From Haloglomus salinum (lineage in GTDB: Archaea; Halobacteriota; Halobacteria; Halobacteriales; Haloarculaceae), in NCBI RefSeq assembly GCF_024298825.1, contig NZ_CP101153.1:248001-312000 (forward strand): DNA of 64,000 nucleotides. Direction: 5' to 3'. The notes under the pieces were generated by a model. The model was not told the DNA's origin and did no database searches. It saw nothing but the letters and a program-made list of their open reading frames with translations. Position 1 is the stretch's first letter. Each line of letters starts with the position of its first letter. This document shows, in pieces, positions 1-64,000 of the stretch. The position numbers and the translations under genes are program-made.

Positions 1-2
1 AC

Positions 3-911
3 GACTGCCGTGATGCCGACAATGGGCGGCCAACCCCGGTCGCGAAAGAGATCGTCGGTGCGCTCGATTCGTACACCGAGGTCTCACCCAGCGGAACGGG
101 GTATCACGTCATCCTGCAGGGGCGGCTTCCGAGCGACCGGAACCGTCGTGGGAAGGTCGAGATGTACGAGAAGAAGCGCTTCTTCACCGTGACCGGCGAC
201 CACGTCGAGGGGACGCCCAGGTCGGCGAAAGAGCGGCACGAGGAACTCGACGAGGTATACGATGAACACATCGGCGTGGAGACGACGGCAGGCGGGAACG
301 AGCACGCCTCTGGACAGTCGTCACAGTCTGCACTCTCGGATTCGGAACTCATCCGACGGGCGGGCGCCGCGAAGAACGGCGAGAAGTTCCAGCGACTCTG
401 GCAAGGACAGACGACTGGCTACGCGAGTCAGTCGGAGGCCGATATGGCGCTCTGCTGTCTGCTTGCCTTCTGGACCGGTGGCGATACGAAACGGATGGAC
501 TCGCTGTTTCGGGGCTCGGGGCTGATGCGAGACAAATGGGACGAACAGCACTACGCTGATGGCTCGACGTACGGTGAGGTGACCGTCAAGCGGGCTGTGG
601 ATGTGACGGACGAGTTCTACGAACCCGCGAGTGGGGACGGAGCTGCGTCTGCTGGTTCGCGACCGTCATCCCGTCCGGCCCAACAGCGCGGGCAGCGAGC
701 CTACGATGCGGAGCGGATTCGATTACTGGAACAGCGAGTGCAGGAACTGGAGGCGCTGCTCGGGCTGAAAGAGGAACGGATCCAGATGCTCGAAGCAGAG
801 ATGGAAGATGGTGAGCCCGCGATCTCGGAGCCGGCTGGCGATCAGGTGGTGGGGGAGTCCGATTCGGTCTCCCAGGACTCGAATTCGTTCCTGCGGCGGC
901 TCTTCGGATGA
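3..911 (+). CDS. Primase-polymerase-type replication protein, C-terminal part (start lies before the window)
   Basis: The reading frame is open from the first bases of the window, so the gene begins upstream. The opening residues (SYTEVSPSGTGYH, then EMYEKKRFFTVTGDH) match the conserved region of the bifunctional DNA primase-polymerase fold carried by haloarchaeal plasmids and proviruses, where SPSGTGxH lies in the nucleotidyl-transfer domain. A helical middle segment follows, with the alternation typical of the NrS-1-polymerase-like helix-bundle region. The last 70 residues are a predicted coiled coil (EQRVQELEALLGLKEERIQ) with an acidic tail. Its likely role is priming or copying of plasmid/provirus DNA. 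The family call is from motif recognition; the active-site aspartates lie outside the window. Confidence 0.7.
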   Translation, partial: DCRDADNGRPTPVAKEIVGALDSYTEVSPSGTGYHVILQGRLPSDRNRRGKVEMYEKKRFFTVTGDHVEGTPRSAKERHEELDEVYDEHIGVETTAGGNEHASGQSSQSALSDSELIRRAGAAKNGEKFQRLWQGQTTGYASQSEADMALCCLLAFWTGGDTKRMDSLFRGSGLMRDKWDEQHYADGSTYGEVTVKRAVDVTDEFYEPASGDGAASAGSRPSSRPAQQRGQRAYDAERIRLLEQRVQELEALLGLKEERIQMLEAEMEDGEPAISEPAGDQVVGESDSVSQDSNSFLRRLFG

Positions 912-956
912 CCAGCTCGGAGGTTGGCCTGAACGATATCGTCGGCGGTGATGGGC

Positions 957-1055
957 TAGTCGTTCGCCTGGTTGACTCGATCTTGGGCGTATTCGTCGAG
1001 GCCGTCGAACTGTCGGTCGGCTGTGTCGGTGAACTCCCAGTCCCACTCGTTACAG
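957..1055 (-). pseudogene. RelE/ParE-like toxin remnant
   Basis: Read on the minus strand this short stretch gives CNEWDWEFTDTADRQFDGLDEYAQDRV and then a stop. It resembles the N-terminal beta-strand and first helix of haloarchaeal RelE/ParE toxins. It lacks a start, because the 5' side abuts the palindromic repeat at 1050, and it lacks most of the toxin fold. The plus strand also has a 51-codon frame (908-1063) whose ATG overlaps the stop of the upstream gene, so the coding strand is not certain. I favour a toxin remnant because of its acidic, haloarchaeal-like composition. Confidence 0.35.
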
Positions 1056-1095
1056 AGATTTGAGGAGAACGCCCACGACTTCAGTCGTGGGATGA
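1050..1095 (-). repeat. Palindrome-associated element, subfamily B copy 1
   Basis: A perfect 20-base palindrome CCCACGACTTCAGTCGTGGG (1072-1091) is followed, on the minus strand, by CGTTCTCCTCAAATCTCTGTAA. The same palindrome plus tail recurs at 54917-54958. It looks like a non-coding derivative of an IS200/IS605-type end (the PATE concept described for haloarchaea) and lies between two truncated genes. Confidence 0.7.
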
Positions 1096-1116
1096 ATCTG
1101 GCAACTCCTCCACAAT

Positions 1117-1361
1117 TCACCGACCAGAAGATTCCGAGTATTCGCGACCGGCTCGCTCTACGCGTCTGCGATGTTCGACGTCGATGTCGGACTGACGAGC
1201 AGATTCGAGTTGTGAGTTGATGAGGCGGTTCTGTTGGTCACCCACTCGTCTGCATCGTGCGTTTTGATGAATTCGACCCACCGTTTGATACTGCTGATGC
1301 GCTGCTGACGATTCCGTTCGTGCTTCGCCTCGAGGTCCTCACGCCTGTTCGAGTCGCTCAT
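1117..1361 (-). pseudogene. Small helical partner of nucleotidyltransferase, frameshifted
   Basis: Starting at the ATG at 1361 the frame reads MSDSNRREDLEAKHERNRQQ, a highly charged helical protein often found directly downstream of nucleotidyltransferase-like genes in haloarchaea. After ...DADEWV the conserved continuation (DQQNRLINSQLESARQ and onward to a stop at 1117) is in another frame. A single missing G in the G-run at about 1240-1243 explains this. As sequenced the product runs on to 1158 with an altered tail. It overlaps the upstream gene by 23 bases, as expected for an operon. A base-calling error in the homopolymer is an alternative to real decay. Confidence 0.6.
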
Positions 1362-1706
1362 AGTCTCCCTCGACGCCGAGGTTCGTAACCCAACGTTCGA
1401 GCGCGGGGGTGCTAAGACTTCCCTCGAACAGCGAATAGAGGTGGAGGGCGTCCTCGAAGTCCTTCGGAGTACCCAGATACAGTTTGTAGGCAATCTGAAG
1501 TTCGAGGGGACCGATGGGGAGTTCCTCGTTGACGCTAGTGAGTTTCGCGGTGATTCGATTCTCGAGAGAGGCCCGGTCGTACTCGTCGCTGACGAATTTG
1601 GCTTCGAGATGCGGAACCATCTCTCCGTCGCGGGCGACCCAGATATTGTCTTCGAGCATCTCCGCCATGGAGTCGAGGGGCATGGCTGGCCCCCACAATC
1701 TTAATT
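1339..1706 (-). pseudogene. Nucleotidyltransferase-like protein, N-terminus removed by IS insertion
   Basis: About 120 residues are readable, including LPIGPLELQIAYKLYLGT and a C-terminal helical part. They resemble the C-terminal half of haloarchaeal DUF6036/MNT-type nucleotidyltransferase-like proteins. The expected N-terminal half, with the GG/GS and DxD motifs of the catalytic centre, is absent: the coding homology stops where the left end of the TnpB element begins (1701-1706). No remaining half is visible on the far side of the element, so the insertion was accompanied or followed by deletion. It was probably a two-gene toxin-antitoxin-like module with the overlapping downstream gene; that role is inferred. 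Confidence 0.55.
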
Positions 1707-1765
1707 CAAGCAGGGAATCCCGCCCTTTAGGGCGGCAGGGAATGCGACACGATACTGGCCAACCA

Positions 1766-1903
1766 CTACTCGGTGGCCGGGTCGGAATCCAACTCCCGTT
1801 GCGCGTGGAGTAGCATTCCCTTCCACGTTAGCCCGTGGTGCTTCTTCGTCTCTTTAAGCGACTCGTACTGCTCCTCGTCTATCTCGAAGTTGATGTGTGG
1901 CAT
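1766..1903 (-). CDS. 45-residue protein divergent to tnpB
   Basis: The minus strand has an ATG at 1903 and 45 codons to TAG at 1766. The product begins MPHINFEIDEEQYESLKE, contains a basic KKHHGLTWKGML helix and ends in an acidic tail (SDPATE). The beta-strand then two helices pattern suggests a ribbon-helix-helix-like fold. It lies inside the element, head to head with tnpB (55 bases apart), so it could repress the shared promoter region; that is inference. Codon use is haloarchaeal and the opposite strand has no convincing frame. Confidence 0.65.
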   Translation of the reverse strand: MPHINFEIDEEQYESLKETKKHHGLTWKGMLLHAQRELDSDPATE

Positions 1904-1957
1904 ACTGCATTCTTACCTTCCGCCACACTTAACTTTGTCTACGCTCTATCTACGGGT

Positions 1958-3193
1958 GTGTCCGAGACGGTGACGAAGACGCTACAGGCCACGCTCGCAA
2001 CGCCCACCACGGGCAAAGAGCAACGCCTACAGCGGCTCTTGGACACCTACCGCGACGCACTCCACGAAGCCTTCGACAACAGGGCAGACACGATGTCTGC
2101 CGTTAACGACGTTGTGACGCCCTACGAACTGCCATATCAGGCCAAAGACGCGCTCAAGTCCTACGTCCCGAAACTCCGAGACACGTACAACGCCGAGGAG
2201 TTAGACGACGAGCATCCGCTTCGACTCGTCAATCGGGCCGCGAAATTCGACTACTCGGAGGAACGCGAACACGGCTTCGTATGGCAAGTCCCGCAACCCG
2301 GTCGCGGGACGAACTTCTGGATTCCACTCCGTATCAACCCGGAACATGAATCTCTGTGGTTCGACCTACTCTCCGAAGACGCGGAGGCGGGCGAGTTGCG
2401 CCTACAGCGACACCGCACGTCGTGGAGGTTGCACGTCACCGTCGAATACCTGGTCGAAGAACCGACCGAATCGGACGACCCGACGCACATCGGTTTCGAC
2501 GTAGGCGAGAGCGCGTTGATAACGGGCTGTGCCCTCAAACGCGACGTACCACGGAAGCCGATGCTCGTCAACGGCAGTCGAGCGCGACACCTCCGCAAAG
2601 AGATGTTCACCACACTCCGCCGTCTCCAACAGCGGGACGCCGCCGAATGGCGGGTGGACGAAAGATTCGACCACTACCAGAATGCCTTGACGGATATTGT
2701 CGAGAAAGCGTCTCGGCAGGCCGTCGAATACGCCCAGCAGTTCGAGAATCCGGTTATCGTTCTCGAAGACCTCTCGTACATCCGGGAACGACTGGACTAC
2801 GGGAAGTGGATGAACCGACGACTCCACTCTTGGGCGTTCGCCCGGATACAGGGCAGAATCGAAGACAAGGCAACCGAGGCGGGGATTCAAGTCGAGTACG
2901 TCAACGCGGCGTACACCTCGCAGACGTGCCACGCCTGCAAGCGTCTCGGTCGTCGGGGTCAGCAAGCGGAGTTCGTGTGTCCACACGACGACTGCCACGT
3001 AACGGAGTTCCAAGCAGATATTAACGCGGCGGCGAACATCGCCGGTCGCGTAGACCCGTGGGGAGAGAGCGTTCCTTGGAAACCGGAACGCGATGACTCG
3101 CCACAGGACGGGAGCGGTCGTGACACCGCCACAGTCCACCGGGAGACGAGCGAGACACCCTCGCAGATGACGCTCTCGGCCTACTCGGACTGA
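1958..3193 (+). CDS. tnpB: TnpB, RNA-guided endonuclease of IS200/IS605 family (copy 1)
   Basis: TnpB proteins are RuvC-type nucleases guided by an RNA made from the element's right end; they help retain the element and are the ancestors of Cas12. With the GTG start at 1958 (VSETVTKTLQATL aligns with the start of copy 2) the product has 411 residues. The three RuvC residues are in place: D181 (GFDVGE), E270 (IVLEDLS) and D354 (ADINAA). The zinc ribbon has C324/C327 and C341/C346. An ATG 41 codons upstream exists but reads across the left-end region, so GTG is preferred. It is closely related to copy 2 (about 420 residues) and distinct from copy 3. Confidence 0.9.
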   Translation: MSETVTKTLQATLATPTTGKEQRLQRLLDTYRDALHEAFDNRADTMSAVNDVVTPYELPYQAKDALKSYVPKLRDTYNAEELDDEHPLRLVNRAAKFDYSEEREHGFVWQVPQPGRGTNFWIPLRINPEHESLWFDLLSEDAEAGELRLQRHRTSWRLHVTVEYLVEEPTESDDPTHIGFDVGESALITGCALKRDVPRKPMLVNGSRARHLRKEMFTTLRRLQQRDAAEWRVDERFDHYQNALTDIVEKASRQAVEYAQQFENPVIVLEDLSYIRERLDYGKWMNRRLHSWAFARIQGRIEDKATEAGIQVEYVNAAYTSQTCHACKRLGRRGQQAEFVCPHDDCHVTEFQADINAAANIAGRVDPWGESVPWKPERDDSPQDGSGRDTATVHRETSETPSQMTLSAYSD

Positions 3194-3194
3194 A

Positions 3195-3256
3195 ACCTGC
3201 CAAACCGGATTCCCCTCGTAGGGGAAGCCCCGCCGTTTATCGCGGGGAGGATGTCA
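3195..3256 (+). ncRNA. Predicted 3' part of the TnpB guide RNA (omega/reRNA), copy 1
   Basis: Just after tnpB there is a hairpin (GCCCCGCCGTTTATCGCGGG region) followed by GGAGGATGTCA. In studied IS200/IS605 elements the right end is transcribed as the scaffold of the TnpB guide RNA and the bases just beyond the boundary act as guide. By that logic the guide would start CCGTGGTAGCTGAGTCGC. The structure is visible; transcription is inferred. Confidence 0.45.
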
Positions 3257-3349
3257 CCCGTGGTAGCTGAGTCGCCTCTGAGCGTGTCGTCGTCGGTCGC
3301 TCGCCCACAGCCTTTCCCGTCTGACGACCCAATGTTGTATCACTCTCAC

Positions 3350-3787
3350 ATGTGTCCTGCAGACATCTCCGAGCAACAGCATGCGGAGGCCCAGGGTTCC
3401 CCACCGATCCAGTGTGATGCCTGCGAGGCTGCCCTCCAATCGGCCACCAGTCAGACGGTATCCTTCCTGCTTCTCGATCAGTTGACGGTCCCGGTCGTGG
3501 GGTGTGAGGCCCATCTCGAACGGTTCGCTACCGCCTGCGGGTTCACAACGGACGGGACGGCCTCGCTCATCGAGCACCGGCCAGCCGGCGGAATCTCGTG
3601 TCCCAGCTGCCAGCTCACGCTCACCAACCCACAACAGCCACTGATTCCCGTCCAGGACGGGGCCGTCGCACCCCTCGCCTGTGCGGAGCACCAGACGGAG
3701 CTCATCGGCCGGTTCCACACTGGCCTCGACACCGCACAGCAGCTCACGGCGTCGCTCGACACGGTCGAGTCAGCTACCCACGACTGA
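3350..3787 (+). CDS. Haloarchaeal cysteine-rich (zinc finger-like) protein
   Basis: From the ATG at 3350 the 145-residue product starts MCPADISEQQHAEAQG and has three Cys pairs with spaced His: CDAC near residue 23, C-E-x-H near 54, CPSC near 88 and C-A-E-H near 117. This looks like a duplicated zinc-binding unit. It is a family I associate with haloarchaeal plasmids and integrated elements; no function is known to me. Alternative in-frame ATGs at 3332 and 3251 exist, but 3251 lies in the right end of the upstream IS element. The last codons and the stop (HD then TGA) are supplied by the palindrome at 3777, so the natural C-terminus may have been replaced. Confidence 0.6.
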   Translation: MCPADISEQQHAEAQGSPPIQCDACEAALQSATSQTVSFLLLDQLTVPVVGCEAHLERFATACGFTTDGTASLIEHRPAGGISCPSCQLTLTNPQQPLIPVQDGAVAPLACAEHQTELIGRFHTGLDTAQQLTASLDTVESATHD

Positions 3788-3818
3788 AGTCGTGGGCTCC
3801 CGCCTTGAGAGTCTGTGA
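3777..3818 (+). repeat. Palindrome-associated element, subfamily A copy 1
   Basis: The palindrome CCCACGACTGAAGTCGTGGG (3777-3796) is followed by CTCCCGCCTTGAGAGTCTGTGA. Palindrome and tail match the reverse complements of the copies at 9833-9876 and 34256-34297. It overlaps the stop codon of the upstream gene. Confidence 0.7.
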
Positions 3819-3917
3819 GAAGCAGCGAATCCGGTCCGTTCTCGCTTTCCGGTGCAGATGGTAGTCACGGAATCCCGGCGACCAAACACTCAAGAACGGA
3901 GTTGTCCAAGAACAGAT

Positions 3918-4163
3918 ATGGCGACCCTCGAGATCGACGAGGAGGTGTACGAGGCGCTCAAGCTTCCCGAGGGGGAGCGCTCCGATGTGATGAAGCTGGA
4001 GCTGGCGGTGTCGCTGTACGCGCGGGACATCCTCTCGTTCGGGAAGGCACGGGCCCTGGCCGGACTGTCGAACCAGGAGTTCCAGCGGCTGCTCGGCGAG
4101 CGCGAGATCCCGCGCCACTACGGCGAGGAGGAACCCGCCGAGGATATCGAGTATGCCGGATGA
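3918..4163 (+). CDS. UPF0175-family antitoxin
   Basis: This 81-residue protein starts MATLEIDEEVYEALKL and has the ARALAGLSNQEFQRLLGERE helix-turn-helix-like core of the UPF0175 family. Those proteins are partners of PIN-domain (DUF3368) toxins and are thought to bind both toxin and operator DNA. The ATG at 3918 is chosen because it gives the conserved N-terminus; the frame is open 22 codons further up but without homology. The gene overlaps the PIN gene by 11 bases, so the two are surely co-translated. Confidence 0.8.
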   Translation: MATLEIDEEVYEALKLPEGERSDVMKLELAVSLYARDILSFGKARALAGLSNQEFQRLLGEREIPRHYGEEEPAEDIEYAG

Positions 4164-4503
4164 TCGGCTCGTGGTCGCCGATACCTCGCCGCTTCTGAAC
4201 CTCGCCCTCATCGATCGCCTCGATCTTCTCGAGACACAGTTTTCCGGTGTTACCGTCCCCGAACAGGTCTGGACGGAGCTTTCGGAAGGCGATGAGGGAT
4301 TGGCCAGACTTCGAGAGTTGCGTGAGTCCGGATTCCTGACTCTGGTCCCGGTTGACCGGTCCGACTTCTTCATCGAGATCGTCACCGAACTCGACCTCGG
4401 GGAAACAGCCGCGATCTGCCATGCTGTCGAGGAAGGGGCGGACCTGCTCTTGATCGACGAGCGAGACGGTCGCCGTGTTGCACGACGACATGAGTATACC
4501 TGA
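4153..4503 (+). CDS. PIN-domain (DUF3368) toxin, C-terminus clipped
   Basis: DUF3368 PIN proteins are Mg-dependent ribonuclease toxins. The acidic residues are visible: D10 in VVADTSPLLNL, E42 in QVWTELSEGD, the LGETAAICHA helix, and D98/D102 in LLIDERDGRR. The frame then ends abruptly (VARRHEYT, stop), about 30-45 residues short of the usual end. Immediately downstream lies an orphan IS right end (4511-4550). The four catalytic carboxylates survive, but the terminal strand and helix of the fold are missing, so activity is doubtful. It is co-transcribed with the UPF0175 antitoxin. Confidence 0.75.
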   Translation: MPDDRLVVADTSPLLNLALIDRLDLLETQFSGVTVPEQVWTELSEGDEGLARLRELRESGFLTLVPVDRSDFFIEIVTELDLGETAAICHAVEEGADLLLIDERDGRRVARRHEYT

Positions 4504-4510
4504 CGGATAG

Positions 4511-4550
4511 CACACGGGAGCCCGCCTCTTCAGGGGTGCGGGGATGTCAA
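4511..4550 (+). repeat. Orphan right end of an IS1341-type element
   Basis: The stretch has the layout of the TnpB-element right ends: a GGGAGCCCGCC arm, a CTTCAGGGGTGCGGG arm, then GGGGATGTCA. No tnpB lies to its left; the truncated PIN toxin does. This is the scar of a lost element or of recombination between elements. Confidence 0.55.
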
Positions 4551-4667
4551 CCGGCATCGGCGGAGAGCACCGGTGAGCCGGAAACCGGAGGAACACCTGT
4601 GGGGTCTCCAGCAGGTCCAGCCCGCTCCCTTCGGGCGGCTCGCGTACGAGTACAGCCCCGGTGCGGG

Positions 4668-4778
4668 TCAGTCGGCGAGTTCGTCGAGGATATCCCGTTG
4701 TGCAGCGATGATCCGGTCGATTCGCGCCCGGTACTCCTCATCGACGTCGGGGGCGGGGTCGGATGCGGGCTCGCTCAT
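4668..4778 (-). CDS. 36-residue acidic protein of unknown function
   Basis: The minus strand has an ATG at 4778 and 36 codons to TGA at 4668: MSEPASDPAPDVDEEYRARI and then a helix ending ILDELAD. The composition is typical of haloarchaea. It lies 26 bases downstream of the Doc-like toxin on the same strand and so may be its partner. Classical Doc antitoxins precede the toxin, so this assignment is a guess. Confidence 0.4.
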   Translation of the reverse strand: MSEPASDPAPDVDEEYRARIDRIIAAQRDILDELAD

Positions 4779-4803
4779 ACAACCACATTCGACTGTAGCA
4801 TAG

Positions 4804-5202
4804 TTAATCCTCCGGCAGCCTGGAAGTGTCGATCTCGCCCGTTTCCAGCCACGTCGCCAGCTCTTCCACGCTGAAGAGCCCGCTTCGTCGGACGACCGTC
4901 GCCGTCTCGTCTCCCAGGTGATCCGTATCGATTCCGTGGCGGGACAGGTACTCCACTGCCACGGTCCATGCCGTCCGCTTGTTGCCGTCCTCGAACAGAT
5001 GGAGACTGATCAGTTCCCAGCGCAGGGCAGCGGCACGGTAGTGGGGGTTCTCGTACTCCCGGGCCGGCGCCAGGACCTCGCGTTCGAGTTTCAGTCGCGG
5101 AGCAGCCTTCATCAGTCCGCGATGCTTCAGGTCGTACGCTTCCTCGAGCTGCTCGTGCACGGCGAGAATCTCGTCCGGCGTGGGGAGCCCGTCATCCTCC
5201 AT
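4804..5202 (-). CDS. Doc/Fic-family toxin
   Basis: Death-on-curing proteins are Fic-fold kinases or AMP-transferases that inactivate translation factors. The signature HLFEDGNKRT (H68 to R76) is the Doc variant of the Fic motif, with His as catalytic base and Asn/Lys in the anion hole. The preceding helix ALRWELISL and the N-terminal LPTPDEILAVHEQ are typical of the family. The ATG at 5202 gives 132 residues, close to the family norm of about 125-150. An in-frame ATG at 5292 adds a low-complexity leader and is less likely. No antitoxin with the inhibitory helix is visible upstream; a 36-residue gene lies downstream. Confidence 0.75.
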   Translation of the reverse strand: MEDDGLPTPDEILAVHEQLEEAYDLKHRGLMKAAPRLKLEREVLAPAREYENPHYRAAALRWELISLHLFEDGNKRTAWTVAVEYLSRHGIDTDHLGDETATVVRRSGLFSVEELATWLETGEIDTSRLPED

Positions 5203-5302
5203 ACGGGTACAGTACCGCTGGTGGGCCCGTTCCACATCGGCGTTGTGGTTCCGTCGGTTGCTGCAGGGGTGGCGAATCTCTGGTGGAGGCACTCTATCGT
5301 AG

Positions 5303-5715
5303 TCAATCCAGCTCTGTGCTTCGGGTGGTTTTCTGCAACGCGTCGATGCCCTCTCGTAGCGACATCCGTGGCTCGTACCCTAGGCGCTCGCGAGCTTTCG
5401 AGATGTCCGCGACGCTGTGGTCGATGTCGGCCGTTCGCGGTTCGGTATGGACGATTTTCGACTCGGTGGTCGTGGCCTGCTGGATGGTCTCGGCGAGGTC
5501 GAGGACGGAGGTTTCCGTGCCCGTGCCGATGTTGTACCCCTCGCCGACGGCGTCGGTGGTGGCGGCCAGGAGGTTGGCCTGGACGACATCGTCGATGTGG
5601 ACGAAGTCGCGGGTCTGCGAGCCGTCGCCATCGACGGTGAGCGGTTCGTCGTTCCGGGCCTGTTCGAGGAAGATGGGGATGACGCCCGCGTACGCGCTGT
5701 CGGTCTGTCGGGGGG
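5303..5715 (-). pseudogene. NAD-dependent sugar epimerase (GalE-like), C-terminal fragment
   Basis: Minus-strand residues from PRQTDSAYAGVIPIFLEQ through DGSQTRDFVHIDDVVQA and YNIGTGTETSVLDLAE to the C-terminus match the substrate-binding half of UDP-sugar 4-epimerases / dehydratases of the SDR family. The N-terminal Rossmann half (GxxGxxG, YxxxK) is missing. Homology stops at about 5713, where the plus strand abruptly begins to encode a VirB4-type ATPase. The long open frame to the right of 5713 is the non-coding strand of that ATPase. The fragment cannot make an active enzyme and marks a recombination junction. Confidence 0.75.
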
Positions 5716-6603
5716 CGACGACCTGGACCCGCTTGCCGCCCAGCAGACGCGGGCGATGGGCTTCTTCGAGGCGTTCTTCGAGTCGGTTGCGAACAGCCCG
5801 CTCGGGCAGCGCTCGCAGACGCTCCGGCGTGCCGTGCAGGAAGCGTACGACCAGCAGGGGATCACCCGCGACCCGGCGCCCCACGACAGGGACTCGCCGA
5901 CGATTCGGGACGTGGTCTCGGTGCTTGAGGCGATGCACGAGTCGCCTGCCGAGTACGGCTACGTGTCCCCCGGCGAGCGGGACCGGGTGGCCGCGCAGGC
6001 CGAATCACTCCTGACGGATCTGCGACCCTCCTTCCGCGAGGGTGGTGACCTGGCGAATCTCGCGAAGCCCACCGATTTCGACATCGAGTCGGATGTCGTG
6101 TACCTGGACCTGCATCAGCAGGAGGGCGTTCGCGGCGGGACCGAGACGTCGCTCATGATGCAGGTGTTGTTCCACTCGGTGTATGAGTGGGCCAAAGAGA
6201 CGGACAGTCAGGTGGTGCTCGCCATCGACGAGGCCCACTACCTGATGAACGCGGAATCCGCGTCACTGGCGTTCCTCGAGACGGCGGTCCGGCACAGCCG
6301 GCACTACAATCTGTCGATCCAGTTCATCACCCAGACCGGCGAGGAATTCTCGTTGAGCCCGAGACTCGGACTATCGCGAACCTGTGTTCGATCAAGCAGT
6401 TGCATCGCGTGGAGCAGGGTGACGATACGCTGGCCGAGTGGTTCGGGCTGAGCGACCGGGAGATCGCCTACGTCCGGACGGCGAAGGCTGGTGAGGACGA
6501 CGCTGGCTTTTCGGAGGCGTTACTCGGTGTCGATGAAGAGGGCTGGTTCCCGCTTCGGATCCGTGCGAGTCCGGTCGAGCAGGAGGTGATCGATGGGGGG
6601 TGA
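5716..6603 (+). pseudogene. VirB4/HerA-type conjugation ATPase, truncated and frameshifted
   Basis: The plus strand from about 5715 (DDLDPLAAQQTRAMGFFEAF) encodes the C-terminal part of a VirB4-like P-loop ATPase of haloarchaeal conjugative plasmids. The Walker B strand is visible (VVLAIDEAHYLM), as is a sensor strand (LSIQFITQT). The N-terminal half with Walker A is missing. At about 6359-6363 the frame breaks: the sequence passes from EEFSL into a second frame reading PETRTIANLCSIKQLHRVEQ through EVIDGG. One missing G after AGCCCG accounts for it. This is a relic of a conjugative element. Confidence 0.75.
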
Positions 6604-6792
6604 GCCCCGTCACCAGTCGACGGCGACGGTGAGTCAGCTGGTGGCAGACGACTGAGCGGCCCTCACTCCCTCGTCATCGCGACTGGTTCGTCGCCGCGCG
6701 GAACGCTGATCGGTGCGGTGTGAGTCTATTCCTGCGATTCAGGGCCTCTCATTCCAGTATTTTACACTGTAGCCCCTCAAGCCGCCAGTTAG

Positions 6793-6799
6793 TTTATTA
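6793..6799 (+). promoter_or_regulatory. TATA-box-like element upstream of the Orc1-like/nuclease gene
   Basis: TTTATTA is centred 28 bases before the ATG at 6824. That spacing is typical of leaderless haloarchaeal transcripts and supports this start codon. Confidence 0.45.
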
Positions 6800-6823
6800 C
6801 TCATCAGGCGACCAGCCGGTCAC

Positions 6824-8728
6824 ATGGAGGATTCACTCTTCGATCGGGGCGACCGTTTACTTGCTAATCCCGCCCCGCTTGACGTGTACCGCCATCCCGA
6901 TGAAGCGCGTTCCCCGGTCGCTCGCGAGCCCCAGATCCGCCAGTTGGAGGCACTGTATGCTCCACTTCGAGAGGGGGAATGCACCGGGTTGAATGTGGTC
7001 GCGTACGGCCCCCCAGACTCCGCCGCGGTTGGCAAGACCACCTCAGTGCGAGAGGTGCTCTATTCGATTGACGATGCCGAAATCATCGAGGTTCCGATCA
7101 ACCATCAGCAGAACGATCGCCAAACCGTAATCAGCGTGCTGGATCAGCTACGAGAGGCACGCGGCGGTGACGATACCAGAAAGTCCACAGAGAAGACAGT
7201 GGCCCTGTTCGATGCTGCTATCGGCGAGTTGGCGGCGAGTGACAGGCCGACACATCTCGTGTTCGATTGCTGTACCTCCGGAGCCCCGCTTTCTGCCCCC
7301 GATTCCGACCTCGATGAGATGGATCCCCTTCCAGCGATCTGGGAATTCCTGGCTCGAAGTAAGCGGGCTCGACTCGACGGAGGTCGCACTGGTGCACCAG
7401 ACGCGTACGATGTCACCGTCATCCTAACGGACGAAACCCAGTTCGACGAGTGCGGCCTCTTTGGGGACTACGTCGATGCGACAGTCTATTTCGACGGCTA
7501 CGACGCGGACGACCTCGAGGAGATCCTCTCGGACCGTGCAGAGGACGCATTCGTCGATGGAGCCGTCGATACGGAGACGATTCGGCACTGTGCTGAGTCG
7601 ACGCTCCCGTACGCCGCCAATGCGCCGCGGGTCCTCCGCCTCCTCAGAGAGGCTTGGCACTGTGCCGAGCGGGAGGATGCCGACGCCGTGCGCATGGAGC
7701 ATGTCGATGCAGTCACTGAGCGGTGGGACCTGCACGAACTCCGGGCAGTTGTCGACGGGAGTACTCCCCGGACGCAGCTTCTCTTGTGGATACTCGCTAC
7801 CCGTCAGAAGAAGCGTGGAGGCCCAGTTCGAACCGCCGAGATTCAGTCACATCGGAAGACGCTTGAAACAGACCTGGAGGGCGATTCCTGGTCCGACGCA
7901 TACGTCCGGGAACGACTCAAAGAACTCGAAGCACGGTGGCCATTCCTTGAACGTGAGCAGATCGCTGGCGGCCGAGGGGAGGGGGTCTACTACGAGTACC
8001 AGCTGCAGCCGGACTGCATGGCCGCTCTGGAGGCAATCGAGACGTACCTGAGCGACCACCTCCGGAAATCCGTTACCAGCGCCGATTCCTCGGGGATTCC
8101 CGTCGACGGAGGTTCTGATTCAGCGACGGCATCTACTGGTCCAGAGTCAGCGCCATCTGGTACTGAACACGCGGAGGAACGGAAGCAGGAATCGACAACC
8201 GAACAAGGTCGGCCCGAAGAGGGGGATGAAACCCGTTCGGTACGAGACCACCTGGAAATCCAGCACGCACTCGTCCAACTCGGACGGGCTCATCAGCACG
8301 ACGTATTCGTCGCTCGAAACGACCGCAGTGAGTCGATCGACGGTACGACGCTCGGCGAAGGTTGTGTCGACACCCTCCCGCTTCGAGGACTGCCGGAAAA
8401 GGCGGCCGAACTTATCGAGTATATCGACGTCATCTGGTTGGACGGCGATTCCATCGTCAAGATGTTCGAAGTCGAGAACTCGACGCAGATCTATTCTGGA
8501 CTCCTCCGGATGGCCGATTTCGCGGCCAGTGTGCCGAATCTCATGGTCGACCTCTATGTCGTCGTTCCGGAGAGCAGAGCGGAGACGGCTGAACAGCATC
8601 TGTCCCGACCGTCGTTTCAGCAACTGCTCCACGAACCGGAGCACATCACGGTCGACTCCAAAACGTTCGCCGAGATTCGACGGCTCCACGATTCGTCGTG
8701 CGAGGGTGACACCGACTTCCTTCGGTAG
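6824..8728 (+). CDS. Orc1/Cdc6-like AAA+ protein fused to a nuclease-like domain
   Basis: The N-terminus (SLFDRGDRLLANPAPLD) and residues 30-300 follow the Orc1/Cdc6 layout of origin-binding initiators. The P-loop is abnormal: GPPDSAAVGKTT (62-73) has extra residues before GKT. The Walker B strand LVFDCC (145-150) lacks the usual catalytic Glu after Asp. A winged-helix region (about 305-410) and an acidic, Ser/Thr-rich linker (415-470) follow. The last 160 residues are unlike Orc proteins: D535 and E549/E551 (FEVENSTQIYSGLLRM) fit the D...ExE layout of a PD-(D/E)XK-type nuclease core, with the family's preference for EVExS/T. The total of 634 residues exceeds ordinary Orc proteins (about 400). 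The nuclease assignment is inference; a genome-defence or plasmid-maintenance role is possible. Confidence 0.65.
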   Translation: MEDSLFDRGDRLLANPAPLDVYRHPDEARSPVAREPQIRQLEALYAPLREGECTGLNVVAYGPPDSAAVGKTTSVREVLYSIDDAEIIEVPINHQQNDRQTVISVLDQLREARGGDDTRKSTEKTVALFDAAIGELAASDRPTHLVFDCCTSGAPLSAPDSDLDEMDPLPAIWEFLARSKRARLDGGRTGAPDAYDVTVILTDETQFDECGLFGDYVDATVYFDGYDADDLEEILSDRAEDAFVDGAVDTETIRHCAESTLPYAANAPRVLRLLREAWHCAEREDADAVRMEHVDAVTERWDLHELRAVVDGSTPRTQLLLWILATRQKKRGGPVRTAEIQSHRKTLETDLEGDSWSDAYVRERLKELEARWPFLEREQIAGGRGEGVYYEYQLQPDCMAALEAIETYLSDHLRKSVTSADSSGIPVDGGSDSATASTGPESAPSGTEHAEERKQESTTEQGRPEEGDETRSVRDHLEIQHALVQLGRAHQHDVFVARNDRSESIDGTTLGEGCVDTLPLRGLPEKAAELIEYIDVIWLDGDSIVKMFEVENSTQIYSGLLRMADFAASVPNLMVDLYVVVPESRAETAEQHLSRPSFQQLLHEPEHITVDSKTFAEIRRLHDSSCEGDTDFLR

Positions 8729-8776
8729 CGTTACCATCACTCTCTCGTGGACAGAGTCGACGTGATATCGAACTAG

Positions 8777-9430
8777 ATGTATCAGAGATTCCATGAGAAC
8801 CTCTCGGCACGGGTCCGCTCGACGCTGGCCGAGACGGAGATTCATTTCGCCCCCCACGACGCGGCCGAGCTCCGAGCGATTCTCGAGCAGCGGGCCACCG
8901 AGGCATTCGAGTCGGGAGCGCTCAGCGACGACGTGATTCCGCTGACGGCAGCCCTCGTGGCATCGAACACCGGGTCGGCGCGGCGAGCGATAGACATCCT
9001 TCGGACGGCTGGGGAAATGGCTCAGAAGGCAGACACCGACCAGGTGGCCGAGGAGCACGTCCGTGTCGCCCAGGAGGAGGTTGAGGAAGCAATCATCAAG
9101 TCGGAGTTGACCTCGTTCTCGAGTCATGCGCTGCTTTCTCTGTACGCGGTGGCGGTCCTCGAGATGGACGAGTCGGTCGATGAAGTCCGGACGAAGACCG
9201 TCGCGCAACTGTATCGGCGGTTCTGTGAGGCCGTCGAGATGGAGGCACGAACGACACGGACTGTCCAGAACCACCTTTCCGAGATGGCTTTGATGGGATT
9301 CCTGACCTCGACTGAGCGCAACGAGGGCAAGGGCGGTGGGAAGTTCCTCGTCCACGAACTGTCGGTCGATCCGCAGGCGGTGAAGTCGGCCATCGGCGAG
9401 GTCGATCGGTTCGAGGGGCTCGTCGAGTGA
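8777..9430 (+). pseudogene. Orc1/Cdc6 replication initiator, C-terminal part only
   Basis: Starting at the ATG at 8777, the residues YQRFHENLSARVRSTLAETE and the lid/winged-helix segments (ALVASNTGSARRAIDILRTA; VQNHLSEMALMGFLTSTE) match the second half of haloarchaeal Orc1/Cdc6 proteins. The whole P-loop half is absent and an in-frame stop precedes the ATG, so this is a truncated copy, not a start-site error. It could still give a DNA-binding wing protein. It lies 48 bases downstream of the Orc1-like/nuclease gene, and the two may derive from two plasmid initiators that recombined. Confidence 0.65.
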
Positions 9431-9539
9431 GGTGTGTTTGGCAGCCGGGTGGGGGGTGTCATTCAGGCGGATGTCGTTCGCGAAGGCTCTGTCAGGCGTG
9501 GTTGTCGATTTGATATGGTGCGTTCTTCGGCGATAGCGC

Positions 9540-9690
9540 CGGCGACGACCGGTCGAAAGCCCCCGCTGGCTCGGGGTCCCGCGACTCGCTGCGGTCCTCG
9601 GTCGCTTCGCTCCTTGCGGTCCTTGCGTCGTCGGGGGACCGCCGAGCCCGCGGCCCCTTTCAGTCCCGCCCGGGTCGGTGTTCCAGGATA
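9540..9690 (+). repeat. GC-rich structured non-coding segment
   Basis: This stretch is dominated by short complementary blocks (for example GGTCCCGCGACTCGC, GCGGTCC and GGGGGACCGCC) and runs such as CGCTCCTTGCGGTCC. It has no convincing reading frame despite the open frames on both strands. It resembles multi-copy GC-rich intergenic sequence of haloarchaea, but I see only one copy here. It could be a structured RNA or the end of a mobile element. Confidence 0.35.
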
Positions 9691-9832
9691 GAGTACACAT
9701 CGTGCTATCTCGGTGAGTGCGCTCCGTGGACTGGACACGCTCGGTCGCCTCGATAGTTCCCGGACGAGGGCGAGGCTGAAGGCCGAGCAGTGGGAGTGGC
9801 AGCCAGAGCAGGACTCACCACAGCCCCAGTCA

Positions 9833-9876
9833 TCACAGAGGCTCAGGGCGGAAGCCCACGACTGCAGTCGTGGGTC
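9833..9876 (-). repeat. Palindrome-associated element, subfamily A copy 2
   Basis: The palindrome CCCACGACTGCAGTCGTGGG (9855-9874) is perfect. On the minus strand its tail CTTCCGCCCTGAGCCTCTGTGA matches the tails at 3797-3818 and 34256-34277. It sits in non-coding DNA. Confidence 0.7.
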
Positions 9877-10405
9877 GATGCCTGTGTCGTAGGTGTCGGG
9901 CACTTCGAGGACGTGCCTGCACCGTCGTCAATACCGGGGGCGCGATTCACAACGGGTGGGATTTCTACATCGCCACGTCCGTGTATCACGTTTAGCTAAA
10001 AAACCAAATCGCCAGCGGACTGTTTCGTATATTCAGAAGGGGATTATTCATGATGTGCTCCTGCAGGGATAACGGCCGTGCGTGCAGGTCCGTATCTGCC
10101 ATACGGCGGCGGGTTCCGTATAAAGGATCCACCGGTTCTTGCTGTTGATATCGTGACGCTGCGCCACACACCCGACCCCGTCTGGTGATTCGCTGGATAT
10201 AGACAATGACGGCGGAGTAATAAATCTGCGGGTGGCGTATCAAATATCATCTGATGGTCGCTTAGAGTGATCTTAAAATCACTGGGTGCAGATATTAAAT
10301 TTGTCAATCTAGCTCTCGCCAAAGTTGTTGCTGGCTGCTTCCATATATATCGGGGCAGACTTAGTCGGGCTGGACGTCTTAGTAAGGGCAACAGTTTGAA
10401 AATCT

Positions 10406-11341
10406 CTACTCAGACATTAGCCAGCTAGAGCCCAACTCAAAATCGGCACTCGTAGGGATAAACTCCTCTCGGCCTGATCCTGGAGCCAGTGTGATTTCTC
10501 CAAAAACTACTTTCTCAGAATCTGGTTGGAACAAATCGATTCGGACAAAGTCGAAGTCATGGCCAAGTTGCTCCGCCACATTAATCATTTTATCAAGCTG
10601 TTCAGGCTCTTCAATCTCAGGAGCTAATGGATACGTGAGTCTAAATTCTTGGGCTTCCCAGTCCTTATCATAGAATATTCTCTTGTGGTTTTCAAATCTT
10701 CCCACATCGACTTGGATGTACTCTACCTGCCCATTAAATACGAAAAACTTGTAGTCGGGAGGGGCGTCATATTTCTCGGACCTCATTCGATTTTCTACGA
10801 TTATCTTTGGCTCAATCTCCCGATACCAATCTTCATTCCATGTTTTCCGATACGTCTTCGAAAGCCACTGTTCGCATTCAGAGACGATCTCATCCAAATT
10901 TTCAGTCTGTTTATCATCAACTATATTAATCCTGCCGCTGAGATGTGTTGGCTTAAGTACGAATTCATCAGGTAAAGACTCGAACGGGATCGATCTAGGT
11001 TCATCGGTCACGTAGTAAACCTCATTTAGAACATCGCAGTTCGATTTTTCTGCGACGTAGTCCCTGACAGCCCACTTGTCTGCTACCTTCGGGAAGAGAT
11101 CATTTTCTGAAAACAGCTTTCTGTGTACTACCTTCTCATTAAAGGAGCGAGGTTCAACAATCTTCGACCAGTATCCCAATTGAGGTGCCATTAATAGTTT
11201 CTCAAAGAGTGCGCCGGGCAGAATAGAGTACAGAATGTTGGATAATGGACTCCTCATAAATATATGAATCCATATCTCTACGGCAAGCCCCCAGAGGCCC
11301 TCATCTTTATACGCAGCAATCGATGACTCAATTTTGCCCAT
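10406..11341 (-). CDS. TupA-like ATP-grasp protein
   Basis: This 311-residue protein resembles the ATP-grasp TupA family found in polysaccharide and teichuronopeptide gene clusters, which ligate amino or carboxyl groups onto surface polymers using ATP. Diagnostic parts are the N-terminal SFNEKVVHRKLF and KVADKWAVRDYV, the lysine strand DEFVLKPTHLSGR (about 130-142), and the metal/ATP strand FDFVRIDLF followed by VVFGEITLAPGSG (about 265-292). The start ATG at 11341 gives the usual family length. Base composition and codons are AT-richer than the genome core, as in the rest of this island, which suggests horizontal transfer. The substrate is unknown. Confidence 0.8.
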   Translation of the reverse strand: MGKIESSIAAYKDEGLWGLAVEIWIHIFMRSPLSNILYSILPGALFEKLLMAPQLGYWSKIVEPRSFNEKVVHRKLFSENDLFPKVADKWAVRDYVAEKSNCDVLNEVYYVTDEPRSIPFESLPDEFVLKPTHLSGRINIVDDKQTENLDEIVSECEQWLSKTYRKTWNEDWYREIEPKIIVENRMRSEKYDAPPDYKFFVFNGQVEYIQVDVGRFENHKRIFYDKDWEAQEFRLTYPLAPEIEEPEQLDKMINVAEQLGHDFDFVRIDLFQPDSEKVVFGEITLAPGSGREEFIPTSADFELGSSWLMSE

Positions 11342-11463
11342 AATTGATATTATCTCTGCTAAAACATATATACTTTAATCTTGGTTGCCCACCCGCAGCG
11401 CAGATGTAGCTAAGGAGCTTTCGGGATCTCTTATCTATTCTGACCGATTATGTAAGCTGTGAC

Positions 11464-12426
11464 TCAGCCCCCCTCGTCAACAGCTATAATATCTCTAGAA
11501 CTGTTCACGTAGAACCCTGCGCCGCCATTAAACGACATTCCCCGGGATGACGAGGAGCCGTTTATCACGGCAGAGATAGGGTTATTTCCCATTCGAAGTT
11601 TGATGACAATTTCGACTCAACTATTGTTGAACGCCCCGATGAAATCCGAATTTAGCCGTAAATAATTCGCTGGTTGTAATATTTCTTCTGTTGATAGGTC
11701 AATGACAAAACCCAACCCTGAAACCAATCTGCCGTTGTCGTTAGTAAGGTGGCCCCAGCCGTCTACGTGGACCTCGCCGTTGTTGAGGGCTTTTGCACGA
11801 TCCCCCGTGACGTTACCCGATAGCGTTCCACCTGCCGAGAGGATTTCCTCCCCGCGTTTGGCCACAAATGCGTCTGATAGCAAAGACGCTCCAAAATCCA
11901 CAGTTTCGGTCTTTATTTGGAAGCTATAGGATTCGATATCTCTGTCTGTGCTATTGTCAAATCCGCCCGAAGCAAACTCCACGTCGTCAACGACGACAGA
12001 TAAACAGTTGTAGGCTATTAGCGCCGCGTCCTCGTTGTCATACGAGCTGGTATCGTTCAGCCGCAGACCGAACACTCCAACGGGACCGAGGTTAGCATCT
12101 ATTGTCATACTCCCAACGTCGACGTTCGACGGCGTGGTTTGGTTGCCCTCTATATGGAGAGCCAGACGGTCAGTGGATGCGCCGTTGGGGTGGATTCGCG
12201 TCCCGATAATCGGCGGGACGTGAATGTCCTCGGCCGAATAATCTCCATCAGCCACGTCTATAGTAACCCGATTGGGAAATATAGGACAGCAGCGTCCACC
12301 GCCTCCTGGATGGTGGTGAAGTCTGCACCTCCACTGTTGTCAACAATTATGACGCAATCCTCGGTATCGTTTATAAAGTTTCGCTTATTTGGCGGCTTTC
12401 CGAAAGAGGCCTCGCCTGTTCTCACT
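11464..12426 (-). pseudogene. Right-handed beta-helix (pectate-lyase-like) surface protein, two lesions
   Basis: Piecing the minus strand together gives a continuous protein: RTGEASFGKPPNKRNF, then VDNSGGADFTTIQEAVDAA (the typical opening of pectin-esterase/beta-helix repeats), a frameshift at about 12275-12290, then VTIDVADGDYSAEDI and about 200 residues of beta-rich sequence (VHVDGWGHLTNDNGRLVSG). An in-frame TGA at 11617 follows, and the same frame continues VEIVIKLRMGNNPISAV and GGAGFYVNSSRDIIAVDE to a final stop at 11464. The family includes polysaccharide lyases and phage tail-spike-like proteins. The two independent lesions make it a pseudogene; the middle frame (11617-12255) is the only long one intact. 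Confidence 0.65.
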
Positions 12427-13400
12427 GGTAGCCGACTCCGACTACCCTTTTAACCTAACAGAAGCCAAGATGCGGCGGAGCTACATCAGCCGGATTGTGA
12501 AAGAGCAGGCCAAAGTGGCGGAGTCAACGAGTCGATTCGGAAGACGCGAAGGGAACACTAGGGGGCTCGTGATCGTAGGTACTCGCCATTCAATGGCGTC
12601 CCACTCACGAATGGGACCTATCTAGCCGATTCCAAGGGAGACGGGATCTCCGTTCACATGTTGGCCAAGATTCTCGGAGACCCGGAACCGGACATGACGG
12701 TGAAGTACGTCTCAACGGACCGAACCAGATTGGCAAGATGTTTTACGAGTGAGGTCCGTGGTAATTGACGGCACTATCACCCACCTGATTGCTTCGAGCA
12801 GGCAATCCCATCCAACTGCATCTGAGCGAGTTTTCGGCTTCGATTCGACGCCTGAAACCCATAATTCGGTCGTGTAGAGCGATTTTATGCCGGAGACAAA
12901 AATGAACCTAGTTCATTGCCTCCCGGAATATTCCGATTGAGCAGGCTAAATTCGAGGCTGAAATACATCACCCAAATGAATGCCCGCACCGGATCTTCAA
13001 GGCAATCACTTGGGGCTGCTGATTAGTGCGATCTTTATGTGTAATATAGTTTAATCCGTGGCTCAAATCTGCGTAATGATACTCCAGGCATCCCTTATGA
13101 GTGATTTTTAGATTAAGAAACAGACCTTCTTGTCGTATGGGTGACAGATGATCTGGCATAACCGATCACGAGTCCATCACTGTAGACATCGAGTTGACGA
13201 ACTGGCGACTCGTACAGGACGCCGATGCAACCTAATAGAAGATTCTGAACATCGAAATTCTCGTCGTCACAACCGAGACAACGTAGTACCGAACATCTCG
13301 CGCCATATCAGAAGTACGGGGTACCCATCAGGTAGTCCATTTTGCAGTAGGGACGTGCAACGCTGCTTTGTTCAGTTTTCACCTGATTCCGCCCCAACTG
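12427..13400. other. Decayed, gene-poor segment
   Basis: There is no intact gene. On the plus strand from about 12460 to 12745 readable pieces appear in shifting frames (MRRSYISRIVKEQAKVAEST; PFNGVPLTNGTYLADSKGDG; ISVHMLAKILGDPEPDMTV), indicating one dead gene of a family I do not recognise. From 12800 to 13400 I see only AT-rich fragments. Minus-strand pieces near 13150-13330 (VRQLDVYSDGLVIGYARSSV) could be debris of another gene. Confidence 0.45.
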
Positions 13401-13822
13401 CTAAGGGATTAGATCGGGAAGTTGCTTTGTGGGCAGGGTCTTCGGTAGTCCAAGTACTGTAGAGGTCGTCAAGATATCGTTCAGCGTACGGATGTAGGTC
13501 GTTGAACGGTAGATGGAGTCAAACGCGCTGTGTTGGTCGACGCCAGAGAAATCGGGCTCATCGTATTTGAGATGGCAGTGATATGCAGTCGCCACGTAGT
13601 GTTTCGAGTCAACACCCTCAATCTCAGACGTATCGTGGAAGTACTCGTAGGTACCAACGCACTCGTCAATGACGACAGGCTCTCCGAGTTCTTTCTTGTG
13701 ACGCGGTGGACAGCCTCCGTCCGAGCTTCAATCTTCAGTATCGTTCCACCGGGCACGAACCATACCCCTTTGGCGGGCTCGGTCGGCTCACAAGTGCCGT
13801 CAACCACATGCTGGATGAAGAG
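13401..13822 (-). pseudogene. NUDIX hydrolase (GDP-mannose mannosyl hydrolase-like), multiple frameshifts
   Basis: The minus strand spells out a NUDIX protein across three frames: EPAKGVWFVPGGTILKIEAR (the start of the NUDIX box), TEAVHRVTRKNSES, then after a +1 shift VVIDECVGTYEYFHDTSEIE and DSKHYVATAYHCHL, and after another shift YAERYLDDLYST. In intact relatives these parts are collinear and act on GDP-sugars. The NUDIX-box glutamates are partly lost. It lies just downstream of the flippase gene on the same strand, so a sugar-nucleotide gene of the cluster has died here. Confidence 0.65.
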
Positions 13823-13830
13823 CGAGGCAC

Positions 13831-15363
13831 TTAAGGCTGATTTCTAATGAGCCACCGAAGCCTCGAAAGGTTGACATCGAAGCGTTGTTCAAACTTCTTA
13901 ATAAGCTGAATGTCGGTTTGGGTGAAACTACCGGTAAGAAGTATCGATGCGAACTGCGCGGTGTAGAGGAGTATCCCAACAACACCTAGTCCAAAGAGTC
14001 CTAGCGTCCACCCAGTCGTCATCCATAGGAGTCCACCACCGGTGATGGTCGTCGGGATGAGTGGGTTGAACGAGGCCCACGAAAACGGATAGCTTCCCAC
14101 AGTTCGATAGATAGCAACGACTTCGATTGTGTTATAGACAACGTAGCCGATAACTGTGGCGAAAGCCGCACCGACGATACCGAATCGTGGAATGAGTGCT
14201 GTGTTCAGGATAACGTTCACTAGGACTCCGGGGACCGCAGCGAAGAATTCTACTCGTGGGCGGTTGATCGCCTTGACCATATCGCCGTCCAGTCCAACAA
14301 GTACACGATAGAACAGCCCCGCCATCAGAACGGAGAGCGCGGGGGCCGCCGGGAGATACGCCGTTCCGAAGAACAGCTGGATTACCGCCGGCGAGAACAG
14401 CGTGAACAGGAGGACCGTGGGGAACGTCAACCAGACGATCCACTTTGTCGTCACCGTATAGAGCGCGTCGAGACCATCGAAGTCGCCCTGCGAGTAGTGC
14501 TTCGTGGCGAGTGGCAAGAACAGGAACGCGAAAGATCCCGAAAAAAAGAATATCACCTGCTTCAGCGGCTGAATCGACCGGTAGTAACCCACTGACGCAG
14601 AATCAAGGAAGTAACCGAGCATCACGATGTCGACGTTCGCAAGCATGATGTGCAGCGAGGCTCCCGCGGCCAGCGGCCACGAGAACGACCAGAGTTCACG
14701 GACCGTATCACGGTTCGGTAGCCTAGCGACAAGCGAGCCGATATCAATATGCTGGCGGACGGCGTAGAGCGCCAGTAGCGCCCCCACGACGGATAAGGAG
14801 AGCCAGTAGCCGATGGCTCCGGCGACCGGCCGACCGGCGGCGATGAGTCCCGCAACGAACGCCAAACCGAGCACGCGGGGACCGATGCGCTGGGCCAGCG
14901 TCGCGGCGGTGGTGCGCCCCTCGGCACGGAGGACGCCCACGCTCACCTTCGCTATCGGAAACGCGAGGAGATAGGGGACGAACGCGGCGAGCAGCGGCGC
15001 AACCTCGGGGTCGTCCATGAGCGAAGCGATTTCGAAGCGTCCGAGGTAGATGGCGGCAGCCGCAATGGCGGCTCCGGCGAGCGATATCGCGTAGCCACTC
15101 TGGAGCACGTCCACCCGATTGTGTGCTGACTCCTTTTCGGAGAGAAAGCGAGTCACGCCGTTCGGAATCCCGAGAATCGCCAGCGAACTGACCGCACTGA
15201 CGATGCCGTACGCGAGACCGAGCCGACCGTACACCGCCGGAACCAGCGCCCGTGGGATGAGGATCTCGGCGAGAATGCCAAGAACGCTCGCCACGACAGT
15301 GCCGGCGAGCACGATACCCGCACTCTTGACAAGCCCACCGAGACTGTCGGCTATCGAACTCAC
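13831..15363 (-). CDS. Polysaccharide/oligosaccharide flippase (Wzx/MATE-like)
   Basis: The product has 510 residues with about 13-14 predicted membrane segments spaced throughout (for example VVGALLALYAV, VLLFTLFSPAVIQLFFG, GLFGLGVVGILLYTAQFASI). Its N-terminus (AGIVLAGTVVASVLGILAEI) is that of polysaccharide-biosynthesis flippases of the MOP superfamily. Such proteins turn lipid-linked glycans across the membrane for S-layer N-glycosylation or exopolysaccharide export. The ATG at 15363 is directly preceded by an AT-rich region and no longer start is plausible. GC content is higher than in the neighbouring glycan genes, so this gene may have a different history. Confidence 0.85.
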   Translation of the reverse strand: MSSIADSLGGLVKSAGIVLAGTVVASVLGILAEILIPRALVPAVYGRLGLAYGIVSAVSSLAILGIPNGVTRFLSEKESAHNRVDVLQSGYAISLAGAAIAAAAIYLGRFEIASLMDDPEVAPLLAAFVPYLLAFPIAKVSVGVLRAEGRTTAATLAQRIGPRVLGLAFVAGLIAAGRPVAGAIGYWLSLSVVGALLALYAVRQHIDIGSLVARLPNRDTVRELWSFSWPLAAGASLHIMLANVDIVMLGYFLDSASVGYYRSIQPLKQVIFFFSGSFAFLFLPLATKHYSQGDFDGLDALYTVTTKWIVWLTFPTVLLFTLFSPAVIQLFFGTAYLPAAPALSVLMAGLFYRVLVGLDGDMVKAINRPRVEFFAAVPGVLVNVILNTALIPRFGIVGAAFATVIGYVVYNTIEVVAIYRTVGSYPFSWASFNPLIPTTITGGGLLWMTTGWTLGLFGLGVVGILLYTAQFASILLTGSFTQTDIQLIKKFEQRFDVNLSRLRWLIRNQP

Positions 15364-15556
15364 GTAAACAGGGTCACTCGGTCGTTAGTAGAAGGTTTCG
15401 TCACGATTATCCAACGAGGGGTGAGAAAGTGATCCCATATATCTGAATTTTTTCTAAATCCTTATCTTAATCCTAATATAATGTGGGGTTTTGCTATCGA
15501 GTAACGCCTACAAACCAATCGCACGATTTAACTCCTCACATAAACGTCTTCGAATC

Positions 15557-16987
15557 ATGACGCGGCCGAATATATTGCTAATCGTACTTGATACCGCAAG
15601 AGCACGGACGGTTTACTCTATGTTAGACTCGGGACAACTTCCGGGCATATCCCGGTTTCGTGAACGAGGAACGCTTTACTCTAATGCCTTTACACCTGCA
15701 CCATGGACGTTGCCCTCTCATGCAACATTATTCACAGGACAACGAACAAGTATCCATAGAACTCACGCTGGGCACACGCAATTCGAGCCTTCCTCCTCTC
15801 CATTAGCTGAACAACTACAAAGAACCGGTTACGAGACTCGCGGAATTAGCGGAAACGTTTGGATCAGTCCTGAATTCGGATTCGATCAAGGGTTTGATGA
15901 GTTGTCGATGAAATGGGATTATTTCTGGGGCGGCACGGATTTGTCAGAGATTTCTGCTGCTAGCGGTGTAGCGAGATATACCCGACTGGTAAACGCAATA
16001 CTAGCGGAAAGACCAGGTACGACCATTTTCAATTCAATCTATGCAAAACTCTTTGCTAACAAAGCAGATGATGGGGCAAAATCAACAACGAATCGCACTA
16101 TCAAGTGGATAAGCAACCGAGACCGTGAAAAGCCATTTTTCTACTTCATAAATTATCTCGAACCACATTTGCCATACAGTCCTCCCTCGGAATTTTTCCC
16201 AGATGGCTTGGTTGATGGAAATGATGATTTACTTGATCCGAATCCATGGGAGCATATAGCAGGAGATGAGAAGTTTAGTGAAGCGGACTTCGAAGTTCTC
16301 CGGCAACTCTATCGGGCAGAGATTGCCTATCTCGACTCTCATCTCAACCGTCTTTTTGACTGTCTCGTACGGACCAATGAACTCAGCAACACCGCGATTT
16401 TTATTGTAGGTGATCACGGCGAGAATATTGGTGACCATGACCTAATGGATCATCAGTATTCTCTTCACGATACTCTTCTACATGTACCCCTCATTGCGAG
16501 ATATCCACCAAAATTCACAGCAGAAGTAGAGCAGGGGCTAGTGAGTACGCGTGACATATATCCAACCATTTGTAATCTGGCTGGTGTCGACGTTCCGTCC
16601 GATGATACCATCTCATCAAATGATATATCGGAAATACCACAACGAGACGCGATCTTTGCTGAGTACAGAGTCCCACAGCCCGATATAGATACGTTGATGA
16701 ATCGGATAAAGAAGCCCAGTGCTAATTTAGAATGGGTAGATCGGTCACTTCGAGCGGTTCGTACTCACTCCTGGAAATTCATCGAAGCAGAAGACGGTAC
16801 GAGCGAACTGCGTGCTATCAGCGACGGGTCGCCGCATCCAGAGGTTATAGAAGATCAGCAATGTGTAGAAGAGGACCTCATCGGGAAGATGGACGAACAA
16901 AACATACCGCTGATGAGGGCAGGCTCATATGACACTGAAATCTCGGAACGAAGCAGAGAACGACTGAACGATTTAGGTTACATATGA
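15557..16987 (+). CDS. Sulfatase-family (alkaline phosphatase superfamily) protein
   Basis: This 476-residue cytosolic protein begins PNILLIVLDTARART, the metal-binding strand with D12, and continues PWTLPSHATLFTGQ, where the nucleophile normally lies. The formylglycine motif C/S-x-P-x-R is absent (TLPSH), so the nucleophile is probably Thr or Ser as in phosphotransferase-like members. The second metal site is IFIVGDHGENIGDHDLM. In polysaccharide clusters such proteins may remove or transfer sulfate or phosphoglycerol groups; the substrate is unknown. The ATG at 15557 is chosen because homology starts there; a frame extension to 15491 has no support. It is AT-rich like the island. Confidence 0.8.
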   Translation: MTRPNILLIVLDTARARTVYSMLDSGQLPGISRFRERGTLYSNAFTPAPWTLPSHATLFTGQRTSIHRTHAGHTQFEPSSSPLAEQLQRTGYETRGISGNVWISPEFGFDQGFDELSMKWDYFWGGTDLSEISAASGVARYTRLVNAILAERPGTTIFNSIYAKLFANKADDGAKSTTNRTIKWISNRDREKPFFYFINYLEPHLPYSPPSEFFPDGLVDGNDDLLDPNPWEHIAGDEKFSEADFEVLRQLYRAEIAYLDSHLNRLFDCLVRTNELSNTAIFIVGDHGENIGDHDLMDHQYSLHDTLLHVPLIARYPPKFTAEVEQGLVSTRDIYPTICNLAGVDVPSDDTISSNDISEIPQRDAIFAEYRVPQPDIDTLMNRIKKPSANLEWVDRSLRAVRTHSWKFIEAEDGTSELRAISDGSPHPEVIEDQQCVEEDLIGKMDEQNIPLMRAGSYDTEISERSRERLNDLGYI

Positions 16988-17064
16988 ATTCCGCAACCCG
17001 TCATAACCGCAAAATCATGTGGTGCGATTTTCTCTCGGATTGTTCCAGCACGCTATCGCAGCGA

Positions 17065-18255
17065 TTATAGGAGCGCCGCGTACTCGTTTTCGAGTTCGTT
17101 CAATATGCGATCTGGAGCAAAATATTCCAACCGCTTTGAACATTGCTGGACTTTCGCATCATATTTCTCGGCGTCGGATGAGATATCCAATATTTTCGAA
17201 GACAGGTCTTCTGGGTTGTCACGCTCGAAAACCGATCCGGCCTCCCCCTTGATCCATTTCGGGCCACCTATGTCCGATGCGATTATGGGACAGTCGTATT
17301 GGAGTGCTTCCAGCACTGCTCGACCGGAGGGTTCTGGCCATCTCGACGGATGGACGAATACATCTGCATTGTCATAGAAAGACGGAAGAGCGTCTCGATC
17401 AACCCATCCGTGAAATGTGACAGAAGGGCTATTAGCCTCCTCGTCTACCTTTTTTATCAACTCGTCTAGCATACTTCCATCGCCGGCGATATGAATATGA
17501 TAGTCGTCGGGGAGGTAGTTCGCACTATTGACCAAGGTATCTACCCCTTTCTCCTCTTCAATTCGCCCTACGTAGAGCAAATTGAAGCCATCCCAATCTC
17601 CCATCGAGGGTGGACTATAGCTTCCAGAATAGAACCGCTCATTGTAGAAATTTGATATCACGGTTACTCGATCAGAATCGATTCCTGCCTCTGAGTAGTA
17701 CTTCTCTACCGTCGGACTTTGTGCGAAGAGTTTGTCGACTTGATTCCCAAACTTGGGGAAAGACAGATGCATATAGATATATTTGGGTAGCTTCACCATT
17801 TTCTTCCCAGGGTCAGAGTTGTCGTGATTGATTTTATTAGATAGGCTACAGTTCTTATGGCATTCTCCATCCATCAATTTATCATTTGTGCAGAACATCG
17901 TGTAGCCGTTCAAGCGACCAACGACGGGGGTATCCCCACCCAGATATCGGTAATAGCCGAACAGTGGCACTAGCCACGGTGCGAAAACGTGGAACAGATC
18001 CGTCTCTGGTTCGATTGATCGTATCTCTTCTAGCAAGCCGAACGGAGCCTCATATGTCCAGTCCCGTTCGTTCATTATAGACGTCACTTCGTACGGAGAA
18101 GAGTCTCGGACGTAATTGGGGCGAACGAGATTGATAGTACGGATGCGGACGTTGTGGCCGCGGTCAGCAAGCCCAGACGCTATCGTATCCAAGCTCACAC
18201 TCGACCCAGCCCCCTCCCTCAGGTTTAGCTCAGTAGCAATGATCGAGATATTCAC
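17065..18255 (-). CDS. Glycosyltransferase family 4
   Basis: This 396-residue retaining glycosyltransferase with the GT-B fold transfers sugars from nucleotide donors to surface glycans. The N-terminal glycine-rich acceptor loop is LREGAGSSVSLDTIASGLADRGH. The donor half has LLYVGRIEEEKGVDTLV, VTFHGWVDRDAL and the EX7E motif EPSGRAVLE with nearby VFVHPSRWPEP. A Cys-rich insert (CTNDKLMDGECHKNCS) in the N-terminal domain resembles the iron/zinc-less C-x-C inserts of some haloarchaeal GT4 proteins. Transcription is convergent with the sulfatase gene. The specific sugar is unknown. Confidence 0.85.
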   Translation of the reverse strand: MNISIIATELNLREGAGSSVSLDTIASGLADRGHNVRIRTINLVRPNYVRDSSPYEVTSIMNERDWTYEAPFGLLEEIRSIEPETDLFHVFAPWLVPLFGYYRYLGGDTPVVGRLNGYTMFCTNDKLMDGECHKNCSLSNKINHDNSDPGKKMVKLPKYIYMHLSFPKFGNQVDKLFAQSPTVEKYYSEAGIDSDRVTVISNFYNERFYSGSYSPPSMGDWDGFNLLYVGRIEEEKGVDTLVNSANYLPDDYHIHIAGDGSMLDELIKKVDEEANSPSVTFHGWVDRDALPSFYDNADVFVHPSRWPEPSGRAVLEALQYDCPIIASDIGGPKWIKGEAGSVFERDNPEDLSSKILDISSDAEKYDAKVQQCSKRLEYFAPDRILNELENEYAALL

Positions 18256-18391
18256 ACCGGAATATGCGTTGGGTCCCGTATAACTTGTTCGTATATTCTG
18301 TTCAGGTCGCTAAACGGTACAGATCTGACGAGGTAATCGTAGTCGAGAGCAGAGAGTTGCGATCATAAAAATAGATCGCTCTTGTGGCGTA

Positions 18392-19365
18392 GATTGTTGG
18401 TGAGTCATAACGCAGTTTCGAGGATGGTTTTCAGTGCTTCTCTTCCCGGTTTGGTGAACACGTCACGGCGGAGCTGAAACGCTCGGAGATATGGTGTGAG
18501 TCTGTCTTTGGAGACGCCTCGATGCGGCGAGAGCCACCGTCGCGCCAGCGACGCGTGGCTCTCGCAGGTGTTCACGTGAACGGTTCCATCAACGTACTCG
18601 CCGTCGCCGTGGACGACGTATTCACGAGTGAATGCGTCGACCTCGTCAAGCGGCTCGTACGCCCGAAAGCCGTCGGTATAGACGGTGAGCGACTCCTGCT
18701 AGCGGCCAGCCAGCAGGAGTCGAATCGTCGATTCGGTGGCGGCTTTCGCCGGAATCACGTACCGTTCACCGCTGCCACGATCCGCGAGAACAAACGCGGC
18801 GGACAAGTCCCCCGTGTATGTTCCACGTCCGCGCGTGGACAGCCCCCGCGAGCGCGACCAGCCGTCGCGCTCGCGGCCCTTGCGCCCTGCTTTCACGTAG
18901 AATTCGTCGATCTCAACCGGCCCTTCGAGCTGGAGCCGAGGCGCGTCCAGCGCTCGCAGAAAGCGCTGGACGCGCCGGTAGATCGTCTTGTAGGAAACGT
19001 CGACCTCTACGTCTAGCTGCCTGAGACTCCTGTTGAAACGCATGTACGTGTAAACCGCGAGAAACCACTTTCTGAGCGCCACCGCAGAGTGTTGGAAGAC
19101 GGTGCCGGTTTGATTATTGAACGTGCGGTCGCAATCCTTACACAGATACCGCTGAAACACCCGATAGCTGCCGTGCCGAATCCGTGATTCGGCACGGCAG
19201 CGTGGGCAATAGACGCCGTCACGCCAGCGATTCTGTGCTAGCAGATCCGCGGCCCGACGCTCCGAGACGAACGTCTTGATTGGCATCATCGTTCGTCGGG
19301 TGACGCACTCACGTCACCCTTGCCCGCTGTGGCATCTAGCTACTGCTCAGAACTGACCAACAATC
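18392..19365 (-). mobile_element. IS1595-type insertion sequence (inactive)
   Basis: The element is bounded by inverted repeats GATTGTTGGTGAGT (18392-18405) and, reversed, GATTGTTGGTCAGT (19352-19365), which flank one transposase gene. I could not find a convincing 8-base target duplication, so either the outer boundary is slightly different or the flanks have changed. The transposase carries an internal amber codon. Confidence 0.65.
18405..19289 (-). pseudogene. IS1595-family transposase interrupted by an in-frame TAG
   Basis: The ISXO2-like DDE transposase frame starts at 19289 (MMPIKTFVSERRAADLL). It has a zinc ribbon (CPRCR ... CKDC), a helix-turn-helix (LRQLDVEVDVSYKTIYRRVQ) and the first catalytic acid in VEIDEFYVKAGRKGRE. 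It stops at TAG 18699, but the same frame continues without a break as QESLTVYTDGFRAYEPL, containing the next catalytic Asp, then HVNTCESHASLARRWL and ALKTILETAL to a stop at 18405. A single C-to-T change in a CAG codon would explain the amber. The truncated 196-residue product lacks two of three catalytic residues. Confidence 0.8.
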
Positions 19366-19438
19366 CTCTACCCAAGAGCGTTCATGGAGAGTAAACGGAT
19401 ACCCTGTATTTATTAATTGTCCGAATAACTATGACGTG

Positions 19439-21274
19439 ATGGTTCGTCGGGAGACAATAGAATCAATAATTATAAAAATCGGTCTCATCCTTTCAGCACT
19501 TATTGTTGTCGCTCTACCATTAATTCCAACAGTTAATAAATACTCGGCTTCCCTTTACACACAAATCCCAGTAGTGCTCCGTGCAGGGGCGGGAATAATC
19601 GTATTCGGTTCGATTATTACCTGTCTTGTAGCACTTTTCTATGAGTATGATCGAGTTGCCCTCTATGCACTAACTCCAGTACTCACTCTTAGTGCTGTTT
19701 TCCCGTTCATCCCGAGAAGTCTCGGTTACATCGTCAAATTCGGAGATGCGATGAACCACGTGGGTGCAATCCGTGACGTACTTGCGACAGGAATGATTCC
19801 GACAGTAATTTACCCAAATTTACACATATTGTCTGCGACTTTGATTGATATTACTGGTCTGTCCGCCGCGTCGCAACTCGCCATTCTTTCGACCACTGCA
19901 ATCTTACTCTTCTGTCTCACGTCGTTCTTACTCGCGCGTTATGCCCATATTCCTATCACTGCTGTATTACTCTTCGTCCCTATCGCATACGTGCCGGCTT
20001 CAGTTTCCCCCTCAAAATTCACTTGGACAGCACTGTTTCCACTCATATTATTTTTATCGCTTAGAGTTGTCGATACTCAGAATGAACGAACACGTATATC
20101 TATCGTGCTTTTGCCAGTAATTTTAACAATATGGATATATCATGTCATTCCGGCTTTTATTGCAACAGTATATCTTGCTCTTGTAGGCGTACTTGCCGTC
20201 CGGCAGCGCGGACTCCCCCGATTCTCTTGGTCCAAAGAGATTATGCCATTCTTTCTCCTGTCTGCGTCATTTGGTTACTTATGGGCAATTAATTCTGGAC
20301 TATTCAAACGTGGGGTTGCGCAGATTGCTATTAAACTTCTTCCCTCTCGGAGTGGACCTACGAAAATATTTAGCCAAAAGTCGCTCGCAGCCACATTACT
20401 TAAAGATTTTGGCCTGTCGCCTATTGATGTTGTTGTACTTGCACTCCGCGAATTTGGGGGGGTGATTGTTGTATGCTCAATGGCTGGTCTTGGTGTTATT
20501 CTCTATCTATCTGATTTTGGACCACGAGCCGTCCCAAAGCGGTATCAAATTCCGGCAGCTATCTGCGTGGTCATCGTGGGAGCGGGTTTCTGGTCAGGCG
20601 CCCAGTTAGTAGCGAACGTTATTCCTCACTTCAACTTTAAGCGTGCTTTGCGACCGGCGATCTATGGTGGACTTGTTGCCTGTGGCAGTGTTGTTTATGT
20701 GTCAATAACCGCTGTTCGTCATCTCATAACTAGAAACGGAACAGCAACAGTCAGAGTGGGATCAATTATCACAGGAATAGTTGTCATAATCCTTGTAGCA
20801 ACTCCGATTATAGGAGCAACTATGGTAGTCTATGGGTCAACATATGATTCCCCTGATACGGTCAAAGCGAACCATCAAATTCTCCCAAGTGATCTCGCTG
20901 GAATGGGGTGGTACTTCGATTATAAAAACAGAAATATTAAGACAACTACACTATGGAGATTCAATTTCAGATATGTAACGTATTTGCTTTCACCCACAGA
21001 GGAGGCTGCCCGATACGATGAACTTGATGCGAGAGATAGAGACCGAGAATATCGCGCACCTGCACACTTTGGCTACCGAAATAATACTACAGTTGCCCAA
21101 AGTATTGGGTGTCGGTACTATATCGAAGGTAAATTTGATCGGGCGACATACCTCGACGCACGACCTTCCAAGAAATTCACGCGCTCGGATTTTCGACAGT
21201 TGCAAGCTGATCCAACTGTCCGACAAGTATACTCGAACGGTAATTTTAATATTTCAAAAATCGGAAAATGTTAA
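19439..21274 (+). CDS. Large polytopic membrane protein, possible GT-C glycosyltransferase
   Basis: The product is 611 residues with about 11-12 membrane segments in the first 460 residues, then a 150-residue extracytoplasmic tail (YDELDARDRDREYRAPAHFG) without a recognised domain. The layout and context suggest a GT-C type glycosyltransferase or polymerase using lipid-linked donors; an acidic loop after the first segments (KFGDAMNHVGAIRDV) could hold catalytic carboxylates. This is inference: no GT-C signature such as WWDYG is present. The ATG at 19439 follows a GTG in the same frame. The gene is strongly AT-rich and lies between an IS element and a dead deacetylase gene. Confidence 0.6.
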   Translation: MVRRETIESIIIKIGLILSALIVVALPLIPTVNKYSASLYTQIPVVLRAGAGIIVFGSIITCLVALFYEYDRVALYALTPVLTLSAVFPFIPRSLGYIVKFGDAMNHVGAIRDVLATGMIPTVIYPNLHILSATLIDITGLSAASQLAILSTTAILLFCLTSFLLARYAHIPITAVLLFVPIAYVPASVSPSKFTWTALFPLILFLSLRVVDTQNERTRISIVLLPVILTIWIYHVIPAFIATVYLALVGVLAVRQRGLPRFSWSKEIMPFFLLSASFGYLWAINSGLFKRGVAQIAIKLLPSRSGPTKIFSQKSLAATLLKDFGLSPIDVVVLALREFGGVIVVCSMAGLGVILYLSDFGPRAVPKRYQIPAAICVVIVGAGFWSGAQLVANVIPHFNFKRALRPAIYGGLVACGSVVYVSITAVRHLITRNGTATVRVGSIITGIVVIILVATPIIGATMVVYGSTYDSPDTVKANHQILPSDLAGMGWYFDYKNRNIKTTTLWRFNFRYVTYLLSPTEEAARYDELDARDRDREYRAPAHFGYRNNTTVAQSIGCRYYIEGKFDRATYLDARPSKKFTRSDFRQLQADPTVRQVYSNGNFNISKIGKC

Positions 21275-21465
21275 CACAGCGATCACGCTCACCGAGGGCG
21301 ATGATTTACTGATCGACGACGAGCAAGCATTTGAATGAAATACTATTCGGGTAAAATATCCAAAATTATCAAAATATATCTATTGTTGTGAATGCAGTTT
21401 GGATATCAACGAAAGAAAGATAATCATCTGTCCTGTTGTAAATATGTGGGTTTTTGATATCGTAG

Positions 21466-22096
21466 TCATGGAAACTTACCATAACATATCAAACTAGCAT
21501 GAAGAAGTCGCCACATCACGGCATAAAACCCGGGCACGAATGCTCGGTTGCCGAGAAACAGATCGGCGTGCAGCGGTATCGATTCCAGATTCCACGGCCA
21601 AAGGACCTGCCGAACGACCGCCGTATCGTACACCGTCATCGGGATCTCTTCGATTCCGAAACGGCGGTATGGGTCGCGTTGTCGTCCAGGTCGGAGCGAT
21701 GCATCGCGTTCGAATCCTTGGCTCTGCAACGCCCGCATGAGTTGCTCGGAGTATTCCCACCGGCCCGCTCGGAACAGCATCGGCTCGAAATCGACGTGTT
21801 CGGCAAACGTTTCGCAGCCGTTGGCGACCATCGCCCCGATATCATCTTCGTCGTACTCGGCCAGCCAATCTGAGTCGCTCTCCCCGAGCCGTGAGGGATG
21901 GATGTGGAGTCCGATGGACTGGTGGCTGTTTGTGCCACGTTGCAACGGTTTCCGGCCGATTCTCCACCACGTCGGGCGTGACAAACAGCGTCGCGGGTAT
22001 CGCCACCTCGTCGAGTAATCGCTCCGGTATATCGACGCTGTGGTAGGGGTTCGGCTCGGCACCACCTTCGACATCGACCGTGACGAGTCCGTTCAT
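21466..22096 (-). pseudogene. Polysaccharide deacetylase-like gene, frameshifted
   Basis: The frame from the ATG at 22096 reads MNGLVTVDVEGGAEPNPYHS and DEVAIPATLFVTPDVVENRP, the start of a NodB-type deacetylase (TVDVE and ATLFVT strands). At about 21935-21960 homology jumps to another frame: NSHQSIGLHIHPSRLGESDS (the HxxxH-like metal motif), then EPMLFRAGRWEYSEQLMRAL and a C-terminal part to 21466. One inserted or lost base is enough. The ATG overlaps the stop of the upstream glycosyltransferase by four bases, so this was the last gene of an operon with 22093-24515. Confidence 0.7.
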
Positions 22097-23256
22097 GGAA
22101 GAGTTGTTTCCTCTACTGGCTGCTGTACCTTATGACATCGTTCGAACGCACCGAGGAGTCCGTCCGTGTACCGTTCCATCGAAAATCGCTCTAGCGTCTC
22201 GGTATCGAGACCGTCGGCCGACTCGATAGTCGTTTCGGAGATGAGTCGTGGGAACTCGTCAAGCGAACCGACGTGCAGCCGGGGATGGTCGATGGTCGGG
22301 ATGATTCCCACCGGTGTGACGAATACTGCTGTATTAAGCGCCAGAGCTTCGAAGACGACTGTCGGATATGATTCTGTATGGGAGGGGAGTACGAGTGCAT
22401 CCGCGGCCGAAATTGTTGCAAGCGCCTCCTCGTGCGGCAACGTTCCACAAACCTGCACGCGATTCTCGACACCGAGCTCGCGTGCCGCTTGCTCGACAGT
22501 CTCCCGCTCGTCGCCATCGCCGACAATGGAGAGTTTGTACTCTGACGGAAGCTCCGAGAGCACCTCGACTGCACCGACGGGATTTTTGATCGGTGCGAGA
22601 CGCCCCACGTAGACGAGCAGTTTCTCGTTCCCGTCGACACCGAGGTCGGCGCGTCGCTGGTCCCGGTCCGCCGTCGACACGGCATCGGTGATTCGCTTCT
22701 GATTGAGTATTCCGTGAAGCACCGCAACGGTCCCGTCGGTGTACCGTTCGATGACCGTCTTCACGCCCGGTGTTTGACAGAACACGGTTTTTCCCATAAA
22801 AAAGCGGAAGTTCATCCGTTCGAGCAGCAGTTGCGGGCTGAACGACGGGTCGGCATCGACTGATGGCGTGTAGCCGATAAACGAGACGAGTGGCAGGTCG
22901 TAGAGCACCGACAGCGCCTTTCCAACCCAGTGAGTCAGATGCGAAGCCGAGTGCAGCCCGTCGACATCCCGGTCGCGGAGCCACCAGCACAGATAGATGA
23001 AGAACAGCACGGATGCGGCGATGCGAGTCACGACCGCGAGCGTGGAGTAAATCGGCATCGAATCGGGTTTCACTGGGAATGGACGGCGTATTTCGACGCC
23101 ATCAACGGTCTCCGATTTGGCGAGGCCTGCTTCGTGGGGTGTAAAGACCGTTACATCGTGGCCACGCTCAACCGCCAGTTGACAGAATCGCCAGCGGACG
23201 TGTGCTCCGCCGCTAGTTTCGGGATAGAATGCCTCGGAAAGGACGAGCAGATGCAT
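22093..23256 (-). CDS. Glycosyltransferase family 4
   Basis: This 387-residue GT-B enzyme has the acceptor-side loop YPETSGGAHVRWRFCQLAVE and the donor half LLVYVGRLAPIKNPVGAVEV, LSIVGDGDERE and SHTESYPTVVFEALALN (EX7E variant). A hydrophobic stretch at about residues 75-95 (VTRIAASVLFFIYLCWWL) suggests membrane attachment, which is common in this family. It overlaps the sulfatase gene upstream by one base and the deacetylase pseudogene downstream by four, so the three form one transcript. It probably adds one sugar to a surface glycan. Confidence 0.85.
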   Translation of the reverse strand: MHLLVLSEAFYPETSGGAHVRWRFCQLAVERGHDVTVFTPHEAGLAKSETVDGVEIRRPFPVKPDSMPIYSTLAVVTRIAASVLFFIYLCWWLRDRDVDGLHSASHLTHWVGKALSVLYDLPLVSFIGYTPSVDADPSFSPQLLLERMNFRFFMGKTVFCQTPGVKTVIERYTDGTVAVLHGILNQKRITDAVSTADRDQRRADLGVDGNEKLLVYVGRLAPIKNPVGAVEVLSELPSEYKLSIVGDGDERETVEQAARELGVENRVQVCGTLPHEEALATISAADALVLPSHTESYPTVVFEALALNTAVFVTPVGIIPTIDHPRLHVGSLDEFPRLISETTIESADGLDTETLERFSMERYTDGLLGAFERCHKVQQPVEETTLP

Positions 23257-24515
23257 TATTTCTTATACCCTAAAGCATTCAACCGCCGCTCGATTTCTTC
23301 GTCAACTTTCTCATCCTCACCTATCTTGTCGCCGTTCTCAACGCGAACTCGATGTTCAACATACGCTTCAAGCTCGGAGTGAAGCGACCGGTCAGAGCTC
23401 TCCGTGAACTCTATTGCGCCACTATCCCGATCTCGTTCGCAGAAACATTTGTCCTCATGAGTACGAACAGCGTATCGCCGGAGATGACTGTGTTCGTTCT
23501 CTCCACGAGCCTGTGAGAACACTCGCCTATCGGTCGAAGCGTCGAACAACGATACACCATCGGTACTGTCGCGTCCAACTGTTTCTTCGATAGTTGCCAC
23601 AACATCAAGAGTGCTCACAGGTGCATCTACTGATTCACTATCACCGTTTGGAGGTCGCATAAGCAGTGGCACGTGCGTAATTTCGTCGTGTAAATACCGT
23701 GGGTGTTCGTAGTAGCCGTGTTCTCCAAACGCGTCACCGTGGTCAGCCGTTACGATCAGTAGTGACCGCTCCAGTAATCCCCGTTCACGAAGTTCGTCTA
23801 GAAACGCACCGATATACTCGTCGTTGTACCGGATTTCGGCGTCGTACAGGTCAATCAACAACTGCTGTTCCTCCTCAGTAATTGACTCGGGGTCGTCGAT
23901 TGCACGCTGGTACAGCGACTGTGCATCCCGGCCTGACAAGCCTTGCTCGGCGTACAGTGTCGCATACTCACCAGGAGGTTCGTATGGGCCGTGCGTGTCC
24001 ATATAGTGGTTCCAGAGGAAGAACGGCCCCCCGTCATCCAGTGAGTCGATCCACGTCAGCGAGCGCTCGTTGATTTCCTCGGCGCGGGCATAGTGGCGAT
24101 TTCGAAGCTTGTCGACTGCCCGTTGTGCGAGCGCAATCAGCTTGTGCTGGCCGAGGTGGAGGTCGTCGTCGAAGACATCGAAGCCCCGGTCGAAACCGTA
24201 CGCCCGCGAGACGAACGGGTTCGAATGAAATCCCGCTGTCGCGAACCCCTCGTCGGCGAGCGTTGACGCGATAGTGTCAGCAGTGAGATGGTACTTCGAG
24301 TCGATAGCGACATCGGGGTACTTCCCGGTCAACAGGGCCGGAACCGCCTCTCGCGTGTGCGAGCTCACACTGTACGCGTTCTCGAACCGGATACTCTCCT
24401 CCGCGAGCTCGTCCAGTACGGGCGACGTGTCGCGGTGGTACCCGTAGCAGGAGAGGTGGTCCGCGCGGAGCGCATCCGCAGAAAGGAGGATGACGTTCTC
24501 CCAGTCCTCACTCAT
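23256..24515 (-). CDS. Sulfatase-family protein
   Basis: From the ATG at 24515 (MSEDWENVILLSADALRADH) the product has 419 residues. The metal-binding strand is LLSADALRADHLSCYGY, the nucleophile region SSHTREAVPALLTGKYP (no C/S-x-P-x-R; Thr or Ser is possible), and the second metal site VTADHGDAFGEHGYYEHPRY. The C-terminus ends RLNALGYK, as is common for haloarchaeal sulfatase-like proteins. Start codons 24518 and 24533 are also possible. It is the first gene of the operon with the GT4 at 22093. It resembles the protein at 15557 in fold but not closely in sequence; the substrate is unknown. Confidence 0.85.
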   Translation of the reverse strand: MSEDWENVILLSADALRADHLSCYGYHRDTSPVLDELAEESIRFENAYSVSSHTREAVPALLTGKYPDVAIDSKYHLTADTIASTLADEGFATAGFHSNPFVSRAYGFDRGFDVFDDDLHLGQHKLIALAQRAVDKLRNRHYARAEEINERSLTWIDSLDDGGPFFLWNHYMDTHGPYEPPGEYATLYAEQGLSGRDAQSLYQRAIDDPESITEEEQQLLIDLYDAEIRYNDEYIGAFLDELRERGLLERSLLIVTADHGDAFGEHGYYEHPRYLHDEITHVPLLMRPPNGDSESVDAPVSTLDVVATIEETVGRDSTDGVSLFDASTDRRVFSQARGENEHSHLRRYAVRTHEDKCFCERDRDSGAIEFTESSDRSLHSELEAYVEHRVRVENGDKIGEDEKVDEEIERRLNALGYKK

Positions 24516-24665
24516 CATATCGAGGAAATACATGATGGGAGATAGGTGTTACGTGAACAATCTCCACCAGGAATCATCAAACCGCGTTACCGGTCACTAC
24601 GAACCATTCATTGGTTTGTCGGCACATCGAAAGGACATTATCTGGTACTCACGGCTTATCAGATG

Positions 24666-25805
24666 ATGCGCGTGGCCTTCGTGTCGAATGTGGTCTACCC
24701 GTTCGTCACCGGCGGGGCCGAGAAACGTATCCACGAAATCGGTACCCGACTCGCCGACGAGGGCCACGATATCACCATCTACGGCCGCCACTTCTGGGAT
24801 GGCCCCGAACATACCACCCACGAGGGAATGACGCTGCGTGCAGTCGCCCCCGAAGCCGACCTCTACGACGGGGATCGTCGGTCCATCACGGAAGCCATCG
24901 ACTTCGCAGCCCGAGCGCTCCCACATCTCCGAGGTCATCTCCGCCGCGACGAACACGACATCGTCGTTGCCAGCGTCTTTCCGTACTTCCCGGTTCTCGC
25001 CACGAAACTCGCCAGCCTCCGGACCGACACTCCACTCGTAACGACGTGGCACGAGGTCTGGGGCGACTACTGGGATGAGTATCTCGGCCACCTCGCTCCG
25101 TTCGGCAAACTCACCGAGCACATCACCGCACGCACACCACAACATCCGGTAGCAATCTCCTCCATCACGGCTGATCGCCTCGCCGCTATCGGCCCCGCCC
25201 GCGAGACTATCGAAATCGTGCCGAACGGCATCAACGTCGAACAAATAAGAAACGCCCCGCTTCCCGAACAGGGCTACGATGTGCTCTTCGCTGGCAGACT
25301 CATCGAACACAAGAACGTGGACGTACTTCTCGATGCCTTCGACGAGGTCGCCGACCATCACGACGCCACGCTGGGTATCATCGGCGATGGACCCGAACGT
25401 GAACGCCTCGAGCGAAAACAGGAGTCATTGACTCACACTGACCGCGTCGAATTTCTTGGCTTCCTTGACGACTACGATGACGTTCTCGGTCACATGCGCG
25501 CAGCCGACATATTCGCGTCTCCGAGTACCCGCGAGGGATTCGGTATCACCTTCGTGGAAGCGATGGCCGCCGACTGCACCGTCATCGCCGCTGATCACCA
25601 TGATTCGGCCGCAGACGAAGTCATCGACGACGCAGGCTTCCTCGTCGAACCCACGGTCGAGTCCCTGACGGAGACACTCGAGGCCGCTCTAAGCGGTGAA
25701 CGGCCACCGACGAGCCCCGTCGAACGCGCACAGCGATACGACTGGGACGCGGTAGCCGATCAGGCAGAAAGAGCGTATCAGCGTGCCATCGACGGCTCGT
25801 GGTGA
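24666..25805 (+). CDS. Glycosyltransferase family 4
   Basis: This 379-residue GT-B enzyme starts MRVAFVSNVVYPFVTGGAEK, with the glycine loop of the acceptor domain. The donor half has VLFAGRLIEHKNVDVLLDAF, LGIIGDGPERERLER and the EX7E motif STREGFGITFVEAMA. The ATG at 24666 gives the conserved N-terminus; the frame is open for 40 more codons upstream but without homology. It is divergent from the sulfatase operon across 150 bases that probably hold both promoters. A 96-base relic at 30692 is a copy of the KNVDVLLDAF region of such a gene. Confidence 0.88.
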   Translation: MRVAFVSNVVYPFVTGGAEKRIHEIGTRLADEGHDITIYGRHFWDGPEHTTHEGMTLRAVAPEADLYDGDRRSITEAIDFAARALPHLRGHLRRDEHDIVVASVFPYFPVLATKLASLRTDTPLVTTWHEVWGDYWDEYLGHLAPFGKLTEHITARTPQHPVAISSITADRLAAIGPARETIEIVPNGINVEQIRNAPLPEQGYDVLFAGRLIEHKNVDVLLDAFDEVADHHDATLGIIGDGPERERLERKQESLTHTDRVEFLGFLDDYDDVLGHMRAADIFASPSTREGFGITFVEAMAADCTVIAADHHDSAADEVIDDAGFLVEPTVESLTETLEAALSGERPPTSPVERAQRYDWDAVADQAERAYQRAIDGSW

Positions 25806-25979
25806 TCAGGACCCGTTGCATCGTACAGCCCCCGAGCAATCTCGCATATCTCACTACTGAGCGTCTAACCTCGGCATAATCTATTTTCTGTACCCCACAA
25901 ACACTTTTCAATGCTACTGTGAGTGAGTTTTCGTCATCCAGGTCGGAACTGTACTCGCCACTAAGTAATGCAGCACCCA

Positions 25980-26017
25980 GTAAACCCGGTAAACTTAGAG
26001 TAAACTTCGTTTACCGG
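25980..26017. promoter_or_regulatory. Palindromic operator upstream of the ribbon-helix-helix gene
   Basis: GTAAAC occurs at 25980-25985, 25989-25994 and 26000-26005, and its complement GTTTAC at 26009-26014. This gives a perfect inverted repeat GTAAACTTCGTTTAC and, wider, CCGGTAAAC facing GTTTACCGG. The position 40-75 bases before the ATG at 26055 fits an autoregulatory operator for the encoded protein. Confidence 0.6.
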
Positions 26018-26054
26018 AAGATATATGCGCCGATCTGATAATGACATATCATCG

Positions 26055-26258
26055 ATGTCGGACAGCTTGGGCGAGATCGCCGTCTCCACCAAAGTCGATG
26101 GTGCCATGAGCGAGTTTATCGAAGACGAGGCCCGCCAACTCGGAATCAGCCGGGCGGAGTTCGTCAGACGAGTCCTCGAGTTCTACCGGGAGAGCCAGCG
26201 AGAAGAGACACAATGCCCCTGGTGTGAGGAACCCATCGTCATGAACGTCGAAACATGA
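26055..26258 (+). CDS. Ribbon-helix-helix protein with C-terminal CxxC
   Basis: The product is 67 residues from the ATG at 26055 (an ATG at 26025 would add ten). The N-terminal strand GEIAVSTKVDGAM and helices FIEDEARQLGISRAEFVRRV form a typical MetJ/Arc-type ribbon-helix-helix, a dimeric DNA-binding fold. It ends with CPWCEEPIVMN, a single CxxC that could form half a zinc site or complete one with its partner. It lies directly behind a palindromic operator and overlaps the next gene by four bases (ATGA), so it is probably an autorepressor. A toxin-antitoxin role is possible but no known toxin follows. Confidence 0.75.
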   Translation: MSDSLGEIAVSTKVDGAMSEFIEDEARQLGISRAEFVRRVLEFYRESQREETQCPWCEEPIVMNVET

Positions 26259-26863
26259 AGTTCGTCAAGCCCGGTGACAATGACGACGAGGCCGACCAGA
26301 AGGGTGCAGATCCGACCGACCAGAAGCAATCGATATCGCTCGCATGGGAGTCCGACACCGACCAACCTGAACACACTCCGACCTCCGCAACGGAAGCAAA
26401 CGCGACCGCACTAGAGGCGACGCGGGAAACCGTCGACGACCTTCGGGCACTCATCGAAGAACAACAGGAAGTCATCTCTAAACAACGCGCAGCTATCGAG
26501 GACCTCCAATCCGAGACCAATACTCTCGCTGACCAGGTCAACAACCAACATTCGGAGATCCAAGACCAATACAAAGAACTCGCAGCCATTCGGGAGCGCT
26601 TGGCTGCCCTTCAGGATATCGAGGGAACCGTCGAGGACGTGGACGCACGAACCGACCAATTGGAAGCGGCAGTCCCCGACCTCAATGGTCGGGTGACGGA
26701 AACGGAACGCCATGTCGCGCGGCTCCGGACAGCCGTGCTCGAAGAGGAACAGCCGTGCCCCAACTGTTCCGGCGGCCACATCACCCTGACCGGTGGGGTC
26801 ATTGACCCCAACAGAATCGTCTGCGACCAGTGCGGCTACGAGGAGTCGACCGCCATCCAGTAG
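26255..26863 (+). CDS. Coiled-coil protein with C-terminal zinc ribbon
   Basis: This 202-residue acidic protein has residues 1-55 disordered. Residues 60-170 form a long heptad-rich coiled coil (ETVDDLRALIEEQQEVISKQ and onward). Residues 168-200 form a zinc ribbon with CPNC near 168 and CDQC near 192. No enzymatic motif is visible. Its ATG overlaps the stop of the ribbon-helix-helix gene, so both are made together and the two CxxC-containing proteins may interact. The family is unknown to me; it could be a structural or DNA-associated protein of a mobile element. Confidence 0.7.
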   Translation: MKFVKPGDNDDEADQKGADPTDQKQSISLAWESDTDQPEHTPTSATEANATALEATRETVDDLRALIEEQQEVISKQRAAIEDLQSETNTLADQVNNQHSEIQDQYKELAAIRERLAALQDIEGTVEDVDARTDQLEAAVPDLNGRVTETERHVARLRTAVLEEEQPCPNCSGGHITLTGGVIDPNRIVCDQCGYEESTAIQ

Positions 26864-26867
26864 CAGG

Positions 26868-27524
26868 TCAGTCCCGTGGTTCGGAACCCCTCCCAGCAAA
26901 AACGCCGGGGAAGTCCCTGGGTGACTCGGCCAATTCTTCGATGTCCTCCGCACCAATATTTCCGGCTCGGACGAGCGCCCCGATCTCGGCGTCGGTTAGC
27001 TCCTTGCCGTTCTCGAGACGCCGAGACAGCTTCTCGACATCGGGATCGTACTCGACCGAGATGGAGACATCTGCGTTGGTCGCCCGGCCGCCCGACTGAA
27101 AGAGTCGGTTGACGTTCGCACCCTGGAGGACACCGTGCCCGATACACCTTTCGAGCCGGGGGCGATCCCCATCAACTCCGAGATAGGCGAAAGCAATCAT
27201 CGCCGCGAGCACGTCGTCGGTTTCGTCCGAGCCAAGCTCTTCGAATACCTTCGCCCGCTCGTCCGGGTCCAGAAATAGACTCAGTAACACGAAATCCTTG
27301 AGCCCGTTGATCACTCGCTCGCGGATATCCTGGCGTCTGTTCGCGTCCGTCTGTGGCTGGGCGTACTCCTTCAGTCCACAGAGATAGTCCCGGTCGGTCG
27401 GAGAGAGGATACCCCGTGGTCGATCCTCGGGCGTAAGCAGCGGCTCACTATCGCTGTCGTCGTCTCTGACACCGTCGATACTCGTGAACAGATCGCCGGG
27501 AGGCCCGTCTCCGTCTTCGGACAT
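26868..27524 (-). CDS. Haloarchaeal protein of unknown function
   Basis: This acidic protein has 218 residues, starting MSEDGDGPPGDLFTSIDGVR. The central part (RGILSPTDRDYLCGLKEYAQ, then RQDIRERVINGLKDF, helical) is a recognisable haloarchaeal domain whose function I do not know. The C-terminus has SVEYDPDVEKLSRRLENGKE and a helical tail. The ATG at 27524 is preferred to an earlier in-frame ATG at 27563, because the added segment is basic and unlike the family. It is convergent with the coiled-coil gene, with stop codons four bases apart. Confidence 0.65.
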   Translation of the reverse strand: MSEDGDGPPGDLFTSIDGVRDDDSDSEPLLTPEDRPRGILSPTDRDYLCGLKEYAQPQTDANRRQDIRERVINGLKDFVLLSLFLDPDERAKVFEELGSDETDDVLAAMIAFAYLGVDGDRPRLERCIGHGVLQGANVNRLFQSGGRATNADVSISVEYDPDVEKLSRRLENGKELTDAEIGALVRAGNIGAEDIEELAESPRDFPGVFAGRGSEPRD

Positions 27525-28127
27525 AATTAGTCCATTACGGCCTAACTTTGAATAGTTTTTCATCCATTACCACTTTGGCGGTGAGGGCCGTTTCTCATAT
27601 CAGGCGGAGAAAATGACGGCACCAATCGCAACCAGAACGTCCCCTCGTCGACGCACGCGACGAGCGGTAATCCCCGAGAGACGAACAGCATCGCTACGGG
27701 GGAAGTACGTCCTACAGGTCGTCCAGCAAAGTCGGGAAGACAACAGGAACAGGCTCCCTATCCGAGGTATCCGGTCACCGACTGGTCTCACCCACACCCG
27801 GTCTTCTAACCGACATTTCCCGTCGGCCATGCACCAATGCGGATTAGGTTCGAGGGGCAATTTTGACTCCATAGACACGATGTGGGTCGCGGGACCCACT
27901 GTTCGGGGGAAACGGACTACGTGTTCGGTGGGCGAATTCCCGAGAGGGGCCACCTCGGAAGTGCGGACCGACGACGGTGAGGTTGCCATCATGGCAGGCT
28001 GGAGTCCCTTGACCGAACCCGACGGCCAAACACCTCCGACGATCCGGCGGTTCGACGGGCATCGAGCGGTGACACTACCACTTCCCGGCGCACGGACGAC
28101 GGGACAGATCACCGTGAACCCCAACCG
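27525..28127. other. Gene-free region upstream of the integrase
   Basis: I see no supportable gene here. A 172-codon plus-strand frame (27613-28131) ends overlapping the integrase ATG, but its product is rich in Arg, Thr and Pro and poor in Asp/Glu, unlike haloarchaeal proteins, and it has no motif. The segment may carry the integrase promoter or recombination sites; I could not identify them. Confidence 0.45.
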
Positions 28128-29207
28128 ATGAGTGATTCCGAAGGGACGACTGGCACAGCGCCCGCTGTGACCCAGGGTGGGGATGAGTTGTTCTCCGGAG
28201 TGATCCCGGTTGATGACGTGATCGATTTCTATCTCGAGACGAACCCCTGGGGAGCGCAGCCAAGCACCGTCACGTCCTACCGGACGCGCCTGCGGCATTT
28301 CCAGCAGTTCTGCGCCCAGCACGACATCGAGGACCTCCGGGACCTCCAGGCGTCCCACACGGACGCATACCACAACTACCTGCGGAAGCAGCCACAACTC
28401 AGCGCCCGGTCATCAGTGAAGAGCTGCCTGGCGTCGCTCCGGAAGTTCCTCCGGTACTGCGAGCACCGCCAGGTGTTCGACCGTGGCTTCCACGAGCTCG
28501 TCATCCTCCCGACCCTCTCCGACAACGAGGGGAAAGACGAATCGTGGCTCTCCCGTGACGAGGCCAAGAAGATCGTCGCCCACTTGGCGAAGTTCGAACC
28601 CTTCACCAGGGAGCACGTCGTCTGGACGCTCCTCGCCGAAACGGGGGTTCGACAGTCTACTCTGTACGCGTTCGACCTCGATGATTACGACGACACGGAG
28701 CGGTACATCGAGGCGGTCAACCGGGAAGAGACAGGGACGCGATTGAAGAACGGCGCCCGTGGCGAGCGCGAGATCAGCATCTCGACCGAGGCGACCCAGG
28801 TCCTCGACGGATACCTCCAGGCGAACCGCCACGACGTGACGGACGAGCACGGCAGGCAGCCGCTGATAACGACGACGAACGGTCGCCTCCAGAAGAGCAC
28901 GATTCGTCAGTACGTGTACGCGTGGTCCCGGCCTTGCGCCATTGGGGCGGAGTGCCCGATCGGTGAGGACCCGGACACCTGCCCGGCTGCGCAAACGAAC
29001 AATACCGCGTACAAATGCCCGGAGTCCGTCTCGCCGCACCCGATTCGGCGCGGCTACATCACCCATCTACGGGCCAACGGTGTCCCCACCGGTGACGTGA
29101 TTTCGAAGCGGTGCGACGCCAATCCCGATACCATCGAACGGTGGTACGACATGACCATGGAGTCGGAACGCCGCGAGGCGCGGCGTTCGTACGTCGAGGA
29201 CCTCTAA
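28128..29207 (+). CDS. Tyrosine recombinase / integrase
   Basis: This 359-residue site-specific recombinase of the phage-integrase family has an N-terminal SAM-like DNA-binding domain (about residues 30-120, TSYRTRLRHFQQFCAQHDIE). The catalytic domain has R175 (ETGVRQSTL), HPIRR (304-308), H313 and the nucleophile Y340 (TIERWYDM). A cysteine cluster (C270, C276, C285, C297) just before the HxxR box is common in haloarchaeal integrases. It is convergent with a second integrase at 29599, with a dead copy of its own C-terminus in between. It probably served a provirus or genomic island. Confidence 0.88.
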   Translation: MSDSEGTTGTAPAVTQGGDELFSGVIPVDDVIDFYLETNPWGAQPSTVTSYRTRLRHFQQFCAQHDIEDLRDLQASHTDAYHNYLRKQPQLSARSSVKSCLASLRKFLRYCEHRQVFDRGFHELVILPTLSDNEGKDESWLSRDEAKKIVAHLAKFEPFTREHVVWTLLAETGVRQSTLYAFDLDDYDDTERYIEAVNREETGTRLKNGARGEREISISTEATQVLDGYLQANRHDVTDEHGRQPLITTTNGRLQKSTIRQYVYAWSRPCAIGAECPIGEDPDTCPAAQTNNTAYKCPESVSPHPIRRGYITHLRANGVPTGDVISKRCDANPDTIERWYDMTMESERREARRSYVEDL

Positions 29208-29478
29208 CGGTAGTCTCCGATTCAGATGATCCGTTTAGACGGAGAAACAGCCGTTGAGTACTGAGCACGTCGGTGTTGGCATGGATGTCCCTGCTGGTCT
29301 CCCGGTAGTATCGATTCCTCCGGAGAGGGTGGAGATAACCGGAGCAACTGTGACCGAAGAAGTCAGTGGAAGGGACGGGCACTGACTGTTCGAGTGTTCA
29401 CCTTTCTGGATACTCTTCCTGCCCATGGATAGTTTTTGTTTCCACTATATAACTAAGCAATGGAGGTAGCAACAAGCC

Positions 29479-29590
29479 AGGTGACCTCGAAACGGTTTGA
29501 CGCCAACCCGAGGCCATCGAACGGTGGTAGGGCATTTCATCGAGTCGGAGCATCGTGAGGCGCGGCGGTCGTACGTCGAAGATCTTTGTC
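29479..29590 (+). pseudogene. Remnant of an integrase C-terminus
   Basis: This segment is a decayed near-copy of the last 110 bases of the upstream integrase (29098-29207). The words ACGCCAA, CATCGAACGGTGGTA and GAGGCGCGGCG are shared, and the plus frame ends HREARRSYVEDL, like the intact gene. The tyrosine region has become a stop (TGGTAG). It is either the end of a third, mostly deleted recombinase gene or a duplicated gene end left by integration and excision. Confidence 0.65.
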
Positions 29591-29598
29591 CCTTCGAA

Positions 29599-30612
29599 CT
29601 ATACGTCCTCCAAGTACCCCCGTCGCTGTTCCATCTTCTCCTGATCGGTGCGTTCGTCGTAGTGCTTCTCGATCACCCGTTCAGAGACATCTGCGCGATC
29701 CGAGACGACCGGTGACGGGACATCGGACCGGAGCCAGTGCGTGATGGAGCCCCGCCGAAATGGGTGGGGCGAGACCGACTCCGGACAGGAGCTGACCTTG
29801 TTGTGGTCTGTCGCCTCACAGGTCTGCGGGTTACGGTCGAGGGGACACCGCCGATTGTACCGGCATGGCTGGGTGTATTTGTACGCGTACCCCGCTATCG
29901 TGCTGCCGGCGACGCGCCCGTTCTTGGTCGAAATCAGCGGCTCCCGACCGTACTCGTCGGTCACGTCGGGACGTTTGTGCGCTATCCAGTCGTCCAATAG
30001 CTCGGCGAGGGACTCGGAGACGGCCACGTGGCGCTCGGATGACCGCTTGTTCTTGAGCGGCGTTCCGGTCTCGGGCCGGTGCTCGAACCGGAGTGACTGC
30101 TCGGTCGCGTCGTAATCGCCGAGGTCGAGCGACCGGACTGCGCCACAGCGGGCCATCGTGTGCCACATCACCGCCAGCGTCACGTGTGCCCGACTGCAGT
30201 AGTGGAACCGGTCGAGATTGTGCAGTACCGCCTGGGCCCTCTCTGCGTCGAGATGCGTGTCTCGAACGCCCTCGTCCCCCGTGAGGGACGGCGACTGGAC
30301 GCGCTCGGAGAGCCCGCTCTCCACGGCCTCGATGCTCTCACACCACCGGACGAACACACGGGTGGTGGTCATCATCGACTTCTCCGTCGAAGGGGCCCAG
30401 TCGCCCGCCTTGCGCCCGTCGAGTTGGTACTCCTTGATGAGGCGGCCCGTGAGTTCGTTCAGATTGGTGATCCCCCGGTCGTCGAGCCAGTCGACGAACG
30501 CTGAGATACGCGACCGGTGGGATACGATGGAACTCCGAGAAAGGGTTCCTTCCTTGTCCGCGAGGTACAGTTCTAGTGCGGTGTTCGGATCGATTGGATC
30601 GAGGTCGGACAT
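29599..30612 (-). CDS. Tyrosine recombinase / integrase
   Basis: This 337-residue phage-integrase-family protein is similar in design to the one at 28128 but clearly diverged. The N-terminal core-binding domain is STEKSMMTTTRVFVRWCES. The catalytic part has the Arg in HTMARCGAVRSLDL, HPFRR (283-287), H292 and the nucleophile Y318 (VIEKHYDE). The cysteine cluster before HPFRR is conserved. The start at 30612 (MSDLDPIDPNTALELYL) gives full family length. The two enzymes facing each other suggest that two elements integrated next to each other or a module was exchanged. Confidence 0.88.
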   Translation of the reverse strand: MSDLDPIDPNTALELYLADKEGTLSRSSIVSHRSRISAFVDWLDDRGITNLNELTGRLIKEYQLDGRKAGDWAPSTEKSMMTTTRVFVRWCESIEAVESGLSERVQSPSLTGDEGVRDTHLDAERAQAVLHNLDRFHYCSRAHVTLAVMWHTMARCGAVRSLDLGDYDATEQSLRFEHRPETGTPLKNKRSSERHVAVSESLAELLDDWIAHKRPDVTDEYGREPLISTKNGRVAGSTIAGYAYKYTQPCRYNRRCPLDRNPQTCEATDHNKVSSCPESVSPHPFRRGSITHWLRSDVPSPVVSDRADVSERVIEKHYDERTDQEKMEQRRGYLEDV

Positions 30613-30691
30613 ACTAGTTCACGCTCATGTTGGTGGTGCGAATCACCAGACTGGAGCGGGATCCGAATCGTGTGCAGCGTGATTGTACCCT

Positions 30692-30787
30692 GCAGGGAAA
30701 CGCATCGAACGCAAGAATGTAGATATCCTCCTCGATGCCTTCGACGATCTCGCTAGCGACTACGACGCCGAGTCGTATCGCTACTCA
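30692..30787 (+). pseudogene. Glycosyltransferase family 4 relic
   Basis: The plus strand reads AGKRIERKNVDILLDAFDDL, closely matching residues of the GT4 at 24666 (AGRLIEHKNVDVLLDAFDEV). No start, stop or flanking homology remains. It is debris of a once longer gene or a recombination product. Confidence 0.6.
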
Positions 30788-30825
30788 ATTTCTCTGCACC
30801 GGAAGGTGGCGTAGAGCCTACTCCC

Positions 30826-32067
30826 TTACTCCGCGACTGCGCTCATGAAGAACGCCGAGAAGACGATCTGAATCCCCAGAACGACTGCCGTCATCGCTGC
30901 GATATCAGCGAGCAACAGCGGCAGCTGGGTGAAGCCGCTCGCAACCCAGCGAGCGCCCATAGCAGCTACGTACACCACGCCACCGCTGAACACGAGCAGG
31001 CCCGCAGTTGCGCCGTGCTCCAGCCGTACTTGCTTGACCATCCAGTTAGTCACAGGGTCCGTTGGCGCCCGAATCGGGTCGCTGCTCACGGTCGCGAACA
31101 CACCGAAAGCAGCAATTTGCGCTCCGACCAGCGTCAGGAGACTCCCACCGACCATCGAATGCGCGCCGAAGTTGGTAGTCCCAACTGGCATACCCGAAAG
31201 ACTCAGCCCCATCAGCAGAACGCCGAGTCCCATCATCACCATCCCTGGCACCGAGAACAGATACCCGGGTGCGTTCAGCAGCATGAATCGGACGTGGCGC
31301 CAGCCATCCTGGAAACTGTCCAGCGTAGCCTCGCCCTCCCGCTCGTGGTAGACGATTGGCCGCTCCGCAATCGTCAGGTCACGAGCGCCCGCTTCCATGA
31401 TCATCTCACTGGCGAACTCCATCCCGGTCGTCTTCAGGTCGAGTTCGTCGAGCACGTCACGTCGGAACACGCGGAAGCCACTGTGGGCGTCTGATACGCC
31501 CGCATCGTAGAACACGTTGAGGAACTTCGTCAGCAGCGGGTTCCCGATGTGCTCGTGGAGGGGCGGCATCGCCCCGTCCCTGATCTCTCCTTCGAGACGA
31601 CTCCCCATGCACATGTCCGCCTCGCCGTTCCGAACCGGTTCGAGGAGCCGCGGGATCTCTTCGAAGTCGTACGTCGTGTCGGCGTCGCCGATGATGATAT
31701 ACTCCCCCCGAGCATGTTCGAACGCGTACCGATACGCGTAGCCGTAGCCCGGCTTGTCCGGCTCGACGACGATGGCGCCCATTTCCCGGGCGATCTCGGG
31801 TGTCTGGTCGGTCGAACTGTCACTGATGATGACTTCGCCCGGAAGCTCCAGCTCGGCGAGTGCGTTCTGCACTCGCTCGATACATTCGCCGATACCTTCC
31901 TCCTCGTTCAGCGTCGGAATGACGACGCTGATCACCGGCTCCGTCTCGCTGTCGGCCTGAACGAGGCCAATCACTCCGGATGCAGAACTCGCGTTCCCGT
32001 TAGTTCTAGAAGGTTCCGCCGCTCCGTTTCCCCCCGATCCCACTACTTGCCGTGACTCACTTGTCAT
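30826..32067 (-). CDS. Membrane-bound GT2 glycosyltransferase (dolichol-phosphate sugar synthase-like)
   Basis: The product has 413 residues. After a 40-residue low-complexity leader comes the GT-A fold: VISVVIPTLNEEEGIGECIE (45-64), DSSTDQTPEIA, the DxD motif IIIGDADTTYDF (128-130), and HSGFRVFRRDVLDEL. Four membrane helices follow (about residues 265-410). This matches archaeal enzymes that charge dolichol phosphate with a hexose for N-glycosylation of the S-layer. It overlaps an upstream 52-residue zinc micro-protein gene. The leader may be longer than in relatives, but no better start is visible. Confidence 0.82.
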   Translation of the reverse strand: MTSESRQVVGSGGNGAAEPSRTNGNASSASGVIGLVQADSETEPVISVVIPTLNEEEGIGECIERVQNALAELELPGEVIISDSSTDQTPEIAREMGAIVVEPDKPGYGYAYRYAFEHARGEYIIIGDADTTYDFEEIPRLLEPVRNGEADMCMGSRLEGEIRDGAMPPLHEHIGNPLLTKFLNVFYDAGVSDAHSGFRVFRRDVLDELDLKTTGMEFASEMIMEAGARDLTIAERPIVYHEREGEATLDSFQDGWRHVRFMLLNAPGYLFSVPGMVMMGLGVLLMGLSLSGMPVGTTNFGAHSMVGGSLLTLVGAQIAAFGVFATVSSDPIRAPTDPVTNWMVKQVRLEHGATAGLLVFSGGVVYVAAMGARWVASGFTQLPLLLADIAAMTAVVLGIQIVFSAFFMSAVAE

Positions 32068-32215
32068 TTTTCCCCCGTGTTAACGTGACTCCGCCGCTCA
32101 GCGTCCCACCGCACTCCGCACAGACAAGATCTCCATCCACCGTCTGCACACCAGGAGCATTGCACGGGATACACTTGACAGCGGCATTTCGCACTCGCCG
32201 TGGATACCGTCCCAT
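32057..32215 (-). CDS. Zinc-finger micro-protein (52 residues)
   Basis: The minus strand has an ATG at 32215 and 52 codons to TGA at 32057: MGRYPRRVRNAAVKCIPCNA, then VDGDLVCAECGGTLSGG and a basic tail. Two CxxC knuckles (CIPC, CAEC) make a zinc ribbon like the two-CPxCG micro-proteins known in haloarchaea. Its last 11 bases overlap the start of the GT2 gene, so they are translated together. It may regulate or assist the glycosyltransferase; the function is unknown. Confidence 0.7.
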   Translation of the reverse strand: MGRYPRRVRNAAVKCIPCNAPGVQTVDGDLVCAECGGTLSGGVTLTRGKNDK

Positions 32216-32359
32216 CGTGGTATTTTATCCTCTGCTCGCCCCCCCAAATAGGTATCGACACCCTTGGCTGGTTAAAAATCCGTAATATCGCCTGAGTGCT
32301 TTCCAACGGAGTAGTCATTCCCGGAGATATTCGAACCATGGATAGAGCTGAGATATGTC

Positions 32360-32690
32360 AATGTACGCGCTCTGGCCAACGATATTCGGAAGTTGCCTAC
32401 TCAACAAAACTGAACTGAGTTCTCTGCTGATTCCCGCCGGAGGTATTCACTCGCCTGCTCGGGCACCAACAGCCTACTCGACACCAAAGATAGCAAAATA
32501 TGCAACACGAATACCACGTTCACCGCGGCGTCCCTGCGGGATCCCGCTCGAGCAACTCCTCACAACCGGCAGGTAGCCACGACCGATCCGGCACCGCGAA
32601 CCGCGCTGCCTCTGGCGTCAAGACGGAGCCCGAGGCTGGCGAGAGGAACGTAGAACGGAACGAGTACCGGAAAATGGCGTCCCTTTTGAG
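32360..32690 (-). pseudogene. Fragment of a DUF1616 protein
   Basis: Minus-strand pieces match the middle of the intact DUF1616 protein encoded downstream at 33047. ARFAVPDRSWLPAGCEELLE corresponds to ERFAVPYREWWAAGREEMLE; after a frameshift AAVNVVFVLHILLSLVSSRL corresponds to DAVLNVVLVLSIVLAVSSVG, and another shift gives ELSSVLLSRQLPN. It is a decayed partial duplicate. The rest of the interval 32216-32794 holds nothing recognisable. Confidence 0.5.
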
Positions 32691-32794
32691 GACTGTCGAA
32701 CCGCCAGTACCTCACCTTCAGCCGGCGCCCGATGGGGGCTGTTTGCAATCGATTCCCCCAACCCCCCCCAATCAGCGAGTGTCCATGACTCCGC

Positions 32795-32908
32795 TTACAC
32801 GGTTTTCGCGTCCGGGAGCGGGTTTCCGCAGTTCTCACAGAAGTCCTCCTGCCACGGGACCGTGGCCCTTGGGTCCCGCTCGTCGGGAGGACAGTCACAT
32901 CTCACCAT
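32795..32908 (-). CDS. Short Cys-rich protein
   Basis: From the ATG at 32908 there are 37 codons: MVRCDCPPDERDPRATVPWQ then EDFCENCGNPLPDAKTV. Two Cys pairs (CDC and CENC-G) suggest a zinc-binding micro-protein. A longer frame upstream to 33001 adds residues without family support. It lies downstream of the DUF1616 gene on the same strand, 139 bases after its stop. Confidence 0.45.
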   Translation of the reverse strand: MVRCDCPPDERDPRATVPWQEDFCENCGNPLPDAKTV

Positions 32909-33046
32909 CGGGTGAATATCCGAATCAAATTGGAATGAAATTGGTGCCGGGTATTTAGGGCACTTTTTGTATCTCTCGGGAGAAAGTGATGCCGCGTCCA
33001 CGTATCGGATACCAGTACTTGCGGGCGTCGGGGAAGATCCGCAACC

Positions 33047-34159
33047 CTAGTCGGCACTCGACGCCCGGCTGAGAACTCGTCGGGAGTCGCTCGTCACGTT
33101 CACCCACAGGTGGACTTCCCGATACGCTCCGTCCACACTCGGCTCCGGTGGCACTTCGCCCCTGTACAGCAGGTACGTCAACCGTAGGTCTTCACCAGCC
33201 ATCGTCGGCTCCACGGAGTGGGGCTGGATCCACGTCTCGTTCTGCCCGAGCGTCGTCTCGAACGTCCGCAGGCGCTCCTCCTCGTGTATCGTCGCGTTGA
33301 ACGACGGCGTCACGGTCCCGTTGGCCGAGTTCACGCGTGAGACGTTGGACGTGTACGACACGTTCTGCAACATCACCACCACGCTGTAGTTCACGGACTC
33401 GTGCTCTTGGTTCCCGATTCCGACCACCAACTCCCGAGGCTCCCCACGCGTGAACTCCGTGGGATAATCGTCCGCAACCAGGTCGCCCGTCTCGTTCTGG
33501 GTCAGCAGATACAGCTCGGAGAACGACTCGCCCTGCTTGGGCACCGCAACCGCATACCCGACACTCGACACGGCCAGCACGATACTCAACACCAGCACCA
33601 CGTTCAGCACGGCGTCGGCCCGGTCATCCGGCTCGAGCATCTCCTCGCGACCGGCCGCCCACCACTCGCGATACGGCACCGCGAATCGCTCCTCCTCGGG
33701 TAACTCCCACCGACGAACAGCCCCCACGGCCACGGCCACGAGCGTGAACCCGCTCACCGAGACCATGATCGGCGCCAGCCGGATGCCCCACGGCGTGAAG
33801 TTCAGCACCAGCCCGATCAACGGTACCACGGCGATACTCAGGCCGAACGAGAGTGCGACCCGCTCGATGCCGTCGATGCCACCCTCACGCGATGCCTCGA
33901 CGTCCAGGTCCCCCTCCTCGTCCTCGTCGACATCAGGCCCCTCCCCAGCCTCGGGGAACAGCGCGGCGATGAACGCATATCCTGGGACGAACAGGACGAA
34001 CGGCAGGCCCAGCACCACCCGCAGCGGCGTCTCGCGGACGACCGGCGCGAACACGACGACTATCGTCAGCCCGACGAGCAGCGAGACGGCCGCCAGGTCC
34101 GCGGGCAGTCGCCGGACTGACGCCGGGAGGAGTAGCCACGGGTCGCGCCGTTGACTCAT
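33047..34159 (-). CDS. DUF1616 membrane protein
   Basis: DUF1616 proteins are archaeal membrane proteins found beside glycosyltransferases for S-layer glycosylation; the biochemical role is not established. The 370-residue product has four N-terminal membrane segments (about 20-40, 45-65, 105-125, 130-150) with an acidic insert (GPDVDEDEEGDLDVEASREG). A conserved linker FAVPYREWWAAGREEM and a fifth segment (VLVLSIVLAVSSVGYAVAVP) precede a C-terminal extracellular domain of about 150 residues with many N-x-S/T sites (VNYSVVVMLQNVSYTSNVSR). The ATG at 34159 is used. Confidence 0.85.
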   Translation of the reverse strand: MSQRRDPWLLLPASVRRLPADLAAVSLLVGLTIVVVFAPVVRETPLRVVLGLPFVLFVPGYAFIAALFPEAGEGPDVDEDEEGDLDVEASREGGIDGIERVALSFGLSIAVVPLIGLVLNFTPWGIRLAPIMVSVSGFTLVAVAVGAVRRWELPEEERFAVPYREWWAAGREEMLEPDDRADAVLNVVLVLSIVLAVSSVGYAVAVPKQGESFSELYLLTQNETGDLVADDYPTEFTRGEPRELVVGIGNQEHESVNYSVVVMLQNVSYTSNVSRVNSANGTVTPSFNATIHEEERLRTFETTLGQNETWIQPHSVEPTMAGEDLRLTYLLYRGEVPPEPSVDGAYREVHLWVNVTSDSRRVLSRASSAD

Positions 34160-34255
34160 CTACCGGCTGAAAGTGAGCGACCCCTAAAAGCCGGTCGGTC
34201 ACTCGCGTCGCCTCCTCACCTATTCCTCGGTCAGTCTAGTCCACGACCGGCTCGC

Positions 34256-34297
34256 TCACAGACGCTCGAGGCGGAAGCCCACGACTGAACTCGTGGG
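34256..34297 (-). repeat. Palindrome-associated element, subfamily A copy 3
   Basis: The hairpin CCCACGACTGAACTCGTGGG (34278-34297; two mismatches in the centre) is preceded on the plus strand by TCACAGACGCTCGAGGCGGAAG, the reverse of the subfamily A tail. It sits 26 bases before the left end of the complete IS605-type element. Confidence 0.65.
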
Positions 34298-34461
34298 TTT
34301 TCTCCTCGATTCCCTATCTTGATTCAGCGAGAGAATCCCGCCGTTCACGGCGGGCGTGAATCGCGTAAGCCCGGTGCGACAGTCCACGCGGTTCTGCCCG
34401 ACCGAATACCCAACGGCACAAGAGTTATCGAGATTGGGTATCTTGCATTTGGTGAGGCCAA

Positions 34462-34854
34462 ATGAAGTATAACCTGCAATACGGGTCTCATACGGTCTAC
34501 GCGCTCCAATATCACTTTGTAACCGTCACGAAGTACCGCACTGACATCCTCACCGATGAGCGACTGGAGCGCGTGGCTGAAGTTGCACACGAGATTGCAG
34601 ACGACTTCGAGGCCGACATCAAGAACGTGGACGGAGGCACCGACCACGTTCACATCCTGTTCACGACCAAACCTACCACCGACCTCACGAAGTTCATCAA
34701 CTCGCTCAAGGGCGTCACATCCCGCCGGATTCGGCAGGAGTACCCCGAGGTGAAACAGACGCTCGAAGATGCGTTCTGGCAACCGGGATATTTCCTCGCC
34801 ACGACCGGCCAAGTGAGCATCGACGTGCTGATGGACTACGTGGACGACCAGTAG
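34462..34854 (+). CDS. tnpA: TnpA, Y1 (HUH) transposase of IS200/IS605 family
   Basis: This 130-residue single-strand transposase excises and inserts the element by a Tyr-mediated mechanism at short target motifs. The HUH metal site is DHVHILF (H62, H64) and the nucleophile is Y126 in VLMDYVDDQ. The N-terminus YALQYHFVTVTKYR is canonical. Length and all key residues are normal, so it is probably active. It is followed after one base by tnpB. The left-end hairpin lies 110 bases upstream. Confidence 0.93.
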   Translation: MKYNLQYGSHTVYALQYHFVTVTKYRTDILTDERLERVAEVAHEIADDFEADIKNVDGGTDHVHILFTTKPTTDLTKFINSLKGVTSRRIRQEYPEVKQTLEDAFWQPGYFLATTGQVSIDVLMDYVDDQ

Positions 34855-34855
34855 C

Positions 34856-36112
34856 ATGACCGCGACAACCACGAAAACGCTGGAGGCCACGCTCGCCCCG
34901 CCGACAGCCCACAAAGAGCGCAAACTGTGCGACCTGCTCGACACCTACCGGGCAGGACTCCACGAGGCGTTCGAGGCCGGGTGCGAGACGATGAACGCAA
35001 CCAGCGACGTGGTGACGCCCTACGATCTGCCGTATCAGGCGAAGGCGGCCCTGTGCAACTACGTCCCGCAACTGCACGGCACCTACGACGCACAGGAGTT
35101 GGACGACGACCACCCAGTTCGACTCACCAACCAAGCCGCCAAGTTCGACCACTCACCGGAACGGGACTACGAGTTCACGTGGTGGGTGCCACAGCCCGGT
35201 CGCGGGACGAATTTCTGGATACCACTCCGTATCAACCCCGCTCAAGAAGAACTCTGGCACGACCTCGTGGACGGTGAAGCGTCGGCTGGCCAACTCCGCC
35301 TGCAACGTCACCGCACGTCGTGGACGCTTCACGTCACCGTCGAGTTTCCGGTCGAAGAACCGAATTACGACCCGACAGACGACGATGTAACACCAGTCGG
35401 CTTCGACATTGGCGAAGCACACCTGCTCGCGGGCTGTGCCTGCGAGCAGGGCACTCCGACCGACCCACTCCTCATCAACGGTGGCCGCGCTCGTCACCTC
35501 CGCAAAGAGATGCACACGACGCTCAAGCGGCTGCAAGAGCGCGAGGCCGCCCAGTGGCGGATTGACGAACGGTTCGACCACTACCAGAACGCACTCACAG
35601 ACATCATCGAGAAGGCGTCTCGGCAGGCAATCGAGTACGCCTGCCGGTTCGAGAAGCCTGTGGTCGTGCTGGAAGACCTCTCGGACATCCGCGAAGACCT
35701 CGATTACGGCGAGTGGATGAACCGACGACTCCACGCGTGGGCGTTCGCTCGCTTGCAGGAGCGTATTGAGGACAAAGCGCGAGAGTCTGGCATCCCGGTC
35801 GAATACATCCGCCCGGAGTACACGAGCCAGACGTGCCACGAGTGCGGCCACATCGGGTATCGGGACGGCGATGAGTTCCGGTGTCAGAACGACGAGTGTT
35901 GGGTGTCGGAGTATCACGCGGACATCAACGCGGCGGTCAACATCGCTGACCGCCACGACCCGTGGGGTGAGAGCCTGCCGCTGAAATCGGCGGGCGATGA
36001 CATCTCACGGGATGGGAGCGCCTGTGACAGCGCCACGACCCCCACCGAGCAGAGCCAACCACGGCAGATGACGCTCGGCGAGGTCGGGTCGGAACCCACT
36101 ACCGGTAGTTAG
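34856..36112 (+). CDS. tnpB: TnpB, RNA-guided endonuclease (copy 2)
   Basis: This 418-residue product is clearly homologous along its length to copy 1. RuvC residues are D184 (GFDIGE), E273 (VVVLEDLS) and D356 (HADINAA). The zinc ribbon cysteines are C327/C330 and C343/C348. The conserved WVPQPGRGTNFWIPLRIN block typifies this haloarchaeal subgroup. The nuclease cuts DNA matching the guide encoded at the element's edge and favours element persistence. All catalytic residues are present, so it should be active. It is translationally coupled to tnpA. Confidence 0.93.
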   Translation: MTATTTKTLEATLAPPTAHKERKLCDLLDTYRAGLHEAFEAGCETMNATSDVVTPYDLPYQAKAALCNYVPQLHGTYDAQELDDDHPVRLTNQAAKFDHSPERDYEFTWWVPQPGRGTNFWIPLRINPAQEELWHDLVDGEASAGQLRLQRHRTSWTLHVTVEFPVEEPNYDPTDDDVTPVGFDIGEAHLLAGCACEQGTPTDPLLINGGRARHLRKEMHTTLKRLQEREAAQWRIDERFDHYQNALTDIIEKASRQAIEYACRFEKPVVVLEDLSDIREDLDYGEWMNRRLHAWAFARLQERIEDKARESGIPVEYIRPEYTSQTCHECGHIGYRDGDEFRCQNDECWVSEYHADINAAVNIADRHDPWGESLPLKSAGDDISRDGSACDSATTPTEQSQPRQMTLGEVGSEPTTGS

Positions 36113-36163
36113 CCGGTATTCCCATGCAGGGAAGCCGCGCCGTTTACGGCGCGGAGGATGTCA
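36113..36163 (+). ncRNA. Predicted 3' part of the TnpB guide RNA, copy 2
   Basis: The right-end hairpin (perfect arms around 36134-36153) is followed by GGAGGATGTCA, as in the other two elements. If transcription runs through, the guide would begin GTAAACCCATCCCTCATG. The structure is directly visible; the function is inferred from studied relatives. Confidence 0.45.
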
Positions 36164-36545
36164 CGTAAACCCATCCCTCATGCTCACGCTCGGAAGAGAG
36201 AGCTCCTGGCCTGCCCAAGCTGCCCGTGACTGTCACCCTCACACACCGCGGCAAATTCGAGTCAGGTCGTTGGAACCCGTCTCTGCTGTCGTCGGCAGTT
36301 GAAAACTGTTGGTCGACTTCATCCCCACCCTGAAGGGCGAGGCTTTCGTCTCGAATCTCCCGTAACTATCACGAAGATACCATATGGATTCTTATACGAT
36401 AGCTCGCTTGGTACCGTATGCCACTGCGAAGGCGTTCACGCGAGCGACCGGGGAGTCACGCAGCGCCGGGGCGCGATTCCGGCGACCCGCGCCAGCGTAA
36501 TCGAGAACACACGGGGCGACGCCAGCCGTCGCCCGGGGGGCGGTG
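36164..36545. other. Intergenic region with an orphan IS end
   Basis: No gene is seen. At 36314-36348 the sequence GACTTCATCCCCACCCTGAAGG and onward is a diverged copy of the right end at 53069-53100 (GACATCCTCCCCGCCCTGAA), orientated as for a minus-strand tnpB that is no longer there. A TATA-like CTTATACGA lies near 36390. Confidence 0.5.
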
Positions 36546-39500
36546 ATGTCCAGCCGTCGCGTCGCCACCCTGCTTGTGGTGGCCCTGGTGCTGACCAGCG
36601 GCTGTTCGTTCCTCGGCGGCGACACCGTCGCGTTCACGGCGTCGCCGGCCAGCGTCTGTTCGGACACGCTCTCCGCGACGGGCTACTCGACCGAGGTGTC
36701 GCGCTGGGAGAACCAGTCACGGAACGTGACCGTGGCAGGACAGACACGGACGCTGCAACTCGACAGCTACGTCTCCGGCTACGACCGGACCAACGCGAGC
36801 GGGCAGACCAGGGGCGGGTTCGCGCTCTTCGCGACCCCGAAGGCGTCGGTCGCCGGGCAGGCGGCCAACCCCGTCGGCGGGATGTCCGCCCGCGATATGG
36901 TGTCGACCCTGTCCGCCGAACTCGACCAGTACGGCGAGCTATCGGACATCCAGCGGCTCGGCACGGACCAGGTGCGCGTCCTCGGGAGCGAGACCACGCG
37001 GACCCGGTTCGGCGCGACCGGGACCGACGATAACGGCGACCCGGTCGACGTGGAGCTGTCGATCCTGCGCGTCGAACACGGCTCGGACTTCGTCGTCGCC
37101 GGGAGCATCCACGAGCAGTCGAACCCGGGCGAGCGCGAACGCCTCGACCGGCTCCGCGGCTGCATCGAACACGAGGACGCCCAGCCGACCGATGCGGGGC
37201 CCACGGCCACGACGACGACCGGCCCGGACAAGAAAACGCCGACCGATACCGAGACGCCGGTTGAGGCACAGCTCGCGACGGGCTTCCACCCGCCGCAGGT
37301 CGACGGGCTCCTCTACGGCCACTCCGGCCAGCAACTCGAAGAGGGGTCGGCCGCCGAGTGGGCCGACGGCTCGGTCCGGTCGGTCACGCTCCGGTCGGCC
37401 GACGGCGAGCGGACACTGGAAGGCACGCTCTACGTGAAGGAGGTCCAGGACCGGCTCTACGTCGCCCTCTCGGCCCCGTCCGTGACGGAGTCGGCCCCCG
37501 ACCGCATCGCCGTGCAACTCGACCGCGACGGCGATGGGGAGCTGTCGGCCGGTGACGTTCGTCTCCTCCGTACCCCCAGCGACGGTGACGACGCCAGGGC
37601 CGAGGAGTCCGGCGCCGGGGTGCGTATCGAGGTGTTCCGCGATGGCGAGTGGATGGCCACCGACAGCGGCGCCGGGGCGCCCGTGGCCGCATCCGCGGCC
37701 GTCTCGCCCGCCAACACAGCGAGGGCCGCCGGACCCGGGTACGTCGTAGAGACAACAGGCGATGTCGACAGCGACACCGACGCCGGACTCGTCCTGGAGG
37801 CCGCACTCGACCGGCAGCATCTCGAGGAGGTGGCTGGGGCGGTCGATGCGGAGAGCGAGCGGACCGGCGTGTGGGTCGGCCTGGAACTCGAGGGAGAGAC
37901 CTACGGCGTCGAGCGGATCGACCTCAGCGACGAACTCACCGGGAACGGGTACCTCGATTACCGGGTCAGGCCGCGCCTGCAGTTGCCCGAGGACGAGGTC
38001 GGCGTCGACCACATCGAGGTGACCCAGAGCGTGCAGACGGCGAGCAACTCGCTCCGGCTCGTCCGCGAGAAGGAGTCGCTCGCCCGCGTGTTCGTCACGC
38101 ACGACAACAGCGACGCGACGGAGGTAACGGTCCGGCTGACGGGGTACGATGTGGGTGGCGGAACCGTCCGCACGCTCGGGACGGAGACGACGACGTTCGA
38201 TGCGCCGTCGGGAACGCCGGACCGCAACGACGGCGACGACAGCGCGAACATCGAGTTGCCGGCGAGCTGGACCGACGTGGAGGACCTCCGGCTGGAGGCC
38301 CGGGTCTACCGGCTCGGGTACCTCGACCAGACGCCCGCGGACAACAGCCAGCAGACGACCGTCTCGTTCGTCGAGACGTTCGACCCGAACATCTACTACG
38401 TCCGCCCGGACGTGCAGAGCGGCGCCGGCACCTCGCGGACCACGACGGCGACCGCGGACGCGGCCACGGCGTCGCTCGCGGATACGTATCCCGTCGCGGA
38501 CCCCACGTTCATCGAGCTCGCGGCGTCGAACGCCGACTTCGAGGGCGCGAGCACGAGCGAGCGCATCAACGAGCTGAACCGCGTCACCTTCGGGCTCCTG
38601 TGGGCGTCGGCCGCGACGACCGGCCCGAACTCGCCCGCCCGGCCGACGCAGGTGTACGGCTTCACGCCCGACTTCGCCGGCATCAGTGACCCGGCCTGGG
38701 ACAACGGCGCCTCGTACGCGTCCATCGGTGGCCCCACCGGGTCGGCCCACCGACGGATGGTCATGGCCCACGAGATAAACCACAATCTCGGCGACGACGA
38801 CTGGGGCAAGCACGTGGGCAACCGCTCGGCCAACCGGTTCGCGAACGGCTGTACGGCCGGTGCCGACGACGAGTGGTCGAGCATCAACCCGACGAACACC
38901 TACATCCAGGAGGTCGGGTGGGACCCGTCGGTCGGCATCATCCCGCAGCAGTTCCCGGAGTTCGAGAGCTACTGTCAGATCTGGGAGGTCCGGAGCACGG
39001 TTCCGGGCTGGTCCACGAACGACCCGCCGCAGTGGATCAGCGACTACCGCTGGGAACGCCTCGCCGACCGCTTCACCTCGTGGGACGACAACCCCGCGCA
39101 CCCGAACCTCCGCAGTGACGGTGGCTCCGGGTCGGCCGAGACGGCCGCCGACAGCGCGTCCGGTCGCAAGTTGCTCGGACGCGAGCGGCCGACCGCGCGG
39201 CTCATCTCGGGTGTCCTTTTCCGGGAGGGTGGCGGTGAGTTGCGCCCCACCTTCGAGCAACCCGGCCGCGTCGGGCCGGAGATTCCCGGTACCGGCGTCG
39301 GGGTCGGCGCCGGCGTCGAGGACCCCCACGCCGTCCTCGTCGTGCAGTACGATGACAGGAGCGAGCGCGAGATACCGCTCGCGGGCCGGTTCGAGGACGG
39401 ACTGGAGGAGTACGGTGACGAACCCGCGCGTCCGTTCACGGTTCCGGTCGCCGACAACGGCACCGTCAGCAGTATCACGCTCGTCGACGCCGACACGGGT

Positions 39501-40310
39501 GAGCCGCTCGACCGCCTCGCCCCGACGGACTTCCGACTCGAGGAGGCGTCGTTCGACCTGCCCGAGCGCTTCGGACGCGACCAGCCCACGCCGGTCGCGG
39601 TCGACCTCGCGGCGGAAGCCGAGGGGCCACTGTACACGCAACTCCTGTACACGCCGGACGGCACCACGCTCTACCCGTTCAGTAGCGTCCGGACCGACGG
39701 CGAGTTCACGGCCGCGTTCGACGGCCTGCCGGGCGGCGAGCGGGCGCGGTTCGTCCTCCTCGTGAGCGACGGGGTCGACACCCGGTTCGTCACCAGCGAC
39801 CCGTTCACCGTCGAGCCTGCTGCGCCGGACGTGCGCATCGCCCGGAACGAGCGCTACGTCGTCGAGGGACCCGCCCCCGAGGACGAGCAACGGGAGCGCC
39901 GACAGCTGCGTGACGACGGCGGGTCGAGCGACCGAGCCGGCGAGGAGGTCGGCGACCAGGACCTGACGACCCGGCGGGTCGGCGGGCCAGTCCGTGCGGT
40001 CGCCGGCGAGTCGGTCTCGCTGTCGGCCTCGACGCGGGACGAGTGGGGCCGGTCGCTCCCGGTGTCGGCGGTCAGCTGGCAAGCGACCGACGAGAACGGA
40101 CGGACCGTGGCCCGGCAGTCGGGCACCCCGTTCACGCACCGCTTCGCCCGACCGGGGACCTACGAGGTGACCGTGACCGGCACCGACCCGGACACCGGGC
40201 TGTCGGACACCGACACGATCCAGGTGGTGGTGTCGGCGCCGCCACTCCCGGACGCCGGACAGGTCGACGAGTTAAACGCGGCCAAGGAGGAGGCGGCCGA
40301 CCAGGGCTGA
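36546..40310 (+). CDS. Large secreted lipoprotein with metzincin-like zinc protease site
   Basis: The product is 1254 residues. An N-terminal lipobox (VLTSGCS) implies export and lipid anchoring. Residues 30-200 resemble the haloarchaeal DUF6517 lipoprotein domain (TGYSTEVSRWENQSR, then AGQTRTLQLDSYVSGY), followed by a Thr/Pro linker. The centre carries MAHEINHNLGDDDWGKH: H742-E743-x-x-H746-x-x-G749-x-x-D752, the zinc site of metzincin peptidases with Asp as third ligand. The C-terminal 100 residues (AGESVSLSASTRDEWGRSLP, then FARPGTYEVTVTGTD) look like a PKD domain. It probably digests extracellular protein at the cell surface. The ATG at 36546 directly precedes the signal peptide. The high-GC codon use fits the chromosome. 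Confidence 0.7.
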   Translation: MSSRRVATLLVVALVLTSGCSFLGGDTVAFTASPASVCSDTLSATGYSTEVSRWENQSRNVTVAGQTRTLQLDSYVSGYDRTNASGQTRGGFALFATPKASVAGQAANPVGGMSARDMVSTLSAELDQYGELSDIQRLGTDQVRVLGSETTRTRFGATGTDDNGDPVDVELSILRVEHGSDFVVAGSIHEQSNPGERERLDRLRGCIEHEDAQPTDAGPTATTTTGPDKKTPTDTETPVEAQLATGFHPPQVDGLLYGHSGQQLEEGSAAEWADGSVRSVTLRSADGERTLEGTLYVKEVQDRLYVALSAPSVTESAPDRIAVQLDRDGDGELSAGDVRLLRTPSDGDDARAEESGAGVRIEVFRDGEWMATDSGAGAPVAASAAVSPANTARAAGPGYVVETTGDVDSDTDAGLVLEAALDRQHLEEVAGAVDAESERTGVWVGLELEGETYGVERIDLSDELTGNGYLDYRVRPRLQLPEDEVGVDHIEVTQSVQTASNSLRLVREKESLARVFVTHDNSDATEVTVRLTGYDVGGGTVRTLGTETTTFDAPSGTPDRNDGDDSANIELPASWTDVEDLRLEARVYRLGYLDQTPADNSQQTTVSFVETFDPNIYYVRPDVQSGAGTSRTTTATADAATASLADTYPVADPTFIELAASNADFEGASTSERINELNRVTFGLLWASAATTGPNSPARPTQVYGFTPDFAGISDPAWDNGASYASIGGPTGSAHRRMVMAHEINHNLGDDDWGKHVGNRSANRFANGCTAGADDEWSSINPTNTYIQEVGWDPSVGIIPQQFPEFESYCQIWEVRSTVPGWSTNDPPQWISDYRWERLADRFTSWDDNPAHPNLRSDGGSGSAETAADSASGRKLLGRERPTARLISGVLFREGGGELRPTFEQPGRVGPEIPGTGVGVGAGVEDPHAVLVVQYDDRSEREIPLAGRFEDGLEEYGDEPARPFTVPVADNGTVSSITLVDADTGEPLDRLAPTDFRLEEASFDLPERFGRDQPTPVAVDLAAEAEGPLYTQLLYTPDGTTLYPFSSVRTDGEFTAAFDGLPGGERARFVLLVSDGVDTRFVTSDPFTVEPAAPDVRIARNERYVVEGPAPEDEQRERRQLRDDGGSSDRAGEEVGDQDLTTRRVGGPVRAVAGESVSLSASTRDEWGRSLPVSAVSWQATDENGRTVARQSGTPFTHRFARPGTYEVTVTGTDPDTGLSDTDTIQVVVSAPPLPDAGQVDELNAAKEEAADQG

Positions 40311-40356
40311 GCCGCCGGCCCGCTCCCTCGGTCGTCCGCTCGCGACGCCACACTTC

Positions 40357-42546
40357 TCAATCGTCCGCAGGCTCCGTGACCGAGCCGCCCTCGCGCTCCC
40401 CGAGCGCGTTCCGGACGGCCTCGACGACGGATGCTGCCTCGCTCTCGTCGGGCGCCCGTCCCGCGAAGCTCACCTGCTCGAACGCCTCGGTCACGTCACG
40501 CAGTGCCTCGAGTTGCGCCTCGGACAGCCCGGCCTCGCTGGCTCGGCGGTAGAACTCCCAGTGCGTGACCGACGACCCCTCCGTGACGGGCAGCCCACGC
40601 CGGACGGCCGCGTAGCCCGACAGCACCGCCCGGGCATAGGCCCCATCCGAGAGTGCCTCCTGTACCGCCTCCACGCCAAGTCCGTGGCCCCCGCCGCCCA
40701 CCGTGCCACCGTCGTCGCTGGATTCACCGGAGTAGCCCGCTTCCACGGCCGCGTCGTCGACCGTCTCGCCGCCGTCACGTCGACGGAGGAGCACGAACAC
40801 ACCGGCGACCAGCAGGATGCTCAGGATGCCCCCAGCGGCCACCACGGCGGGGTTCGACTCGACGAAGCCGACGGCCCGACCGAACGCACCCTCGGACGAT
40901 GCCGTCCCCCCGCTCCGCATGGTGAGTTGCTGCCGGACGCGAGCGGCCTCCAGGTTCGTTCCGGCGCCGTCGAACGCGACGACGACGCCCACCTGCTCGC
41001 TCCCGGTCGCCGGGAACGACGCGTTCGGCACCGTCACCGTCCCGCGGTAGTACCCGGTCGCGTTCGTCTCGATGGTCCGTACCAGTCGCCCGTCGACACG
41101 GACCTCGAGCTCCTGCCCGGGGACGCCCTGGCCGTCGGCCTGCAACCGGCCGACCACCCGGACCGAGCGCTCGCCGACGGCCGTCTGTACGGCCCGCGCA
41201 TCGAGGGCCGTCTCGGTCGGCGCCACCCGAACCGAGCGGCGGACGGCGTCGACGGTCACCGCCCGGTTCCGCGTCGCCCCCGCGACCGTCAGCGTCCGGT
41301 CACCCGGTGCGATTCCGGCCGGAAGGCGTGATTCCAGCACCGCGGCGCCGGTCGCGTTGGTCCGTGCTTCGCCGAGTGTCCGTCCGTCGACACGGAGCCG
41401 AAGGGGTACACCCTGCAGGTCGATGGGCTCGCTCCCGTCGGTCGTGACGCTCGCCACGGCACGCACCCCGTCGCGGTATCGGAGCGCCTCGGGCGTCTCC
41501 CCGACCGAGAGCGTCGCACGAATCCCCTCGACGGTGGCGTCAACCGTCTCGTTCGCCGGGAGATACACCGAGGTTGCGGGCGGCTGATACCACACCGACA
41601 GCGTCCGGTCGCCGGTTCGGATGGTCGTCGGCCGATAGGTCAGCCGGTACGACCCGGACTCGTCGACGGTGACCCGTGTCCGGTCGACGACTCGTGACCC
41701 ACGCCCGGGGCCGGTCGCCAGCACGACGCTGCCGTTCCGGACCGTCGTCCCGTTGGCCATCCGCACCTGCCCCGTCACGACGAGCGGGTCACGGGCCGAG
41801 ATGTTCCCCTGGGTCTCGCGGGTGGCCGTCACCGTCGTCGGGACGAACACCGCCGTGACGACCGTGTTCGTCGTGTTAGTGACGTTCGCCGTCACGGCCG
41901 CCGTGTTCTGCCTGACGGCCACGAGCGAGACGCCGGTCTGGTTGCCGATGTCGTTCGATGTCCGGGAGACGTTCGTTCCGGTCCGCTGGATGCTCCCCTG
42001 CAACTCGAGCAGCTCCCGCGCCAGCCGCCGTGCCCGAGTCGTGTTGCCGTTCCGTCGGGCCTCGCGATACTCACGGTAGGTCTGCCGGAACTGCTGTGTC
42101 TCGTTCGCGAACTCCTGTTGCTCTTCCTGGAGGTCGCGGTACGACTCGGCCGACTCGGAATCGTTCTCGGTACCTCCGGCATCCCGCCCGGTCACGTCGA
42201 CGTACTTCGACAGCGCGTCGCTGTAGCTCCCGTTCAACTCCTCGCACGCGTCGTAGTTCCCGATGCGGATGCCTTCCGAGCAGTCGACCGTGATCTCACC
42301 CATCCGGCCGGCGAGCTGCCCGCGGACCGCGGCGAGGTCCCCGTTCTGGTCGGTCTCTTCCGGGTCGCGATGCCGAACCGCCGTCGTGTTGTTCTCGGCC
42401 TGGAGCGCCCCGACATGCGAGTCGAGGGCAGCGAACTCGCCGGCACCGGAACGTTCCGGAGTGCTCGCTCCAGCGGCGCTGACGGGTGGGACGATACTCG
42501 CAAGCGCGAGCGCGAGCACCAGCACGAGGACGACACGACGGCGCAC
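40357..42546 (-). CDS. Exported single-pass membrane protein with DUF4129-like C-terminus
   Basis: The product is 729 residues. It has a signal peptide (RRRVVLVLVLALALASIVPP), an N-terminal coiled coil (YRDLQEEQQEFANETQQFRQ), then several beta-sandwich units of about 100 residues with many N-x-T/S sites (VTGQVRMANGTTVRNGSVVL; VRVVGRLQADGQGVPGQELE). A membrane helix (AAGGILSILLVAGVFVLL) precedes a cytosolic tail (VTHWEFYRRASEAGLSEAQL, then LRDVTEAFEQVSFAG) matching the DUF4129 C-terminal domain of transglutaminase/DUF58/MoxR clusters. It is divergent from the DUF58 gene, so it probably works with it in a cell-surface chaperone-like system. Confidence 0.7.
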   Translation of the reverse strand: MRRRVVLVLVLALALASIVPPVSAAGASTPERSGAGEFAALDSHVGALQAENNTTAVRHRDPEETDQNGDLAAVRGQLAGRMGEITVDCSEGIRIGNYDACEELNGSYSDALSKYVDVTGRDAGGTENDSESAESYRDLQEEQQEFANETQQFRQTYREYREARRNGNTTRARRLARELLELQGSIQRTGTNVSRTSNDIGNQTGVSLVAVRQNTAAVTANVTNTTNTVVTAVFVPTTVTATRETQGNISARDPLVVTGQVRMANGTTVRNGSVVLATGPGRGSRVVDRTRVTVDESGSYRLTYRPTTIRTGDRTLSVWYQPPATSVYLPANETVDATVEGIRATLSVGETPEALRYRDGVRAVASVTTDGSEPIDLQGVPLRLRVDGRTLGEARTNATGAAVLESRLPAGIAPGDRTLTVAGATRNRAVTVDAVRRSVRVAPTETALDARAVQTAVGERSVRVVGRLQADGQGVPGQELEVRVDGRLVRTIETNATGYYRGTVTVPNASFPATGSEQVGVVVAFDGAGTNLEAARVRQQLTMRSGGTASSEGAFGRAVGFVESNPAVVAAGGILSILLVAGVFVLLRRRDGGETVDDAAVEAGYSGESSDDGGTVGGGGHGLGVEAVQEALSDGAYARAVLSGYAAVRRGLPVTEGSSVTHWEFYRRASEAGLSEAQLEALRDVTEAFEQVSFAGRAPDESEAASVVEAVRNALGEREGGSVTEPADD

Positions 42547-42657
42547 GTTCGTCCCGACCGTGGCCCCAGGGCATCAAAGAGGCTCCGCCTCGGACTGGAC
42601 CCCTCGCGAGACCCGGAGAGGGAAGCTTTCAACTCCTCCACCCCTTACCACGACGGT

Positions 42658-44214
42658 ATGCACGCCACGCGCCGTGCCTGGGCGGTCGCCGCGACCGCAC
42701 TCGTGCTGGCCGCACTCGCGGTGGCCTTCGAGCGGCCGCTCCTCCTGTTCGCCGGCGCGACCGTCGGCGCGTGGCTCCTCGCACACCAGTATCTCTTCAC
42801 ACACCGTGCCGCGACACTCGACGAACGCCTGACCGTCGAGCAGTCGCTCGCCCCGGAACGCGTCGCGACGGACGACCCGACGACCATCACCCTCTCGCTC
42901 TCGGTTCCCGACGGCAGCCCGCTCGATGTCAACGCCCGCGGGCGCCGTCCCGTCGCGGGTCGCGCGGTCGACGACGCCGACACGACGCTCGAACTCGGCC
43001 GCGGACAGACGGACGCCAGCACGACCTTCGGCGTCACCGTCCCGGTCGCCGGGGCCCACGCCGTCCCCCAGCCCACGCTCCACCTCGCGGACGGTCGTGG
43101 CCTCTTCCACGAGACCATCGAACGCGGTCCCACGCCTCGCCTCACCGTCGAGCCCCGCGCCCCCCGGAACGTCCACGTCGGTGCCGGTGGCGACTCCGCC
43201 GCGGCCGCCTACGGCGAACACGACGCTGGCCGCATCGGCTCCGGCCTCGAACCCGCGGAGGTCCGCAAGTACATCGCCGGCGACGAGGCCAAACGCATCG
43301 ACTGGAAGGCGACCGCCCGGCTGAACGAGCCCCACGTCCGCGAGTTCGAGGCCGAGACCGACCGGACGACGGTCCTTCTCATCGACCAGCGGGCCGCGAC
43401 CGGCCTCGGCCGCGACGGACAGCGCGTCCTCGACTACCTCCGCGAGGTGGCCATCGCCTATCTCGAGAGCGCCCGCGAACTGGACGACCCGCTGGGCTGC
43501 TACGCCGTCGGCGACGAGGGCATCACCGTCTCGGAGCCACCGAACGCCGATATCGACACCTACACGACCATCCGCGAGGCCCTGACCGACCTCGAACCGA
43601 CCGAGGCGCCGAGCGGCCACGGCCGGGCCGACAGGCCGCGGAAGGAGGCCCGCACGCCGGCCACCGCCCGACGAGACGCCGTCCGGCTCGCCGACGAGGA
43701 GACGCCGTTCGCGTCGACGCTCCGGCCCTTCCTGGAGACGGCCGACCCGTACGTCGAGCGGGTGGATGCGAACCCGCTGTTCGCGGCGACCCGGAGCCGT
43801 CTGACCCGACTCCGTGGCTCGACCTGGACGGTCATCCTCACCGACGACCGCGACCGCGCGGAGCTCCGGGAGGCCGTCAAGGTCGCCCGTCGGGGTGACG
43901 ACCACGTCGTCGTCTTCGTCGCGCCGCGCGTGCTGTACGAACCGGACGCGATGAGTGACCTCGAGGCCGCCTACGACCGCTATCTCGACTTCGAGGAGTT
44001 CCGTCGGAGCCTCGCCGCCCTCGACCGCGTCGAGGCCTTCGAGGTCGCGCCGGGCGACCGCATCGGCGCGCTCCTGGCTCAGCAACAGCGGCGCCGGCAG
44101 GCGCCCGGCGAGTCAGCCGGAACGTCGGGCGGCGAGCCGACGGCGAAGATGGGACCCCCACGAGACGGCTCCGATGGTGGTCCCACAGCCCCGGGCCCGG
44201 GTGATGGCCGATGA
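42658..44214 (+). CDS. DUF58 protein
   Basis: DUF58 proteins work with MoxR-type AAA+ ATPases and often have von Willebrand-A-like folds. The product is 518 residues from the ATG at 42658 (MHATRRAWAVAATALVLAAL). It has two N-terminal membrane helices, a beta-sandwich, and the signature EVRKYIAGDEAKRIDWKATA then REFEAETDRTTVLLID (the DUF58 core with a MIDAS-like Asp). A 50-residue charged insert (GHGRADRPRKEARTPATARR) and a Gly/Pro-rich tail are extra. It overlaps the next gene by four bases. The frame is open far upstream, but that part is the antisense of the divergent gene. Confidence 0.85.
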   Translation: MHATRRAWAVAATALVLAALAVAFERPLLLFAGATVGAWLLAHQYLFTHRAATLDERLTVEQSLAPERVATDDPTTITLSLSVPDGSPLDVNARGRRPVAGRAVDDADTTLELGRGQTDASTTFGVTVPVAGAHAVPQPTLHLADGRGLFHETIERGPTPRLTVEPRAPRNVHVGAGGDSAAAAYGEHDAGRIGSGLEPAEVRKYIAGDEAKRIDWKATARLNEPHVREFEAETDRTTVLLIDQRAATGLGRDGQRVLDYLREVAIAYLESARELDDPLGCYAVGDEGITVSEPPNADIDTYTTIREALTDLEPTEAPSGHGRADRPRKEARTPATARRDAVRLADEETPFASTLRPFLETADPYVERVDANPLFAATRSRLTRLRGSTWTVILTDDRDRAELREAVKVARRGDDHVVVFVAPRVLYEPDAMSDLEAAYDRYLDFEEFRRSLAALDRVEAFEVAPGDRIGALLAQQQRRRQAPGESAGTSGGEPTAKMGPPRDGSDGGPTAPGPGDGR

Positions 44215-44603
44215 GCGCGGAAGGTGCGACCGGCCGTCGAACGAGTCGGGTCCCGCTGTTCGGGCCCGTGTTCGCGGTGGTGCTCTACCTGGTGGCCGTC
44301 GGCATCCTGCCGGGTGCGCCTTCGCTCCCGGTGTTCGGTGCACTGGTTGGTGCCTCGCTTCTCATCCTCGCGTTCTCGTTCGCCGGCACAGGGAGTGCCC
44401 TCCGGACGACGGTCGCCTGCTGGGTACTGGCGCTCGTGATGTTTGCCGTCGTGTGGTTGGCCCAGCAAGGAACCGACAGCCTGTGGCTCGTTGCGGTGAC
44501 GCTGGCCGTCGTCGGCCTGCTGGTGGGCTACGGGCTGCATCGATACGAACGGGTTCAGTTGGGGCTGGTCAGGACAGGTTCAGAGGCAGAGGCAGAAGGC
44601 TGA
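44211..44603 (+). CDS. Small four-helix membrane protein of the DUF58 operon
   Basis: This 130-residue protein has four hydrophobic segments (VFAVVLYLVAVGIL, LVGASLLILAFSFA, VACWVLALVMFAVVWLA, LVAVTLAVVGLLVGYGL) between short charged ends. Proteins of this kind (DUF7519-like) commonly follow DUF58 genes in haloarchaea. Its ATG overlaps the DUF58 stop. Its function is unknown; it is probably a membrane partner of DUF58. Confidence 0.7.
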   Translation: MSAEGATGRRTSRVPLFGPVFAVVLYLVAVGILPGAPSLPVFGALVGASLLILAFSFAGTGSALRTTVACWVLALVMFAVVWLAQQGTDSLWLVAVTLAVVGLLVGYGLHRYERVQLGLVRTGSEAEAEG

Positions 44604-44604
44604 T

Positions 44605-44943
44605 TCAACTATCGTGAAGCGGCACGTACGACCGCAGTTCCTCTATCGCGGTATCGACGAGCGACGACTGCAGTTCTCCCTGTTGATTGTCGAGGTCGCT
44701 GAGTTTGAGGGTTGCCACGTACCAGGGGGAGATGTACGCGTCCTTCTCCGAGCCTCCCCGGACCCATCCCGATTCCGGCACATCGATCCCCTGGGAATGG
44801 CGCTGCGTCGTCATCGCGACGACGATACATTCGACATCCGCAAACGGATGATTTCGACCGCTGAGAACCAACCACGGTCGATACGCGGGACTGGACTTGT
44901 TCGGTGCCGGACCCCACCACACCTCTCCTCGGCGGTCGGTCAT
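44605..44943 (-). CDS. MazF/PemK-like toxin
   Basis: This 112-residue protein has the SH3-like fold pattern of MazF endoribonucleases: RRGEVWWGPAPNKSSPAYRP (the conserved G-E-V-W/ R-P start), WLVLSGRNHPFADVECIVVA, and SYISPWY-type strand AYISPWYVATLKLSD. The usual catalytic Arg/Thr pair is hard to place, but RPWLVLS and VVAMTTQ are in the right positions. It overlaps the upstream HTH gene by four bases, the typical toxin-antitoxin arrangement, although the antitoxin here is a winged helix, not an AbrB protein. Confidence 0.75.
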   Translation of the reverse strand: MTDRRGEVWWGPAPNKSSPAYRPWLVLSGRNHPFADVECIVVAMTTQRHSQGIDVPESGWVRGGSEKDAYISPWYVATLKLSDLDNQQGELQSSLVDTAIEELRSYVPLHDS

Positions 44944-45308
44944 TCGGAGGGCTCGTCCTCAGTATCCGCCTCGACACCCGGCCCCCACTCGTCCGGGTCC
45001 TCGGCTCCGAGTCGTTCGGTTACTGCTCGCGCGGTCGCCATTCCGCTGATCGTCTTCTCGACATCCGCATCGGGGGAGATTGCCCAGTAGTCCCCACGGT
45101 GCCGAACGAGTCCGCGGTCCTCCAGACGGGAGAGTACGACACCAACGCTCCCTCTCGCGACAGCAGTGGCCTCGTGAATCTCCTTCGGGGTGAACGCCTG
45201 CTCGGGGGACGAGGCTAGGAACGTGAGAATCGTCTCGGCGTTCGTCCGTCCCTCTGCGCGAAGTTCCTCGGGAGGCCCTTGCTCAAAGCGTTCGATGTCG
45301 ATGGGCAT
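44940..45308 (-). CDS. Winged-helix protein, likely antitoxin of the MazF-like toxin
   Basis: This 122-residue protein has a winged-helix domain spanning residues 25-80 (NAETILTFLASSPEQAFTPK, then IHEATAVARGSVGVVLSRLE and DRGLVRHRGDYWAIS), like MarR/TrmB-type regulators. An acidic C-terminal tail (DPDEWGPGVEADTEDEPSE) could neutralise the toxin's RNA-binding surface. It overlaps the MazF-like gene and is preceded by three TGTAAT repeats. It probably represses its own operon. HTH plus MazF pairs are known in haloarchaea; the antitoxin role is inferred from the arrangement. Confidence 0.72.
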   Translation of the reverse strand: MPIDIERFEQGPPEELRAEGRTNAETILTFLASSPEQAFTPKEIHEATAVARGSVGVVLSRLEDRGLVRHRGDYWAISPDADVEKTISGMATARAVTERLGAEDPDEWGPGVEADTEDEPSE

Positions 45309-45318
45309 ACGCTCCTTT

Positions 45319-45343
45319 TGTAATCGGATGTAATAGATGTAAT
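45319..45343. promoter_or_regulatory. Three TGTAAT direct repeats (operator candidate)
   Basis: TGTAAT occurs at 45319, 45329 and 45338, that is with 10- and 9-base spacing on one face of the helix, 10 to 35 bases before the HTH gene start. This is a likely binding site for the encoded winged-helix protein. Confidence 0.5.
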
Positions 45344-45402
45344 GGGCAAATCAGGCGTCATCTCTCCTCGGCCGCTGGCGGCGCGTGATAATTGACGATG
45401 AC

Positions 45403-45870
45403 TCAATCTACAAGGAAATCGTTCAGTGTAGCGAACTCCTCTGCCGTGAGGATGACCTCGGTGTCGAACGCATCGAATCGCTCGAAGTCATCGTCGATCG
45501 TCAGTACGGTATTCACCCCCTCGCTAATCGCGACCTGAGCGTAGTACCCATCCCACCCATCGACGTTTGCGTCCCCCGCTCGAGAGAACCCACCCCGAAC
45601 GACGCCGTCGGGCATCCCGTCGTACCAGTGAACCCGCTTCGCGTCCATGAAGTTCTGTAACAGCCGGGATGCATCGGCGTTCGAGCGTCCGTAGTACGTC
45701 GTCAGGACGGTATGTGCCCCGATGAGTGCAGGGTACGGAACGACAGCCTCGATATCTCCGGTGATGGCGTCCCGGACGTACGAGAGCGCCGCCTCCCGGA
45801 CGGGTGCTTCCGTGTGCGCGAGTGCGATTACACCGACATCGAACAGATACGGCCCCCCGGCGTCACTCAT
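45403..45870 (-). CDS. PIN-domain toxin (VapC-like)
   Basis: This 155-residue PIN ribonuclease starts MSDAGGPYLFDVGVIALAHT, with the first catalytic Asp in LFDVGV. An acidic residue lies in the helix after VVPYPALIGAH, and the terminal acid pair is in NTVLTIDDDFERFDAF. VapC-type toxins cleave tRNA or rRNA. The ATG at 45870 lies inside the end of the AbrB gene (8-base overlap), so translation is coupled. An earlier in-frame start would eat further into the antitoxin. Confidence 0.8.
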   Translation of the reverse strand: MSDAGGPYLFDVGVIALAHTEAPVREAALSYVRDAITGDIEAVVPYPALIGAHTVLTTYYGRSNADASRLLQNFMDAKRVHWYDGMPDGVVRGGFSRAGDANVDGWDGYYAQVAISEGVNTVLTIDDDFERFDAFDTEVILTAEEFATLNDFLVD

Positions 45871-46147
45871 CGTCGGCCTTCTCCGCCCCCCGACGAACAG
45901 CCTCACGGTGCTTGCGGGCGATCGGGTCAGCTCCTTCCTCGAGCGACGTTGTCTCGCTCTGTTTCGGAGACGTCTCCTCGACGAGCTGGTCCATGCGTTC
46001 GATCACCCGTTCGGGGTCGTCTTCCGGTTCGACGACCGCTTTTCCCTCTTCTTCGTGGATGTCGACCTCCGTCCCGGGTGTGATCCCGAGACGCTCCCGG
46101 ACCTCCTGCGGGAGGACGATTCGGCCCTTCGAATCCACTTTCACCAT
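45863..46147 (-). CDS. AbrB/SpoVT-type antitoxin (VapB-like)
   Basis: This 94-residue protein has an N-terminal swapped-hairpin DNA-binding domain, MVKVDSKGRIVLPQEVRERL then GITPGTEVDIHEEEGKAVVE. A helical C-terminal part (PERVIERMDQLVEETSPKQS) would wrap the PIN toxin. It is encoded directly upstream of and overlapping the PIN gene. A palindrome and TATA-like element lie just before the ATG at 46147, fitting autorepression. Confidence 0.85.
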   Translation of the reverse strand: MVKVDSKGRIVLPQEVRERLGITPGTEVDIHEEEGKAVVEPEDDPERVIERMDQLVEETSPKQSETTSLEEGADPIARKHREAVRRGAEKADDE

Positions 46148-46150
46148 GTT

Positions 46151-46177
46151 CCCACATCTAGTGGGAGTGAGTAAAAC
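46151..46177 (-). promoter_or_regulatory. Promoter and operator of the AbrB/PIN operon
   Basis: On the minus strand GTTTTAC (about 46171-46177) lies 25-30 bases before the ATG, the position of a TATA box for a leaderless transcript. CCCACTAGATGTGGG (46151-46165) lies between it and the start. Its CCCAC/GTGGG arms form an inverted repeat suited to the dimeric antitoxin. Confidence 0.5.
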
Positions 46178-46303
46178 GGTTTCCCTCGACTAGTGCTCCG
46201 CCGGACCGAATCGTGTGGCGGTTCATGAACCGGTTCCCGGTTCAGAGAGTCGTCTCTCGTCGCTCTCCCCCACGTTCGGCAGGGCGCCGATTCCGGAGGA
46301 GCC

Positions 46304-47278
46304 ATGAGTCAGGAGGCGGAGACGGGAGACGAACACGGCATGTCGGGTGCGCTGGACGAAAACGAGCGCGGGGAGGCCGATGACGACAGCGGTGCCTCCG
46401 ACCAGACCCCAGCGGCACAGGACGACCAGCCCGACCGCGCCACGCTCGCCGCGCAACTCGACCTGCTGCAGGAGGAGAACCGACGACTTCGCCGCGAGTA
46501 CGCCCGTGCCCGACAGCAGAGCTATCGCCGGACGGCGCTCGGACTCGCGCTCGTCGGCGTCGTCGCGGCCGGGGCGGGCGTCCTCTTCCCGGGCGCCCGC
46601 ACGGTCCTGTTCGCCCTCGGCGCGACGGGCATCTTCGGCGCACTCCTGACCTACTATCTCACGCCGGAGCGGTTCATCTCGGTCAGCGTCGGGGAAGCCG
46701 TCTACGGCACCCTCGCGACCAACGGGACCGCACTGCGCGACGACCTCGGGCTCGGGGGCCCGATATACGTCCCACGCGGGGCGAGCGACGACGTGCGGCT
46801 GTTCGCCTCGCAGGCCGACGGTGGCGGCGGTGACCCCGAACTCCCGGCCGGAGCCGACCTCGAGCCCGGCTTCGTCATCACGGATACCACGCGCGGCCTC
46901 GCGCTCGTCCCGACGGGTGACGCGCTGTTCGACGAGTTCGAGCGGTCGCTGACGGGCCCGCTGGCGGACGCCCCGAGCGCGCTGGCCGAGCAACTCGCCG
47001 ACGGCCTCGTCGAGCAGTTCGAACTCGTCGACGGGACCGACGTGGACGCGAGCCACGAGCGCGTCACCGTCGGTATCTCCGGGTCCGCGTACGGCGACGT
47101 GGGGCGCTTCGACCACCCGGTCGCATCGTTCCTCGCGGCCGGCTTCGCCCGCGGGTTCGAGGTTCCCACGGAGACCGAGGTTACGGAAGCGGATGGTCGG
47201 GCGGACGTGGCCGTGACTGTGCGGCCCGCTCGGGAGGAGGAGGCGTTCGAGACGGACACTCCGCCCACAGACCAGTGA
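46304..47278 (+). CDS. Haloarchaeal membrane-anchored protein of unknown function
   Basis: The product is 324 residues. An acidic disordered N-terminus precedes a short coiled coil (RATLAAQLDLLQEENRRLRR) and two adjacent membrane helices at about 80-120 (LGLALVGVVAAGAGVLF, VLFALGATGIFGALLTYYL). A 190-residue soluble domain follows (TPERFISVSVGEAVYGTLA and GFVITDTTRGLALVPTGDAL). I recognise it as a haloarchaeal family (DUF7982-like) but know no function. It is monocistronic between the toxin-antitoxin modules and the MoxR operon. Confidence 0.65.
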   Translation: MSQEAETGDEHGMSGALDENERGEADDDSGASDQTPAAQDDQPDRATLAAQLDLLQEENRRLRREYARARQQSYRRTALGLALVGVVAAGAGVLFPGARTVLFALGATGIFGALLTYYLTPERFISVSVGEAVYGTLATNGTALRDDLGLGGPIYVPRGASDDVRLFASQADGGGGDPELPAGADLEPGFVITDTTRGLALVPTGDALFDEFERSLTGPLADAPSALAEQLADGLVEQFELVDGTDVDASHERVTVGISGSAYGDVGRFDHPVASFLAAGFARGFEVPTETEVTEADGRADVAVTVRPAREEEAFETDTPPTDQ

Positions 47279-47463
47279 GGGTGGCCGTAGTCAGCGTCCA
47301 GTGAGGGATAATCTTCCCCGTATCCGCCGATTATCGCCAGTCCCGGCGGCCATTATCGTGATAATGATTATCCTGATAACGACCTGCTCGTACTGCGGTA
47401 AACTGGTGGTGACGTAGGGGAAGACAGCCCGGAAAAGTCGAAGCTCGTTGTGCGCGGCGTCGC

Positions 47464-48480
47464 TTACCTCTCGACACCTGAACCGCCGTCGCTGACCGCC
47501 TCCTCCTCGCCGCCCTCCGTCTCCTCCAGCATCCCCTCGGCACTCGGCGGTGCCACCGACGCGACCACGTCCTGCACCACCTCGCGTGCCGTCATGTCGC
47601 TCAGTTCCGCGTCCGTACTCAACACCAGCCGATGCGCGAGGATGGGCTCTGCCAGTGCCTTCACGTCGTCTGGGATGACGTACTCGCGCCCCTCGATGGC
47701 GGCCTGTGCCTTCCCGGCGTTGAGGAAGGCCAGCGTTGCCCGTGGCGAGGCACCGTGAGCCGTGTCCGGACTCTCACGGGTCGCCGCGACGAGGTCGAGG
47801 ATGTACTCCTTGACCGGCTGCTCGACGTGGATATCGGTCACGGTCTCGCGGGCTTCCTGGAGGCCCTCGGGGTCGACGACCTGCTCGACAGCGTCCGGGC
47901 CGAGCCCCGGCTCGCTGTCGAACCGGTCGAGGATGGCCGACTCCGTCTCGCGGTCGGGCAGGTCGACGGTCAGCTTGAACTGGAAGCGGTCGCGCTGGGC
48001 CTCGGGCAGCGAGAACGTCCCCTCGAACTCGATGGGGTTCTGCGTCGCGACGACGAAGAACGGGTCCGGGAGCGAGTGCGTCTCCCCTTCGATGGTGACG
48101 GTTCGCTCCTGCATCGCCTCGAGCAGCGCGGACTGGGTCTTCGGCGTGGCGCGGTTGATCTCGTCGGCCACCACCACGTTCGCGAAGACGGGGCCCTTCT
48201 GGACCACGAACTCGCCGGTGTTCTCGCGGTAGACGTTCGTCCCCGTCACGTCGGCGGGCAGCACGTCGGGCGTCATCTGGATGCGGTTGTACTCCAGCCC
48301 GGTCGCCCGGGCCATCAGGTTCGCCATCGTCGTCTTCGCCACCCCAGGGACGCCCTCCAGCAGGACGTGGCCCCGCGTCAGCAGCGCGATGGTCAGGCGG
48401 TCGACGGTGTCCTCGTTGCCGATGAGCACCGTGCTCACTTCCTCGCGGACGGCCGCGGCCACCGACGCGGGGTCAGTCAT
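47464..48480 (-). CDS. MoxR-type AAA+ ATPase
   Basis: MoxR ATPases are chaperone-like activators that work with DUF58 proteins. The 338-residue product has Walker A GVPGVAKTT (about 44-52), Walker B VVADEINRATPKTQSALLEA, sensor 1 VVATQNPIEFEGTFSLPEAQ and the arginine finger DRF, followed by the MoxR lid (SPRATLAFLNAGKAQAAIEG). The ATG at 48480 (MTDPASVAAAVREE) overlaps the stop of the DUF4350 gene upstream. The C-terminal tail is acidic. The DUF58 gene that would normally be adjacent lies 3 kb away, beyond two toxin-antitoxin modules. Confidence 0.9.
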   Translation of the reverse strand: MTDPASVAAAVREEVSTVLIGNEDTVDRLTIALLTRGHVLLEGVPGVAKTTMANLMARATGLEYNRIQMTPDVLPADVTGTNVYRENTGEFVVQKGPVFANVVVADEINRATPKTQSALLEAMQERTVTIEGETHSLPDPFFVVATQNPIEFEGTFSLPEAQRDRFQFKLTVDLPDRETESAILDRFDSEPGLGPDAVEQVVDPEGLQEARETVTDIHVEQPVKEYILDLVAATRESPDTAHGASPRATLAFLNAGKAQAAIEGREYVIPDDVKALAEPILAHRLVLSTDAELSDMTAREVVQDVVASVAPPSAEGMLEETEGGEEEAVSDGGSGVER

Positions 48481-49564
48481 CTGCGCCACCTTCGCCGCGT
48501 TCCGTTGAAATCCCTTGTGCAATCCGCCGGATTCGCGACTCGTCCCACTCTGGGTGTTGCTCGCGGAGGTACGCCACGAGGGCGGCCTCCGTCACGGGCG
48601 GGGCGTCGGACGGGCGCTTGCGGCGAAGTCGCCCCACGGCGCTACCCAGTCGTCCGAACAAGCCGGCACCCCACGCACCGACGAGGCCGACCGCGAGGAA
48701 GCCGACGGCCGTCTGCAGCAGCGGCGCGTTCCGGACGGTCACGAGCGCGAGCGACAGCGGCGGCAGGTCGGCGGTGTGCGAGAAATCCAGCAGCAGCCGG
48801 TCCTCGCTGGCCACGAGGTTGCGAGCGAACCGGCGGTTGCCCGAGCGCTCCAGCATCGTGTTGATGAACACGCTGGGGTCCGAGACGACCACGACCCGTC
48901 CCTGGCCCACGCGCTCGACCGTCGCGACCGGTCGCGAGGCCAGCCGCTCGGTATCGTCGAGTGCCTCGTTACCGTTCGTGTCCAGATACGCGAATCCGGA
49001 CGAGCGGACGAGGACGGTCGCGTTCGCATCGCCCGGCTCGACGACGCTGCCGTAGTTGAGCGTCAGGCGCTCGACACCGCGCGTCAGCGTCTCGTTGTCC
49101 GTGACGTTCCGTGCGACGGGCATCGCTGGCGAGCGGTAGTTGTGGCGTTCGTCCCGGAGGAGCGTGCCGTTGACTCGTGCCGTCGCGCCGACGCCGCCCA
49201 GGAGTTCGTTGCCACCGGCCCCCACGTCCTCGGCGACGACGAGCGTGCCGCCGCGGGCGAGGAAACCACGGATAGCCGCGAGGTCGCGCTCCGAGTAGGA
49301 GCGATCGGGCGCGAGGACGACCGCGACGGTCCCGTCGCCGGCACCGCGATATTCGCTCACGTTCCGGGCGACCGTCGTCTCCGTCCCGGCCTCGTCGGCC
49401 ACCGTCCGGAGTTCCGAGGTCCCCTCCCAGCCCGGATTGTAGAGCCCGAACGCGGCCGAGGAGGTACTCGCCGCGACGAGGACACCCAGCAGCGTCGCTG
49501 CGACGAGCGCCACCAGCAACACGCGGGGAACGTCCCACTCGATGCCCAGCAGTTCACGCGCCAC
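48473..49564 (-). CDS. DUF4350 membrane protein
   Basis: The product is 363 residues. It has one N-terminal membrane helix (VPRVLLVALVAATLLGVLV), an extracellular GATase-like domain (GTVAVVLAPDRSYSERDLAA, then RGFLARGGTLVVAEDVGAGG, and VVSDPSVFINTMLE), and a second membrane helix (AVGFLAVGLVGAWGAGLF) before a cytosolic tail. This is the DUF4350 arrangement seen in MoxR/DUF58 operons. It starts with GTG at 49564, directly after the TGA of the upstream gene, and overlaps moxR by 8 bases. It probably binds a ligand outside the cell for the MoxR system. Confidence 0.82.
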   Translation of the reverse strand: MARELLGIEWDVPRVLLVALVAATLLGVLVAASTSSAAFGLYNPGWEGTSELRTVADEAGTETTVARNVSEYRGAGDGTVAVVLAPDRSYSERDLAAIRGFLARGGTLVVAEDVGAGGNELLGGVGATARVNGTLLRDERHNYRSPAMPVARNVTDNETLTRGVERLTLNYGSVVEPGDANATVLVRSSGFAYLDTNGNEALDDTERLASRPVATVERVGQGRVVVVSDPSVFINTMLERSGNRRFARNLVASEDRLLLDFSHTADLPPLSLALVTVRNAPLLQTAVGFLAVGLVGAWGAGLFGRLGSAVGRLRRKRPSDAPPVTEAALVAYLREQHPEWDESRIRRIAQGISTERGEGGADD

Positions 49565-49843
49565 TCAGCCGAACACCCCCGGCGGCAGGATGGCGAGGAT
49601 GCGCCGCACCACGATGTAGCCGAAGACGACGAGCCCGAGTCCGATGAGCCACTTCAGCCGCGAGCGCCACCGCGGCGTCACGTTGAACGGGGCCGTCAAC
49701 TCGACCACGACGAGGAAGCCGATGAGCGAGACGACGAAGAACAGTTCGTACGAGAGCGACCCGAGCAGCGACAGGCCCAGCACCGTCGCCAGCATCCACG
49801 CCAGTTGCGCGTGGACGAACCGCTGTCGCCGTCGGGTCGCCAT
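49565..49843 (-). CDS. Small membrane protein, first gene of the MoxR operon
   Basis: This 92-residue protein has three hydrophobic segments (WMLATVLGLSLLGSL, LFFVVSLIGFLVVVE, LIGLGLVVFGYIVVRRIL) and a basic N-terminus (ATRRRQRFVHAQ). Small membrane proteins of this type commonly head the DUF4350-MoxR set in haloarchaea. Its stop codon touches the GTG start of the DUF4350 gene. The role is unknown. Confidence 0.68.
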   Translation of the reverse strand: MATRRRQRFVHAQLAWMLATVLGLSLLGSLSYELFFVVSLIGFLVVVELTAPFNVTPRWRSRLKWLIGLGLVVFGYIVVRRILAILPPGVFG

Positions 49844-50097
49844 TGTGGGTGTGTTCGGGGGAGGGCGTTAGAAGGTGTCGGGCTTCGATGGCCGAGTGCG
49901 AACGCCCGCTGCCCCCATCCCTCGCAGCATCGACCACCGGTCTGCTCGTGGCGCGTCCCGTCACCGTCGCCCTCGGGCTACGCTCGGGTCTGGGCCAGCA
50001 TCGTCGGCCCCCCTTCCGGCCTCGCTGCCGGGGATTCAGACGAGACCGTGGGAGCCTCCGCCACAGTGATACCCTGTCGTCGAGATGGGCCGGTACG

Positions 50098-51696
50098 ATG
50101 CCCTCTCAGGATGCCCTCCTGCTCGCCGTCTGGAACTGGCTCAACCGGATGCGTGACCGCAACCCCCGCCGACTGGCGGTCCTGCTGGTCGTGACGGGTG
50201 TCGTCCTCGCCGTCCTGGGGTGGTACTTCCGGCCGTGGCTCCACGGGGTCGTCTACGGCCTCTACACGACGCCGATCGCCCTGCCGGTCGTGGTGCTCGG
50301 GTTGGTGGTCCTGGCCTTCCTCCGCCCGCGCCTCGGCACACCCGGCGCTGCCCAGGTCGCACTGGTCCTGGCTGGCTTCATGCTCTTCGTCGGCATCGGC
50401 GGTGCCGGCCTGCTGGCCGGCGAGGAACTCGGGAAGACGACGATGACCCGCTCGGACACGGCCGGCAACCTCAGCGAGACCGACCCGGCGAAGCCGCGGG
50501 TCGTCCCGCAGAGCGTGGCGACGCGGTACGCCTCGAACACCCTGAACTTCCCACAGTACCGCATCGCCGGCGGCGACATCACCGTCCGTAACGGGACGCC
50601 GTACTGGTCGTACGCGCTCGCGCCGGACGGGACGTTCAACCATCTCACCAAGCGCCAGCACGGGACGGTGCTCGTCGACATGACCGAGCAGAACGCGGAG
50701 GTCGACACCGTCGTCGGCGACCTGCAGAAGGGAATCGGCCCAGCCTTCTACAACAACTACAGGTTCGAGACGCTGAAGCGGGCCGACTACCTCGTCCAGT
50801 ACCAGGACCCGTACATGGTGGTCCACGAGGGCGAGCAGTACATCGCCGTCCCGTACACGAAACCGAAGTTCCACTGGCTCCCGCTGCCGTACACGACGCC
50901 CGAATGGGGCGGGGTGGTCCTGCTCGACCGCGACGGCACCGTCGAGGACCTCTCGCCAGCGGAGGCCCGTGACCATCCCGCGCTGTCGGGCCAGAAGCTC
51001 TACCCGTTCGACCTGACCCGCCGGAAGGTCGCGGCGACGAAGTACCGCAACGGCATCGTCAACACGTTCACGAGCCACGAGGACGAGATCGAGGTCGCGC
51101 CCGTTCCGGGCGAGGGCAACAGCCAGCCGTTCCTCGTGTTCACGGGGGCCGGCCCGGAGTACGTCGTCGCGGTCGAGCCGTACGGTCAGGCCCAGGGGCT
51201 GAAGGAGGTCTGGACAATCGACGCGCGGACCGGCGAGTACGAGCGGTACTCACCGACGGCGTCGCTGTTCGGCGCCCGCAAGGCGACCGACTACGTCCGG
51301 CAGGCCGCCCGGACGACCGACTGGAACCGGTTCACTCCCTCCGAGCCAATCCCCGTCGTGGTCGATAGCCAGCTCTACTGGCAGGTTCGGATCGTCCCCG
51401 AGGACAGCAGTGGCATCGCGTACACGGCGTTCGTCAATGCCCGCTCCAGCGATGTCCACGAGGTCACGACGACCGCGGAGGTGACCGCCTTCCTCCGGGG
51501 CGAGCGCGTCGACGGCGGGGGCGGTGACGGCCAGCCGGGTGACCGGACGCCGACCCTGGTCGTCGAGCGGGTCGCGCCGAACGGAACCGTCGTCGGGACG
51601 CTGGAGATATACGACGACGAGACCGTCCGCGTCCGGCAGGGGAACGCCACCGCGACGAACGCGACGAACGCGACGACCGGCCCGTCCTCGGGCTGA
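50098..51696 (+). CDS. Haloarchaeal membrane protein with large extracellular domain
   Basis: The product is 532 residues from the ATG at 50098 (MPSQDALLLAVWNWLNRMRD). It has three N-terminal membrane helices (about 25-45, 50-75, 85-105), then a 400-residue beta-rich domain (GGDITVRNGTPYWSYALAPD; FYNNYRFETLKRADYLVQYQ; WTIDARTGEYERYSPTASLF) with few cysteines, and a Thr/Asn-rich tail with repeated NATNATN. I do not recognise a function; related proteins occur widely in haloarchaea. The ATG at 50084 is out of frame. Its high GC and strand suggest an independent chromosomal gene. Confidence 0.65.
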   Translation: MPSQDALLLAVWNWLNRMRDRNPRRLAVLLVVTGVVLAVLGWYFRPWLHGVVYGLYTTPIALPVVVLGLVVLAFLRPRLGTPGAAQVALVLAGFMLFVGIGGAGLLAGEELGKTTMTRSDTAGNLSETDPAKPRVVPQSVATRYASNTLNFPQYRIAGGDITVRNGTPYWSYALAPDGTFNHLTKRQHGTVLVDMTEQNAEVDTVVGDLQKGIGPAFYNNYRFETLKRADYLVQYQDPYMVVHEGEQYIAVPYTKPKFHWLPLPYTTPEWGGVVLLDRDGTVEDLSPAEARDHPALSGQKLYPFDLTRRKVAATKYRNGIVNTFTSHEDEIEVAPVPGEGNSQPFLVFTGAGPEYVVAVEPYGQAQGLKEVWTIDARTGEYERYSPTASLFGARKATDYVRQAARTTDWNRFTPSEPIPVVVDSQLYWQVRIVPEDSSGIAYTAFVNARSSDVHEVTTTAEVTAFLRGERVDGGGGDGQPGDRTPTLVVERVAPNGTVVGTLEIYDDETVRVRQGNATATNATNATTGPSSG

Positions 51697-51751
51697 GGTC
51701 GTGGACGCGTCCCGAACGACCTATCCACGTCCCCGCGATACGTCCGGCTGA

Positions 51752-52315
51752 ATGTGGCCCTGGGCCCACGCCGCGCTCGGCTACCTCGCCTACACGCTGT
51801 ACCTGCGTGGCCGATTCAGCGAGCGACCGGTCGGACTTCCCGTCGTTGCACTGGGATTCGGCACCCAGCTCCCGGACCTCATCGACAAGACGCTGGCGTG
51901 GTACGTCGGCGTCCTGCCGTACGGCCGGTCGCTGGCACACTCGCTGCTGACGGGGACGGTCATCATGCTCGCCGTCGTCGCGGTGCTCCGACTCCGGGGA
52001 GCCGAAACCTCGGGGACGGCACTCGCCATCGGCTACGCGTCGCACTTCTTCGGTGACGCGTTCGGCTCGCTGGTGTCACTGAGCTTCGGCGACCTCGTGT
52101 TCCTGGCGTGGCCGCTAGCACCATCACCATCGACCGAGACGGTCGGTATCCTCACCCATCTCCGGGACATCGAGGGGTCGCCGCTGTTCCTGTTCGGCCT
52201 CGGTCTCACGGTGGTCGGGCTCGGGCTCTGGTACCGACACGGGCTGCCCGGGCTCCGGGAGCTGGTCGGACTCCTCACGTCCGAGGGGCGGTCGCCCGAG
52301 TCGGACGTGGAGTGA
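51752..52315 (+). CDS. YdjM-like membrane-bound metal-dependent hydrolase
   Basis: This 187-residue protein belongs to the inner-membrane metal-dependent hydrolase family. It has the N-terminal WPWAHAALGYL with His5, GFGTQLPDLIDKTLAWY with Asp, LAHSLLTGTVIM with His, and GYASHFFGDAF with His and Asp. These conserved His/Asp residues form the putative metal site between four to five membrane helices. The physiological substrate is unknown. It lies 55 bases downstream of the large membrane protein gene and may be co-transcribed. Confidence 0.8.
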   Translation: MWPWAHAALGYLAYTLYLRGRFSERPVGLPVVALGFGTQLPDLIDKTLAWYVGVLPYGRSLAHSLLTGTVIMLAVVAVLRLRGAETSGTALAIGYASHFFGDAFGSLVSLSFGDLVFLAWPLAPSPSTETVGILTHLRDIEGSPLFLFGLGLTVVGLGLWYRHGLPGLRELVGLLTSEGRSPESDVE

Positions 52316-52470
52316 GCGGTCCCTCAGGGGTATGACGAGCGGGGCACTCAGTAGGTTTCTATGGTGTCATCGTCGAGTCTCCCGAAATTGCCGCCGATTT
52401 CTCACGAAGTTATCTCGCATATATGAGACCCCTCAAAAGACATAATAGATTACGGCGACGAGTGACAGGT

Positions 52471-53028
52471 ATGACCGACCCTGGCCTCGAATCGTGGACT
52501 GATGGGCTATCATCTCGCGAGCGTGTCAGGGAGATCGCGACGACACTCACCCGGCCTCGCTCCGTCGAGTGGGTCCGTGAACAGGCACAGATCTCCTCGT
52601 GGCAGACCGCGAAAGACGAACTGGAGATGCTCGTCGAATTCGGGCAGATTCACGATATCGAGGGCGACGACGGGAACACGAAGTACGCTCCGAACTACCA
52701 GCTCCGATATTTCAACGAAGTAACCGAGCTGATCAATGACCACAGTCGCGAGGAGCTCCGTGAGGAGATCGCCACGATTCAAGCGGAGATCGACGAATGG
52801 AAGACCGAATTCGACATCGAATCACGGGACGATCTGGAATCGACGCTCACCGATGACGACCTCACCAGCGAGGCCATCCAGGAACGGAATCGTGTGCTTC
52901 GACAGTGGGAAACCTATGAGGACAATAAACGCCTGCTCAAGCACGCACTCGAACTCTACGACGATGCCCGGTCGCTCTACCCCGGACAGGACGGTTCACC
53001 GAACTCCTCGATGCCACTCTCCCAGTAG
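52471..53028 (+). CDS. HTH regulator (DUF7342-like)
   Basis: This 185-residue protein has an N-terminal winged-helix region (SRERVREIATTLTRPRSVEW then AQISSWQTAKDELEMLVEFG), a beta wing (GDDGNTKYAPNYQLRYF), and a coiled coil (REELREEIATIQAEIDEWKT). This is the layout of haloarchaeal DUF7342 transcriptional regulators, which usually form a two-gene unit with a downstream protein. Here the partner is a pseudogene (54540-54910) separated by a TnpB element. The ATG at 52471 is preferred to 52423, as the extra residues are basic and unconserved. The regulator itself looks intact. Confidence 0.75.
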   Translation: MTDPGLESWTDGLSSRERVREIATTLTRPRSVEWVREQAQISSWQTAKDELEMLVEFGQIHDIEGDDGNTKYAPNYQLRYFNEVTELINDHSREELREEIATIQAEIDEWKTEFDIESRDDLESTLTDDDLTSEAIQERNRVLRQWETYEDNKRLLKHALELYDDARSLYPGQDGSPNSSMPLSQ

Positions 53029-53068
53029 ACTGTTCGATGATATTTCTCGCGAATCGCGCGAACCTCGT

Positions 53069-54530
53069 TGACATCCTCCCCGCCCTGAAGGGCGAGGATT
53101 CCCGAGCGTTGGGATATTAAGGTTCGCAACCCACCTGTTCCCTCGGGCGGAACGACCCGGAGGTTTGGTTGAACAGGTAGGCTACTGGCCGTGCCAAACG
53201 ACCGTTACTCATATCCTCCGTCGGAGGACTCTGAGTTATCTTTCTCCGAATATTCACCGCACCATTCACGTCCGCGTTCATCGTCGCACCACACGACTCA
53301 CAGACGTACAAGCCACGCTCCACACGATTCGCGTCACGCTTCCGCCCACAGCACGAACACGTCTTTGACGTGTCTCGCTCACTCGTTCGGTCTACGAGGA
53401 TGCCGTGTTCTTCGGCCTTGTATTCGAGCAACGTAGTGAACCGGTCGAACTCCCATCCGTGGAGTTTCTTGTTTCCACGCTTGCCCCAGTTACGTGAGTC
53501 CCCGTTCTCGTCTTCACGAATCTCGCTCAAATCACCGATGGGGATACGACCGACCTCGTGGTCGATGCACTGCTCGACGATGTGCTTGGCGAGCGCGTGT
53601 AGGAAGTGGTCTTTCCGACGCGAGAGTTTCTGACGGGCACGGAGCGCACGGCGTGACGGGCCGTTCTCGCCCTCTGTGTCGTATTCGTCACGGGTGAAGT
53701 AGTGCTTGTCCTGCTTCAGCACGTTCCCCGGATACAACTCGGCCTCTCCATCGTCGTAGGCGATGGCGAGGTAGTTGTTGATACCGAGGTCGATTCCAGC
53801 CGTGTTGTCGCCGGGTGCGTTCTCGACGGGAATCTCAACCTTGCAGATGAGGTGGAGTTCCCAGCGGTCGCCGTTCCAGACGGCTCTGACCTGTTGGATG
53901 TTCTCCACGGTCACGTCTGGTCGCGTCTCGTACTCACAGAGGATGAAGTCAGAGCGGTGGTTCTTCAGGTTGAAGCCTTTGCTCAGACGGAGTTTGTTGT
54001 GCTTTGAATCGTGCTTGATACCCTTCTGCTTCCACGTCACGGTGGAGCGTGGGTGTTCGTCGCCGTGTTTGCGGTAGCCGGGTGGGTTGGCGTCTTCGTC
54101 TCCGCGTTGGCGTGCTTTGTACCAACTATTGAACGACTCAGCAAGCTCTTCGAGAACTCGCTGACTTGACTGAGAATGGAGGTCACTGTATCGTTCGTGT
54201 TCCTTGAGTTCGGATTTGAGTTCGCCGTCGTCGGGGATTTCCCCGTCTTCGTCCCACCGACCCTGCGTGTAGTATCGGGCGACGTTCCACAGTTTCGACG
54301 CGGAGAACCCGCACTGGTCGAGGTCGTCGCTCACCTGAGAGTGATTGACGATTTTCGCTCGATAGGTGCGAGTGGTCGCCAGCATCGGACTGTGTTCATA
54401 ACCTGTTATGGAAGATTGTATATTAAAAGTAACGACTGGGCGTGGAATATCCAGTACTTCCATCGAACGTAGTTAGTGGAAGAGTTGTCGGCTGTATCCC
54501 CGCCCTGAAGGGCGGGGTTTTAGCCTTGCA
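53069..54530 (-). mobile_element. IS1341-type element (tnpB only), inserted in the regulator's partner gene
   Basis: Read on the minus strand, the left end is the CCCCGCCCTTCAGGGCGGGG hairpin (54498-54517). The right end is CCTCGCCCTTCAGGGCGGGG followed by AGGATGTCA, ending near 53069. It contains one tnpB. The flanks are the regulator (52471) on one side and the pseudogene of its partner on the other. Confidence 0.75.
53117..54385 (-). CDS. tnpB: TnpB (copy 3), lacking the canonical RuvC-II glutamate
   Basis: This 422-residue IS1341-type TnpB is distinct from the other two copies. The first RuvC Asp is D199 (GIDLGINNYLAIAY) and the last is D372 (NADVNGAVNIRR). The zinc ribbon has CSCC (343-346) and CESC (362-365). 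At the RuvC-II strand it has IPIGDLSEI (G284) where copies 1 and 2 have VLEDLS. A candidate substitute is E336 in TSERDTSKTC, just before the zinc ribbon, as in TnpB groups described with a rearranged glutamate. The ATG at 54385 starts the conserved LATTRTYRAKI; the frame is open 26 codons further up. The flanking guide on the minus strand would start GAGGTTCGCGCGATTCGC. Confidence 0.9.
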   Translation of the reverse strand: MLATTRTYRAKIVNHSQVSDDLDQCGFSASKLWNVARYYTQGRWDEDGEIPDDGELKSELKEHERYSDLHSQSSQRVLEELAESFNSWYKARQRGDEDANPPGYRKHGDEHPRSTVTWKQKGIKHDSKHNKLRLSKGFNLKNHRSDFILCEYETRPDVTVENIQQVRAVWNGDRWELHLICKVEIPVENAPGDNTAGIDLGINNYLAIAYDDGEAELYPGNVLKQDKHYFTRDEYDTEGENGPSRRALRARQKLSRRKDHFLHALAKHIVEQCIDHEVGRIPIGDLSEIREDENGDSRNWGKRGNKKLHGWEFDRFTTLLEYKAEEHGILVDRTSERDTSKTCSCCGRKRDANRVERGLYVCESCGATMNADVNGAVNIRRKITQSPPTEDMSNGRLARPVAYLFNQTSGSFRPREQVGCEP

Positions 54531-54539
54531 ACTTCCATA

Positions 54540-54910
54540 AGACCGGTGTTCGAGCGACGATTGCAGCACCGATATTCCTGACGAGGTCGTATCCTGTCGA
54601 TGAAGCCGAACTTCAGATTTCGTTCGACTTCCCACAGGACTACGCGTATGATTTCTACAAGGTCCAGTGGGTCGAGCCCGAGCGTGACCTCATGATCGGA
54701 TGGCATCAGGATGAAACACACATGAGTCTCGGAGAATGCCACCTCCAGATTGATCATCGAGGAGAGACGGTACAGCGAGAGGAGGCCGGGTTCCTCGATT
54801 CACACCCTCTGAACGTGTTTGAACAGCGAATTGATGGGCTAGTTAGTGTACTCGACGAACTACGGTGGGAAAACGACCGCCCCTCCATCCCGGAACACGC
54901 CATTCGTTGA
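54540..54910 (+). pseudogene. Partner gene of the DUF7342-like regulator, disrupted
   Basis: After the element, pieces of one protein are readable: PVFERRLQH, IPDEVVS, then from 54572 a clean frame SYPVDEAELQISFDFPQDYA and DFYKVQWVEPERDLMIGWHQ through NVFEQRIDGLVSVLDELRWE to TGA at 54910. The 5' part is missing and there are two frameshifts near 54560-54600. In other haloarchaea such a protein follows the regulator gene directly, which fits the position here. Its function is unknown to me. The stop codon overlaps the start of the palindromic element at 54906. Confidence 0.6.
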
Positions 54911-54958
54911 CATCCTCCCACGACTTCAGTCGTGGGCGTTCTCCTCAAATCTCTGTAA
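54906..54958 (+). repeat. Palindrome-associated element, subfamily B copy 2
   Basis: TTGACATCC is followed by the perfect palindrome CCCACGACTTCAGTCGTGGG (54917-54936) and CGTTCTCCTCAAATCTCTGTAA. It combines the TGACATCC terminus of the TnpB-element right ends with the stand-alone palindrome, supporting common descent. It separates the regulator locus from the ABC-transporter operon. Confidence 0.7.
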
Positions 54959-54964
54959 TCGACA

Positions 54965-55657
54965 CTAGCGGCCGACAATCTGCCCGTCCCGCAGCGTCAC
55001 GGTCCGCTCGAACCGCTCGCCCAGTGCCCGGTCGTGACTCACGACCACGAGCGCCGTCTCTGCGGTGGCCTCGTCGAGCAGGTCCAGCACCCGCCCCTCG
55101 GTGTCGGGGTCGAGTTGCCCGGTCGGCTCGTCGGCCAGCACGACTGCGGGCCGGTTGGCCAGCGCCCGGGCGATGGCGACGCGCTGTTTCTCGCCACCCG
55201 ACAGCGACGCCGGGTACTGGTCGGTGAGGTCGACGATGTCGAGCCGTTCGAACAGCGTGTCCAGCCACTCGCCGTCGTGGCTCCCGCCGTGTTCCTGCGG
55301 TAGCGCGGCGTTCTCCCGGGCCGTCAGGTCCGGGATGAGCTGGAAGTCCTGGAAGACGATGCCGACGTGGTCGCGGCGCAGCGCCGCCCGTTTGCGCTCC
55401 GGGAGCGAGGCGGCGTCGGTCCCGCGGACGAGAATCCGGCCCTCGGTCGGCGGTTCGAGCAGCCCGAGCACGCGGAACAGCGTCGTCTTCCCGGCGCCGC
55501 TCGGCCCGCGGATGAGCATTCGGGCCTCGGGCGGGACCGCGAGTGAGACATCTGTCAGGACGCGGGTTCCACCCCGGTCGACCGAGACACCATCCGCGGC
55601 CAGCACGGGCTCGTCGGGACTGCTCGCATCCGTCGACTCCCGCCCCTCCGTTGCCAT
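54965..55657 (-). CDS. ABC transporter ATP-binding protein (LolD/MacB type)
   Basis: This 230-residue cytosolic ATPase has Walker A GPSGAGKTT, Q-loop IVFQDFQLIPDLTARENAAL, signature LSGGEKQRVAIARAL, Walker B AVVLADEPTGQLD and H-loop VVVSHD. It is typical of ATPases energising FtsX/MacB-like permeases. The ATG at 55657 is used (a GTG precedes it). It lies 80 bases downstream of the large membrane protein gene on the same strand and is the last gene of the transporter operon. The palindrome at 54917 lies just after its stop. Confidence 0.92.
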   Translation of the reverse strand: MATEGRESTDASSPDEPVLAADGVSVDRGGTRVLTDVSLAVPPEARMLIRGPSGAGKTTLFRVLGLLEPPTEGRILVRGTDAASLPERKRAALRRDHVGIVFQDFQLIPDLTARENAALPQEHGGSHDGEWLDTLFERLDIVDLTDQYPASLSGGEKQRVAIARALANRPAVVLADEPTGQLDPDTEGRVLDLLDEATAETALVVVSHDRALGERFERTVTLRDGQIVGR

Positions 55658-55739
55658 CACTCCCCGCTTCTGCCGACGGGTGCCTAACGGTGTCGACTCG
55701 ATTCGAGTGCCCCACAGTAGTCAGTGCGAGAGCTTGCGC

Positions 55740-57473
55740 TCAGCAATCCTCGCTACTACTGTTCCTCGGTACCACCAACGTGTGAGAGTCGAGGCCGCCG
55801 GAGTGGTAGACCACGTCCCGGCGCTCGAGGAACTGCTCGTAGCGCTCGGGCGACAGCGTTTCGGGTGCCGTCGGATACAGGTGCGCTCCGGCGGTGACCC
55901 AGTCCTTTGCCACCAGGACCGGACAGGTGGGCGGTGGGCCGCCCTGGAGCCACGACCGGATGGGCGCAACCTCCACGGTCGCAGCCGTGTCGGTGTAGTA
56001 GAGGAGCCCGACACGCGATAGCGCGTGGTCGGTCGCGTAGGGTCCCTCGACGTGGCGCTCGGCGAACGTCACGCCCTGGAACTCACCGGGTGTCGTCGTG
56101 CTCGGGACGGCACCGGTATCGAGGTCCATGTAGCCGATGGGGACCGTGGCGGCCAGTGCACCCACGACCACGACGACGAGCGCGACACGGCCGACCGTGG
56201 CGAGCCTGCTGGTTTCGTTATCCGACCCGAGATACGCCGAGACGCCACCGTCGGCTGCAGTGCCGCCGGCCGACCTGACCACCGAACGGGTTCCCGCCCG
56301 ATGTCCGACCACCAGCGACCCGAGCGCTGCGCCGACGAACACGAACGCCGGGAGGTGGGCGAACGACTGCACGCGAATCACGTACCCGAAGAACTGGGGT
56401 GTGAGCGTCCCGGTCAGTCCGTAGTAGACCAGCCCGACGGGAGCGAGCAGCGCCGCGAACGCGGTGACGCCGGCTCCCTGCCGACCCTCGCGAATCCCGA
56501 CGCCGACCAGCGCGACGGGGACGACGTACGCCCCGATGAGTAGCACCACGAGTCTCGGCGAGGGCACGGTTCCCGGGTAGATGGTGACGACTGCGTTCAC
56601 GCCGACGAGGACGAACCAGCCGCCGACGGGGAGCAGCCACGCGACGCGGAGTGCCATCGTCGATGCCGAGCGGGCCCACACGGCGATGATACCGACCGCG
56701 ACGACCCACGCGACGAACAGGCCGAGCGTCCCGCCCAGTAACCCGCTGTACGTGAGTTGCAACCCGACTGCGGGTGCCGCGAGCGCGTACCCGAAGTAGA
56801 CCGTCCAGTAGCCACCCCCAACCGCAAGCGCGGCGAGCACGTCCCAGCGGTCACGCCCCCGGACGAGCGCGACCGTCGCGATGCCGGTCAGCGTCATCCC
56901 CGCGACCAGCCCGCTCATGTTATGCAGCGGCGGCATCGTGAGCGCGAGCAGAACGGTCGGTATCCACCAGGCCGGGCGTCGAGTTCGGAGTGCCTGCCAC
57001 GCCACCAGCGCCAGCAGTGGCACCACGAGCAGCCCGAACGCCTCCTCGTCGGGGACGCCGGAGCGCCGGAGGTAGAGTCCCTCGACGGCGATACCGAGGC
57101 CCGCCGTCGTGGCGGCGATGCGCAGCCGTCGCGTCGACCAGTCGCGTTCTCGGCTGATGCGAGCCACCAGCGCGACGGCCGTCAGGCACGACGCCCCGCC
57201 CGTGACGGCGACCATCGGCTGGGCGATATGCAGCGTCGAGACGCCCGTCACAGCCGCGAGGACCCCGTGGACCATCGTGAAGACGAGTTCGTCGGCCTGG
57301 ATTACGGCGACCGGAAGCGTGCCTTCGATCGTCGCCTCCGCGAGTCGGGCGTACCGGAACGCGTCCAGCGTCGCCGGATACGGACTCCAGTACAGCGGCC
57401 ACGCCCGCGTCGCGATTCCCACGGCGAGCGTCGCCAGTGCGACGAGCGCCAGTCCACGGCGGCGGTCAGTCAT
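55740..57473 (-). CDS. Polytopic membrane protein, possible GT-C family
   Basis: The product is 577 residues with about 13 membrane helices and a C-terminal extracytoplasmic part (TFAERHVEGPYATDHALSRV, then PETLSPERYEQFLERRDVVY). The first loop after helix 1 (WPLYWSPYPATLDAFRYARL) carries Asp/Arg residues in the place of the catalytic loop of GT-C glycosyltransferases and oligosaccharyltransferase-like proteins. That function is only a suggestion. The ATG at 57473 overlaps the stop of the large permease by 8 bases, so it belongs to the ABC operon. Confidence 0.62.
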   Translation of the reverse strand: MTDRRRGLALVALATLAVGIATRAWPLYWSPYPATLDAFRYARLAEATIEGTLPVAVIQADELVFTMVHGVLAAVTGVSTLHIAQPMVAVTGGASCLTAVALVARISRERDWSTRRLRIAATTAGLGIAVEGLYLRRSGVPDEEAFGLLVVPLLALVAWQALRTRRPAWWIPTVLLALTMPPLHNMSGLVAGMTLTGIATVALVRGRDRWDVLAALAVGGGYWTVYFGYALAAPAVGLQLTYSGLLGGTLGLFVAWVVAVGIIAVWARSASTMALRVAWLLPVGGWFVLVGVNAVVTIYPGTVPSPRLVVLLIGAYVVPVALVGVGIREGRQGAGVTAFAALLAPVGLVYYGLTGTLTPQFFGYVIRVQSFAHLPAFVFVGAALGSLVVGHRAGTRSVVRSAGGTAADGGVSAYLGSDNETSRLATVGRVALVVVVVGALAATVPIGYMDLDTGAVPSTTTPGEFQGVTFAERHVEGPYATDHALSRVGLLYYTDTAATVEVAPIRSWLQGGPPPTCPVLVAKDWVTAGAHLYPTAPETLSPERYEQFLERRDVVYHSGGLDSHTLVVPRNSSSEDC

Positions 57474-60400
57474 CGTCGTCACCTCCGATGGCCTCGACGC
57501 CGGCGTTCTCACCGGCTGGGTGGGATACCTGGCCAGGAGTCCGGTCGTCCACGCTGGGGGGCTCCGGCCCAGCATCGGCGAGCAGGGAAGCCGGCGGCGC
57601 CCGGAGCGCACCGGCCAACGCGAGGCCGGCAGCGATCAGAGTCAGCAGTACCGCACCCATGGCACAGACAACCAGCACGGGCGGCGTCGGGAACCCGATG
57701 CGGACGCCGAAGACGACGAGGAGGTCCGCGACACCGAGTCCGGCAAGCGCGACCGATGCCAGCGCGACCGCCAGCAGAGCGGCTACGACACCGATCCGGA
57801 GCGCGTCGGCCAGCACCAGCCGCGCGACACGAGCGGGTGTCGCCCCCGTCGCCCGGAAGACACCGAGCGTTCGCCGGCGGGCAGCGACAGCGGCCGCGAA
57901 CGCGGCGGTGGTCCCGCCGACGGTCATCAGCGACGCCAGGACGACCAGCGTCCCGACGAGCAGCCCGAGGTTCCCGAACGCGACCTCGATGGCCTGTCCG
58001 ATACCGCTCGTCCCCGTCCGGCCGCTGGTGGCCAGCGCCGCGACGATGCGGTCGTCGCCGGTCACCCGGTAGGTCGTGTTCAGTGCGGTCGCATCCACAC
58101 CGCTGCCGACGCTCGCGGTGACGGTGTACTCACCCGGAGGCTGTCTGCTCAGGCGGCCGTCGAGCGCCGTCCGTTGTCCGGGTGTCAGCTGCAGCTCCCG
58201 GTCGAGGGTGACACCGGGGCCGGTCAACTGTACCCGGCGCGTCAGCGTCCGGTTCCACGGGTTCGACAGCCGCAGTGTCGCCGTCGGCCGGACGAGCGTG
58301 CTTGGCGCGTCGGGGCGGACTGTCAGCCGGGTACTCACATCTCGGGTCGCGTTCCGGGAGACGACGAGGGTCGTCTCCGTGGTCGACGCTCCCTCTGCAG
58401 TCGCCCGCACAGTGTACGTGCCGGACGTGGCAGGCAGCGGGAGACGCGTACGACCGTTGCCCCCCGTCGAAACCGACCGGTTCCACGACCCGTTCGTGAC
58501 CGTCAGCGTCGCTCGCGTCGGCGCGCCAGAGGCGTTGACCACCCGGACCAGTGGTTCCGACCGAGGTGGTGCCCGCCCGGGGACGCCCTCGAGTGCGAGT
58601 GCATCGCGGGGCACGACCGTCACATCCCGTCTGGCGCCACCTGCCTGCACGGTAGCGGTTCCGGCCGCGCCCGCGGAGAAGGTCACGGTCCGCGTCGTCG
58701 AGCGTAACGGCGCTAGCGTCACCTCGATGGTCCGTGTCGTGCCACGATACGTGACGGCGACCTGCTCGGTTCCCTCTGCGGGCGCGTCGTTTCGAACGGT
58801 CACGTCGACCCGGAGCTGTCCCTCGGCAGGCACCCGACTGGGTGTCGAGAGCCCGGTGACACCGATGCCGCTCCCGGTGCCCGGCTCCACAGCCGGGAGG
58901 TCGGTCACCCGGATGAGGTTCGCCTGCCCCTCGCGGACGCTGGTCAGCGACCGCGCCGTCGCCAGCGGGACCACGACCTGGTCGTCGAACGGGCCCGCGG
59001 CCTCGAACGTCCCGACCAGCCGGACCTGCGTGACTGCGGGCTGGGTACTCCCGCCCAGGAGCAGCTGGTCGCCGACACCGAGGTCGAGCGTGGCGGCTGC
59101 GTCGGCGCCGATGACGGCTTCCGAGGCGTTCCGCGGCGCACGACCTGTGACGAGGTCGGCGTCTGTCACCCGTGAGAAGGCAGTGTAGTTCGCCCCGCGT
59201 GCCGGCACGGGCTGGCCGTCGACGACCTCGAACAGGAGGATTTCCGGACTCGCATTCGCGCCGCGTGCCCGGAGCGCGTCGGCGTAGCCGGCCGGCAACT
59301 TGCTACTCACCGGGTGGGTGCTCCCGGGCTGGACGATGGTCGTCGTCTCGACGGCGGTTCCGCTGTCGACCAGGCCGTCGAGCGGTCCCGCGCCGCCCGC
59401 GATCGGTGCGGCGACGCCGGCCAGCCCCGCGGCGAGTCCGACGAACAGGACGAACGCCGTCAGTGTCGCCGCGGTCGGAACGAGCGGCCGCCAGCCCAGA
59501 ATCCGGGGCCGGGCGGCCGCGCGGAGCCGCGTCACGAGACTCGAGCCGGCATCCGCAGCGGACCGCCCGCTCATGGGGTCGGTCAGGCTCCCGGGTGACG
59601 CCCGCGCGGCACTCCAGGACGCGATGACGCCACTGCCGATTCCGACGCCGATCAGCGCCGCGAACAGCGGCACCAGCACCCGGACCGCTCGTGGTGACAC
59701 CTGCACGGCGAGCGAGGTGGGCAGGCCGGCCGCGACGGCGACGTTCACGGCCGCATTCGTCGCGATGACGCCGACCGCGTAGCCCAGCGCCACGCCGACA
59801 GCGGTCAGCAGGCCGGCCCGTACCGCGAACAGGCCGAGGACCGTCCGGGGACGCCCGCCCGTGGCCCGCACCACGCGGATGGTCGGGCGCCGGTCCCGGA
59901 CGCTCATGCGCGTGACACTGTAGGTCGTCACGCCGACCAGCAGTCCTCCACACGCTGCGGCCACGCCGACGACGACGAGTGCCTGCTGGGTGCCGGCGAC
60001 GAAGAACGCCAGCGCGGACAGCAGGGGGACGCCCTCGTTCGGAACGGCTGCGGCGATTGCCCCGTCGACGCCGGTCGCGTTCGCTCCCTCTCGTGTATCC
60101 ACACTCCGGCCATCGGGGTGGACGGCCAGCGCCGTGCGTGGCGACCTCACCTCATCTGGTGTAACGACCTGCCACTCTGGGGGCACGGCATCGCGGAGCG
60201 CCACGCCCCCGACGGAGGCGTTCTCGGGGATGCCCACGACAGTCGTGCCGTTCGCGTGGCCGAGCGGCAGCACGACGGCGTCCGGGTCGCTCGCGGCCGC
60301 GGCTGCGGGCGACTCGTGGGCCGTCACCGACCCGGGCGAGTCGAACTGCGCGGCGAGGGTGGCGGTCTGTGCGCCCGCGGCGAAGACGAGCAGCGTCGTC

Positions 60401-60492
60401 CCGACGAGGAACGCGACGGTCACGGCGACCACCAGCACCGCGAGTCGGTCTCGGCGTGACCAGCGCGTGAGAAGTGCGCGACGGTAGCTCAT
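57466..60492 (-). CDS. Very large FtsX-like ABC permease with extracellular insert
   Basis: The product is 1008 residues from the ATG at 60492 (MSYRRALLTRWSRRDRLAVL). It has the FtsX/MacB layout twice over: one N-terminal helix, an extracellular region, three helices (ALVVVGVAAACGGLLVGVTT and following), further helices at about 300-350, then a 400-residue extracellular domain with Ig-like repeats (VDVTVRNDAPAEGTEQVAVT; VRVVNASGAPTRATLTVTNG), and a final three-helix FtsX unit (LLVGTLVVLASLMTVGG; RRRTLGVFRATGATPARVAR). Usual permeases have about 400 residues. It is translationally coupled upstream to a 53-residue gene and downstream to the membrane protein gene. Confidence 0.82.
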   Translation of the reverse strand: MSYRRALLTRWSRRDRLAVLVVAVTVAFLVGTTLLVFAAGAQTATLAAQFDSPGSVTAHESPAAAAASDPDAVVLPLGHANGTTVVGIPENASVGGVALRDAVPPEWQVVTPDEVRSPRTALAVHPDGRSVDTREGANATGVDGAIAAAVPNEGVPLLSALAFFVAGTQQALVVVGVAAACGGLLVGVTTYSVTRMSVRDRRPTIRVVRATGGRPRTVLGLFAVRAGLLTAVGVALGYAVGVIATNAAVNVAVAAGLPTSLAVQVSPRAVRVLVPLFAALIGVGIGSGVIASWSAARASPGSLTDPMSGRSAADAGSSLVTRLRAAARPRILGWRPLVPTAATLTAFVLFVGLAAGLAGVAAPIAGGAGPLDGLVDSGTAVETTTIVQPGSTHPVSSKLPAGYADALRARGANASPEILLFEVVDGQPVPARGANYTAFSRVTDADLVTGRAPRNASEAVIGADAAATLDLGVGDQLLLGGSTQPAVTQVRLVGTFEAAGPFDDQVVVPLATARSLTSVREGQANLIRVTDLPAVEPGTGSGIGVTGLSTPSRVPAEGQLRVDVTVRNDAPAEGTEQVAVTYRGTTRTIEVTLAPLRSTTRTVTFSAGAAGTATVQAGGARRDVTVVPRDALALEGVPGRAPPRSEPLVRVVNASGAPTRATLTVTNGSWNRSVSTGGNGRTRLPLPATSGTYTVRATAEGASTTETTLVVSRNATRDVSTRLTVRPDAPSTLVRPTATLRLSNPWNRTLTRRVQLTGPGVTLDRELQLTPGQRTALDGRLSRQPPGEYTVTASVGSGVDATALNTTYRVTGDDRIVAALATSGRTGTSGIGQAIEVAFGNLGLLVGTLVVLASLMTVGGTTAAFAAAVAARRRTLGVFRATGATPARVARLVLADALRIGVVAALLAVALASVALAGLGVADLLVVFGVRIGFPTPPVLVVCAMGAVLLTLIAAGLALAGALRAPPASLLADAGPEPPSVDDRTPGQVSHPAGENAGVEAIGGDDDD

Positions 60493-60650
60493 CGGCTCAC
60501 CTCGACGGGCGGCGTGTAGCGCCACTCGTACATCTGCTGCCGGATGTCGTACATCGACTCGGCGATGTAGCACGTCGGCTCGCGCTCGTCTCGCGTCGCT
60601 CCCGGGCCGTCGTACGACGAGGTAGCGCGGTGAGCGACGAATCGTATCAT
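60489..60650 (-). CDS. 53-residue protein between two permease genes
   Basis: The minus strand has an ATG at 60650 and 53 codons to TGA at 60489: MIRFVAHRATSSYDGPGATR, then EPTCYIAESMYDIRQQMYEW and RYTPPVEVSR. Both ends overlap neighbouring genes by ATGA (upstream permease stop 60647, downstream permease start 60492), which strongly supports translation. No motif is recognised and it is not hydrophobic. It could be a small accessory subunit of the transporter. Confidence 0.62.
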   Translation of the reverse strand: MIRFVAHRATSSYDGPGATRDEREPTCYIAESMYDIRQQMYEWRYTPPVEVSR

Positions 60651-61924
60651 TGTCGAGAGAGGACAGCCAGCGGGTCGATGCTCGCGGCCCGCCAGCCGGC
60701 GACGAGCGAGCCGAGCGTTCCCATCGAGAGCGCCAGCCCCAGCCCCACGCCATAGAGCCAGAGCGGCGTCTTGATGAGCTCCGTGAACCCCGTCAGGTCG
60801 GCCACGAAGCCGTTGACCACGCTGACGAGCGGCGGGACGAGCAGACAGCCGACGGCGCCGCCGACGAGGCCGAACAGGACCCCCTGTGTCCCGACCATCA
60901 CGCCCAGCGTGCGGCCGCGCATCCCGACGGCCTTCATCGCGGCGAGCGCCTCGCGCTGGTGGTAGACGACGAGCGCGAGCGTGTTCAGCACCAGCGCGAT
61001 ACCGGCGACGACCGCGAGCAGGACGAGCGTCCCCGCCCCGGCCAGCACGGAGGCCTGCCGGCCGATGATGGCGCCCACCTGTTCGTCGTTGGTCCGGAAG
61101 TCGAAGTCAGCGTACTCCCGTTCCAGTGCTCGCTGTGAGCGTTCGGTCCCGTACCCCTCGGCGAGACTGACGCCGACGATGCTGGCGCGGTCGCTCCCGG
61201 TCGTTCCCGAGACCTCGTGCAGCTCGCTCAGATGCATCGCGACCGTCGGGACGCCGAGGAACCGCGAGAACGAGCGCGTCACCCCGACGATGCGGAACTC
61301 GTTGCGTTCGGCCTGGTAGATGGTGCCGCCGACGTACAGCGTGTCGTTGACTCCCACGTCGTACCGCTCGGCGGTCCGCTCGTCGATGAATATCTCGTGG
61401 GTCATCGGCCCGTCGTAGCTCCCGTTGGCGTAGTGGACATCGCCGGTGGAGAACCCGCCCCCACCGACGACTCGCGAGCCGTTCCCGGTCAACCCGACAC
61501 CGGCGATAGTATCGAAGTTCGACGGGCTATCGCTCACGTACACCGTCTGGAATGCCAATGCCTGTGCGTCCCGGACCCGTTCGTTCGATTCGAACTCCTC
61601 GGTCGTCCGATGGGCCTGCGGGATTGGGTTGGCGACGCCACCGATACCGGCCGGATTCAGCTCCACCTGGCCACTCGTCGCCCAGAGGTCGTGGTCGAGG
61701 TAGTCGATTGCCTCGTCACCGGTCGTCGTCAGGCCGTAGCCCAGCCCCGCAAGCGAGACGACCAGCACCACCCCCAGCGCGATACCGACCACCGACAGCA
61801 CCGACCGGACGCGGTAGTGCCGGACCTGTGACAGCGAGATACCCACCGCAGCGCGGGCCCGCGTCCCGGGAAGCCACGACGGGGCTGGTGATTCGTCCCC
61901 CTCGGAATCGCCGTCGGGGCTCAT
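60647..61924 (-). CDS. FtsX/MacB-type ABC permease
   Basis: The product is 425 residues with a first helix VRSVLSVVGIALGVVLVVSL, a MacB-like periplasmic-core domain of about 230 residues (GFSTGDVHYANGSYDGPMTH; FRIVGVTRSFSRFLGVPTVA), then three C-terminal helices with the FtsX signature LALVVYHQREALAAMKAVGM. It partners with the similar permease encoded upstream (61921) and the ATPase at 63188. Its start overlaps the upstream stop by four bases. The transported substrate is unknown; MacB-type systems usually move lipids, peptides or lipoproteins. Confidence 0.9.
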   Translation of the reverse strand: MSPDGDSEGDESPAPSWLPGTRARAAVGISLSQVRHYRVRSVLSVVGIALGVVLVVSLAGLGYGLTTTGDEAIDYLDHDLWATSGQVELNPAGIGGVANPIPQAHRTTEEFESNERVRDAQALAFQTVYVSDSPSNFDTIAGVGLTGNGSRVVGGGGFSTGDVHYANGSYDGPMTHEIFIDERTAERYDVGVNDTLYVGGTIYQAERNEFRIVGVTRSFSRFLGVPTVAMHLSELHEVSGTTGSDRASIVGVSLAEGYGTERSQRALEREYADFDFRTNDEQVGAIIGRQASVLAGAGTLVLLAVVAGIALVLNTLALVVYHQREALAAMKAVGMRGRTLGVMVGTQGVLFGLVGGAVGCLLVPPLVSVVNGFVADLTGFTELIKTPLWLYGVGLGLALSMGTLGSLVAGWRAASIDPLAVLSRQ

Positions 61925-63195
61925 CGAAGCACCTCCCGGACGGCCCGCGTCCGGCGACTCACCACGACCAGCGGTGGGAGCGCCACGAGGCCGACACCGA
62001 GCGCGACCAGCAGTCCGTACAGTCCGAACACCGGCCGGACCGCGAACGGCACCGCGGTCCCGAACACTCCCAGGAGGGCGACGACGGCCGCGGCGACGAG
62101 CCAGCAGCCCACGCCGACGAGTCCGCCAACGCCCGCGGTCGCCAGCGTCTCGCCGGCGACCAGCGTGGCCCGTGAGGTGCCAGAGACGCCGATAGCCGCG
62201 AGTACCGCCCTGTACTCGGCGTCCGCGAGGACCGAGAACCCGACCGTCGTCACGAGGAACAGCGTTCCGACGACGACGGCGACGACCAGTGCCGCGGCGG
62301 CCATCGCCACCGGCAGGCCGCTCTGCTGTGCCCGCGAGGTGAGCAACTCGCCGCGAGTCAACACCTGGGCGTTCGGGTACACGCCATCGAGGTCCTCGGC
62401 GGCGACCGACCCGTCCGTCGAGACGAGAATCTGGTCGGCCACGTCGCCGCTCGTCCCGCCCGTGAGCCGCTGGAGTTCTGCGAGGTGGACGACCGCGACC
62501 GGCAACTGCCCGATTCCCGGGCCATCGGTGGTCGCGACCGTCGAAACGGTGAACCCCTCGTCGAACTCCGTTCCGGCGACCCGCAGGCCCGTTCCGGGTT
62601 CGACCTGTCCGCCCTCGGGGCCAAGCGTGCTCGCGGCACTCTCGGAGACCACCGCCTCACCGGTCCACGTGCCGTTGTACGACCCGTTCGCGTAGTACGG
62701 GTCGCCCGGCGACAGGGCGTTCGTCGGGAGTCCGGCGACGCGCTGCTCGCTCGCCCCCGGAAGCACGCCGAGGACGACGACGTACTGGGGCTCCACGTCG
62801 CTGTCTGCTGGCCCGAGCCGAAGCACGCCGGTGAGCACGGGCGTCGCGTCGGTGACGCCCGGTCGGGCGGTGAGGCGTTCGGTCACCGGATGGACCTGCC
62901 CGAGTCGCTGCCCCTCGACGGCCGTCACGGCACTGCCCGCGGAGCCCTCGGGGAGGATCCAGTAGTCCGTCTCGTCGGTGCCGACCGTCGTCCCCGTGAC
63001 GAGGCCGGCGCTCACGCTCGTCATGACGAGCAGCAGCGCGACCGCGACGGCGACCCCACCGACGCTGAGCAGTGTCTGTCCGTCCCGCTCGCGGAGTCGG
63101 TGGCCGAGCCGCGCGGCGGCCAGCCCCGCGAGCCCGCGGAGTCTCCCGCGGCGCGTCCCCGAGTCCGCCTCGAGTTCGGACGGTCCCTCACTCAT
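61921..63195 (-). CDS. FtsX/MacB-type ABC permease
   Basis: The product is 424 residues from the ATG at 63195 (MSEGPSELEADSGTRRGRLR). The first helix is LLSVGGVAVAVALLLVMTSV. The extracellular core (SPGDPYYANGSYNGTWTGEA; LPVAVVHLAELQRLTGGTSG) resembles that of the next permease. The three C-terminal helices carry FSVLADAEYRAVLAAIGVSG. The two permeases share the core pattern YANGSYxGxxT and evidently derive from a duplication. The start overlaps the ATPase stop by 8 bases; an earlier in-frame ATG at 63240 would lie inside the ATPase gene. Confidence 0.9.
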   Translation of the reverse strand: MSEGPSELEADSGTRRGRLRGLAGLAAARLGHRLRERDGQTLLSVGGVAVAVALLLVMTSVSAGLVTGTTVGTDETDYWILPEGSAGSAVTAVEGQRLGQVHPVTERLTARPGVTDATPVLTGVLRLGPADSDVEPQYVVVLGVLPGASEQRVAGLPTNALSPGDPYYANGSYNGTWTGEAVVSESAASTLGPEGGQVEPGTGLRVAGTEFDEGFTVSTVATTDGPGIGQLPVAVVHLAELQRLTGGTSGDVADQILVSTDGSVAAEDLDGVYPNAQVLTRGELLTSRAQQSGLPVAMAAAALVVAVVVGTLFLVTTVGFSVLADAEYRAVLAAIGVSGTSRATLVAGETLATAGVGGLVGVGCWLVAAAVVALLGVFGTAVPFAVRPVFGLYGLLVALGVGLVALPPLVVVSRRTRAVREVLR

Positions 63196-63940
63196 CCGTC
63201 GGACCCCGATCACCGTCGGCGCCGTCCACGCGGCGCCCATCGCGTAGCTCTATGACGCGGTCGGCGGCCTCGGCCACGGCGTCGTCGTGGGAAGCGACCA
63301 CGACCGCGCGGTCGCCAGCGGCCTCGCGGAACAGCTCCAGCACCCGCTCGCCGGTCGCGGTGTCCAGTTCCCCCGTCGGCTCGTCGGCGATGACGAGCGC
63401 CGGGTCCAGCACCAGCGCCCGGGCCACGGCGACACGCTGTCGCTCACCGCCGGAGAGTTCGTCGGGCCGGTGGTCCAGCCGGTCGCCCAGCCCCACGCGT
63501 TCGAGCAACTCGTCAGCCCGCTGGTGGCGTGCTCGCCGACCGATGCCGGCCTCGACGAGCGGCAGCGCGACGTTCGAGCGGGCGGTCAGCGACGGGAACA
63601 GGTGCATCCGCTGGAACACGATGCCGATATGCTGGCGTCGGAGGCGTGTCCGGCCGCGTCGACCGACCGATTCCGTGTCCGTGCCGGCGATGCTGACACT
63701 GCCGGCGGTCGGCGTATCGAGCGCGGCGAGAAGGTGCAACAGCGTCGACTTGCCGCTCCCGCTCGCACCGACGACGGCGACGAGTTCACCGGCTTCGACG
63801 GCGAGCGAGACATCGTCCAGCGCCGTGACCGTCGGCCCGCTGTCGCCGCGGCGGTACTCGCGGCGCACCGAGCGACAGACGGCCGGCGGGTCGGTGTCGG
63901 CGGATGGAGGAGGGGAGACCGTTTCGGAGGGCTCTGACAT
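63188..63940 (-). CDS. ABC transporter ATP-binding protein (LolD/MacB type)
   Basis: The product is 250 residues. Walker A is GASGSGKST, Q-loop IVFQRMHLFPSLTARSNVAL, signature LSGGERQRVAVARALV, Walker B ALVIADEPTGELD and H-loop VVVASHD. The ATG at 63940 gives an acidic leader typical of haloarchaeal proteins; a TTG at 63976 is less likely. It is the first visible gene of the operon that continues with two permeases, a micro-protein, the giant permease, a membrane protein and a second ATPase. It is similar to the ATPase at 54965, so the operon may supply two ATPases for heteromeric transporters. Confidence 0.92.
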   Translation of the reverse strand: MSEPSETVSPPPSADTDPPAVCRSVRREYRRGDSGPTVTALDDVSLAVEAGELVAVVGASGSGKSTLLHLLAALDTPTAGSVSIAGTDTESVGRRGRTRLRRQHIGIVFQRMHLFPSLTARSNVALPLVEAGIGRRARHQRADELLERVGLGDRLDHRPDELSGGERQRVAVARALVLDPALVIADEPTGELDTATGERVLELFREAAGDRAVVVASHDDAVAEAADRVIELRDGRRVDGADGDRGPTDE

Positions 63941-64000
63941 CGGGAAGTCTGTCGGCAATGGGCGTAGTTCGGACAAAAAGCCACCGTCGTCGGTCGGATA

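Follow-up and report, generated by a model that had tools for sequence, protein, structure and literature searches.

The window analysed here is a stretch of 64,000 nucleotides from Haloglomus salinum, and the gene under study is carried on a single 4.19-Mb haloarchaeal contig. It encodes a protein in which residues ~1-405 form an Orc1/Cdc6-type AAA+ ATPase with a winged helix and residues ~466-634 a PD-(D/E)XK-type restriction endonuclease (REase) domain. A second gene, for half of an Orc1 protein, starts 48 bp downstream, and this gene order is kept in Haloglomus halophilum ZY41 (G047). The features, in window coordinates, are:

6793-6799 (+), TATA-like TTTATTA, a candidate leaderless haloarchaeal promoter ~28 bp before the ATG, read from the sequence
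6824-8728 (+), Orc1/Cdc6-REase fusion gene, 634 aa, with Pfam, NCBIfam and PADLOC matches and a colinear G047 homologue
6824-7498 (+), degenerate AAA+ core, aa 1-225; AAA_16 match at 32-148, E 2e-8; dN/dS 0.25
7007-7042 (+), altered P-loop G62PPDSAAVGKTT73, the same in G047
7259-7273 (+), altered Walker B V146FDCC150, VLDCS in G047
7424-7432 (+), altered sensor 1, LTD (aa 201-203) replacing ISN in the Orc1 alignment
7520-7711 (+), Cdc6 AAA+ lid domain, aa 233-296; PF22703 E 9.4e-12, PDB relatives 2v1u and 2qby
7619-7630 (+), altered sensor 2, N266APR replacing GSAR/GDAR in the Orc1 alignment, NASR in G047
7736-8038 (+), winged-helix DNA-binding domain, aa 305-405; TIGR02928 matched as far as aa 394, ~20 haloarchaeal Orc1 proteins aligned
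8039-8218 (+), variable linker, aa 406-465; dN/dS 0.66
8219-8725 (+), PD-(D/E)XK-type REase domain, aa 466-634; PADLOC REase_II, AF2 and Foldseek
8426-8428 (+), D535, predicted catalytic Asp, invariant in 16 homologues
8468-8476 (+), E549-V-E551, predicted catalytic ExE, invariant in 16 homologues
8777-9430 (+), half-Orc1 of 217 aa, lid and winged helix, no P-loop; TIGR02928 190 bits, cut-off 181

The open reading frame and its division into an Orc1/Cdc6-like part and a nuclease-like part, as first proposed from the letters alone, were borne out by the family matches and by the G047 homologue, and together these confirm that the fusion is real and beyond chance. The homologue is colinear across the fusion junction, with 91.8% DNA identity over 2.9 kb, so that an assembly artefact is very unlikely. 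Upstream of the gene the CGCCAGTTAGTTTATTACTCATCAGGC block is identical in G047, and the TTTATTA within the same region may be a haloarchaeal leaderless promoter. An imperfect palindrome at 6755-6769 was rejected as an operator, having a single occurrence and a match in 39 of 100 shuffles as well, and the ORF at 8147-9700 (-) was discarded as a shadow, antisense to real genes.

The N-terminal part matches TIGR02928 with an E-value of 6e-31 and 107.5 bits, below the model cut-off of 181.3, in addition to the Pfam families AAA_16 and Cdc6_lid. Its best full-length relatives are haloarchaeal Orc1/Cdc6 proteins, with 26-28% identity across residues 5-403, and its relatives in the PDB are archaeal Cdc6 proteins. 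Both the lid and the C-terminal winged helix of Orc1/Cdc6 proteins are present according to PF22703, TIGR02928 and the alignment with ~20 haloarchaeal Orc1 proteins, in which the wing GGRGEGVYYEYQL is retained; PF09079 itself gave no match in the fusion protein.

The ATPase motifs were compared in an alignment with >20 canonical haloarchaeal Orc1 proteins. Four of them (Walker A, Walker B, sensor 1 and sensor 2) are lost in both known orthologues. The P-loop, GPPDSAAVGKTT, is expanded by three residues relative to the GKTGTGKT of canonical haloarchaeal Orc1 and is exactly the same in the two Haloglomus proteins, while Walker B reads VFDCC, compared with LDEID/FDEID (VLDEID) in canonical Orc1; neither a canonical Walker A GxxGxGK[TS] nor the DE of Walker B is found. 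These two changes, the altered P-loop and the Cys that follows the Walker B Asp in VFD148CC, had been called in the original prediction and were recovered in the alignment. The remaining changes had been missed: LTD and NAPR stand in place of the sensor 1 Asn and sensor 2 Arg motifs of Orc1/Cdc6 initiators, and the arginine-finger stretch is also degenerate, the segment aligned with LSPKVKDTL/LNERLDSSL being shortened. An alternative Walker B at DLDEMD (residues 162-167) was dismissed, as it is not preceded by a hydrophobic strand and G047 has DIDKTA at this position. Since the motifs are altered, ATP hydrolysis has probably been lost. It is important to note that the full-length AF2 model gave a pLDDT <50 for the N-terminal half and was set aside, which counts against the explanation favoured below.

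The C-terminal domain belongs to no Pfam or NCBIfam family and has no relevant sequence match in the PDB; PADLOC REase_II matches it with an E-value of 4e-5 in the fusion protein and up to 5e-14 in a homologue. D535, E549 and E551, predicted as the core of a PD-(D/E)XK site, are invariant in homologue sets of 5, 11 and 16 sequences from archaea and bacteria, and H476, W538, V550 and T554 are likewise invariant in the 16. As the triad is kept down to 19% identity, the lack of conservation that had been named in advance as evidence against a nuclease was not observed. BamHI provides a precedent for a D...ExE site in place of ExK. The AF2 model of the domain (pLDDT 81.5, pTM 0.82) has the element order helix-strand...D535-strand-ExE-strand-helix-strand of PD-(D/E)XK cores, with D535 immediately before one strand and the ExE closing the next, after which come a helix and a further strand. 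The structure search proposed at the outset points towards this assignment: restriction enzymes head the Foldseek list and PD-(D/E)XK nucleases are common in it, but the E-values are weak (best 8e-3, all above 0.001), which counts against the explanation favoured below. The top three PDB rows are the type II restriction enzymes EcoT38I (probability 0.99), BstEII (0.89) and EcoT38I again, and lower rows include SgrAI, BsaWI, EcoO109I, Mus81, XPF and Can2. The domain is thus likely to be an active nuclease, as predicted from its sequence and model.

The nuclease domain is present in 20 of the 391 haloarchaeal class genomes. Its usual form there is a protein of ~340 aa with an EVE-like N-terminal part (weak PF01878), found at about a dozen loci and hereafter called EVE-REase; the nuclease modules of the EVE-like proteins compared are 42-49% identical to the C-terminal domain of the fusion. 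The proposed check for homologues in defence islands was positive for these relatives of the nuclease module, which lie at BREX, DISARM-like and type I and type II restriction-modification (R-M) loci. Among the haloarchaeal loci examined, EVE-REase genes are located upstream of BrxB/BrxC or BrxC in two BREX loci (L063, L064), after DrmD and DrmMI in a DISARM-like locus (L059) and after HsdM of a type I R-M system (L061). Type II methyltransferases are among the EVE-REase neighbours, and at three of the loci (L055, L056 and L067) the gene adjoins other methyltransferases. The domain is C-terminal to EVE-like, HhH-like (by eye), HARE-HTH (L071) and COG1743-like methyltransferase partners. Because it is joined to such varied modules, the Orc1 part of the fusion can be seen as a further targeting module of a nuclease that moves between proteins: a restriction-nuclease module outside Pfam and NCBIfam is passed between EVE-like, HhH-like, HARE-HTH, methyltransferase and Orc1 targeting domains.

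Several relatives of the domain deserve mention in their own right. Proteins of 819-899 aa that combine a COG1743-like DNA methyltransferase with the nuclease domain (L068:5734-8433, L121:944-3403 and L122:2214-4673) may be single-chain R-M enzymes; they are found in haloarchaea and also in a further family of the same phylum. Relatives on bacterial plasmids (L085, L086, L087) are ~430 aa long, have an HhH-like N-terminal part and are annotated as type II restriction endonucleases; the Sphingomonas and Deinococcus copies lie within copper/heavy-metal resistance blocks without a methyltransferase, and further relatives are found on plasmids of Enterococcus (64) and Listeria (10). In Halolamina rubra an Orc1/Cdc6-like ATPase with intact motifs (L057:9180-10187) is located 0.9 kb (930 bp) downstream of an EVE-REase gene. 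A meaningful association was rejected here, as one of about a dozen neighbourhoods is, by a rough estimate, the chance level.

Combinations of Orc/Cdc6-clade ATPases with REases have been described before (PMC10853773, PMC12839542), so that the kind is already known and the suggestion of an undescribed system does not hold in this respect. In HerA/FtsK neighbourhoods Orc/CDC6 proteins occur together with REases, some active and some inactive, an Orc/CDC6 protein with a disrupted Walker B is on record, and CR-effectors join a CDC6/ORC1-clade NTPase to a C-terminal REase (PMC10853773). These conflict systems share with the fusion an Orc/CDC6-clade ATPase with REase domains, but in them either an inactive REase sits between AAA+ and wHTH and HerA/FtsK are the partners, or the ATPase derives from a transposase, whereas in the fusion the initiator is of cellular type, the REase seems intact and follows the wHTH, and HerA is not conserved alongside. 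Inactive ORC/Cdc6-like ATPases also occur in BREX, where BrxC/DUF499 and BrxB/BrxF resemble the fusion in being ORC/Cdc6-like ATPases that take part in defence and of which some have dead Walker motifs (PMC12839542), and DUF499 has been described as homologous to CDC6/ORC1 (PMC7641849). Unlike the fusion, BrxC/DUF499 are large multi-domain scaffold proteins. EVE-PD(D/E)XK fusions, described as type IV (modification-dependent) restriction enzymes (PMC7641849), carry the same kind of C-terminal nuclease module; the fusion differs in having no EVE/PUA sensor and a targeting domain derived from Orc1. With the haloarchaeal plasmid-type Orc1/Cdc6 initiators (TIGR02928) it shares the lid and the winged helix with its wing, but all four ATPase motifs are altered and a C-terminal nuclease is added. 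Orc1-2 of Saccharolobus is likewise a non-initiator Orc1 paralogue that works via its DNA-binding domains, but it regulates transcription, still binds and hydrolyses ATP and has no nuclease (PMC9738581). What is new here is the joining of an initiator-type Orc1, its winged helix retained, to a restriction module without a Pfam or NCBIfam model.

We propose that a copy of a haloarchaeal Orc1/Cdc6 initiator may have become a targeting module and been joined to the nuclease module typical of EVE-REase proteins. The winged helix, with the remaining AAA+ surface, would bind origin-like or other Orc1-type sites without switching by ATP hydrolysis, and DNA nearby would be cut by the C-terminal domain, which probably dimerises and uses Mg2+. 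The benefit could be that incoming plasmids or viruses with Orc1-type origins are restricted, or that the carrier element keeps out its rivals; the neighbouring half-Orc1 might, speculatively, be a partner that binds DNA or a competitor that protects it. A restriction nuclease that is targeted by its winged helix, works independently of ATP and attacks origin-like DNA in competing replicons, with targeting and cutting both inferred, is the explanation that we prefer and advance tentatively, at somewhat less than an even chance. Unlikely, on our reading, is the more specific version in which the pseudo-ATPase initiator recognises a replication-origin sequence, rather than methylation state, and so delivers the nuclease to rival replicons. 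If this version is true, foreign DNA would be recognised by its way of replicating. If the general mechanism holds, a restriction enzyme would be aimed by an initiator-type DNA-binding domain at a site that plasmids and viruses cannot easily lose. As a whole, the interpretation given in the original prediction is partly supported: the pairing of an initiator-like with a PD-(D/E)XK-type nuclease module, the loss of normal ATPase motifs, the defence association of the nuclease module and the mobile flank are borne out, and origin recognition, discrimination of self from foreign and plasmid exclusion are functions that the protein may have.

The distribution of the fusion was examined in 146 genomes of the family and 391 of the class, which are overlapping sets, and it was found only in H. 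salinum and H. halophilum ZY41. No Orc fusion was present in phage records or viral contigs, and two Orc1 scans of viral contigs gave no match. In G047 the frame is broken by two 1-bp deletions, with no further in-frame stop; either recent decay or an error in sequencing may be the cause. That the fusion is confined to two species of one genus, one of them carrying deletions, counts against the explanation that we prefer. The same narrow distribution and double frameshift would fit a fusion that arose by chance among the remains of mobile genes, in which an Orc1 fragment and an EVE-REase tail decay without a selected function, and fragments do abound nearby (pieces of an epimerase gene and of a frameshifted VirB4, and the half-Orc1). 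Against this, the 634-aa ORF is intact in H. salinum, the altered P-loop and the D535/E549/E551 triad are unchanged between the species, and nonsynonymous change is strongly suppressed. In a frame-corrected NG86 comparison of the two species with Fisher p-values, residues 1-225 gave dS 0.47 and dN 0.12 (p 2e-11), indicating purifying selection, which is also strong in the half-Orc1 (dN/dS 0.11, p 8e-6); for residues 466-634 (dS 0.05, dN 0.018, dN/dS 0.36, p 0.09) selection on the REase part alone was not significant, a point against the explanation that we prefer. We assign the chance fusion a minor, though appreciable, probability. Synonymous divergence is several-fold higher in 6824-7498 (0.47) than in 7499-9430 (0.05-0.20; p 2e-11), and this mosaic suggests a different history of the ATPase half, possibly through allele exchange or recombination.

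The surroundings of the gene had been described as a plasmid-like segment; a mobile flank is indeed present, but it is ICE-like rather than plasmid-like. An NrS-1-polymerase-type ORF opens the window (1-911), and to the left of the window lie two genes, one TrbL/VirB6-like and one VirB4-like (L116:15036-19740). The intact VirB4-like gene has a second, broken and frameshifted counterpart inside the window (5738-6603), with 65% identity between the two; this fragment was dropped as a VirB4/HerA partner of the fusion, being broken here and absent in G047. This left flank, together with the fact that Orc1 genes are standard on haloarchaeal plasmids, would suit a replicon-exclusion or partition factor of an integrated conjugative-like element, which would bind and cut related origins of its competitors rather than serve host immunity. 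Since the VirB4 fragment is missing at the G047 locus, however, the linkage of fusion and element is not conserved; we consider such a factor rather improbable.

A general search for repeats, made independently of the ORB consensus, covered 6604-6900 and 8700-10000 and showed no clear family. Type II R-M systems have a cognate methyltransferase beside the nuclease, but none was recognised among the ORFs around the fusion, and in a genome-wide search for PF01555 only, the nearest N6/N4 methyltransferases were at least 0.19 Mb away. That no ORB-like repeats, methyltransferase or other defence gene were seen beside the fusion counts against a restriction nuclease directed to origin-like DNA, for which we nevertheless retain our preference. 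That origin-like repeats were not found nearby also argues against a hybrid replication initiator, in which the nuclease would nick the origin of the protein itself and so set off replication or transposition. An initiator-type DNA-binding module joined to a nuclease could be read in this way, but the initiator ATPase motifs are lost and the relatives of the nuclease are of restriction type and located in defence loci, which makes this last possibility very unlikely. The BREX/DUF499 partners PglZ, PglX and BrxC had no match among the locus proteins scanned, and no tRNA was found near the fusion. The same mobile stretch carries an IS605-type TnpB-like gene at 1835-3193 (+), a PIN-like, toxin-like gene at 4153-4503 (+), recognised by eye and without a Pfam match, and a Fic/Doc gene at 4804-5292 (-).
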